Below are positions 1-38,143 of a stretch of DNA of 38,143 nt, piece after piece; positions within the stretch are counted from its first letter, which is position 1; the number at the start of each line of letters is the position of its first letter. Below the pieces are notes generated by a model. That model saw only the letters and a program-made list of their open reading frames with translations. It was not told the origin of the DNA and ran no database searches. The translations under genes and the position numbers were made by a program. Source of the DNA: Saprospiraceae bacterium (GTDB lineage Bacteria; Bacteroidota; Bacteroidia; Chitinophagales; Saprospiraceae); contig WFXH01000008.1 in NCBI GenBank assembly GCA_015490715.1, forward strand, positions 1-38,143, written 5' to 3'.

Positions 1-684
1 GAGAAGGGGCGGGAGAAGGAGGCCCTCGAGCGCCTCAATAAAGCGATTTCAAAGTACGACAAACACTCGATGGCGTACGAGCGTCGCGGTTACGTCAACT
101 TTATTTTAAAGCAGTATGAGGACGCGCGCTACGACTTCGACAAATCGATTCGATTGGACGAAAACAATGCGTTGGCGTATTTTGGTAGAGGCAACCTCAA
201 TTTTATAGAAGAGCGATGGGAGGATGCGCTGATGGATTTTACGATGGCGATGAAGAAGTCGATTGCCCTACAGCCGCTGCATTGGCAGGCACGATTGAAA
301 AAGGCTGAGACCCACATGCAGCTCAAGCAATACAGTGAGGCCGAAAAGGAGCTCAAGCTCTTCATAGGGCGCCATTTCCCCCCGGATAACGTCAACTATC
401 AGATGTACAATTACGCTGTACTCCTTCTGGCCAAAGCTCTATTGGAACAAGAGCGGTATCACGAAGTATTGCAAAAGCTGCGCCTTATCAACCCCGAAGA
501 GCGTAACAAGAAGTTTGACCTCGGCGAGATGTACTTTGTCGAAGGTCTTGCGCGCTATCGCGGCAATCTCGGGGCCCATGTGGAGGCATGGGAAAAGGCG
601 GTGGAGCACGGCTATGCCCTCGCCGAGAAATGGCTGGAAGAGCGAGCTCCAGAATATCGGCGCCCAAAAACCCAAACGCGATGA
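1..684 (+). CDS. TPR-repeat protein, 5' end outside the window
   Basis: The reading frame is open from the first base of the window, so this is the C-terminal part of a longer protein; the ATG at 70 is internal. Helical pairs typical of tetratricopeptide repeats are visible, for example AYERRGYVNFILKQYEDARY followed by ALAYFGRGNLNF and a third unit around LLLAKALLEQERYHEVLQKL. TPRs form a scaffold for protein binding, and no catalytic domain is visible in this part. The protein ends in a basic tail. The partner and cellular location cannot be told, because any signal peptide would lie upstream. The next gene, a sigma factor, has its own likely promoter, so the two are probably separate transcription units. 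Confidence 0.75.
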   Translation, partial: EKGREKEALERLNKAISKYDKHSMAYERRGYVNFILKQYEDARYDFDKSIRLDENNALAYFGRGNLNFIEERWEDALMDFTMAMKKSIALQPLHWQARLKKAETHMQLKQYSEAEKELKLFIGRHFPPDNVNYQMYNYAVLLLAKALLEQERYHEVLQKLRLINPEERNKKFDLGEMYFVEGLARYRGNLGAHVEAWEKAVEHGYALAEKWLEERAPEYRRPKTQTR

Positions 685-731
685 AATTGTTAAAATAGTG
701 TTAAAAGTGCTTCAGCAAGTCCATTGTTGAC

Positions 732-760
732 TTGTGTTTGTGAAAAAATGCGTATCTTGC
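732..760 (+). promoter_or_regulatory. Putative Bacteroidota promoter for the ECF sigma factor
   Basis: TTG at 732-734 is followed after 18 nt by TATCTTGC at 753-760. This is close to the Bacteroidota housekeeping consensus (TTG, then TAnnTTTG), with one deviation in the -7 box. It leaves a leader of roughly 65-70 nt before the chosen start at 832. The call is by pattern only. Confidence 0.4.
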
Positions 761-831
761 GCGCGGAGAGAAAATAGAATGTGCCTATAGGAGAAACATT
801 ACCCTGTAGTTGAAACAAAAAATTGGGTTGT

Positions 832-1431
832 ATGCAGATGCAAATGTTGGATGATCAACGCCTGATAGAGCTATATCTACAGGGTAATGAGCGCGCGTTT
901 GAGGAGCTCTTCAGTCGCTACAAAGACCGGATTTACACGACGATTTTTCTCTTTGTCAAGGATCACGAGATGGCGGATGACATCTTTCAAGATGTGTTTA
1001 TAAAGATCATCCGCACGTTGCGCGAGGGCAAGTATCAGCACGAGGGGAAGTTTTCGCAGTGGGCAGTGCGCATTGCGTACAATCTCTGTGTGGACTACTT
1101 TCGGCGAAGCAAGCGCCGCAATATCGTCAACCCCACGGAAGATTTCGACATTTTCGACATCATCGAGGATACCGATCCCAATGGGGAGGAGCAAATCATC
1201 AAAGAGCAGGAGCACAAGCAAGTGAAGAAGTGGCTCGAAAAGCTCTCTCCCGAGCAGCGCGAAGTGGTCATCTTGCGGCATTATGCGGAGATGAGCTTCA
1301 AGGAGATCGCCATGCTGACAGGAGTGAGCATCAATACGGCCCTCGGCCGAATGCGCTATGCCCTGATCAATCTCCGCAAGATCATGAAAGGGGAGGCATC
1401 CAGGGCCCTCAAGACGAGCGTTGCGGAATAA
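832..1431 (+). CDS. ECF-type RNA polymerase sigma factor (sigma-70 family)
   Basis: A protein of about 199 aa with the two-domain layout of extracytoplasmic-function sigma factors. Region 2 lies near residues 20-90, with the core-binding and -10 recognition helix around ADDIFQDVFIKII and the WAVRIAYNLCVDYFRR segment. Region 4 lies near residues 135-185, with LSPEQREVVILRHYAEMSF and the helix-turn-helix EIAMLTGVSINTALGRMRYA. It would direct RNA polymerase to a specific promoter set. The frame extends upstream to a TTG at 823, but ATGs at 832, 838 and 844 are likelier starts. No zinc-finger anti-sigma gene follows; the next gene is a membrane-anchored protein of another family with its own promoter. 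The regulon and the inducing signal are unknown. Confidence 0.9.
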   Translation: MQMQMLDDQRLIELYLQGNERAFEELFSRYKDRIYTTIFLFVKDHEMADDIFQDVFIKIIRTLREGKYQHEGKFSQWAVRIAYNLCVDYFRRSKRRNIVNPTEDFDIFDIIEDTDPNGEEQIIKEQEHKQVKKWLEKLSPEQREVVILRHYAEMSFKEIAMLTGVSINTALGRMRYALINLRKIMKGEASRALKTSVAE

Positions 1432-1487
1432 GCTGCCTTACGCATCTTTCGGTCTTTGAGGCGAGAGCCCGCCGTAGCACTCGATAG

Positions 1488-1519
1488 TTTGGGTGTTGGG
1501 GTGGGAATTCCTAATTTTG
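1488..1519 (+). promoter_or_regulatory. Strong-looking Bacteroidota promoter for the 1556-3791 operon
   Basis: TTTG at 1488-1491, a 20-nt spacer, and TAATTTTG at 1512-1519 match the -33/-7 consensus exactly. The site covers a GTG at 1493 that would otherwise extend the downstream frame, so it supports the ATG at 1556 as the real start. Confidence 0.6.
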
Positions 1520-1555
1520 GGCCGTAGGTTAAAATTTAGTGCACAACAGCGGTCG

Positions 1556-2077
1556 ATGGACGCATTGCTTTGGATATCGCTTGTGCTGATTATCTTCATG
1601 GCCGTAGGGGCTATCGGGGTGATCTGGATACGGCAGTATTTCCATCAGAAGAAGCGATATGAGGCCTTTGTGCGTCGCTTTGACCGCCCGCCATCTGTGC
1701 CGGTAGAAAAACTCGCCAGTTATGAGCGTTTTGGATTGTTGATGGAGCGCATATCCGTACCCCAATTGTTGATGCGGATGACCGACATCCGCGAAAGTCC
1801 CGAAGCACTGGTGCATGCGATGGTCATGGCCATTCAGCAGGAGTTCGACTTTTTATCCTCCCAGCAGGTCTTCGTCAGCGATGAGTTGTGGAAAATATTG
1901 GTCACGGCCAAGAACCAAGTGATTGATCTCATCTACGGCACTGCTAAGGAAAAGCGATACGATTCGGTAGATGCTCTGCGCATTGCTCTGCTTCGGCAAT
2001 GGGACAAGCTTGAAAAGAAACCCACGGAAATAGCGCAATCGGCAATACGTGCGGAAATGAAACTGTACACGGGGTGA
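1556..2077 (+). CDS. Membrane-anchored conserved Bacteroidota protein (DUF7935-like)
   Basis: A protein of 173 aa with one N-terminal membrane helix (about residues 3-28, LLWISLVLIIFMAVGAIGVI) followed by a basic stretch and a soluble helical domain. The pattern ASYERFGLLMERISVPQLLM followed by QQEFDFLSSQQVFVSDELW resembles a widespread Bacteroidota family that I recall as DUF7935; the family name is from memory. No catalytic residues are recognisable and the function is unknown. The start at ATG 1556 is preferred over an upstream GTG at 1493, which lies inside the promoter. The stop codon overlaps the GTG start of the next gene (GTGA), so it is probably translated together with the two 5'-nucleotidase genes. 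Confidence 0.65.
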   Translation: MDALLWISLVLIIFMAVGAIGVIWIRQYFHQKKRYEAFVRRFDRPPSVPVEKLASYERFGLLMERISVPQLLMRMTDIRESPEALVHAMVMAIQQEFDFLSSQQVFVSDELWKILVTAKNQVIDLIYGTAKEKRYDSVDALRIALLRQWDKLEKKPTEIAQSAIRAEMKLYTG

Positions 2078-2838
2078 AGCGATGGATGACATACCTGGTC
2101 GTAGGATGGTCGGCATGCATGCTGTCTTCTTGTGTGACGGTGTGGCAGTCCGTGCGGGTGGAGCGGACGAATTACCTCATCCACGCCGATAGTCTGCCTA
2201 TCGATACTCCTATGTGGCAGATGATCCAGCCCTATCGTCAGGCTCTCGTCCAGGAGATGAGTGAAGTGCTCATTGAGGCCGATACGCCGCTGGTGAAGGC
2301 CAAACCCGAGAGTACTTTGGGCAATTTTTTTGCCGATGCTCTGTATGAAGCGGTTCGCGATAGTTTGGGGGAGGAGATCGACTTTGCGATTCAAAATTAC
2401 GGGGGCTTACGCCTGGCGATGTTGCCCAGGGGGGCCATCACTCTGGGGCATTTGTACGAGTTGATGCCCTTTGAAAATTATATCGTCATTATGGAGGGGG
2501 ACAGTGCGTTGATTCAGCGGCTGTTTGATCGGATTGCTCAAAACGGTGGTTGGCCTGTCAGCCGGCAGGTGCGGTTTCGCATTGTTGGGGAGCGAGCGGA
2601 GGACATACGCATACATGGACAGCCGCTGCAATCGGGTGTGGTCTATCGCTTTGCCCTGCCCGATTACATCGCCAACGGCGGGGATCGGATGTTTTTCTTG
2701 AGAGAGGTACCGCGAAAGTCCACGTCGCTCCTCGTGCGCGATGCTGTGATCGCGGTGTTGCGCAAATGGCATCGTCAAGGAAGGCATTTGCACCCCAAGC
2801 TTGAGGGTCGAATTGGCATGGATAAAGAAAGTAAATGA
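2074..2838 (+). CDS. Lipoprotein with 5'-nucleotidase C-terminal domain
   Basis: A 254-aa protein whose N-terminus has a lipoprotein signal ending in the lipobox LSSC (Cys20). The rest corresponds to the substrate-binding C-terminal domain of UshA-type 5'-nucleotidases (5_nucleotid_C). Visible marks are ESTLGNFFADALYEAV, a region around FAIQNYGGLRL, GAITLGHLYELMPFENYIV, and the substrate-loop-like YIANGGDRMFFL. The catalytic metallophosphatase half is encoded by the next gene, which overlaps by ATGA. Together they would hydrolyse nucleotides or related phosphoesters outside the cytoplasm. The start is a GTG overlapping the previous stop. Splitting the enzyme with the C-terminal part first occurs in other Bacteroidota, as I recall it. 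Confidence 0.85.
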   Translation: MKRWMTYLVVGWSACMLSSCVTVWQSVRVERTNYLIHADSLPIDTPMWQMIQPYRQALVQEMSEVLIEADTPLVKAKPESTLGNFFADALYEAVRDSLGEEIDFAIQNYGGLRLAMLPRGAITLGHLYELMPFENYIVIMEGDSALIQRLFDRIAQNGGWPVSRQVRFRIVGERAEDIRIHGQPLQSGVVYRFALPDYIANGGDRMFFLREVPRKSTSLLVRDAVIAVLRKWHRQGRHLHPKLEGRIGMDKESK

Positions 2839-3791
2839 ATGGTATAAAAACGCATGAAATGAACGTCACGCGGAGGCGATTTCTACGCCAGTTGGCCATG
2901 GGTGCGGCCATGGGCTTTAGTGGGGTGTTTCCGTGGGGGGCCTTTGCACGGGGGCGCGATGCTGAAGTGGTGTTGACGCTGTTGCACACCAACGATCAAC
3001 ACAGTCGCATAGAGCCGTTTCCGAAGGATGGCACACGATATGCTGGCCTTGGAGGATTTGCACAACGGGCAGCGCTGCTGAAGCGATTGCGCCAGGAGAT
3101 AGAACACGTGCTCTTGCTGGATGCGGGCGATGTATTTCAGGGTACACCGTATTTCAATCTCTTTCAAGGCGAGGTGGAGATTGCGGGGATGAATGCCATG
3201 GAATACGACGCCTGTACAATTGGCAATCACGACTTTGATGCGGGCATAGAGGTATTGGCGGAACGAATGCGTCAGTCGCGGTTTGCGTGGCTCAACTGTA
3301 ATTATCGGGTAGACGATACACCGCTGGAAGGGCTGGTCAAGCGATACATTATCTTGCAGCGTGGACCACTGAAGATCGGCATCACCGGTGTGGGCATTGA
3401 TCCAGAAGGCCTGGTGCCTGCGCATCTGTGCGTGGGTGTGCGGTACGATGATCCCATTGCATCCCTCGACGAGGTAGCGGGACAGCTCAAGCGGGAGGAG
3501 AGATGCCATTTGGTCGTAGTACTTTCCCATCTGGGCTATCGCTATCGCAGAGGCGATCGCATTTCGGATGTCGCATTAGCCAGGGAAAGTCGGCACATCG
3601 ATTTTATCATTGGAGGTCATACGCATACGTTTATGGACGACATCGATATCGTCCAAAATCGCTGTGGTCGACCGGTGTACATCCACCAGGTGGGATGGGC
3701 AGGGATACGTTTAGGGCGTATCGATATTGCCTTTGATGATAAACTACGGCTATGGGGTGTACGGCGTGTGCATTACTGTGTGGGGGCATGA
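2835..3791 (+). CDS. Tat-exported metallophosphatase, 5'-nucleotidase N-terminal domain
   Basis: A 318-aa calcineurin-like phosphoesterase. The metal-binding blocks appear in order: LLHTNDQHSRIEP, LLLDAGDVFQGTPY, CTIGNHDFDAG, VVLSHLGY and IIGGHTHTF. This is the catalytic half of UshA/YfkN-type 5'-nucleotidases without the C-terminal domain, which the upstream overlapping gene supplies. The N-terminus carries a twin-arginine signal (RRRFLRQLAMG then a hydrophobic run to about AFA), so export is probably by Tat with metals loaded in the cytoplasm. The ATG at 2835 overlaps the previous stop; an ATG at 2859 would leave only four residues ahead of the arginines and is a possible alternative. It is the last gene of the operon; about 100 bp follow before the next gene. 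Confidence 0.88.
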   Translation: MNGIKTHEMNVTRRRFLRQLAMGAAMGFSGVFPWGAFARGRDAEVVLTLLHTNDQHSRIEPFPKDGTRYAGLGGFAQRAALLKRLRQEIEHVLLLDAGDVFQGTPYFNLFQGEVEIAGMNAMEYDACTIGNHDFDAGIEVLAERMRQSRFAWLNCNYRVDDTPLEGLVKRYIILQRGPLKIGITGVGIDPEGLVPAHLCVGVRYDDPIASLDEVAGQLKREERCHLVVVLSHLGYRYRRGDRISDVALARESRHIDFIIGGHTHTFMDDIDIVQNRCGRPVYIHQVGWAGIRLGRIDIAFDDKLRLWGVRRVHYCVGA

Positions 3792-3895
3792 ACGATTTCA
3801 TACACAAAAGAAAAATAAGTAGAGGTCACACAAAAAGTCTACTGCTGACGACACAAACGCACTTGCCCTGCGTTTGAAATACGAATCGATGCATC

Positions 3896-4543
3896 ATGAA
3901 GATACAGCTGTTTGAATGCAATCCCTTTGTGGAAAAAACCTATGTGCTCTACGACGAGACGGGTGAGGCGATCATTGTCGATCCCGGCATGTACGGAGCT
4001 GAGGAGTGTGCTATGGTTGAGCGGTTTATACAGCAGAGGGGTTTACAGGTGCGCTTTATCCTCTTGACGCACGCGCATATCGATCATATTTTGGGGCTTT
4101 CGTGGTCGCAGAAGCGGTATGGGGTGGCGGTGTATTACCATCCTGACGAGCAGAGCATTATGGATACTGCCGATGATATGGCCGTGGTTTTTGGGTTGGA
4201 TGGCGGTGTGCGTCCGCCGGAGGACTATTCGTACATTGGAGAGGGCACCTCGGTGGCCTTTGGTATGACGGAGCTCGAGGTGTTGCATGTGCCGGGGCAC
4301 TCGCCTGGGCACTTGTGTTTTTTAGAGCGAGGGGATAAAATGGTGCTTGGCGGGGATGTGTTGTTTCGGGAGAGCATTGGTCGGACGGACTTGCCGGGAG
4401 GAGATTACGATACTTTGCTCGCGAGCATACAGGAGAAGCTCCTCCGATTGGAGGATGATTGGAGGGTGTATCCGGGGCATGGGCCGTCGACCACGATTGG
4501 TCATGAGCGGAAGCACAATCCCTTTTTGCAGCAGTACCAATGA
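3896..4543 (+). CDS. MBL-fold metallo-hydrolase (glyoxalase II-like)
   Basis: A 215-aa metallo-beta-lactamase-fold hydrolase. The zinc ligands are visible as THAHIDH (residues 58-64), HVPGHSPGHL, GGDVLF and YPGHGPST. Its compact size and the FRESIGRTDLPGGDY segment fit the small glyoxalase II-like group (YcbL type), which hydrolyses thioesters such as hydroxyacylglutathione or related compounds; the physiological substrate here is unknown. It is cytoplasmic, with no signal peptide. The stop codon overlaps the ATG of queE by 4 nt, implying coupled translation, but no metabolic link to queuosine synthesis is evident. No clear promoter was found in the 104 bp upstream, which are rich in short A runs and otherwise unremarkable. 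Confidence 0.88.
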   Translation: MKIQLFECNPFVEKTYVLYDETGEAIIVDPGMYGAEECAMVERFIQQRGLQVRFILLTHAHIDHILGLSWSQKRYGVAVYYHPDEQSIMDTADDMAVVFGLDGGVRPPEDYSYIGEGTSVAFGMTELEVLHVPGHSPGHLCFLERGDKMVLGGDVLFRESIGRTDLPGGDYDTLLASIQEKLLRLEDDWRVYPGHGPSTTIGHERKHNPFLQQYQ

Positions 4544-5184
4544 AGCGCAAGAGGTACTCGGTCAAGGAGTTGTTTTACACCATTCAAGGTGAGGGATTTC
4601 ATGCGGGAAGGCCTGCTGTGTTTTGTCGGTTTGCTGGGTGCAATTTGTGGTCGGGGTGCGAGGAAGATCGAGCGGAGGCTGTGTGTTCCTTTTGCGACAC
4701 GGATTTTGTAGGTATCGACGGGCTGGGAGGTGGGCGTTACACGGCGGAGGAAATGGCACAGCAGGTACGATCGCTATGGCCGGCAGATGCATCGGAGCCC
4801 ATCTTTGTGGTCTTGACGGGAGGAGAGCCGATGTTGCAGCTCACTCAAGAATTGGTCGATGCGCTGAAGGCCTTGCCTGCTGAAATCAGCATAGAGACTA
4901 ATGGAACGATCGCGATCGACATTGAGGGCATAGACTGGATCACGGTGAGTCCGAAGGCGGGCGCGCCCTTGAGACAACGCAGCGGTAATGAGTTGAAATT
5001 GGTCTATCCTCAGGAGGGGCTTGATCCGCAATCCCTTGAGCATCTGGCTTTTGAACACTATTATCTTCAGCCGATGGACGGGCCCGAGTTAAAGCGCAAT
5101 ATGCACATGGTGGTAGAATACTGCAAGCGTCGTCCGAAGTGGAAGGTGAGTTTGCAGACGCACAAGTGGATGGGCATTCCGTAA
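4540..5184 (+). CDS. queE: 7-carboxy-7-deazaguanine synthase QueE
   Basis: A 214-aa radical SAM enzyme. It converts 6-carboxy-tetrahydropterin to 7-carboxy-7-deazaguanine in the pathway to preQ0 and tRNA queuosine. The QueE-type cluster motif CX14CX2C is intact (Cys34, Cys49, Cys52), with the typical GCNLWSGCEEDR and CSFCDTDFVG context, and VLTGGEPML is the SAM-binding GGE motif. The C-terminal end (KVSLQTHKWMGIP) also fits the family. It overlaps the preceding MBL hydrolase gene (ATGA). Other que genes are not in the window. Confidence 0.95.
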   Translation: MKRKRYSVKELFYTIQGEGFHAGRPAVFCRFAGCNLWSGCEEDRAEAVCSFCDTDFVGIDGLGGGRYTAEEMAQQVRSLWPADASEPIFVVLTGGEPMLQLTQELVDALKALPAEISIETNGTIAIDIEGIDWITVSPKAGAPLRQRSGNELKLVYPQEGLDPQSLEHLAFEHYYLQPMDGPELKRNMHMVVEYCKRRPKWKVSLQTHKWMGIP

Positions 5185-5221
5185 GTACAACATATAACGA
5201 AATTAGAAATATATAATGGCA

Positions 5222-5254
5222 TTGAATATGAAAGCATTTTAAATAGTAACTTTG
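5222..5254 (+). promoter_or_regulatory. Putative promoter for the double-parvulin gene
   Basis: A perfect -7 box TAACTTTG lies at 5247-5254, with TTG at 5222-5224 as a possible -33 element (22-nt spacer, at the long end of the usual range). It overlaps a TTG at 5252 that would extend the downstream frame, so that extension is rejected. Confidence 0.5.
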
Positions 5255-5284
5255 CGCACAATGGTATGGACAAAAGGCGATACG

Positions 5285-7273
5285 ATGAAGGTATTACTTC
5301 GCTTTGTGATTGGATGGGTATTGTTGGGAATGGCCGTTCTCACGTGGGGGCAACTACCTGACAGTGTGTTGTTTACGGTGAATGGACGGCCCGTGACGGT
5401 GGAGGAGTTTCGCTACATTTATGAAAAGAATTATGGCGATCGGGCGGATTATCATCCCGATTCGATTGCGGAGTATTTGGATTTGTACATCAAATTTAAG
5501 CTCAAGGTTGAGGAAGCGCTGCAGCAGCGGATGGATACATTGCCTCACCTGGTAGCAGAGCTCAACAAGTATCGCAAGCAGTTAGCGAAGTCGTTTTTGA
5601 TGGACAAGGCGGTCTTTGATACGCTGGTGGAGGAGTTGTACAAGCGCATGCAGTGGGATGTCGACGTGTCGCATATACTGATTGCAGTGCCGCAAGACAG
5701 CAAGGATACGGCTCGTGCATACGCCAAGGCGAAGCACATTCGATCGATGCTCGAGGAGGGAGCGAGTTTTACACAGCTCGCGAAGAAGTTTTCCGACGAC
5801 AAGAACACGGCGCGCCAGGGAGGGCGCGTCGGATGGGTGACGGCCAAGTTGCCGGATGGATTTTACAATGTGGAGACAGCCATTTATGAGACGCCGGTGG
5901 GAGGGATAGCGGGTCCTGTGCGCAGTCGTGTGGGTTATCACATCTTGCGCATCAACGGACGTCGCCCTGCACGGGGCATGATACACGCAGCGCATATACT
6001 GGTGCGCAAAGAGAAGCGGGGCAAGCCGGATAGTCGTGCAAAGGCCAGGATCGATTCTATTTATGCCTTGTTGGAGGCGGGGGCATCGTTTGAAGAGCTT
6101 GCGAAGAAGTATTCGGATGATCGCACTTCACGCCATCGGGGAGGAGATATTGGATGGTTTGGCATCAACAAGTTTGAGGAGCCGTTTGAGGAAGCGGCCT
6201 TTGCCCTGGATCACGATGGGGCGTATTCCAAGCCCGTGGAGACTTCTATCGGCTGGCATATCATCAAGCGATTGGAAAAGAAGGACATTGGACCGTTGGA
6301 TCGCATTATGCGTTTGCGGTTGGAGCGCGAGATTCGGGAGGATAGCCGCTTTGAGATTGCAAAGCGCGCCTTGATCAACAAGATTAAGCGCGAGTACCAT
6401 TTTACACTCCATAAAGATGCACTTGCTCATTTGCGTTCCCATTTAGATAGTACGCTTTTTTCGTATCGATGGGCGCCACCGGAGCTCTCCAGCGATGAGC
6501 CACTGATGCAGATCGGCGATAGTGTCTATACGGTACAGGACTTTTTGCGGTATTTACAGCAGAATACTTCGCTGCGTCTGGGCTACGATATGGATGCGGA
6601 TATCGAGGATGCGTTGTCGGAGATGGTCGACGCGTTTGTCAACGAGAAGGTCATGGAGTATGAGGAGGCGCAGCTGGAGAAGAAGTATCCGGCTTTTCGC
6701 AACTTGATGCGCGAGTATCGCGAGGGCATCTTGTTGTTTGAGATTGCCAAGGAGAAGATCTGGGACAGGGCTGCTCGGGATACTGCAGGTCTTCGCGCTT
6801 TTTTTGAAAAGCATCGGCAGCGCTACATGCATCCAGTGCGTGCGGAGGTCACGGAGGTGGAGATTCAGGACATCGATGCAAAGACGGCGCAAAAGCTTTA
6901 CAAGCGGGCGCTGAGACGTGGAGTGGAAAAGGCATTACACAAATACCGAAAGCGCTATAAGGGCGTGGAAAAGACGACATCTCTGTATGATGAAGAGCAA
7001 TTCAAGCGGAAGTACAAGGGATTGGAGTTTAAGAAGGGATCGGCTACGCCGCTGGAGTACGATGGCAGCCGTCGTACGGCGCGCTTTGCGATAGTGATGA
7101 AATTGGTGCCACCTGTGCCGCGGGAGCTCGACGAGGCGCGTGGGTATGTGTTGTCGGATTATCAAAACTACTTAGAAGATCAATGGGTGAAGGAGTTGCG
7201 TGCGAAGTATCCCGTCGAGGTCAACCGCAAGGCTCTGGAGCGGCTTATTCAGCAGGGGCGATCGAGGCAGTGA
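5285..7273 (+). CDS. Exported peptidyl-prolyl isomerase with two parvulin domains (SurA/PpiD-like)
   Basis: A 662-aa protein with a Sec signal peptide (residues 1-22, ending near TWGQ), a SurA-like helical N-domain, and two consecutive PpiC-type rotamase domains at about 127-225 and 231-340. The first holds VSHILIAV, FSDDKNTARQGGRVGW and VGYHILRI; the second AAHILV, YSDDRTSRHRGGDIGWF and IGWHIIKRL. A long charged helical C-terminal region follows (340-662). Such proteins are periplasmic chaperones that help fold outer-membrane and secreted proteins. The ATG at 5285 is chosen because it starts the signal peptide; ATG 5261 is possible but would add eight residues before it. The next gene begins 21 nt later and may be co-transcribed. 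Confidence 0.9.
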   Translation: MKVLLRFVIGWVLLGMAVLTWGQLPDSVLFTVNGRPVTVEEFRYIYEKNYGDRADYHPDSIAEYLDLYIKFKLKVEEALQQRMDTLPHLVAELNKYRKQLAKSFLMDKAVFDTLVEELYKRMQWDVDVSHILIAVPQDSKDTARAYAKAKHIRSMLEEGASFTQLAKKFSDDKNTARQGGRVGWVTAKLPDGFYNVETAIYETPVGGIAGPVRSRVGYHILRINGRRPARGMIHAAHILVRKEKRGKPDSRAKARIDSIYALLEAGASFEELAKKYSDDRTSRHRGGDIGWFGINKFEEPFEEAAFALDHDGAYSKPVETSIGWHIIKRLEKKDIGPLDRIMRLRLEREIREDSRFEIAKRALINKIKREYHFTLHKDALAHLRSHLDSTLFSYRWAPPELSSDEPLMQIGDSVYTVQDFLRYLQQNTSLRLGYDMDADIEDALSEMVDAFVNEKVMEYEEAQLEKKYPAFRNLMREYREGILLFEIAKEKIWDRAARDTAGLRAFFEKHRQRYMHPVRAEVTEVEIQDIDAKTAQKLYKRALRRGVEKALHKYRKRYKGVEKTTSLYDEEQFKRKYKGLEFKKGSATPLEYDGSRRTARFAIVMKLVPPVPRELDEARGYVLSDYQNYLEDQWVKELRAKYPVEVNRKALERLIQQGRSRQ

Positions 7274-7294
7274 TGCGAATGGTTTTATAATGGA

Positions 7295-8344
7295 ATGACA
7301 AAGGCCATGTCTATCTATCCGTTTGCCGCAATTGTCGGCCAGGATGAAATGCGCTTAGCGCTTGTGCTCAATGCCATAGCGCCGAAGATTGGCGGGGTGT
7401 TGTTGATGGGACATCGCGGCACGGGCAAGAGTACGGCGGTGCGTGCATTGGCGGAGTTGCTCCCCCCGCGGAAGCCAGGAGCATTTTACATCGAGCTGAA
7501 TACGGGTGAAGGATATCGCCGGATACCCTTCAAACTTGGAGAGGAAGGATCACGCATACCCATAGTGGATTTGCCCTTGAGTGCGACGGAAGATCGGGTT
7601 GTCGGCACCCTGGACATCGAAGCGGCCCTCACTCGTGGGGAGCGTTCGTTTGAGCCGGGACTGCTTGCTAAGGCACATGGAGGTTTTCTCTACATTGATG
7701 AAGTCAACCTGCTTGAGGATCACCTGGTCGACTTGCTGTTGGATGTGGCGGTGATGGGTGTCAACATTGTGGAGCGGGAGGGCTTGAGCGTGCGCCATCC
7801 GGCGCGGTTTGTCCTTGTCGGCTCGGGCAATCCGGAGGAAGGGGATTTGCGGCCGCAGCTCTTAGATCGCTTTGGTCTATTTGTCGAAGTACGTACACTG
7901 GAAGATCTGGCCCAACGGATGGAAATCGTCAAGCGCGCGGAGGCCTTTCGGATGGATCCGGAGGGTTTTATGCGGCAGTGGGAGCCGCAGCAAGAGCGGT
8001 TGCGCCAGCGCATCGCTCGAGCTATGGAAGTGTTTAGCGAGGTAGAGCTCCCGGAAAATCTGCTTGCAAAGATTGTAGAGTTGTGTTTGGTACTCAAGAT
8101 CGATGGTCATCGTGGAGAGCTGGTCATGCACACGGCCTCGCGGGCGCTGGCTGCCTTTGAAAATCGCAGGGTAGTGCATGCGTGCGATGTGGCCCGTGTA
8201 GCACCAATGGCGCTCAGGCATCGCCTACGCAAAAACCCCCTCGACGATATCGACACTGGTGAGCGCATTCAGAGTGCATTAAGAGAGCTCTTTCCCGGCG
8301 ACGTCGTAGATCAACCGCTGTCTGCAGTATTTGAGATGGACTAA
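7295..8344 (+). CDS. BchI/ChlI-like AAA+ ATPase (magnesium chelatase subunit I family)
   Basis: A 349-aa AAA+ protein. Walker A is GHRGTGKST (39-47) and Walker B is FLYIDEVNLL (131-140). Sensor and arginine-finger context is VGSGNPEEGDLRPQLLDRFG. LPLSATEDRVVGTLDIEAAL (93-112) is very close to the BchI signature and separates it from ordinary MoxR ATPases. In phototrophs BchI works with BchD and BchH to insert magnesium into protoporphyrin IX. Neither partner is in this window, and the Bacteroidota signs make phototrophy unlikely, so it may work with a von Willebrand factor A protein encoded elsewhere as a chaperone-like motor. It follows the PPIase gene by 21 nt. Confidence 0.85.
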   Translation: MTKAMSIYPFAAIVGQDEMRLALVLNAIAPKIGGVLLMGHRGTGKSTAVRALAELLPPRKPGAFYIELNTGEGYRRIPFKLGEEGSRIPIVDLPLSATEDRVVGTLDIEAALTRGERSFEPGLLAKAHGGFLYIDEVNLLEDHLVDLLLDVAVMGVNIVEREGLSVRHPARFVLVGSGNPEEGDLRPQLLDRFGLFVEVRTLEDLAQRMEIVKRAEAFRMDPEGFMRQWEPQQERLRQRIARAMEVFSEVELPENLLAKIVELCLVLKIDGHRGELVMHTASRALAAFENRRVVHACDVARVAPMALRHRLRKNPLDDIDTGERIQSALRELFPGDVVDQPLSAVFEMD

Positions 8345-8436
8345 TGACGGTTGGGAAGGTCGACTTCGATAGTCATTTTACCTATGTTTAGGTATTGGCC
8401 AAGGGGTGGGGATGTCGTTCCTTTGGTGAAAAAACG

Positions 8437-9183
8437 ATGCAGTTTGTTCAATACTCTTGGCTAAGTGTACTGACCCTGTTGATGCTTGGTGAGGTGTGTC
8501 ATAGTCAAGTGATTCTCAATCGGAAGTCGACCGTTTTAACCCCAGGTAGTAGAGAGATCAATGTGTGGATGGCGCGCACGACTTCGGATCTCTATCGCAC
8601 GGTCCAGACGAGGATCGAATGGGAGATCGGCGTACTGCGATTTTATCAGGCATCGCTCTACCTCAATTACGATAGCAGGATTCGACGTGCTGATTTGGAC
8701 ATTGCACCGCATGGGCATCTATCCTTTTCGTTGGCCAATCGCTTTTGCCTTTTGGATCCCAAGCGTCATCGGATAGGGATGACCTTGTATATCGAGCCGA
8801 CATGGGCGGAAGACTATACGCGATGGGAGTACAAGTGGATCGCCGATAGGCGTTGGTCTCGACATATGGGCATCGTCAATTTTACTTATGAGTACACGCG
8901 ATTTTTTTACTATGCTGCATCTAAACACGAGGGCATATGGAATTTCGGTTATATCTATTTTCCGCTGGATCAATGGGGTATTGGTGTCGAGGGAGCCATC
9001 GTTTGGGAGAGTCTCCTCGAGGAGCGCAAGCCTGAGCGGATCGGTATCGGTCTGGTGGGCAGTGGAAAGCTAAGTGGTGATCATTCGATCGTCATAGGGG
9101 TATATCCCTATTATCAGTGGGAGGATGACCAATGGCGCAGGATCGATGTGCAGTATCGGGCCATCTTTGGTATGGACTTATAG
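8437..9183 (+). CDS. Exported protein of unknown function, probable outer-membrane beta-barrel
   Basis: A 248-aa protein with a Sec signal peptide (MQFVQYSWLSVLTLLMLGEV, cleavage near CHSQ). The mature part is rich in aromatic residues and alternating hydrophobic/polar strands (for example FYQASLYLNYDSRIR, GMTLYIEPTW, IVIGVYPYYQW). It ends in strand-like QYRAIFGMDL, as expected of a small outer-membrane barrel. I do not recognise a named family; a DUF2490-like barrel is possible. The ATG at 8437 is chosen because it starts the signal peptide; the frame runs back to a TTG at 8395. It converges with the NUDIX gene downstream. Confidence 0.6.
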   Translation: MQFVQYSWLSVLTLLMLGEVCHSQVILNRKSTVLTPGSREINVWMARTTSDLYRTVQTRIEWEIGVLRFYQASLYLNYDSRIRRADLDIAPHGHLSFSLANRFCLLDPKRHRIGMTLYIEPTWAEDYTRWEYKWIADRRWSRHMGIVNFTYEYTRFFYYAASKHEGIWNFGYIYFPLDQWGIGVEGAIVWESLLEERKPERIGIGLVGSGKLSGDHSIVIGVYPYYQWEDDQWRRIDVQYRAIFGMDL

Positions 9184-9209
9184 TCGTATAAAATCGTAGG
9201 TGTGAGGAA

Positions 9210-9267
9210 GGTGGCTTTTAGGAACGCTTGTCGACTGGAAATCTCGGGCTTGGGCATCTAAGCCACC
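9210..9267. repeat. Inverted repeat between convergent genes
   Basis: GGTGGCTT (9210-9217) is repeated in inverted form as AAGCCACC (9260-9267), with a loop of about 42 nt. It lies between the ends of the exported-barrel gene (+) and the NUDIX gene (-), so it could fold in either transcript. There is no clear T-run, so a terminator role is only a possibility. Confidence 0.35.
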
Positions 9268-9298
9268 GCCAATTTGGAAAATCGCACTACTTCAACGA

Positions 9299-9949
9299 TC
9301 ACTCCAATAGATCAACGGGCAGCAGGTGGAGCAACATCTGGAATTCGCGTAAAATCATCGCGGTAGCACCCCAGATGATGTGTCGGCGATAGCGATAGCA
9401 CGGCACGTCGATGATGCGATCGAGTGATGAAAGATAGAGGGGGCATTTGATAGGGGTGAGTGAGCTGTGCAGTGTTTTGAGGGGAAGGTTAAATGTCGAT
9501 GCCAGTTCTGGGCTATGCGCTGAAAAGGAATGTTCAGTGGTTGCTACGAAGGGCAGTACCCAATATTGGCTAACTGGTATGTAGAGGGGAGTGAGGTGGC
9601 CGATCAAGTGGATGTGGGATGGTGGTATGCCGATTTCCTCGTGGATTTCACGAAGGGCCGTAGCTTTGAGGGAAGAGTCGACAGGTTCTTTTTTGCCACC
9701 GGGAAGGGCTATTTGGCCGGCGTGGACATCGCGATGATGAGGGTGCTGGGCCCTGCAGATGAGTACAATGCCTTTGCTGCGGTGGATGAGTACGGTGACG
9801 GCGGCTATTTTGGCATCATAGGGGCGATATGGGAGGACTTGTCGACTGGGGGGGGCCATTTGTAAGTGTGCGCGATGGCCCGGAAGAGGCTGACGCAGTA
9901 AGGATTGGAGGTGGGAGATTAGCGGGATGCTGGCTTGCGAAGAGCTCAA
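9299..9949 (-). CDS. NUDIX hydrolase, coenzyme A pyrophosphatase type (NudL-like)
   Basis: A 216-aa NUDIX protein. The stretch LICRAQHPHHRDVHAGQIAL followed by PGGKKEPVD resembles the UPF0035 motif just ahead of the NUDIX box in CoA pyrophosphatases, and the box itself ends in ALREIHEEIGI (about 98-108). Such enzymes cleave CoA and CoA derivatives to 4'-phosphopantetheine and 3',5'-ADP. The apparent start is TTG at 9949, two nt after the hemD stop, with no ATG until residue 31. Since residues before 31 look like a normal helical N-terminus, the TTG is plausible and implies translation coupled to hemD. It is the last gene of the minus-strand run. Confidence 0.85.
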   Translation of the reverse strand: MSSSQASIPLISHLQSLLRQPLPGHRAHLQMAPPSRQVLPYRPYDAKIAAVTVLIHRSKGIVLICRAQHPHHRDVHAGQIALPGGKKEPVDSSLKATALREIHEEIGIPPSHIHLIGHLTPLYIPVSQYWVLPFVATTEHSFSAHSPELASTFNLPLKTLHSSLTPIKCPLYLSSLDRIIDVPCYRYRRHIIWGATAMILREFQMLLHLLPVDLLE

Positions 9950-9951
9950 AG

Positions 9952-10725
9952 TCAGGCGTTGCTCTTTCTGAGATAGTTTTCAAGAGCTGTGATCATCGAA
10001 GGTGCTTCGGGGGTAGGTGCTTTGATGTTGATATGGAGTTTGTGCTTTTCCGCTTCTTTGGCGGTAAGGTCTCCCCATACGGCGATACGAGTATCGTCTT
10101 GTTGGAAATCGGGGAAGTTTTTAAACAGCGAGACGATGCCGAGCGGGCTAAAGAAGACCAACACGTCGTACTTGACGTCTTTGAGATCGGAGAGATCGCT
10201 TGCGACGGTGCGGTACATTTCGACTTCGGTAAAATCGATACCCTTTTTTTTGAGATAGCTGGTCACTTTGACGGCGCGCAGGTTGGAGCAGGGGAGGAGA
10301 AATTTTTCGTTTTTAAACTTGGTAAAATATCGGTCGATGTCTTCGAGGCTGCGGTTGCCGTAGAACACTTTGCGCTTACGGTAGACGATAAATTTTTGGA
10401 GGTAGTCGGCCACGGCTTTAGTGGTACAGAAGTATCGCATGTCGTCGGGCATGGTGATGCGGGTGGCTTCGCAGAGGCGGAAGAAGTGCTCGATGGCGTT
10501 TTTGCTGGTAAAGATGATTGCGGTGTAATCGAGTGGGTTAACGCGTTGGCGCCGAAATTCGCGTTCGGTGACGCCTTCGACGTGGATGAAGGGGCGCCAG
10601 TCGATTTTGATCCCGTATTTTTCTTCGAGTTCGAAATAGGGCGAGCGTTCAGGGCGTGGCTGGGATATCAACACTGTCTTGACGGGCTTAAAGGTCTCTT
10701 CGCTGTGTTTTGGACTGCGAGCCAT
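9952..10725 (-). CDS. hemD: Uroporphyrinogen-III synthase
   Basis: A 257-aa HemD-family protein that cyclises hydroxymethylbilane to uroporphyrinogen III in heme and siroheme synthesis. The family is poorly conserved, but the expected blocks are present: KTVLISQPRPERSPYF near the N-terminus, TAIIFTSKNAIEHFF, and VLVFFSPLGIVSLFKNF in the second half, followed by RIAVWGDLTAKEAEKHKL. The neighbouring DUF4271 gene upstream is a common partner in Bacteroidota, which supports the call. It starts with ATG at 10725, 18 nt after the DUF4271 stop, and is followed within 2 nt by the NUDIX gene. Confidence 0.88.
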   Translation of the reverse strand: MARSPKHSEETFKPVKTVLISQPRPERSPYFELEEKYGIKIDWRPFIHVEGVTEREFRRQRVNPLDYTAIIFTSKNAIEHFFRLCEATRITMPDDMRYFCTTKAVADYLQKFIVYRKRKVFYGNRSLEDIDRYFTKFKNEKFLLPCSNLRAVKVTSYLKKKGIDFTEVEMYRTVASDLSDLKDVKYDVLVFFSPLGIVSLFKNFPDFQQDDTRIAVWGDLTAKEAEKHKLHINIKAPTPEAPSMITALENYLRKSNA

Positions 10726-10743
10726 GTACTATACTTTATCTCA

Positions 10744-11679
10744 TTAGGTCCATTGGATTCCGATATAGCTCAGTCCTCGCCCCAAAAGCAACAAAGGGGA
10801 TATTTCGAAGGTGCAAAAGTATAAAATAAAGTAGAAAGTGTAAGCGACACGCCACGGTTGGGCGATAATGAGCAGTCGACTCAGTCGCAAAAGGCCGTAT
10901 AAAGCGATCATTCCAAGGCCGAGGATGATAATCCAATGTGCCACAGAAGGGGGCAGTAAGGTGGTCAGAAAGTTGATCGGTGCTAGGGCGATACCGAGCA
11001 CGATTTCATACAGGCGGAGGTGCAATACATAGTTTCGCGCTCTTTTGGATAGGTTGTACAAATAGCCTATGCCCAATAGCAGTAGCTGGTAAAAATACAC
11101 CGCTGCCGTGAGCAAAACTATCAATAGTAACAGTGCAGTGAGGTCTTGAACGAGCCCCCACCAATTTGCCATCAAAAAGAGGAATACGGAAATCTGGATG
11201 AGGGCGAAAAAGTGGTACAGGTAAAAGAGGAAGCCCATTTGAAAACGACTGGAGGAGGCGATGTGGTGGACGAGGTTGGGATTCAACAGGCCCCTAAAAA
11301 GCATGGGGAGGAGCTGGCGCTTGAGATTGTGCAAGATGGCGAAGAGGAACAAGCTGATGAGAGATAGCCAGAATACGGGTTCGGTGTCGATAAATTTTTT
11401 AGCACTACGGAGCGTCAGGGAAGGAGGGGTGACGAAGGGGTTGTCTGCCTTTTTGGTGTCGTCCGCAGTGAGCCGATGGATGGTCGTCGAGGAGAGTAAT
11501 TCGAAGGGATTGGCGGTGTCGAAGGGTGGTGGGGGCTCGATCGGAGGTGAGGTGTGAGGGGGGCTATTGGGCTGGGTCGTTGGTTGGGTAGGAGGTGCGA
11601 TATCGAAGGGGTTGGGCGATTGGGAGAGGCTCGCGGAAGTGACCATGCAGAGGAGGATGAAAAATAGAGAGGCTTTCAT
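10744..11679 (-). CDS. DUF4271 membrane protein
   Basis: A 311-aa protein with a cleavable signal peptide (MKASLFFILLCMVTSASLSQ), a proline-rich extracytoplasmic linker (about residues 20-60), then about six to seven membrane helices. The last helix contains the family hallmark CTFEISPLLLLGRGL. DUF4271 proteins are restricted to Bacteroidota as far as I know and usually precede hemD, as here; their function is unknown. The start at ATG 11679 fits the signal peptide. A TTG at 11706 would overlap the -7 element TAATTTTG and is rejected. The stop lies 18 nt before the hemD start, so they are probably one operon. Confidence 0.82.
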   Translation of the reverse strand: MKASLFFILLCMVTSASLSQSPNPFDIAPPTQPTTQPNSPPHTSPPIEPPPPFDTANPFELLSSTTIHRLTADDTKKADNPFVTPPSLTLRSAKKFIDTEPVFWLSLISLFLFAILHNLKRQLLPMLFRGLLNPNLVHHIASSSRFQMGFLFYLYHFFALIQISVFLFLMANWWGLVQDLTALLLLIVLLTAAVYFYQLLLLGIGYLYNLSKRARNYVLHLRLYEIVLGIALAPINFLTTLLPPSVAHWIIILGLGMIALYGLLRLSRLLIIAQPWRVAYTFYFILYFCTFEISPLLLLGRGLSYIGIQWT

Positions 11680-11703
11680 TCCGCGTGCGCTGCTTTGGTA
11701 GTG

Positions 11704-11711
11704 CAAAATTA
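11704..11711 (-). promoter_or_regulatory. -7 promoter element for the DUF4271-hemD-NUDIX operon
   Basis: On the minus strand the sequence reads TAATTTTG, a perfect Bacteroidota -7 box about 25 nt before the chosen start. Its first three bases are also the TAA stop of the upstream cyclase-family gene. No well-spaced -33 TTG was found, so the site is tentative. Confidence 0.4.
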
Positions 11712-12479
11712 GTCAATTGGGCGCAAAGGGCAGATGATGGGGCAGCTGGGGCTGACGTCGAGGTGGAAGAGGAGGGGATGGAGAAAGAGCAGGTACCAGC
11801 CGTCGGGGCAGCTGTCGGGTACGTAGATGAGCTCGGTGATGGAGGCCTTGTATCGAGGGGCATGGGGGTATTGCCAGAAGGCGCGGTGAGCGAGTAGCTT
11901 GCCGCCGTCGTACTCGCGATCGACACTGGGTAGGTCGGTAAGGAGGTGTGCAATGCCGAGCTGGGCAAAATATGCGGTGGCCTCGGGATCGAAATACGGT
12001 GGGTTGGTGTCGCTGTAGTCTCGTTGTCTTTTGTCTTCATCATTGGGCAGGGTGCGCACGATGAGGGCTTCGGGTGTAGGACTCAGTGCGTGGAGGATTG
12101 CATGAAAGTCGGAATACTTCAATACCTCATCTCCATCGGCTGTAGTATGTGGCTCGATCGAGCAGAGATACGCCATGAAGAGCCAGCGATCGAAGGTGTC
12201 CGCGATGGTGAGAGAGGTGTCGGCGATGTGTGCAAGGCATTCGGTGTGGGTAGTGTTGCCGTGGGGATTAATCGCGACGTTGAAAAAGTTGATGGGACCT
12301 CCTTTGGCGATGCTTCCGACAAAGTCGCCATCGCGCACGGGGGCGAATTCAACGGGCGGGGCATGGAAGCATCGGAGGCGTCCGTGGTGGCAAATGGGCA
12401 AGCCGATGGGAGTAGACTGCTGCAGATCGGCGATCCAGCGTTTGCCCTTATGTGCAAAGTGAAGGGATGCAATGTGCAT
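11709..12479 (-). CDS. Cyclase-family protein (kynurenine formamidase-like metal hydrolase)
   Basis: A 256-aa protein of the cyclase family, manganese- or zinc-dependent amidohydrolases that include bacterial kynurenine formamidase. The metal-binding core is visible as NPHGNTTHTE (residues 71-80; His73, His78, Glu80), a variant of the family's HxGTHxD motif, with a later DLPSVDRE block. The ATG at 12479 is one nt after the stop of the aldehyde dehydrogenase gene. The frame stays open further upstream, but that stretch is the complement-frame shadow of the dehydrogenase's end. The tight coupling suggests a shared catabolic route, possibly of an amino acid, but the substrate is not readable. 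Confidence 0.75.
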   Translation of the reverse strand: MHIASLHFAHKGKRWIADLQQSTPIGLPICHHGRLRCFHAPPVEFAPVRDGDFVGSIAKGGPINFFNVAINPHGNTTHTECLAHIADTSLTIADTFDRWLFMAYLCSIEPHTTADGDEVLKYSDFHAILHALSPTPEALIVRTLPNDEDKRQRDYSDTNPPYFDPEATAYFAQLGIAHLLTDLPSVDREYDGGKLLAHRAFWQYPHAPRYKASITELIYVPDSCPDGWYLLFLHPLLFHLDVSPSCPIICPLRPID

Positions 12480-12480
12480 G

Positions 12481-14010
12481 TCAATCGATGTCGAAGCGGA
12501 TTCCTTGGGCCAGGGGCAGATCTTTGCCGTAATTGATGGTGATGGTCTGTCGACGCATGTAGGCTTTCCAGGCGTCGGACCCCGCCTCTCTTCCGCCACC
12601 GGTTTGTTTTTCGCCACCGAAGGCTCCACCGATTTCAGCGCCGCTGGTACCGATGTTGACGTTGGCGATACCGCAATCGGAGCCGGCGTAGGAGATGAAG
12701 AGTTCGGCTTCGCGCATATCGTTGGTCATGATAGCGGAGGAAAGGCCTTGCGGTACGGAGTTGTTGATATCGATGGCCTCTTCGATGGTGCGGTATTTCA
12801 TCAGGTACAGGATGGGAGCGAAGGTTTCGGTACAGACGATGTTGAGGGTGGGTTGGACTTCGGCGATGACGGGTTTGACGTACAGGCCGCTTTCGTAGCC
12901 GGGGCCTTCGAGGATGCCGCCGGGGAGGACGAAGGATCCGCCTTCGTCTTCGATGCGCTTGAGAGCTTGGAGGTAGATTTCGACGGCTTGTTTGTCGATG
13001 AGGGGGCCCATGTGGTTGGAGGGGTCGAGGGGATTGCCGATGCGTATTTGCTTGTAGGCGTGTACGAGTTTTTCTTTGACCTGGTCGTAGATGCTTTCGT
13101 GGATGATGAGTCGTCGGGTGGTGGTGCATCGTTGGCCGGCGGTACCGATGGCGCCGAAGACGACTGCGCGAAGCATGAGGTCCATATCTGCGCTGGGGGT
13201 GACGATGATGGCGTTGTTGCCACCGAGTTCGAGGATGACTTTGCCGAGGCGGGCTTTTACTTTAGAGCCGACGACCTTGCCCATGCGGATACTTCCCGTA
13301 GCGGAGACGAGGGGGATACGATAGTCTTCGGATATCCATTCGCCGACGTGGTAATCGCCGGTGACGACATTGATGGTACCTTCGGGTACGTCATTAGCAC
13401 GCAAGATGTCGGCAAAGATGTGCATGCAGGCGACAGCGCAGAGGGGTGTTTTTTCGGAGGGTTTCCACAGGAGGACGTCTCCGCACACAAGGGCAATCAT
13501 GGCATTCCACGACCATACGGCCACGGGAAAGTTGAAGGAAGTGATGATACCGACGATGCCGAGGGGATGCCAACGCTCGAGCATGTGATGCATGGGGCGT
13601 TCACTCTGAATGGTCAATCCGTAAAGTTGGCGGGAGAGACCGACGGCGAAGTCGCACATGTCGATCATTTCCTGTACCTCTCCCATGCCCTCTTGGAGGC
13701 TTTTGCCCATTTCGTAGGAGACGAGCTTTCCGAGGGTTTCTTTGTGTTGGCGCAGGGCATTGCCGTATTGACGCACGATTTCACCGCGTTTAGGGGCAGG
13801 CCAACTACGCCAGATTTTAAAAGCTTCTTGCGCACGCTCGATCACGCGATCGTATTCTTCGCGTGTAGTCGTCGAGACACTGCCGATCAGAGCGCCGTCG
13901 ACGGGGCTAAAGGATTCGATGTAATCACCAGAGTCTGAACTTTCCAAACCTGTCCAGGTACCGGGGTTGCGATCCTTTATGCCAAGTTGTTGTAAAAAAG
14001 ACAAGTCCAT
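12481..14010 (-). CDS. ALDH7-type aldehyde dehydrogenase (aminoadipate semialdehyde dehydrogenase-like)
   Basis: A 509-aa NAD(P)-dependent aldehyde dehydrogenase. Key residues are Asn160 (SFNFP), Lys183 (WKPSE), Glu261 (LELGGNN) and catalytic Cys295 (GTAGQRCTTTRRL). The GQRCTTTRRL context and the SFNFPVAVWSWNAMIALVCG block are those of the ALDH7/antiquitin group (AmaB, piperideine-6-carboxylate dehydrogenase), which oxidises alpha-aminoadipate semialdehyde in lysine breakdown. Substrate assignment is by family resemblance only. It is the first gene of a pair with the cyclase-family gene (1 nt apart). A plausible promoter and a palindrome lie upstream. A 488-codon open frame on the opposite strand is a composition shadow. 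Confidence 0.9.
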   Translation of the reverse strand: MDLSFLQQLGIKDRNPGTWTGLESSDSGDYIESFSPVDGALIGSVSTTTREEYDRVIERAQEAFKIWRSWPAPKRGEIVRQYGNALRQHKETLGKLVSYEMGKSLQEGMGEVQEMIDMCDFAVGLSRQLYGLTIQSERPMHHMLERWHPLGIVGIITSFNFPVAVWSWNAMIALVCGDVLLWKPSEKTPLCAVACMHIFADILRANDVPEGTINVVTGDYHVGEWISEDYRIPLVSATGSIRMGKVVGSKVKARLGKVILELGGNNAIIVTPSADMDLMLRAVVFGAIGTAGQRCTTTRRLIIHESIYDQVKEKLVHAYKQIRIGNPLDPSNHMGPLIDKQAVEIYLQALKRIEDEGGSFVLPGGILEGPGYESGLYVKPVIAEVQPTLNIVCTETFAPILYLMKYRTIEEAIDINNSVPQGLSSAIMTNDMREAELFISYAGSDCGIANVNIGTSGAEIGGAFGGEKQTGGGREAGSDAWKAYMRRQTITINYGKDLPLAQGIRFDID

Positions 14011-14019
14011 AGCTTTCGA

Positions 14020-14027
14020 TATTTTTG
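14020..14027 (+). promoter_or_regulatory. Possible -7 element for the T9SS plug gene
   Basis: TATTTTTG matches TAnnTTTG on the plus strand about 70 nt before the plug-protein start. The nearest upstream TTG (13990-13992) is 27 nt away, longer than usual, so the assignment is weak. Confidence 0.3.
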
Positions 14028-14032
14028 CCGTG

Positions 14033-14061
14033 TAAAGTTAGATAAAAATCCCTGTCTTCAA
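14033..14061 (-). promoter_or_regulatory. Putative promoter of the aldehyde dehydrogenase operon
   Basis: On the minus strand TTG (14061-14059) is followed after 18 nt by TAACTTTA (14040-14033), one mismatch from TAnnTTTG. It sits 23 nt before the ATG at 14010. Its -33 part lies inside a perfect palindrome, a position where a bound regulator would block RNA polymerase. Confidence 0.45.
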
Positions 14062-14071
14062 GTGAAGACAG
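14052..14071. promoter_or_regulatory. Perfect 9-bp inverted repeat in a divergent promoter region
   Basis: CTGTCTTCA, a 2-nt centre AG, then TGAAGACAG. The palindrome overlaps the predicted -33 box of the minus-strand dehydrogenase operon and lies about 28 nt before the plus-strand plug gene. It could be an operator for a dimeric repressor or, in the plus-strand mRNA, a leader hairpin. No regulator gene is adjacent. Confidence 0.45.
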
Positions 14072-14098
14072 CGGGCACTTCAGGTAGAAAAATTCAGC

Positions 14099-15433
14099 AT
14101 GCGTTCGATTGGATACAAAGTGGTAATTATTGTGGGAGTGGGAATTGGGGGTATTATGAGGGGCGCTGGAATGGAGGCGGGATTCGTGCTACGCGATACC
14201 AATTACGTAGAAGAGATGATGGGTATAAAATTGTACAACCCCGCCATGATCAACGACCGCCCTGTGTGGATCATGGGGGATGTGCCCCAGCGGTTGATAC
14301 TCGAATTTGACTGGCCTGGAGAGGAGGTACGGATCTTTGAATACAGTATCCATCACTGTAGGAGTGATTGGAGCGGGCTGAGCCCATTGAGTCTTTCGGA
14401 ATACAGTAGGGGATTTGCCTATGAGGAGATCGAAGGGTATTCTTTTTCCTTTAATACGAAGGTGCCGTACGTGCATTACGAGGTGGAGTGGACGGACCAG
14501 ACCGTGCCATGGACGAAGAGTGGAAATTACGTGCTTGCTGTGTGGGATGTGACGACGGGAGAGCGCAAGCTGTGTTTTACTCGGCGATTTTTTGTGGTAG
14601 AGCCCTTAGTGGAAGTACAAGCGTATAAGGTCTTGCCGCGCGGACGGGTGCCCCATCATGCGTATCAGGCCTTTGAGCTCAGCATAGATCTGGAGGAAAT
14701 AGAATTGTTTAGTCCACTGCGGTATGTCCACATCAATATTTATCAGAATCTGCGTTGGGATATGGGTGTAGAGGGGCTACAGCCCCTGACGGAGCGCGGT
14801 ACGCAATTGGTCTTTGAGGACCAGCGGCAGATTGTTTTTCCCGGCCTCAAGGAATATCGCCGCCTGGATATGCGCAGCATGAAATGGCGGTCGAACGACA
14901 TTGCGCGCATCATAACTACGGATACGGGATATGTGCTGGTACTGCGTCGGCAGCAGCCTCGATATTATCAACAGAGTCGAGGACTTCCCGATCGCAATGG
15001 CGGTTTTTTCTTTGACAATTTTGATTATCGCCATGAGGGGTTTTTGCGCTTAGAATACGCAGAGGTCTACTTTAATCTCAGTGGATGGCACGATCCCGAC
15101 TATGATGTATATGTTACGGGTGGGTATTGGGGATGGTGTTTGATGCCGGAGATGAAGATGCAATACGATGAGGGGCGTAATGCGTATTTTTTGCGCACTC
15201 GGCTCAAGCAGGGGTATTACGATTACGGTTTTGTCGCTGTCGATCGCCGTACGGGAGCACGAGATGTGAAGCGCATCGATGGCTCGACGGACAAGACGGA
15301 AAATGCCTATTTTGTCTTTGTGTACTATTCGGATCCTACGCAGAATTACGACCGCATCATTGGGGCAGTGCGTTACGATTACTGGACGGGAGCGATGCAA
15401 TTGTACAGGGCAAGCGTTCGCATACGTCGATAG
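14099..15433 (+). CDS. Type IX secretion system plug-type protein (DUF5103)
   Basis: A 444-aa protein of the DUF5103 family. These include the Plug protein found with the SprA translocon of the type IX secretion system, which closes its periplasmic side. Family marks are the FEYSIHHCRSDWSGLSPL segment (near residues 80-97), SFNTKVPYVHYEVEWTD, SGNYVLAVWD, and a second half with FDNFDYRHEGFLRLEYAEVY. The N-terminus has a hydrophobic stretch (VVIIVGVGIGGIM) that may be a signal sequence, although it lacks a neat cleavage site. Two T9SS cargo candidates in the same window (18.7-21.0 and 32.3-33.8 kb) agree with a functional T9SS. The next gene follows after 22 nt. Confidence 0.85.
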   Translation: MRSIGYKVVIIVGVGIGGIMRGAGMEAGFVLRDTNYVEEMMGIKLYNPAMINDRPVWIMGDVPQRLILEFDWPGEEVRIFEYSIHHCRSDWSGLSPLSLSEYSRGFAYEEIEGYSFSFNTKVPYVHYEVEWTDQTVPWTKSGNYVLAVWDVTTGERKLCFTRRFFVVEPLVEVQAYKVLPRGRVPHHAYQAFELSIDLEEIELFSPLRYVHINIYQNLRWDMGVEGLQPLTERGTQLVFEDQRQIVFPGLKEYRRLDMRSMKWRSNDIARIITTDTGYVLVLRRQQPRYYQQSRGLPDRNGGFFFDNFDYRHEGFLRLEYAEVYFNLSGWHDPDYDVYVTGGYWGWCLMPEMKMQYDEGRNAYFLRTRLKQGYYDYGFVAVDRRTGARDVKRIDGSTDKTENAYFVFVYYSDPTQNYDRIIGAVRYDYWTGAMQLYRASVRIRR

Positions 15434-15455
15434 GAAGGTGAAAAAAGGATGAGCA

Positions 15456-16088
15456 ATGGCTGGGATGAAGGGTGTGGTCCTCGGTCTGGTCTGGATGATG
15501 GGTAGTGTAGGGCTTGTAGCCCAGGTGCCTGAGGGGGAAGATTGGGTGGAGATACGGGAGCAATGGCCTTTGTTGCAGCTGGAGTTGCGCTACGCTACGG
15601 ACGACAATTTTACGGACATTCCGCTGTATGCGTGTGGCAGGTGTTACTTGCGTCGGCCAACGGCGGAGGCCCTCTATAGGGCGCTGAAAGAGTTGGAGCA
15701 ATATGGCTATGGTTTGAAGCTATGGGATTGTTATCGGCCAGCGGCGATACAGGCGCGGCTGTGGCACTTTATGCCGGACAAGCGCTATGTGGCACCGCCC
15801 TATCAGGGCTCGATGCACAACCGCGGCATGGCAGTGGATTTGACCTTAGTGGATTTAGAGGGCAGGGAGGTGGATATGGGCACCGATTTTGACGATTTTA
15901 GTCCTCGAGCCCATGCCGATGCCAGAGGGTTGAGCGACGATGTGCGTTGTCATCGCGCGCTGCTCAAGCGCGTGCTGGAGCAAGCCGGATTTCGGTCGAT
16001 CAAGACGGAGTGGTGGCACTATTCACTGGTGTCGGATACGACGTATCCGATTAGTCGATGGATGTGGCTGTGCCCGAGGGGCCAATGA
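15456..16088 (+). CDS. VanX/DdpX-like D-alanyl-D-alanine dipeptidase (M15D)
   Basis: A 210-aa zinc dipeptidase of family M15D. The zinc motif SxHxxGxAxD is present as SMHNRGMAVD (residues 119-128, His121 and Asp128), the catalytic Glu and third zinc ligand are in EWWHYSL (about 182-188), and the conserved arginine block is WDCYRP (90-95). It cleaves free D-Ala-D-Ala. The N-terminus has a signal peptide (VVLGLVWMMGSVGLVAQ), so it acts outside the cytoplasm and probably recycles cell-wall dipeptides. No van regulators or ligase are nearby, so a vancomycin-resistance role is not supported. The start at 15456 is preceded by an AAGGATGAG-like ribosome-binding site. Confidence 0.9.
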   Translation: MAGMKGVVLGLVWMMGSVGLVAQVPEGEDWVEIREQWPLLQLELRYATDDNFTDIPLYACGRCYLRRPTAEALYRALKELEQYGYGLKLWDCYRPAAIQARLWHFMPDKRYVAPPYQGSMHNRGMAVDLTLVDLEGREVDMGTDFDDFSPRAHADARGLSDDVRCHRALLKRVLEQAGFRSIKTEWWHYSLVSDTTYPISRWMWLCPRGQ

Positions 16089-16139
16089 GATGTCGACCGC
16101 CTCTGGGTTGAGTCTATTTTGAGATGGTACGTTGGGGTG

Positions 16140-16502
16140 TTACTTGTCTTCTTCGCTTTGGTCGGAGGGTTCTTTGGTCAGTTTGAGGCAGTCGCGCGCG
16201 TTGATTTCGGTGATGTAGCGCGTGTTGCCGTCATCGTCCTGATAGCTACGGTATTGGATTCGTCCTTGGACGAGCACCCAATTGCCCTTGTGGTAGTTTT
16301 GGGCGATGTACTCTGCTAAGGGTCCCCATGCGACGATGCGGTGCCACTGGGTGGTTTCGACGGTTTCGCCGTCGCCGGTGCGGTAGTACTCATTGGTAGC
16401 GAGGCGGAAGACCGCTTTAGCGCGGCCATTGTCGTAGCGCGTGATTTCGGGGTCGGCTCCCAGGTGGCCGATGAGCTGGACATAATTTCGTTGTACTGCC
16501 AT
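16140..16502 (-). CDS. ssb: Single-stranded DNA-binding protein
   Basis: A 120-aa SSB with one OB fold: NYVQLIGHLGADPEITRY at the start, then VFRLATNEYYR, TQWHRIVAWGPLAEYIAQNY, KGNWVLVQGRIQYRSYQDDD and YITEINARDCLKL. It protects single-stranded DNA in replication and repair. The protein is short: after the OB fold only about 12 residues follow, ending DQSEEDK. It lacks both the glycine-rich linker and the acidic DDxPF tip that recruits partner proteins in typical housekeeping SSBs. It may be a second, specialised copy. A -7 box (TATCTTTG) precedes it. Confidence 0.92.
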   Translation of the reverse strand: MAVQRNYVQLIGHLGADPEITRYDNGRAKAVFRLATNEYYRTGDGETVETTQWHRIVAWGPLAEYIAQNYHKGNWVLVQGRIQYRSYQDDDGNTRYITEINARDCLKLTKEPSDQSEEDK

Positions 16503-16536
16503 AACACTTGGATTTTAGGGTGAAAGTCTATATGGG

Positions 16537-16544
16537 CAAAGATA
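16537..16544 (-). promoter_or_regulatory. -7 promoter element for ssb
   Basis: The minus strand reads TATCTTTG, a perfect TAnnTTTG box about 35 nt before the ssb start. No TTG is well placed 17-22 nt further upstream. It suggests ssb has its own transcript separate from thiL, which ends 41 nt upstream of the box. Confidence 0.4.
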
Positions 16545-16585
16545 CAAGTTTTTTTCTTTGTGCAGAAATGTTGAGTGGAAAAATT

Positions 16586-17665
16586 TTATTTTTTTTCCTT
16601 GGGGGAAGAAAAGTGCTGCCATCCTTGAGCGGTAATGGGTACTTTTTTGCCACCGGTGGTGAGGAGGTGGATGCCTTCGTTTTTGGGGACGATTTCGCCG
16701 ATGATGGAGATATCGGGCATATAGCGGAGGAGGGGGAGTTTGTCTTCTGGGGCGGTAAAGAGAAGTTCGTAATCTTCGCCTCCGTTCATGGCGCAGGTGA
16801 TGGGGTCGTGGTTGAAATCGAGTGCCATGAGGCGGATATCTTCGCGTATGGGTATTTTGCTTTCTTCGACGATGGCGCCGACGTTGGAGCGGTGGCAGAT
16901 GTGGAGGAGGTCGGAGGCCAGGCCGTCGGAAACGTCGATGAGGGCGGATGGTATGAAGTCTTGGTGTTGCCAGAGTTGGATGATGTCGGTACGCGCATCG
17001 GGTTTGAGTTGGCGTTGGAGGGCGTAGCTGTATTTTTCGGGTAGGACGGGTTGGAGATCGGGGTTTTTGAGGAAGAGTTGTTTTTCGCGTTCGAGGAGTA
17101 GGAGGCCGAGGTAGGCGGCGCCGAGGTTGCCGGTGACGCAGAGCAGGTCGCCGGGTTTTGCCCCGTGGCGATAGGCGATGCGGGGGTATTGTTGGATGCC
17201 GAGTGCGGAGATACTGATGGTCAGGCCGCGGAGGGAGGAGACCGTATCGCCGCCGACCAGATCGATGTCGTATTCTTTGCACGCCAGGTGGATGCCCTTG
17301 TATAGGGCCTGAAGGTGTTCGACAAAGTACTTGTTGGAGATGGCGATGGAGACGGTGATATGGCGCGGTAAGGCATTCATCGCACAGATATCCGAGAGGT
17401 TGACCACTACGGCTTTGTAGCCGATGTGCTCGAAGGAGCTGTAGATGGGATCGAAGTGGAGCGCTTCGACCAGCATGTCGGTAGAGAGGAGAACGCAGTG
17501 ATCGTCTTTGACTTGTATGACGGCAGCGTCGTCGCCCACCCCCTGGATGGTGTGGGGAGAAAGGGTGACGAAGTCGGAGGTGAGCAATTCGATGAGCCCG
17601 AATTCTCCCACTTTGTGGAGTGGGGTGCCGGTGGAGTTGGATTGTTCGTGTTTTTTTTCTTTCAT
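16586..17665 (-). CDS. thiL: Thiamine-monophosphate kinase
   Basis: A 359-aa ThiL that phosphorylates thiamine monophosphate to the active cofactor thiamine diphosphate. It shows the expected acidic ATP/Mg motifs in order: QGVGDDAAVI (41-50), LLSTDMLVEALHF, LVGGDTVSS and LIDVSDGLASDL, then MNGGEDYELLF near the C-terminus. The ATG overlaps the stop of the upstream pseudouridine synthase (ATGA). No other thi genes are present. It is slightly longer than many ThiL proteins, with an N-terminal charged extension (MKEKKHEQSNS) and a C-terminal basic tail. Confidence 0.93.
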   Translation of the reverse strand: MKEKKHEQSNSTGTPLHKVGEFGLIELLTSDFVTLSPHTIQGVGDDAAVIQVKDDHCVLLSTDMLVEALHFDPIYSSFEHIGYKAVVVNLSDICAMNALPRHITVSIAISNKYFVEHLQALYKGIHLACKEYDIDLVGGDTVSSLRGLTISISALGIQQYPRIAYRHGAKPGDLLCVTGNLGAAYLGLLLLEREKQLFLKNPDLQPVLPEKYSYALQRQLKPDARTDIIQLWQHQDFIPSALIDVSDGLASDLLHICHRSNVGAIVEESKIPIREDIRLMALDFNHDPITCAMNGGEDYELLFTAPEDKLPLLRYMPDISIIGEIVPKNEGIHLLTTGGKKVPITAQGWQHFSSPKEKK

Positions 17666-18348
17666 AGAGCGGATATGGTTTTTTCAAAAGCGAGCCATTC
17701 GGGGTAAGGTGGAGGGTCGGCGGACACTTGCATGGGGCGGTGGTCGGTGGGATGGGACCAACGGAGTCGGAAGGCGTGGAGGTTGATGCCGACGTGTCGG
17801 TTGGTGCGTTTGTCGCCGTACTTGATATCGCCGCGAATGGGGCACGACAGTGCGCTGAGTTGTGCGCGCAACTGGTGAAAGCGTCCCGTCAGTGGTTGTA
17901 GCCACCACAAGTAAAGGTGCTCGCTTGCGGCCAGTATACGGTATCGAGTGATGGCAAGGCGTGCATGTGGGTGGCCTTCGTCTACGACGATGGCCTTGTG
18001 CAGGCGCTCGTTTTTTACCAACCAATGGCGGAGCTCACCCGATACTTCAGGGGGCTTGTGACGCGTCAAGGCGAGGTAATATTTCTCCATTTTATGCTGG
18101 CGAAATAAATCGGCGTATTGGGCGGTAATATCGCGTGTGCGCGCCATGAGTAGTACTCCCGATACGGGACGATCAATGCGATGGAGTACGTACCACTCTC
18201 CGCCGTAGTGATCGTGGAGGTATTCGACTAAGCTGTAGTCCCCCGTGCGGTCGGGATGAACCACTATACCCGGTGGCTTGTACACCGCTGCCAAGCCGTT
18301 GCTCTCGTGGAGTATCCGCACATCGTCGAAGCACACCTGCTCATTCAT
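17662..18348 (-). CDS. RluA-family pseudouridine synthase
   Basis: A 228-aa enzyme from the ATG at 18348. The catalytic motif HRIDRPVSGVLLMART (56-71) carries the nucleophilic Asp59. AVYKPPGIVVHP lies upstream and the family blocks LTGRFHQLRAQLSALSCPI and GDIKYGD follow. It isomerises uridine to pseudouridine in rRNA or tRNA; the target base cannot be told. It lacks an S4 RNA-binding domain, as in the short RluA-like group. The frame stays open upstream to 18459, but the start at 18348 has a strong GGAGGG site just before it. Its ATG overlaps the stop of a 49-codon gene, and its stop overlaps thiL. Confidence 0.88.
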   Translation of the reverse strand: MNEQVCFDDVRILHESNGLAAVYKPPGIVVHPDRTGDYSLVEYLHDHYGGEWYVLHRIDRPVSGVLLMARTRDITAQYADLFRQHKMEKYYLALTRHKPPEVSGELRHWLVKNERLHKAIVVDEGHPHARLAITRYRILAASEHLYLWWLQPLTGRFHQLRAQLSALSCPIRGDIKYGDKRTNRHVGINLHAFRLRWSHPTDHRPMQVSADPPPYPEWLAFEKTISAL

Positions 18349-18490
18349 CGACTTCCCTCCACTCATCATAAGCCTGATCCTTTGCATGGTCAGAGGTACT
18401 CTTCCCTTTAAAGAGGTGTTTGACGGGCTTTCCCGTGTAGAGGTTGTACAGCAGTGCAAGCAACACGAGAATGACGAGCAGTCTGATCAT
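18341..18490 (-). CDS. Small membrane protein, 49 aa, unknown function
   Basis: A short frame, ATG at 18490 to TGA at 18341, encodes MIRLLVILVLLALLYNLYTG then a basic patch (KPVKHLFKGK) and an acidic tail ending DEWREVDE. The layout is a single N-terminal membrane helix with a cytoplasmic charged tail. Its last codons overlap the first codons of the pseudouridine synthase gene by 8 nt, the kind of overlap seen between real coupled genes in this window. I recognise no family. The evidence for a gene is the clean hydrophobic helix, the overlap and the position at the head of an operon. Confidence 0.55.
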   Translation of the reverse strand: MIRLLVILVLLALLYNLYTGKPVKHLFKGKSTSDHAKDQAYDEWREVDE

Positions 18491-18710
18491 CGGATTCGTT
18501 TTCGATTCCTAAAGGTATGAAATCGCGCACGATCGACCACCCTTGCACCACATTTGCCTTGCTGGAACGCCGATAGACTGCATCGATGGATTTGTCCAAC
18601 CACGATTTCATGCCGAACAATTTTATACTGAATATTCATAGAGCATATTTTTATCAGCAAGGAGCGATGGCGAGATGCGCCGAGTCAAAGAAAGTACTGC
18701 ATTAGATCTA

Positions 18711-20957
18711 TCATCGCACGATGGTGACGGTGCCTGTGAGGGTAAACTGCTGGGTGGGGTCTATGGTGCTCTGACATTGGATGACGTAGGTATAGACTCC
18801 TGGGGGAAGTGGGTCATTGTGGAAGGTGCCATCCCACGGTTCGAGTGCGGGAGGGTAGGCGTAGAGGAGATTGCCCCATCGATCGAAGATGCGGATGCCG
18901 ATGATCTCGGCATTGCGGGGAGAGGGTTGCCACACGTCGTTGATGCCGTCGCCGTTGGGGCTAAAGACGTTGGGGACAAAGACAGCCACATTACAGGAAC
19001 GGAGATGGACTGTCACCGTATCTGAAAGGGTGCCGCAAGCGCTCTGGACGATGACGCTGTAGACTCCGGAGTCAGCTACGATGATTTGGGCTGTAGTATC
19101 TCCCGTGTTCCAGAGGTAACGCGTACTGGGGAGTACGGGCAGGGACAGCTGGAGCTCAGCATCGTCGCAGATGGTAGTATCGCGGGGATGGATGCGCACC
19201 TCGTAGGGGCTAAACTGTTGGACTTCGAAGCTATCGCCCAACGGGCATCCAACGCTGTTTTGTGCTTCGAAGGAATAAAGGCCTGGGGTGGAGATGATTT
19301 TGAAGTGTGCGGTATCGCCGTCGCTCCATCGGATGTTTTGAAATTTTGCAGGCAGGGCAATGCGAAGGCTGTCTTCCGGACAGAGGACGGTATCGGGCAG
19401 GTCAAAGTCGATGCCCTCATCGAAGACACGGATGGGCAATTGGTATTCGTAAATACACGTGCGGTATCGAATTTGTTGGCTCATCACAAAATATCCAGCT
19501 TTGTAGAGGGTCAGACACGGTGGTCGGGGACTGGTACTCCAGGTGGTATCCGCGCCGAACGACAGCAAGCTCCATTTCCACGCTTCGGCCTCGTCGTTGT
19601 CAAGGGGTATGGGTAATGCGCATTCTCCGATGCAGAAACGGTCTCTGTCGAGGCGAAAGCGCGGCGTGGGGACTTTATCGAAAACGATGCAGGTGGCCTG
19701 GAAAGAGCCACTGGTGGGGCTTCCCGTCAACATCAAAGCGCTGGGGGCATCGCCATTGAGCTTTTGAAACGCTTCTCCCGATTGCATTGGAATGGCAAAG
19801 GGCTCCCTCTTAAAGCAGTAGCGCAAAAAATCACAGGAAGAAGGAGGATCGGAATTATCCATGTCGATACGTAGGATCAAGCGGTCGTCGGATATCGGGT
19901 CGATGGCTTCGAGAAAAACCCACCGGCCGATGACTGCAGCGGCCAGGTGTCGATGCGTCAATAGCATTAATCCGGGATTGATGATTCTATCGGGGCGAAG
20001 TTCGATGACATATACATTCGAATCATTGGCTGGCTGCAGGAAGAGATAGGGAGGATTGGAAGCATCGGCCATCAGGCGCGTTTCGGGGTTGATGAGCGGG
20101 GGGGTGGACTGGAGTTTGTACGACCAACGCGGAGCGACATTGGCCTGTAGAGGTAATCGTAAGCAGGCGGCGAAGGGGAAGTCATCGATGTTTTCCGTGC
20201 CGGCAATGTAGAGGAGCTGGCTGTCCCTTTGTAAGCTGATGGCACGGATGTGTACGCCGTTGAAATAGGTCGTTTGGAGCACGTCACCTGTGACAAGGTC
20301 GATGCGCAGCAGGGCTGAATTGCTCTTGTCTAAGGCGCAGCTGTTGACATAGAGGACCATACCGTCGGAAGCACTCGACATGCAATCAAAGCTATAGCCG
20401 CTGCGACCGTAGCTGTGGCTGTAGATCAGCGTCCCGTCGCTTTGCAATGCCGTGAGGAAGAGGCGTTTTTCGCTGGTGCTGATTTGAAGGAGGTCGACGA
20501 CGACGATTTGACCATTGTTGGTGAGATAAAGAGCGCGTCGCGGATTGAAAGGCGAATCTCCCGATTTGAGTTGATACGCCCAGGTGGGTGTAGATTGATT
20601 GGGATACCAAGCGCTGACGAAGGTCTCTCCTCCCGGTCGGCGCCCCATGACGATGAGTTGGCCCGTGCCATCGGGAATGATGTGGGTGATGCCCGATTGA
20701 TTGCTCACAGGTAAGGGAAACCCGATCCTGGCGGATTGAACGGGCATCATCGTCGAAGGATCGACAATGTGAAAGGTATATTCCAATTGCTTTCGACTAA
20801 ACTCGTTAATGACCACTCCGAGGGGACTGTATCCGAGTGTGCGCTCCTCGGCTGTACTGGATGCGGAGAAGAAATATTTTGCCGTTTGTGCAAGGGAAGA
20901 CGACACACACCAACCCCAGAGAATAAACAAGATGAACTGTTTACAGTGTTGACGCAC
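18711..20957 (-). CDS. Large secreted protein with type B T9SS (gliding-associated) C-terminal domain
   Basis: A 748-aa exported protein. A Sec signal peptide (MRQHCKQFILFILWGWCVSS, cleavage after SLAQ) is followed by about 450 residues with beta-propeller-like strand spacing (repeated GxxL/YxxG-type turns). Two Ig-like repeats come next, with DTVLCPEDSLRIALP...NIRWSDGDTA and DTTICDDAELQLSLP...YLWNTGDTT. The last 93 residues (656-748) form the gliding motility-associated/type B sorting domain, with VFVPNVFSPNGDGINDVW, IRIFDRWGNLLY, WDGTF and LPPGVYTYVI. Such proteins are exported by the T9SS and stay on or leave the cell surface. Function is unknown. The start is a GTG after GGAGAG. Confidence 0.85.
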   Translation of the reverse strand: MRQHCKQFILFILWGWCVSSSLAQTAKYFFSASSTAEERTLGYSPLGVVINEFSRKQLEYTFHIVDPSTMMPVQSARIGFPLPVSNQSGITHIIPDGTGQLIVMGRRPGGETFVSAWYPNQSTPTWAYQLKSGDSPFNPRRALYLTNNGQIVVVDLLQISTSEKRLFLTALQSDGTLIYSHSYGRSGYSFDCMSSASDGMVLYVNSCALDKSNSALLRIDLVTGDVLQTTYFNGVHIRAISLQRDSQLLYIAGTENIDDFPFAACLRLPLQANVAPRWSYKLQSTPPLINPETRLMADASNPPYLFLQPANDSNVYVIELRPDRIINPGLMLLTHRHLAAAVIGRWVFLEAIDPISDDRLILRIDMDNSDPPSSCDFLRYCFKREPFAIPMQSGEAFQKLNGDAPSALMLTGSPTSGSFQATCIVFDKVPTPRFRLDRDRFCIGECALPIPLDNDEAEAWKWSLLSFGADTTWSTSPRPPCLTLYKAGYFVMSQQIRYRTCIYEYQLPIRVFDEGIDFDLPDTVLCPEDSLRIALPAKFQNIRWSDGDTAHFKIISTPGLYSFEAQNSVGCPLGDSFEVQQFSPYEVRIHPRDTTICDDAELQLSLPVLPSTRYLWNTGDTTAQIIVADSGVYSVIVQSACGTLSDTVTVHLRSCNVAVFVPNVFSPNGDGINDVWQPSPRNAEIIGIRIFDRWGNLLYAYPPALEPWDGTFHNDPLPPGVYTYVIQCQSTIDPTQQFTLTGTVTIVR

Positions 20958-21162
20958 CTCTCCAATGGTTTCGGATATATAACTTGCGGTTTTTACGGTG
21001 TATTATAAAAATGTGCGGTTATGAAATGGTGGACGTGATGCCGCAAGTGTACTCTTGTTCGGGGTATGAAATCGTAGGACATGGTTTTGTGTGGATAAGG
21101 GTGGCTGCATCGTTGGATTGCCGTAGGAAGGGGAAGAACCCGCGCGGGCCGTTGATGTTTTG

Positions 21163-21170
21163 TAAATTTG
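21163..21170 (+). promoter_or_regulatory. -7 promoter element for uvrA
   Basis: TAAATTTG is a perfect TAnnTTTG box 15 nt before the ATG at 21186. It overlaps a TTG at 21168 that could extend the frame, so the extension is rejected. No -33 TTG with normal spacing is visible. The implied leader is very short. Confidence 0.4.
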
Positions 21171-21185
21171 TCGTTTTGGCAGACT

Positions 21186-24032
21186 ATGGAAGAAAAACGG
21201 CTGGCACGCAAGCAGACACACATCGAGGTCATTGGAGCGCGAGTTCACAATCTCAAGGGCATCGATGTGCGCATACCACGAGGTAAACTGACTGTGGTTA
21301 CGGGTATTAGCGGAAGTGGGAAGAGTTCGCTTGCCTTTGACGTGATTTACGCCGAGGGGCAACGTCGGTACATGGAGACATTTAGCCACTACGCACGGCG
21401 CTTTATCGGTCGGTTTGAGCGTCCTGAGGTCGAGGAAATTCGCGGGTTGAGTCCAGTCATATCGATCGAACAGAAGTCTGTGGGGTGGAATCCGCGCTCT
21501 ACGGTGGGCACGGTGACGGAGATATACGATTTTTTTCGGCTCTTATATGCGCGCACAGCAGAGGCGTATTCGTACAAGAGTGGCAAGCGCATGGTCAAGT
21601 TTACCGTAGACCAGCTTGTCGACTACATAGTGGAGCAATATGGGGGGGAAGAGATCATCGTATTGGCGCCAGTGGTCGTTGGGCGCAAGGGGCACTATCG
21701 AGAGCTTTTTGACAGTTTACGCAAGCAGGGATTCGTGCGCGTGCGCGTAGATGGGGAGATACGCGACATAGAGCGCGGCATGCAGCTCGATCGGTACCGC
21801 ATACACGATATCGATGTGTATATCGATCGCTTGAGCGTGCGCAAGGAGAGGGTCGAACGCTTACGTCGCGCAGTGCGATTGGCCTTCAAAATGGGAGAGG
21901 GGTTTATACGCGTGTTGCAAGTCCATACGGGGCAAATTCGCGCCTATAGCAAAAAGCTCATGGATCCCGAGACGGGTCTTTCGTATGAAATTCCCTCGCC
22001 GTTTAGTTTTTCATTCAACTCGCCCTACGGGTGGTGTCCGTCGTGTAAGGGTCTTGGACGCGTCAAGGTGATTGATGTCCAGAAGCTCATACCCGATCCG
22101 AGCAAGAGCATTCGTCAAGGGGGGATTGTGCCCTTGAAGGAGTGGAAAGGGAGTTTTCTGCTGTCGCAAATCGAAGAGATCGCCGGCGAATACGGTTTCG
22201 ACATGGATACGCCCATAGCCGACATTGGGGAGGAAGCACTTCGGTTGATTTTATACGGAAGAGGCAAAGAGGGCAGTCAGTTGTACACCCTGCGCGATGA
22301 GGGCTTAGTGCAGATGTTGATGCGCATTTACGAGTCCAATCCGACGGAGCGCATCAAGGCATATTTAGAGGATTTTATGAGCGAGATGGACTGTGCGGAG
22401 TGTGGGGGGTATCGCATCAAGAAGGATGCTCAATGGTTTCGGATCGATGGGTGGCACATCGGTCAGATCAGCATGTGGCCGCTCCATGAGTTGCGCGATT
22501 GGGTAGAGGGATTGGAGGCCAAGTTGGGGGAGGAGCAATTGCGCATCGCGCGGGAGGTATTGCGCGAAATCAAGGTGCGCTTACAGTTTCTACTCGATGT
22601 AGGTCTTGAGTATCTGCACTTACATCGGCCGGCGCGGACGCTTTCGGGGGGAGAAAGTCAGCGTATCCGTTTGGCTACGCAGATTGGTTCGCGACTCAGT
22701 GGCATTACGTATATTCTCGATGAGCCGAGTATTGGCCTTCATCAGCGAGACAACCGCCGGTTGATCGATTCTTTGCGCGCCTTAGTCAATCAGGGCAATA
22801 CAGTGATCGTCGTAGAGCACGATCGCGACATTATGGAGCGGGCAGACTGGATCGTCGACATGGGGCCGGGCGCTGGAGTGCATGGTGGGGAAGTGGTGGG
22901 CGAAGGGCCAGTGGAGGATTTCGTTAAGAAGGATACCCTTACGGCTGCGTATCTCAGTGGGCGTGCACGTATACCGATCCCTTCACAGCGCCGGCGGGGG
23001 ACGGGCAAGGAACTCTTATTATACGGTGCTCGAGGGCACAATCTCAAGTCGGTGGACTTGCGCCTTCCGTTGGGAAAGATTATCTGTGTCACGGGCGTAT
23101 CGGGCAGCGGAAAGTCGAGCTTAATTACGGAGACGCTGTACCCGCTATTGCGTCAACATCTGCATAAAAGTGTAGAAAAGCCTCTGCCCTATGACCGCGT
23201 GGAGGGTCTGGAGCACATTGGAAAGGTCATAGAGGTCGACCAGTCGCCTATCGGACGGACACCTCGTTCGAGCCCGGCACTCTACGTCAAGGTCTTTGAC
23301 GAAATACGCCAGCTCTTTTCGAAGCTGCCGGAATCCCGAATGCGCGGATACAAGCCCGGTCGCTTTAGTTTTAATGTCAAGGGCGGCCGCTGTGAGCACT
23401 GCCAGGGAGCCGGTGTGCGCGTCATCGAGATGCATTTTTTGCCCGATGTGCTTATCGAATGCGAATACTGTGGAGGAAAGCGCTACAACGAAGAGACGCT
23501 CCAGGTGCGATATAAGGGCAAAAACATCAGCGATGTGCTCAACATGACAGTGGAGGAGGCCTGTCGCTTTTTTGAAAACATCCCGTCGATACATCGCAAG
23601 CTGCAGACTTTGCAGGAAGTCGGACTTGGATATATCCGCCTTGGGCAGCCAGCGACGACCCTGTCGGGTGGAGAGGCGCAGCGCGTCAAGCTCTCCAAAG
23701 AGCTGGCGCGCGTATCAAAGGGCAACACTCTCTACATTTTGGATGAACCGACCACAGGTTTGCACTTCGAAGACATCGTGCATTTGCTACACGTACTCAA
23801 TAAGCTCGCCGATCGTGGCAATACTGTCGTCATCATCGAACACAATATGGATGTGATCAAGAGCGCCGATTGGATCATCGACCTGGGGCCCGAAGGTGGT
23901 GAGCGAGGGGGCACTATCGTAGCAGAGGGCACCCCCGAAGAGATTATCCGCAAGGGCGTGGGACATACGGCTAAGTACCTGAGGGAAGTCTTTGAAAAAG
24001 AAGGCGTGTTGGAAAGCGTGGGCGAAAAGTAA
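21186..24032 (+). CDS. uvrA: Excinuclease ABC subunit A
   Basis: A 948-aa UvrA, the damage-recognition ATPase of nucleotide excision repair, which loads UvrB. It has two ABC ATPase modules: Walker A GISGSGKSS (40-48) and GVSGSGKSS (about 636), with signature motifs TLSGGESQRIRLA and TLSGGEAQRVKLS and Walker B regions YILDEPSIGLH and YILDEPTTGLH. The C-terminal zinc finger is intact as CX2C-X19-CX2C (CEHC ... CEYC, from about 736). In the first zinc module only GWCPSCKGLG remains; the partner Cys pair is replaced by KKLMDPETGLSYE, which I recall as usual for Bacteroidota UvrA. The gene stands alone between a divergent T9SS cargo gene and the transporter cluster. Confidence 0.97.
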   Translation: MEEKRLARKQTHIEVIGARVHNLKGIDVRIPRGKLTVVTGISGSGKSSLAFDVIYAEGQRRYMETFSHYARRFIGRFERPEVEEIRGLSPVISIEQKSVGWNPRSTVGTVTEIYDFFRLLYARTAEAYSYKSGKRMVKFTVDQLVDYIVEQYGGEEIIVLAPVVVGRKGHYRELFDSLRKQGFVRVRVDGEIRDIERGMQLDRYRIHDIDVYIDRLSVRKERVERLRRAVRLAFKMGEGFIRVLQVHTGQIRAYSKKLMDPETGLSYEIPSPFSFSFNSPYGWCPSCKGLGRVKVIDVQKLIPDPSKSIRQGGIVPLKEWKGSFLLSQIEEIAGEYGFDMDTPIADIGEEALRLILYGRGKEGSQLYTLRDEGLVQMLMRIYESNPTERIKAYLEDFMSEMDCAECGGYRIKKDAQWFRIDGWHIGQISMWPLHELRDWVEGLEAKLGEEQLRIAREVLREIKVRLQFLLDVGLEYLHLHRPARTLSGGESQRIRLATQIGSRLSGITYILDEPSIGLHQRDNRRLIDSLRALVNQGNTVIVVEHDRDIMERADWIVDMGPGAGVHGGEVVGEGPVEDFVKKDTLTAAYLSGRARIPIPSQRRRGTGKELLLYGARGHNLKSVDLRLPLGKIICVTGVSGSGKSSLITETLYPLLRQHLHKSVEKPLPYDRVEGLEHIGKVIEVDQSPIGRTPRSSPALYVKVFDEIRQLFSKLPESRMRGYKPGRFSFNVKGGRCEHCQGAGVRVIEMHFLPDVLIECEYCGGKRYNEETLQVRYKGKNISDVLNMTVEEACRFFENIPSIHRKLQTLQEVGLGYIRLGQPATTLSGGEAQRVKLSKELARVSKGNTLYILDEPTTGLHFEDIVHLLHVLNKLADRGNTVVIIEHNMDVIKSADWIIDLGPEGGERGGTIVAEGTPEEIIRKGVGHTAKYLREVFEKEGVLESVGEK

Positions 24033-24059
24033 TTCTCGGCAGTGAATCAACGGATCACA

Positions 24060-24087
24060 TTGGAAACGCAAATAAATTTTATATTGC
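24060..24087 (+). promoter_or_regulatory. Putative promoter of the POT transporter cluster
   Basis: TTG at 24060-24062, a 17-nt spacer, and TATATTGC at 24080-24087 give the same -7 variant as the sigma-factor promoter at 732-760. It would leave a leader of about 30 nt before the first transporter gene. Confidence 0.4.
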
Positions 24088-24126
24088 GGGGTCAAATGTT
24101 TTGGGTCGAATAAAATCTTTGGTCCT

Positions 24127-26001
24127 ATGAGTGTCGATACGAAGGGTCATCCGCGGGGGTTGTACACCTTGTTTGCAACGGAAATGTGGGAGCGCTTTAG
24201 CTATTACGGCATGCGGGCGCTGCTGGTATTGTATTTGACTGCCAAGCTGGCAAAAGACGGCTTTGGTCTACCGAGAGATGAGGCATTGGCTCTGTATGCG
24301 GTCTTTACGGGTCTGGTGTATTTGACCCCCATTCTCGGTGGGTGGGTTGCCGATAAGCTCTTAGGCAAGCGCAAGACGGTCTACATCGGAGGTCTGGTCA
24401 TGGCGGTCGGTCAATTTTTGCTTGCTACAAGTGCGTTTTTAGCTCATTCGCTCGATGTCGATACGCGTCTGTTTATCTTCAATTTTGGTCTCGGTGTACT
24501 GATCTTAGGCAATGGATTTTTCAAGCCCAACATCTCCACTATTGTCGGTGATTTTTACGACGACAACGATCCGAGGAAGGACTCGGCGTTCAATATATTT
24601 TACATGGGCATCAACCTCGGTGCCATACTCGGTCCCTTCATCGCAGGGGCCCTTGGAGAGCAGGTGCATTGGGGCTATGGATTTACAGCGGCGGGAGTGG
24701 GTATGGTCATCAGTGTGTTGTGGCTGAAGATGCAGGAGCACAACTTAGAGCGCTACGGACTGCCCCCCAATTCGCCGGAGGATAAGTATCTGCTCGATGC
24801 TCGAGATTGGAGAGATATCTTTGTTTGGGCGTTGAGCCTTGTAGTGGGAGCAGCAGTGGTGATATTGACCTGGAGCAGCTTGCCCGACCGCATCACGGGG
24901 ATGTTGATGACATTGGGCTTTTTGGCTTTGATTCTGGGCATGGCTTACGTCATCATTCGCGGGATCGATGGTGACAGATGGCCAAAGAAGTTCATCCCCT
25001 TTGCAGCTGTGGTTATCCTTTTGTATATTTTGTGGAAGATCGATGCGCTTGCGTACATTCAATTGTTCTTTAGGGTAAACTGGATTGTCGGATTGATTCT
25101 GGGTGCGGGCTTAATTGGTGCGTTGTTGATTTCGTTGATGCTCAATACCAACGAGGAGTGGTCGCGCATGGGGGTGATCATCACGCTGGCGATTTTTAAT
25201 ATCGCCTTTTGGGCGGGATTCGAACAAGCGGGCGGTACGATGAATCTCTTTGCCAAGGAAAAGACAGACCGCACCCTTGAAGCCGTCTGGGCGCCCGATT
25301 TTATACAGAATCTAAACATAAAATGGCTGGGCTATTTGTGCCTGGTCTTTGTACTGATGTGGGTATACGACATAATCATGCGGGTGTTTTCTGATGACGA
25401 GCAGCGCAAGGCATTAGCGCGAAAAATTGGAGGTGTGGGCAAGATAGGGACGATAGTCCTCGGTGTGCTCTTGTTGTGGGCATATCTGTCAACGGGTCCG
25501 GAAATTCCGGCATCGTGGTTTCAAAACATCAACCCCTTTGCTATTTTGGTCTTTGCGCCCCTGTTTTCGATCATGTGGCTCAAGCTGGATCGAATGGGCC
25601 TCAACCCGCGTACTTCGATCAAGTTTGTCCTCGGCCTGGCCCTGGGCGGGGTGGCCTTTTGGGTGATGAGCATTGCCGATCACAAGGCAGAGACTGGTCT
25701 GGTATCGCCCATGTGGTTGGTCTCGGTATACGTCATTCTCACTTTAGGTGAGCTCATGCTCTCACCTATTGGGCTATCGATGATTACCAAGCTCGCGCCT
25801 ACGCGTTTGGTATCCGTGGTAATGGGGCTTTGGATGGCGAGCTTTGCGGCGGGCAATTACATCGCCGGCATCCTCGAAAGCCTGCTCCACCACTATGGTT
25901 TTGAACTCTATCCCTTCATCATGTGGGTGATGTTCGGATGTGCTGCCGTATTGCTTTTATTTTCCCCTCTGATCAACATTGCAATGCGGGGCATACACTG
26001 A
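24127..26001 (+). CDS. POT/PTR2-family proton-coupled peptide transporter, copy 1
   Basis: A 624-aa inner-membrane transporter of the POT family, which imports di- and tripeptides with protons. The proton-coupling motif ExxERFxYYG is EMWERFSYYG (19-28). The second family motif is FYMGINLGAILGPFIAG, and GNGFFKPNISTIVGDFY lies between them. Roughly fourteen membrane segments can be traced, with extra helices in the middle third (ALSLVVGAAVVILTW and the runs after it), as in bacterial POT proteins. WAGFEQAGGTMNLFA and LMLSPIGLSMITKLAP are later family blocks. It is the first of three tandem paralogs; 78 nt separate it from the next. Confidence 0.93.
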   Translation: MSVDTKGHPRGLYTLFATEMWERFSYYGMRALLVLYLTAKLAKDGFGLPRDEALALYAVFTGLVYLTPILGGWVADKLLGKRKTVYIGGLVMAVGQFLLATSAFLAHSLDVDTRLFIFNFGLGVLILGNGFFKPNISTIVGDFYDDNDPRKDSAFNIFYMGINLGAILGPFIAGALGEQVHWGYGFTAAGVGMVISVLWLKMQEHNLERYGLPPNSPEDKYLLDARDWRDIFVWALSLVVGAAVVILTWSSLPDRITGMLMTLGFLALILGMAYVIIRGIDGDRWPKKFIPFAAVVILLYILWKIDALAYIQLFFRVNWIVGLILGAGLIGALLISLMLNTNEEWSRMGVIITLAIFNIAFWAGFEQAGGTMNLFAKEKTDRTLEAVWAPDFIQNLNIKWLGYLCLVFVLMWVYDIIMRVFSDDEQRKALARKIGGVGKIGTIVLGVLLLWAYLSTGPEIPASWFQNINPFAILVFAPLFSIMWLKLDRMGLNPRTSIKFVLGLALGGVAFWVMSIADHKAETGLVSPMWLVSVYVILTLGELMLSPIGLSMITKLAPTRLVSVVMGLWMASFAAGNYIAGILESLLHHYGFELYPFIMWVMFGCAAVLLLFSPLINIAMRGIH

Positions 26002-26079
26002 TTTAGGTCATCGGATGGGATATAAGAGTTCATTTCGATAGGAGCTCCAGTTGCATGGAGTGTGGTAAATTGTGTTGTG

Positions 26080-27564
26080 ATGATGGGAGTTTTTAGTAAG
26101 CTGAGAACGTTTAAGTCGGGATTTTGGGTGGCGAGTGCGATGGAGCTGTTGGAGCGATGGGCTTGGTACGGCATGTTTGCCGTCTTGGCCCTGTACTTGA
26201 CGGGTTCCACCGACGAAGGGGCGCTGGGCCTGAGCCACACCGAAAAGGGCCAGATTATGGGCATAGTGACGGCCATACTGTACTTATTGCCCATATTTAC
26301 AGGGGTGATTGCCGATATGATCGGCTTTAAGCTGAGCTTGATCATCGCCTACCTTATCTTAGCTTCGGGCTACTATTTTATGGGAGAAGTCGAGGGATAT
26401 TGGCCGGTGTTTTTCGTGTTCTTATGGGTGGCCTTAGGGGCGGCGATGTTTAAGCCCGTGGCTTCTGCGATTGTGACCAAGACGACTGATGAGAGCAATT
26501 CCACCCTTGGCTTTGGCATCTTTTACATGATGGTCAATATCGGCGGATTTATTGGGCCGGCCTTTTCCTCCACCTTGCGCACCAAATACGGTTGGAAGAT
26601 CATCTTCATCCAGGCGGCTGTAGTGATCCTGATCAATCTCGTCATTTTACTGCTGTTTTATCGGGAGAGCGATCGGATGCAGCGCCAGAAGGAGCGCTTT
26701 GGAGCTGCTGTGATGCGTGCGTTAAAAAACATCGGTGCTGCCCTCATGGATAAAAAGCTCACCGTGCTGCTCGTCATCATGGTGGGATTTTGGACGATGT
26801 TTAACCAACTGTTTTATACTCTTCCGACTTTTATCGAAGATTGGGTCGACACCGCCAGGTTAAAAGCGCAGATTGCGGGATTTTCTACTTGGATAGCGGA
26901 ATTCATGAGTGGAGGAGGGGACAGGGTCAATCCCGAGATGATGATCAATATCGATGCGGGAGCTATTGTGTTGTTTCAGATCATCGTCTCTGCATTTGTC
27001 CAGCGCATGCGCCATGTGTCGGCCATGATTCGGGGTTTTTTGGTGTCCATCATCGGCATAGGCTTGAGCTTCTACTTCAAAGATGGCCTATATGTCATTG
27101 TCGGTATTGTGATTTTCGCCATTGGTGAGATGATGACCAATCCGACCTTTTCGTCGTTTATCGCGTTGATTTCGCCTAAGGGCAAGGAGGCGCTGTACAT
27201 GGGCACGTATTTTATTCCAGTCTTTCTCGGCAATTTTTTCACGGGTTTTATTTCGGGCAATCTCTACGAGGCGTGGTCGGACAAACTCACGCTTCTCCAA
27301 CGCGAAATGGCCAAGCGCAGCATCGACATGCCCGAGGTCGGCACGCAATTTTCCAAAAACGAGTATTACGAGTTAGCCGCGCAAAAGTTGCAGATGACGC
27401 AGCAGGAGATGACCGATATGCTCTGGCAGACGTATCATCCCAATAAGATTTGGTATGTCATCGTGGGGATAGGAGTCTTCACGCTCCTGGCACTCTATGT
27501 ATACGACTTGTTGGTGATACGCCCCAATGAGCGCAGAGAAGAGGCAGCAAAAGCGGAGCTATGA
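26080..27564 (+). CDS. POT-like major facilitator transporter, divergent copy 2
   Basis: A 494-aa transporter related to the POT family but clearly divergent. The first-helix motif is ELLERWAWYG (22-31) rather than ExxERFxYYG, keeping both Glu and Arg. The second motif is FYMMVNIGGFIGPAFSS. It is about 100-130 aa shorter than its neighbours, consistent with fewer inserted helices. A long polar loop (about STWIAEFMSGGGDRVNPEM) and a C-terminal insertion (MAKRSIDMPEVGTQFSKNEY) are extra. The substrate may differ from simple peptides. Starts at 26080 or 26083 are both possible; a GTG at 26062 is less likely. Its stop overlaps the ATG of copy 3. Confidence 0.85.
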   Translation: MMGVFSKLRTFKSGFWVASAMELLERWAWYGMFAVLALYLTGSTDEGALGLSHTEKGQIMGIVTAILYLLPIFTGVIADMIGFKLSLIIAYLILASGYYFMGEVEGYWPVFFVFLWVALGAAMFKPVASAIVTKTTDESNSTLGFGIFYMMVNIGGFIGPAFSSTLRTKYGWKIIFIQAAVVILINLVILLLFYRESDRMQRQKERFGAAVMRALKNIGAALMDKKLTVLLVIMVGFWTMFNQLFYTLPTFIEDWVDTARLKAQIAGFSTWIAEFMSGGGDRVNPEMMINIDAGAIVLFQIIVSAFVQRMRHVSAMIRGFLVSIIGIGLSFYFKDGLYVIVGIVIFAIGEMMTNPTFSSFIALISPKGKEALYMGTYFIPVFLGNFFTGFISGNLYEAWSDKLTLLQREMAKRSIDMPEVGTQFSKNEYYELAAQKLQMTQQEMTDMLWQTYHPNKIWYVIVGIGVFTLLALYVYDLLVIRPNERREEAAKAEL

Positions 27565-29360
27565 CGATGAGAGAAATGCACTTTCGGCACACGGTGATGG
27601 GACATCCCGCGGGCTTGTTTGTCCTGTTTTTTACCGAGATGTGGGAGCGTTTCAGCTATTACGGCATGCGGATTTTGCTGATGTTGTTTTTGGTGGCCAA
27701 GGTGTCGGAAGGGGGATGGGAATGGTCGCGCAAGGAAGCCGCCTTGCTCTTCAGCTGGTACGTCATGCTGGTATATATCACGCCGCTCATCGGCGGTTGG
27801 CTGGCCGACAACGTACTTGGTTATGTGCGCGCGGTCATCATCGGATCGGTGGTGATGACCCTTGGGCACTTGTCCCTTGCCCTTGCGGATTTGCCCTTGG
27901 AGGCGGATTTGCGCTTTTTCTTCTACATCGGGCTGTTGCTTTTGGTGATCGGAACGGGCTTTTTTAAGCCCAATATGACATCGATCATCAGTCAGATGTA
28001 TCCGCAAGATAGCCCGAAGAAGGATGGAGCGTACACGATCTTTTATATGGGAGTCAATGCGGGTGCCTTTATCGGCACCTTGCTCGTGGGTTGGTTGGGC
28101 GAACGCATCAGCTGGAGTTACGGCTTTGGTTTGGCCGGGGTGTTTATGCTCTTTGGACTTTTGCAATTTTACTTTGGACGCCACATCTTTGGGGAGCGCG
28201 CTAACATGCCCGCGAAGAAGTACGAAAGGCAGCAAAGTCCCTCGGAACCAGCGGAGCAAGCGCGCGGAGTGCCCTTTACTCCACTCGACAAGGCCATGGC
28301 CCTTATCGGTGCGGTTGCAGCTGTCCTCTGGGTGGTCGATGGTCTGTATTATGCCATTACGCGAGGGAGCTATTTGCTTCCCGAGGTGCTGTTTCGCCTA
28401 AAATGGGACATGGTAGGCATAGATTGGGATGTGGGCATGTCGACTCTGGCGCTGACGCTATCGATTGTCCTCTTTGTGTTGTTGGGATTGCGCCGCATCG
28501 GACGCTACGAGCCTATTGAGCGCGATCGGCTCATCGTCGTGTTCATTTTTGCCACGACGGTAGTGTTTTTCTGGATGAGTTTTGAGCAGGCGGGCACTTC
28601 GATGACCATATTTGCCAAGGACTACACCAATCGCGTGTTGACCGGTGGCTGGAAGCTCACATTCCAGGTCGTCGATACGCTTTTGAGCCTTGCACCCTTA
28701 CTCATTTTGACCTGGGTCATCTACTTGCTGTTTAAGGCAATTGGCAAAGTCTATCCCTTGACCATTGCCTTTACGGTGTTGAGCTTTGCTATCGTATGGG
28801 TCCTGGCAATCTACCGACTGAAGTACGAATACGGTAGTGCGCAAAGCCAGGTGGCAGCGTCGTGGTTTCAGATACTCAATCCCTTTTTTATCATCACATT
28901 GGCGCCGCTGTTTTCGAAGCTCTGGGAGCGCGTGCACGTACCGGGGCCGTTGAAGTTTTCGATGGGCTTGAGCTTGCTCGCTATGGGCTTTGCTGCTTTA
29001 GCCTTTGGAGCACGCGATATTCCCGCTGGTGCACAGACGGCATCTGTGAGCATGATATGGCTGATACTTGCGTATTTATTGCACACCTTAGGGGAGCTGT
29101 CCCTTTCGCCGGTGGGTTTGTCGTATGTCAGCAAGCTGACGCCGCCGCGCATGATTGCCTTTGTGTTTGGCATTTGGTACATCTTCATCTCGATCGCCAA
29201 CAAGTTGGCTGGTGTGACGGCTTCCTACGTTGACGACATTTCCCAAAATGTGGGCATGTCGGGATTTTTCCTCATCTTCACCCTCGTGCCCTTAGCCGTA
29301 GCAGCGCTGATAGCCCTGTTTTCGAAGCGCATCGTGCGCATGATGCACGGCATCGAGTGA
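27561..29360 (+). CDS. POT/PTR2-family proton-coupled peptide transporter, copy 3
   Basis: A 599-aa POT transporter. It has EMWERFSYYG (26-35), FFKPNMTSIISQMYP, FYMGVNAGAFIGTLLVGW, FWMSFEQAGTSMTIFAKDY and LSLSPVGLSYVSKLTPPRM. It is most like copy 1 in motifs and length. The central hydrophilic linker (ERANMPAKKYERQQSPSEPA) is cytoplasmic by position. The ATG overlaps the stop of copy 2 (ATGA), so the two are co-translated. Three adjacent peptide transporters suggest the cell lives largely on oligopeptides, which is an inference. The gene ends 29 nt before the next lipoprotein gene. Confidence 0.93.
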   Translation: MTMREMHFRHTVMGHPAGLFVLFFTEMWERFSYYGMRILLMLFLVAKVSEGGWEWSRKEAALLFSWYVMLVYITPLIGGWLADNVLGYVRAVIIGSVVMTLGHLSLALADLPLEADLRFFFYIGLLLLVIGTGFFKPNMTSIISQMYPQDSPKKDGAYTIFYMGVNAGAFIGTLLVGWLGERISWSYGFGLAGVFMLFGLLQFYFGRHIFGERANMPAKKYERQQSPSEPAEQARGVPFTPLDKAMALIGAVAAVLWVVDGLYYAITRGSYLLPEVLFRLKWDMVGIDWDVGMSTLALTLSIVLFVLLGLRRIGRYEPIERDRLIVVFIFATTVVFFWMSFEQAGTSMTIFAKDYTNRVLTGGWKLTFQVVDTLLSLAPLLILTWVIYLLFKAIGKVYPLTIAFTVLSFAIVWVLAIYRLKYEYGSAQSQVAASWFQILNPFFIITLAPLFSKLWERVHVPGPLKFSMGLSLLAMGFAALAFGARDIPAGAQTASVSMIWLILAYLLHTLGELSLSPVGLSYVSKLTPPRMIAFVFGIWYIFISIANKLAGVTASYVDDISQNVGMSGFFLIFTLVPLAVAALIALFSKRIVRMMHGIE

Positions 29361-29389
29361 GCACAGTACTCTAAATCAATTTGGCGTAG

Positions 29390-30169
29390 ATGAAGAGAAT
29401 AGAGCTTTGGCTATTGGTTGGGGTAGGAGGGATTCTGACCACGGGTTGTTATCAAAATGTCAAGGGTTGTCTGGATCCGAGGGCTAAGAATCTCGATGTG
29501 CGCGCCGACGTGTCGTGCTGTTGCGTGTATCCGTCGCTTCTATGGTCTTTAGAAGCCGACTGCAATGGGACAGCCATCGCCTGGGACGATACTTGTGCCG
29601 TGGCGACCGAGCAATGGAAGGTTTTGTCGTATGAAATGGTAATCTCTGAAGTCGTCGTCTACATCGATGACAAAGCCATACGCACCGATTCGACCGTTAC
29701 ACTACGCCTTGAGGGCGATAAAATGGTGCGTGTTCGCGACGACATTCGGGTGCTTCGCGGGGGAGGCCCCACTGCAGCAATTCCAAAATTTGTTGCAGAA
29801 GGGTCATTGCAGCAAGTGGAATGTACTATAGGAATTCCCCACAACGGTATCCGACCCAGCTCCTTTCCTGAGGGGCACCCCATGCGTGAGGAAACCGAGC
29901 TCTGGGATACGCTGAAGGGATACCGCATATTGTATTTGCAAGCGTTGGAACTCAATAGCGGCGATACTACAAGGATAGAGCTCTTCCAACGCGATGTCGA
30001 CACGGTGCGATGGCGATCGTCTACCTCTGTGGTTGGGGTACGCGGTAAAGACCTTCACCTGAGCTTAGTAGCCGAATTTGCTGAGTTTTTGAGTGCACAT
30101 CGACAACACCAGTGGACGGAGGAAGAGAGCCTGCGCCAGTGGAAAAGCCACCTTCGCCTAAAACAATAG
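29390..30169 (+). CDS. Lipoprotein, divergent MbnP-like
   Basis: A 259-aa lipoprotein with signal MKRIELWLLVGVGGILTTGC (Cys20). After the lipobox comes KGCLDPRAKNLDVRADVSCC, which resembles the CxDPxAxNxDxxAxxDxxC module common in Bacteroidota secreted proteins and at the start of many MbnP-like proteins. The core VISEVVVYIDD, then QQVECTIGIPHNG, EGHPMREETELWDTLKGYRI and LYLQALEL follows the MbnP pattern (GVP...hPL...W...GYxxxKxEG). MbnP proteins bind copper in methanobactin and related loci, normally next to a di-heme MbnH peroxidase. No MbnH is here and the tryptophan/histidine set is not obviously kept, so function is uncertain. It may share a transcript with nhaA. Confidence 0.5.
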   Translation: MKRIELWLLVGVGGILTTGCYQNVKGCLDPRAKNLDVRADVSCCCVYPSLLWSLEADCNGTAIAWDDTCAVATEQWKVLSYEMVISEVVVYIDDKAIRTDSTVTLRLEGDKMVRVRDDIRVLRGGGPTAAIPKFVAEGSLQQVECTIGIPHNGIRPSSFPEGHPMREETELWDTLKGYRILYLQALELNSGDTTRIELFQRDVDTVRWRSSTSVVGVRGKDLHLSLVAEFAEFLSAHRQHQWTEEESLRQWKSHLRLKQ

Positions 30170-30216
30170 TACGACCCAAGGGTGTTATTAATGGTAATAA
30201 AATTTGCTACAGGCAT

Positions 30217-31629
30217 ATGGAAAATTCGACGAAGAGTGTGGTCCATCGGCTGTCGGATCCGCTCAAGCTCATAGGGCCCTTTCAGAAATTTGTCGAGCAG
30301 GAGAGTATTGCAGGACTTTTCTTGATCGTCATGGCCATCATTGCCATGATATGGGCCAATTCGCCGTTTTATCCCGAGTATGAAGCCCTTTGGAATACTC
30401 CCTTAGGCGTGCATGTAGGTGATTTTCACTTTGTCAAGCCCTTGCTCTTTTGGATCAATGATGGCTTGATGACGGTGTTTTTCTTCTACATTGGGCTCGA
30501 ATTGAAGCGCGAGTTGATCGTTGGCGATATCAACACGCCGCGCAAGGCGCTCTTTCCCTTCATTGCGGCGCTTGGGGGTGCGGTGGTGCCGATATTTCTG
30601 TATTTGACATTAAACGACAATCCCGAAACGGTCCGGGGGTGGGCAGTGCCGATGGCGACGGATGTGGCCTTTGCCCTTGGGGTGCTCTACATGCTCGGCA
30701 ACCGCGTGCCGGTGAGCCTCAAGGTGTTTTTGACGGCCTTTGCCATCATCGACGACTTGTTTGCCGTGTTGGTCATCGCTGTCTTTTACGGGGGGCATGA
30801 AATCGATGGCCGCCTTCTACTCTATGCCATGGTGCTCATCAGCCTTTTGGGGGTGATCAACAACATGTTTCGGTATTCGACACTTGTGGGATTTGCCATT
30901 GCGGTGGTCGTGTGGTATCTGTTTTATCGGGCGGGCATACATCCTACGGTAGCTGGAGTGATATTGGCCTTTACCATACCCATGCGACGAAAGGTCAATC
31001 TGCGAACGCTATCGATCTACCTCAACGACATCTCGCAGAAAATCCTCAACAAGCTGGACGATAACGAACAACGGCTACTTACCAAGGAAGAGATCAATTG
31101 CATCCAAAATATCGAAAATCTCACCTATGACGTGCGTTCGCCGCTACAGTTCTTAGAATACCGCTTGCATCGCTTCATCAGCTATGGCATCTTGCCTCTC
31201 TTTGCCCTGGCCAATGCCGGCGTACACATCGATTCGATCGCCAATGTCAACATGGCCATGATAGGCGTCATCGTGGTGAGTTTGGTGGTGGGGAAGTTTG
31301 TCGGCATTTTGTCGTTTTCGTGGTTGGGATTGAAGCTCGGCATCACGACCTTGCCTGGACATATGAAATTTCACCACATGGTTGGCGTATCGGCCATCGC
31401 GGGCATTGGATTTACCATGTCGATTTTTATTGCTATCTTAGCTTTTGGGAGTGAGTCCGTTTATCTCAACTCGGCCAAGTTGGGCGTAGTTTTGGGATCG
31501 ACGATTGCAGGCATCATTGGATATACCATTTTGCGTGTATACGGCGACAAAGAGGGCCTACCGCAAGAGGCGGTGGAGGAGTTTGAAGTCGTACAGGTCC
31601 ATGGATGTGCAAAACCTCAAGACAAATGA
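30217..31629 (+). CDS. nhaA: Na+/H+ antiporter NhaA
   Basis: A 470-aa NhaA, which expels Na+ in exchange for protons. Diagnostic segments are FFYIGLELKRELIVG, GWAVPMATDVAFALGVLYML and the ion-binding Asp-Asp in TAFAIIDDLFAVLVIAVFYG, with GVSAIAGIGFTMSIFIA near the C-terminus. It is longer than the E. coli protein (388 aa) mainly through an inserted polar stretch (about IYLNDISQKILNKLDDNEQR to LTYDVRSPL), seen in other long NhaA forms. The start is ATG 30217; an earlier in-frame ATG at 30112 lies within the preceding gene. The stop overlaps the macro-domain gene (ATGA), an unexpected pairing. Confidence 0.95.
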   Translation: MENSTKSVVHRLSDPLKLIGPFQKFVEQESIAGLFLIVMAIIAMIWANSPFYPEYEALWNTPLGVHVGDFHFVKPLLFWINDGLMTVFFFYIGLELKRELIVGDINTPRKALFPFIAALGGAVVPIFLYLTLNDNPETVRGWAVPMATDVAFALGVLYMLGNRVPVSLKVFLTAFAIIDDLFAVLVIAVFYGGHEIDGRLLLYAMVLISLLGVINNMFRYSTLVGFAIAVVVWYLFYRAGIHPTVAGVILAFTIPMRRKVNLRTLSIYLNDISQKILNKLDDNEQRLLTKEEINCIQNIENLTYDVRSPLQFLEYRLHRFISYGILPLFALANAGVHIDSIANVNMAMIGVIVVSLVVGKFVGILSFSWLGLKLGITTLPGHMKFHHMVGVSAIAGIGFTMSIFIAILAFGSESVYLNSAKLGVVLGSTIAGIIGYTILRVYGDKEGLPQEAVEEFEVVQVHGCAKPQDK

Positions 31630-32159
31630 ATACCGTATCTTCCAGGATTCATCTCGTCAAAGGGGATATCACGCGCATGCGGGTTGATGCTGTAGTCAAT
31701 GCGGCCAATGCCCAGCTCAATCCGGGTGGCGGTGTCGATGGGGCTATTCATCGAGCTGCTGGTCCTGAGCTCTTTTGGGAGTTAAAGCGAAAGCACACTG
31801 GCTGCGCACCCGGCAAAGCAGTGATCACCAATGGATATCGACTTCCCGCTAAATACGTCATTCACACGGTCGGCCCCGTATGGAAAGACGGCCGTCATGG
31901 CGAAGACGAAGTACTCGCCTCTGCCTATCGATCTAGTTTAGAGTTGGCGCTCCAACATGACGTAAAAAGCATTGCCTTTCCCAATATCGGCACCGGCGTC
32001 TACAAATTTCCCAAGACGCGAGCTGCCCAAATCGCCATCGAGACGGTCAAAAATTTCCTCAAAGAGACCCAAGCAGATATGGAAGTCTACTTCGTATGCT
32101 TCGACGAAGACAATTACCAGATCTACCACCAGCTGCTCCATCCGTTTAACCCCAATTAG
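31626..32159 (+). CDS. Macro-domain protein (YmdB-like ADP-ribose deacylase)
   Basis: A 177-aa single macro domain. The ADP-ribose-binding motifs are present: LVKGDITRMRVDAVVNAAN, LNPGGGVDGAIHRAAGPEL, YVIHTVGPVW and FPNIGTGVYKFPKTRAA. Members of this class remove acetyl from O-acetyl-ADP-ribose or mono-ADP-ribose from protein side chains. The size and motif order match the bacterial YmdB class. The start at 31626 overlaps the nhaA stop; an ATG at 31605 lies further inside nhaA. No ADP-ribosyltransferase or sirtuin gene is nearby, so the substrate is unclear. Confidence 0.92.
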   Translation: MNTVSSRIHLVKGDITRMRVDAVVNAANAQLNPGGGVDGAIHRAAGPELFWELKRKHTGCAPGKAVITNGYRLPAKYVIHTVGPVWKDGRHGEDEVLASAYRSSLELALQHDVKSIAFPNIGTGVYKFPKTRAAQIAIETVKNFLKETQADMEVYFVCFDEDNYQIYHQLLHPFNPN

Positions 32160-32291
32160 CGACCGCTTTGGTTGGCCAGCTGTGTGTTCCATGAGAAACT
32201 CTGAGGAGAAGCTATGTGAAAAGATGTGCGAGCACCGTTTTATACAAAAACATCGGATCTTCTAATTTCGCATTGGAAATCGGTTGGTCCA

Positions 32292-33818
32292 ATGACGAAG
32301 ACGATTTTAATGAGCATAGCTGCATTAGGGCTTGTCGTCGATGTTGGAGCCCAGGATTTCTGGCGGGTTCCGCTTCAATCGGAGGTCAACAGCGTGGAGC
32401 CCATGACGGGCTTTGTCTTTTGGGTTGGACAGCGCACCAATACCGATGCCATACAGCTGGAGTTCAGCTATATGAGGTACGACGAGGTGGTCGATGACGA
32501 TGGACACTTTCGATGGGATGCGGTGGAGGCCGTATTGGATAGCGTAGCCAGCCGCAATCATCAGGCCATTTTGCGGTTTTACTATACCTATCCCGGGCAA
32601 CAGACGACCGTGCCCGGCTACATCAAGGCCCTTCCTGACTATGAAGAGACGGTTGGGTGGTCGGAGGGGCAAAAGACCTGGTATCCCGATTGGTCGCATC
32701 CCGAGTTGAAGCGCTTTCACCTGCGGTTTTATCGTGCCTTTGCGGAGCGCTACGATGGCGATCCGCGCTTGGCCTTTTTACAGACGGGCTTTGGGTTATG
32801 GGCCGAATACCACATCTACGATGGGCCGTATCTGTTGGGGAAGACCTTTCCCGACGAGGCCTTTCAACGGGATTTTCTGATGATGATGGATTCCGCCTTT
32901 CAGTACACGCCCTGGTCGATATCCATTGATGCCGCGGATCCCGAAAACGGTCCCTTTGACACGTATCCCGAACTGCTCTCTCTGCGGTTTGGCAATTTTG
33001 ACGATTCCTTTATGGCGGAGGAGCACCCACAGGTCAATGCGCCGCGCTGGGCCTTTTTCGACACCTTAGACAGGTACCGCTGGGCACCTGCAGGCGGTGA
33101 GTTTAGCTATTACTCCGACTACGATCAGATGCACGTGCTCGACCTGCCCGATGGGGCCTACGGCGTCTCGTACGAAGAGATGGCTCGGCGGTTTTCCATC
33201 AGCTATATGATCGGCAACGATCAGCCGGACTATCAGCCCATGTCGCGCATCCGCGAGGCGAGCCAAAATACGGGTTATCACTTTGAAATCGTCGATTTTT
33301 TAACCCGCGCCGACAGCTCTATTGTGTACATCACCAACAAAGGAACGGCTCCCATCTACTATCCGGCGTATGTATCGGTGGATGGCGTGCGCAGTACGAC
33401 GAGCATCCAGGGCCTCATGCCTGGCGATACCCTCCAGTGCGGCATAGCAGCGGGTAGGGCTCCCCACGAAGGCATTCCCATGCTGCGCATCGAAAGCGAT
33501 TTTATCTTGCCCACCCAGACGATTGAATACGACGCCCACATTCAGACGACCCACATTCAAGGCATGCGATCCACCCCGAACAAGCCCCGAATCGTGCTCA
33601 TCGACCATGGGACCGCACGGCTCTGCCAGCTCGACTGGGAAGCCTCCCCGCCTCAAAAGTGCCACATCTCCCTTACGGATATTGGTGGGCACGTTTTGCT
33701 GTCGAAGACTACGGAGGCCTCTGCTCCATGGCCGTTGCCTCCTATCCCAGGGGGCATCTACTTCCTGACGGTCGAGTGGAGTGGCGGCCATAGCGTACAT
33801 CGACTATGGATCGATTGA
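32292..33818 (+). CDS. Secreted DUF4832-like protein with T9SS type A tail
   Basis: A 508-aa exported protein with signal MTKTILMSIAALGLVVDVGA. The middle has the layout of DUF4832/glycoside-hydrolase-like TIM barrels: HQAILRFYYTYPG, FHLRFYRAFAERYDGDPRLA, FLQTGFGLWAEYHIYDGP (in place of the usual GxWGEWH), RFGNFDDSFMAEEHP, and WAPAGGEFSYY. The acidic residues in WAEYH and AEEH could be catalytic, but no activity is established. The last 70 or so residues (ISLTDIGGHVLLSK ... PGGIYFLTVEWSGGHSVHRL) look like a short T9SS type A sorting domain. It would be exported to the surface. Earlier in-frame starts before 32292 lack a signal peptide. Confidence 0.6.
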   Translation: MTKTILMSIAALGLVVDVGAQDFWRVPLQSEVNSVEPMTGFVFWVGQRTNTDAIQLEFSYMRYDEVVDDDGHFRWDAVEAVLDSVASRNHQAILRFYYTYPGQQTTVPGYIKALPDYEETVGWSEGQKTWYPDWSHPELKRFHLRFYRAFAERYDGDPRLAFLQTGFGLWAEYHIYDGPYLLGKTFPDEAFQRDFLMMMDSAFQYTPWSISIDAADPENGPFDTYPELLSLRFGNFDDSFMAEEHPQVNAPRWAFFDTLDRYRWAPAGGEFSYYSDYDQMHVLDLPDGAYGVSYEEMARRFSISYMIGNDQPDYQPMSRIREASQNTGYHFEIVDFLTRADSSIVYITNKGTAPIYYPAYVSVDGVRSTTSIQGLMPGDTLQCGIAAGRAPHEGIPMLRIESDFILPTQTIEYDAHIQTTHIQGMRSTPNKPRIVLIDHGTARLCQLDWEASPPQKCHISLTDIGGHVLLSKTTEASAPWPLPPIPGGIYFLTVEWSGGHSVHRLWID

Positions 33819-33904
33819 AAAGGCCAAAGGGCTTGTTGCCGACCGAATTCTCACCACGGAAAAAATGGCAATAATTAAAGCAACAGAAAAAATTTTCCAT
33901 AGAG

Positions 33905-33935
33905 TTGGGCTAAAAAAAAATATTCCCTATATTTG
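33905..33935 (+). promoter_or_regulatory. Strong-looking promoter at the head of the lipoprotein array
   Basis: TTG at 33905-33907, a 20-nt spacer and TATATTTG at 33928-33935 match the Bacteroidota consensus. It leaves a leader of about 70 nt before the ATG at 34013, with no purine-rich Shine-Dalgarno but an A-rich stretch (ACTTTAAAACC) just upstream of the start, as is usual in this phylum. Confidence 0.6.
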
Positions 33936-34012
33936 TAGCGTTAAATGATCACCTATAGGAAGAGCTAACACTACGACACCCGAAGGAACACTAAACTTTA
34001 AAACCATAAGCT

Positions 34013-34729
34013 ATGCACCCAATCCGTTTAGTTCGAATGGCTATTGTAGGGATGCTTTTTGCCCTGATGAGCGCTTGTGTACCCGTTTTTTGGATGGAGG
34101 ACGCCCAAACCCTTGGCCCGGGAAGATGGAAGATCAGCGCAACGGCATCGATGCAGCAAGTCGAATTGGAAGGTAAGAGTTCGTTAAAGGATTTAAAAGG
34201 ATTGTTGATATTGTCCCCTGAAGAGAATTTCAATTGGGACATTCATATCGCCTATGGCCTGACCGATCGCTTCGATTTGGGCGTGGTGTCCAGTTACTAC
34301 ACCGCAGGTCTGACGGGCAAGTTTCGCCTCATCCAACTCCCTGAGGGACATGCCTTTGCTCTGGGTGGGCGTGTACTCGGAGGGCATATCGTCTATGATC
34401 CTTTTCCGGAGTCTAAGTGGCACTCTTATCTTCCGCTTTTAGGCTCTTCGTTCCCCTTATTGAGCTGGCAGACCTATGCCTTTTACACCCATTGCTTCCG
34501 CGGGGGAAGGGTAACGTTACAGCCGGGCTGGAGTTATTTCTACATCGGAAGGGACAACGATTATCTCAACTTCGGCACGGCCACACTGGGTATCCATGTG
34601 AGCGTACCCCTCCACCAGCACATTACTCTGCACATCGGTTACCACGGTAGTAAGTCGCTCTACGTTTACAATAGAGCGCTTGACATAAAAACGTCCAGCC
34701 TGCGAAGTAGCCTTAGCTACAGCTTTTAA
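34013..34729 (+). CDS. Array lipoprotein 1: small outer-membrane beta-barrel paralog
   Basis: A 238-aa lipoprotein with a 22-residue signal ending MSAC. Right after the lipobox comes VPVFWMEDAQTLGPGRWKIS, the family signature. The rest alternates hydrophobic and polar residues in strand-sized runs: IAYGLTDRFDLGVVSSYY, GLTGKFRLIQLPEGHAFALG, VTLQPGWSYFYIG and a C-terminal SSLSYSF ending in Phe as in barrel proteins. The GxTDRxDxG segment is a turn-strand motif seen in other Bacteroidota small barrels. I know no assigned function. It is the most divergent of the intact members and the only one with a clear promoter. The last intact gene before it encodes a T9SS cargo. Confidence 0.65.
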   Translation: MHPIRLVRMAIVGMLFALMSACVPVFWMEDAQTLGPGRWKISATASMQQVELEGKSSLKDLKGLLILSPEENFNWDIHIAYGLTDRFDLGVVSSYYTAGLTGKFRLIQLPEGHAFALGGRVLGGHIVYDPFPESKWHSYLPLLGSSFPLLSWQTYAFYTHCFRGGRVTLQPGWSYFYIGRDNDYLNFGTATLGIHVSVPLHQHITLHIGYHGSKSLYVYNRALDIKTSSLRSSLSYSF

Positions 34730-35364
34730 TGCCAGTGCAGCCTACGGCTCTACAGCTGTTTAAAACCTTATCATAGAGGAAACGGCGCAGAAGGCGGTCG
34801 AGTCTGAGCGGAGGACGTGTTTGTACTGCTTGTACAATGGTCGGCACCCTATGCAGGGATTGACCTGCGGCCAAAGAGATAGGGCAGACAGCTTCGATAC
34901 GGTAGTGGTTCGCCCTCGAAAGGGTGGAGTGGATTGTGTATCGAAGTCGACTCCATCCGAGTATGTACCGAGGCGAGAGCGCTCACATCCATATCCGTCA
35001 TCGTGCAGTAGGCCTACACCGAAATGACACGCACCGTTTTGGCTTATACGAGATCGTACACCTACGTGTCGAGACCACATCCGCATCGGAGCCCATGTTC
35101 ATCAGCGATTGTCGGTGCTATCGGCTTCGCAGTTGGTCGCTCGGCAAGGGCACTGATAGGGAATGGTGGTGATCTTTTCCGTTTTCATGGCATTCAGATG
35201 TGTTGCTATGGAGGGAGATATATGTGGATATGATGTCTTTTTGTGAGAAAGAATTTTAATCAATTGAAAATTTTTTCAATGAGTGGTCGTTAAACCAAAT
35301 AGCAAGAGCTCTTTAGGGCACTTGTCGGAAAATACGGAGAGAATAAATAAAAAACACTGCCATT
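34730..35364 (+). other. 635-bp gap with degenerate duplicated DNA
   Basis: No intact gene is visible. From about 35091 to the next start the sequence can be aligned by eye with 37154-37400: GCCCATGTTCATCAGC here against GCCCATGTTTATCAGC there, then TATCGGCTTCGCA / TATCGGTTTCGCA and GCTCGGC further on. Short frames in the same register (encoding PMFIS...CYRLR) look like the end of a decayed gene. A 6-bp inverted repeat (TTGTAC ... GTACAA) lies near 34818-34834. The first 350 bp show nothing recognisable. No consensus promoter was found before 35365. Confidence 0.5.
35263..35280. repeat. AT-rich perfect 8-bp inverted repeat
   Basis: ATTGAAAA, a 2-nt centre TT, then TTTTCAAT. It lies 85 nt before array lipoprotein 2. 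The equivalent position before lipoprotein 4 (around 37324-37344) has a degenerate version. It could be a protein-binding site or a weak hairpin. Confidence 0.4.
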
Positions 35365-36042
35365 ATGGGAGCGAATCGATGGATCGGATGGCGTAGGGCT
35401 ATATGTCTTTACGCAGGGCTCGTCTTGTTGACGTCGTGTCAGCCGTTTTATTGGATGGAAGATGCGCATACACTGGGGAAGGGAAGGTGGAAGGTCGATG
35501 GTCAGGCCTACATTCAATATTGGGATCCTGCGTATAAAGACAATCGAATACCAGGATGGGCATTTTTAGACTTCGGTTGTTCCTATGGCGTGACCGATCG
35601 CTTGGATCTTGGATGGATGGCCACCAGTGCGACCATTACGGGGCTGCGGTGGAAATACCGCTTGTTTCAAACACCAGCCAAACACGCCTTAGCTGTGGGT
35701 GGACGTTGTATGACCCATGTCGCATTTTTATCGCTCGGTTTATCCTATTTCGAAATCTATTGGCAGACGGACCTGCGGTATACGCGGAGTTATCGATGGG
35801 GCACGTTGTCATTCAATCCATCGGTGATGTATTATCGCTACGCGAAGACTAAGGAAGACTTATTTCCCTTTCATGCCTTTTTGGGCCTGCATGCCAATCT
35901 TCCATTAATTGGTGATCAGCTCACCCTTCAGATCGGCGGTAGCGGAGGATACCCCATTATCTCCCCCTTCCGAAGAGCCAAAAAATACTTTTTCTTTACA
36001 GGAGGTGTGGGAATGGCCTACAGCTTTGGCAGGAAGCGTTGA
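35365..36042 (+). CDS. Array lipoprotein 2: small outer-membrane beta-barrel paralog
   Basis: A 225-aa lipoprotein with a 25-residue signal ending LLTSC. The signature PFYWMEDAHTLGKGRWKVDG follows, then CSYGVTDRLDLGWMATSATI, GLRWKYRLFQTPAKHALAVG, YRWGTLSFNPSVMYYRY, LQIGGSGGYP and a terminal GGVGMAYSFGRKR. Its first ~144 bp differ from array lipoprotein 4 at only seven positions by eye, whereas the centre (residues about 50-150) is clearly divergent and the 3' end is again similar. This pattern suggests duplication followed by diversification or partial gene conversion. Function is unknown. The terminal strand resembles the C-terminal strand of outer-membrane barrels but with a basic GRKR tail. 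Confidence 0.65.
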   Translation: MGANRWIGWRRAICLYAGLVLLTSCQPFYWMEDAHTLGKGRWKVDGQAYIQYWDPAYKDNRIPGWAFLDFGCSYGVTDRLDLGWMATSATITGLRWKYRLFQTPAKHALAVGGRCMTHVAFLSLGLSYFEIYWQTDLRYTRSYRWGTLSFNPSVMYYRYAKTKEDLFPFHAFLGLHANLPLIGDQLTLQIGGSGGYPIISPFRRAKKYFFFTGGVGMAYSFGRKR

Positions 36043-36196
36043 AGGACGACCGTTTTAACCAACCAAAACGCCACAACCATCGTCCATAATTATTGAGGAC
36101 TATCGCACAATTGGTGGTGAACAATCCTTTTTGCTGTGCAATTGGAGATAGATTTTATTGTGATAAGTAATGATAGCAAAACGTATTTTGATCGGT

Positions 36197-36868
36197 ATGA
36201 AATGGTTGATGCAATGTAAGGTTATTGGGCTGCTGGCGAGCGTGGCATTGTTCTGTTCGTGTAGGTCGTCTATTGTGATGGAAGACGCATACACTTTGGG
36301 TCGTGGCAACTGGAAAGTGGAATTGCAAGCGGCCCAACAGCATGTTGTAATCTACGATGAGCGCAAAGACCGGTTTAATAACACCTCGACAATACAAGAT
36401 TATGTAGCTGAGGGCTTGGTGTCTCAGTTTGATGTACAGTTATCTGTCGGATTGACGGATCGATTGGATGTCGGTGGGAAGTTCAATACAAATTCCAGCG
36501 GATTGATGGCGAAATATCTACTTGCGTGATATCCTTCGGGTTTTGCGCTCGCCATAAGAGGTGGTATACACTCTTTCGAATGGGCATTGTATACCAACTA
36601 TGTGCAATTGCGGGCAGATATGTTGTATACCATGCCGCTCTGGAAGGGGTCGCTGACTCTGCAGCCGGGATGGCAGCAGTTCGTTATTCGAGAGGAGTTG
36701 TCTTTAGTGAGCTTTGGCTTTTTGAGCATGGGTTTGCACCTCGGAGTGCCGATAGACGATCACGCTATCTTTCGCATCGGATTATTTGGGGGCAGTAAGC
36801 TCATCCCCAAAGACAGTACACAAGCATTTTTCCTCAGTTTGAAGAGTGGCTTTTGCTTTTATTTTTGA
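36197..36868 (+). pseudogene. Array lipoprotein 3: paralog interrupted by in-frame TGA
   Basis: From ATG 36197 the product has a 22-residue lipoprotein signal ending FCSC, then SIVMEDAYTLGRGNWKVELQ and LSVGLTDRLDVGGKFNTNSS. It stops at TGA 36527-36529, after GLMAKYLLA. The same frame continues with homologous sequence to 36868: YPSGFALAIRGG, LTLQPGWQQFVI, FLSMGLHLGVPIDDHAIFRI and FFLSLKSGFCFYF. These align with array lipoprotein 1 (LPEGHAFALGG, VTLQPGWSYFYI). A single stop is therefore the only visible lesion, and no frameshift is needed. An ATG at 36170 is an alternative start, but 36197 gives the same signal length as lipoprotein 1. It could be a recent pseudogene, a sequencing error or a phase-variable allele. 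Confidence 0.75.
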
Positions 36869-37400
36869 CCATACGCCGTTTAATGCTGCTCGTACGATAC
36901 ATAGTTCCTTGCTCCGTCGGTCCGTAGAAATCGAGGGGTGTTTGGTGAAATTTTGAAGTGAACGATTGCATGCGCCATGATGATTCACAAATGTATTCCT
37001 TGGCCTGTCGAGGTGAATGATATGTCTTGTCGGGTCAATTTATCGGTTTCCACATTGTGGGGTATCGGTAAAATTAGAAAGATGTGGATGGGGCATCGGT
37101 ATTGGCTATGTCCAAGGGAGCGAGGGAGGGGAAATGGCCACACTCATGTCGGGGCCCATGTTTATCAGCATTTATCGATGGTATCGGTTTCGCATTTAGA
37201 CGCTCGGCCAGGGGCCGCTGCGAGGGGGAAGGTCGGAGCTTTTCGGTTTTGATGACTATCTGTGGTGTCGCTATGGTGTAGATATGAATGGATGCAAGGG
37301 GTTTACAAGAGATAATTTTTAATAGGTTGAAAAAAATTTTGACAAGGGTTCTTCTGGGTTTTTGTCGGGAAATACAGAGAGAATAAAAAGAACTGCCATT
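36869..37400 (+). other. 532-bp gap with decayed coding relic and duplicated leader
   Basis: No intact gene is visible. A 60-codon frame at 37017-37199 contains CGWGIGIGYVQGSEGGEMAT and GPMFISIYRWYRFRI, whose strand-like pattern recalls an outer-membrane barrel but which has no signal peptide and stops early. From 37154 the DNA aligns with 35091 onward. The last 60 bp before 37401 (GTCGGGAAATACAGAGAGAATAAA ... CTGCCATT) closely match those before 35365, so the leader was duplicated with the gene. No consensus promoter is evident. Confidence 0.5.
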
Positions 37401-38075
37401 ATGGGAGCGAATCGATGGATTGGATGGTGTAGGGCTATATGTCTTTACGCAGGGCTCGCCCTGTTGACGTCGTGTCAGCCGTTTTATTGGATGGAAGATG
37501 CGCATACCTTGGGGAAGGGAAGGTGGAAGGTCGATGGTCAGGCTTACTATCAGTTTTGGGAAGCGGCGGCTAAGGAGTACCCAATATTTTTTTATTGTTG
37601 TGGACATGCGGAATTCGGCTTCTCCTACGGCATGACCGATCGACTGGACATCGGATGGATGTATAGTGGTATACATTACACAGGTATGCGCTGGAAATAC
37701 AATGTTTTTAATACTCCGCCAAAACACGCGCTATCGGTCGGTGGTCGAGCCATGATCAATACATACTTTCTCAGTGGCAACAGCCTCGGCCTCAACTGGC
37801 AGACGGACCTGTGGTATACGCGGAACTATCGATGGGGCACCTTGACATTCAATCCGTCGGTGACCTATAACTACTTGAGCGATGTTGAAAACAGACATCC
37901 TCTCTACGGCTTTTTCGGCCTACATGCCCATCTTCCACTAATCGATGGTCAGCTCACCTTTCAATTCGGTGGTAGCGGGGGATATCCCCTTACCAATCCC
38001 TTGTGGGAGGCTAAAGGCAACTTCATCTTTACGGGAGGCGTGGGAATGGCCTACAGCTTTGGCAAGAAGAGATAG
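37401..38075 (+). CDS. Array lipoprotein 4: small outer-membrane beta-barrel paralog
   Basis: A 224-aa lipoprotein nearly identical to array lipoprotein 2 at its N-terminus (signal ending LLTSC, then PFYWMEDAHTLGKGRWKVDG). The centre differs: it contains YPIFFYCCGHAEFGFSYGMT with a paired Cys-Cys, then DRLDIGWMYSGIHYTGMRWK. The 3' third again resembles its partner (YRWGTLTFNPSVTYNY, FQFGGSGGYP, GGVGMAYSFGKKR). The start at 37401 is set by the signal peptide and by identity with lipoprotein 2; the frame is open upstream to 37362. The remaining 68 bases of the window contain only a 12-bp palindrome, GTTTGATCAAAC (38075-38086), overlapping the stop codon. Confidence 0.65.
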   Translation: MGANRWIGWCRAICLYAGLALLTSCQPFYWMEDAHTLGKGRWKVDGQAYYQFWEAAAKEYPIFFYCCGHAEFGFSYGMTDRLDIGWMYSGIHYTGMRWKYNVFNTPPKHALSVGGRAMINTYFLSGNSLGLNWQTDLWYTRNYRWGTLTFNPSVTYNYLSDVENRHPLYGFFGLHAHLPLIDGQLTFQFGGSGGYPLTNPLWEAKGNFIFTGGVGMAYSFGKKR

Positions 38076-38143
38076 TTTGATCAAACCATTTACCATGGAT
38101 TTGGAGAGGGATTTTATGGTGTAAAATGTAAAGGGGAGCAAAA

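Follow-up and report, generated by a model that had tools for sequence, protein, structure and literature searches.

A tandem array of predicted lipid-tethered, ten-stranded outer-membrane barrels evolving under constraint in a Saprospiraceae genus

The stretch of DNA analysed here (the window) is the whole of contig C8, 38143 bp, from a 2.45 Mb MAG, and it carries four tandem paralogues, all on the forward strand, among the following features:

34013-34729, + strand: copy 1, ORF of 238 aa with lipobox LMSAC; putatively lipid-anchored, 10 predicted strands
35086-35347, + strand: non-coding block 5' of copy 2, repeated 5' of copy 4
35365-36042, + strand: copy 2, ORF of 225 aa with lipobox LLTSC; putatively lipid-anchored, 10 predicted strands
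36170-36868, + strand: copy 3, broken by one in-frame TGA, otherwise full length; lipobox LFCSC
37149-37387, + strand: non-coding block 5' of copy 4, duplicate of 35086-35347
37401-38075, + strand: copy 4, ORF of 224 aa with lipobox LLTSC; predicted lipid-anchored barrel nearest to copy 2
37993-38143, + strand: contig end, an exact 151-nt overlap with contig C60, where the array goes on

As the preliminary description had it, all four copies share a lipobox, the MEDAxTLGxGxWK segment immediately after its cysteine, a GxTDRxDxG motif (GLTDR, GVTDR or GMTDR followed by x-D-x-G) and a beta-rich C-terminal part. The signature recurs beyond chance: the same profile retrieves seven genes of the family from the sister genome, the nearest same-genus relative compared, which matches Saprospiraceae MAG JALWKB01. 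Lipidation, as judged from the lipoboxes, is very likely. The residues that follow the cysteine (CVPVFWMED, CQPFYWMED, CRSSIVMED) include no acidic residue within five positions; in other Bacteroidota, acidic residues directly behind the cysteine act as a signal for lipoprotein export, and for Saprospiraceae such a signal is undefined. The four genes are all paralogous with shared motifs, but they are not all intact, copy 3 being interrupted at codon 120 by an in-frame TGA (36527-36529). Recoding of this TGA was considered and rejected because the frame is open in the sister (L011:367-1095) and other genes read normally. Upstream of the array, at 32226-33818, lies a gene for an exported protein of 530 aa that matches nothing in Pfam and ends in a T9SS-like tail; it is conserved in the sister (93% aa).

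The four-gene array described earlier is real, but it is part of a larger locus. C8 stops at 38143, and its last 151 nt recur exactly, reverse-complemented, at one end of C60. There the array goes on with a copy-3 relic and then copy 5, which is open in the sister and here is broken by six in-frame stops and small indels. Two further intact paralogues, A and B, lie at the end of contig C65. Sister contig C115 aligns both to C60:1-1628 and to the C65 end, with 446 bp between, so that the seven family genes form one locus of ~10 kb, the C60-C65 join in this genome being taken from C115, since the two contigs have no direct overlap. In window orientation, the order is copies 1, 2, 3, 4, the copy-3 relic and copy 5 on the + strand; then a Cys-rich zinc-ribbon-like gene, MerT-HMA and two c3 genes, all on the - strand; and, at the 3' end, paralogues A and B (+) and one c3 gene (-). 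The three c3 genes (L036:1-2040, L037:14162-15478 and L038:3-1859) lie on the opposite strand, interleaved with the barrels on C60, C65 and sister C115. They are paralogues whose exported products have about 320-440 aa; these products are without a Pfam match, and DUF3298, considered as an assignment, gave no match in this genome. Beside copy 5, C60 carries a MerT + HMA fusion and the small Cys-rich zinc-ribbon-like protein (GDCCVYCSYG; L036:2143-3053). A scan of promoters and terminators gave no excess over shuffles.

Searches of Pfam and NCBIfam returned nothing significant for the window proteins, and no model in either collection covers them, in line with the earlier statement that the signature has no assigned function. 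No window protein reaches the curated cut-off of PF13557 or DUF5777 (PF19089), nor does any protein of the same genome exceed that of PF13557. A genus profile searched against Bacteroidota leads to an unnamed lipid-anchored family, with homologues in 64/298 Saprospiraceae genomes, usually as one copy; elsewhere in the phylum most of what it retrieves is DUF5777-like, at about 290 aa. The window proteins match this Saprospiraceae family over the full-length profile (hhalign, 99.6% over 206 columns) and share its N-terminal lipobox, the pattern of which is found in 32 of 35 members, with the cysteine co-located by eye in the other three. In profile comparison, the Saprospiraceae family matches PF13557 at 97.1% and DUF5777 at 93.9%, with decoy barrels at <=0.2%, and the window family matches PF13557 directly at a weak 21%. 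PF13568 members of the same genome, considered as kin and found to be related only as barrels, served as decoys. Relatives show subthreshold matches to PF13557, DUF5777 and OMP_b-brl, one of them (in G065) exceeds the DUF5777 cut-off (25.3 over 23.1), and the COG4313 channel 4RL8 is the sole PDB sequence match (E 0.078). From these profile matches, the array reads as an unnamed, unmodelled lipid-anchored branch of a known barrel architecture. The combination of lipid anchor and barrel had been called unusual; we would not call it so, as nearly all members read of the related Saprospiraceae family are lipid-anchored and lipidated TolC homologues offer a precedent in the literature (PMC13082787). 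Our literature search found no described family of lipidated small barrels in Bacteroidota. A family member in one other genus (L023:1363-1938, G012) reads SEGG, without a cysteine, where the lipobox is expected, and its match contains a TAA; this gene may be broken. In another Saprospiraceae genus (L074:94-3339, L076:2-1013, L082:8015-11753) the single lipid-anchored barrel follows, after 6-16 bp, the gene for an STN-domain-like outer-membrane protein of 867 aa, with an ECF sigma factor adjoining in L082; the arrangement looks like an operon.

AlphaFold2 models, built from an input alignment of eight sequences from this and the sister genome and of moderate confidence (pLDDT 73-75), have 10 strands in both copies folded (copy 2, pLDDT 75.1, pTM 0.72; copy 1, pLDDT 72.7, pTM 0.70), so the earlier suggestion of complete small lipid-anchored barrels is borne out at the level of prediction. 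Matches found with VIA-align include OpcA (Z 15.7-16.7), Legionella porin I, the designed barrel TMB10 (1.7-1.9 A over 132-133 residues), omptins and, at Z 11.1-11.3, 4RL8, whose alignment to the models starts at its residue 1-2. The strands alternate in hydrophobicity (z 4.8 in copy 2 and 1.9 in copy 1), aromatic content is high and the terminal strand has an aromatic motif. Strand number, fold matches and alternation agree, as predictions, with an MBB, that is, an even-numbered amphipathic barrel with a terminal aromatic strand, and the modelling makes the barrel nature of these proteins highly probable. In the predicted topology, the lipid and the MEDAxTLGxGxWK segment come ahead of strand 1, and GxTDRxDxG makes up the first turn on the periplasmic face; the conserved motifs are thus modelled on the periplasmic side, and only the loops would be exposed at the surface.

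Divergence within the window is uneven, as first described: pairwise identity runs from 30 to 66% in one comparison, and in another copies 2 and 4 have 66% of their amino acids in common, other pairs 27-35%. The first 50 codons of copies 2 and 4 are ~94% identical in nucleotides, and early gene conversion of their 5' ends is possible. The upstream blocks (35086-35347 and 37149-37387) share 66% nt identity and are kept in the sister; they were considered as barrel relics and rejected, having no protein similarity to the family. The copy-3 relic lies 3' of copy 4, paralleling copy 3 after copy 2, and it too is found in the sister, so that the duplication relics are common to both species. Taken together, the repeated blocks, the likeness of copies 2 and 4 and the copy-3 relic fit duplication of a unit of copy 2 + copy 3, which would have taken place in tandem before the two species split, the second copy 3 then being lost. 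The array as a whole probably arose by tandem duplication in the ancestor of the genus; purifying selection would now act on it while some of its copies decay.

The preliminary description saw in this divergence selection for variety at the cell surface, with different paralogue loops serving phage or immune avoidance or ligand choice. Some of the data lean that way: between paralogues the loops differ most (0.88, against 0.65 in strands and 0.34 in the N-terminal mature segment, the least variable part), and between orthologues residue differences reach 19% in loops vs about 10% elsewhere (Fisher p 4e-5), about twice as often. However, in the two genomes on which the selection results rest, this MAG and the sister, orthologue dN/dS of the family genes is 0.12-0.41 (neighbouring genes, about 0.16) and, by predicted topology, 0.34 in extracellular loops and 0.19 in the remainder. 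Since no value exceeds 1, loops included, selection for variety is unsupported. Comparison of gene order with a related genome goes the same way, copy number (seven), order and spacing being identical in the sister, the sole sister genome compared; strong inverted, invertible or phase-variable repeats were searched for and none was found; copies 3 and 5 are broken here; and outer-membrane barrels in general have loops that change faster. The pattern is one of constraint with ordinary mild loop relaxation, and an array for surface variation is unlikely. The broken copies, namely copy 3 with its nonsense codon, copy 5 with indels and six in-frame stops, and the copy-3 relic, would rather suit a neutral expansion in which duplicated barrels of little function erode by mutation. 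Yet all seven genes read open in the sister (copy 2 there divided across two contigs), the family is elsewhere kept as a single copy, and the orthologue dN/dS implies constraint since the species split: intact copy 1 gives 0.31 (86% aa identity), copy 2 gives 0.24 (88% aa), and even the body of copy 3 gives 0.21 despite its TGA. Neutral expansion, too, is improbable.

A further alternative is a surface-exposed barrel that is soluble and held by its lipid anchor. Lipobox and barrel occur together here, and neisserial surface lipoproteins such as NHBA have 8-strand barrel domains (PMC7857515); but the present proteins have 10 predicted strands with alternating hydrophobic faces, many aromatics and a terminal aromatic strand motif, their best fold matches are transmembrane barrels, and their profile kinship is with PF13557 and DUF5777. 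We regard a soluble barrel as very improbable. That the seven barrels with different loops, the three c3 proteins and the metal-related MerT-HMA make up one dedicated multi-protein outer-membrane system is a long shot.

We interpret the data as most consistent with barrels, lipid-tethered and plugged by their N-termini, that have expanded in this genus specifically. On this reading, which we favour by a modest degree, they would be constrained lipid-tethered outer-membrane barrels of an unnamed Bacteroidota family akin to COG4313/PF13557 and DUF5777, probably acting as narrow plugged conduits or receptors. The signal peptide and lipobox cysteine, read from the sequence, would give a lipid that fixes the N-terminus at the periplasmic side. 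Since 4RL8 aligns from its residue 1-2, with its lumen-occluding segment, we propose a plug here: the ~15-residue MEDAxTLGxGxWK segment probably enters the periplasmic mouth or lies across it, like its counterpart in 4RL8. Then would follow the predicted 10-stranded barrel, with GxTDRxDxG as its first periplasmic turn and a last strand ending in an aromatic motif that resembles a BAM signal, and extracellular loops whose variability appears in alignment gaps and substitutions. By kinship, the best single guess is that small or hydrophobic compounds are what these narrow, plugged proteins would conduct or bind. Transport as such is doubtful and may be wrong: barrels with 10 strands, OpcA and OmpT among them, do not form open pores. 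The direct window-to-PF13557 match of 21% and the 12 strands of 4RL8 vs 10 here also count against our reading, and no general conserved neighbour across genera gives a pointer to the substrate. The array would add to the COG4313/DUF5777 superfamily a lipid-anchored branch that Pfam and NCBIfam models lack, and so compact an expanded set in one genus could serve as a testbed for the role of an N-terminal lipid in a small outer-membrane barrel.

Among named systems, COG4313/PF13557 proteins, including 4RL8, share with the window proteins a conserved N-terminal segment before strand 1, a first periplasmic turn of the RYGLTDxxEL type and a barrel that runs to the C-terminus, with a 97% profile match via the Saprospiraceae relatives and a structural Z of about 11; they differ in having 12 strands and about 250-270 aa, and nearly all members examined are without a lipobox. 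In the alignment, the N-terminal segment of the window proteins falls on the segment that occupies the lumen in 4RL8, and COG4313 channels are 12-stranded, with an N-terminal segment that occludes the lumen in 4RL8 (PMC4493636). DUF5777 proteins have a YGITDRLxIG turn and similar following strands (80-94% profile match), but are unlipidated and about 300 aa long, and most genomes carry between one and a few of them. OpcA, omptins and TMB10 share the 10-stranded outer-membrane barrel architecture, but at 7-14% identity show no sequence kinship, and are unlipidated. Omptins need conserved Asp-His and Asp-Asp catalytic residues; an omptin-type enzyme was rejected here, the genus-level alignment of nine having no invariant His. 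Closest are the Saprospiraceae relatives (e.g. L041, L051, L072), which agree in length, lipobox, a GRTLGxGN segment, a YGxTDxLDxG turn and a KYQ strand, but are mostly single-copy and about 20% identical; among the relatives read, only those in the genus of the window have the signature in its WMEDA/W-K form.
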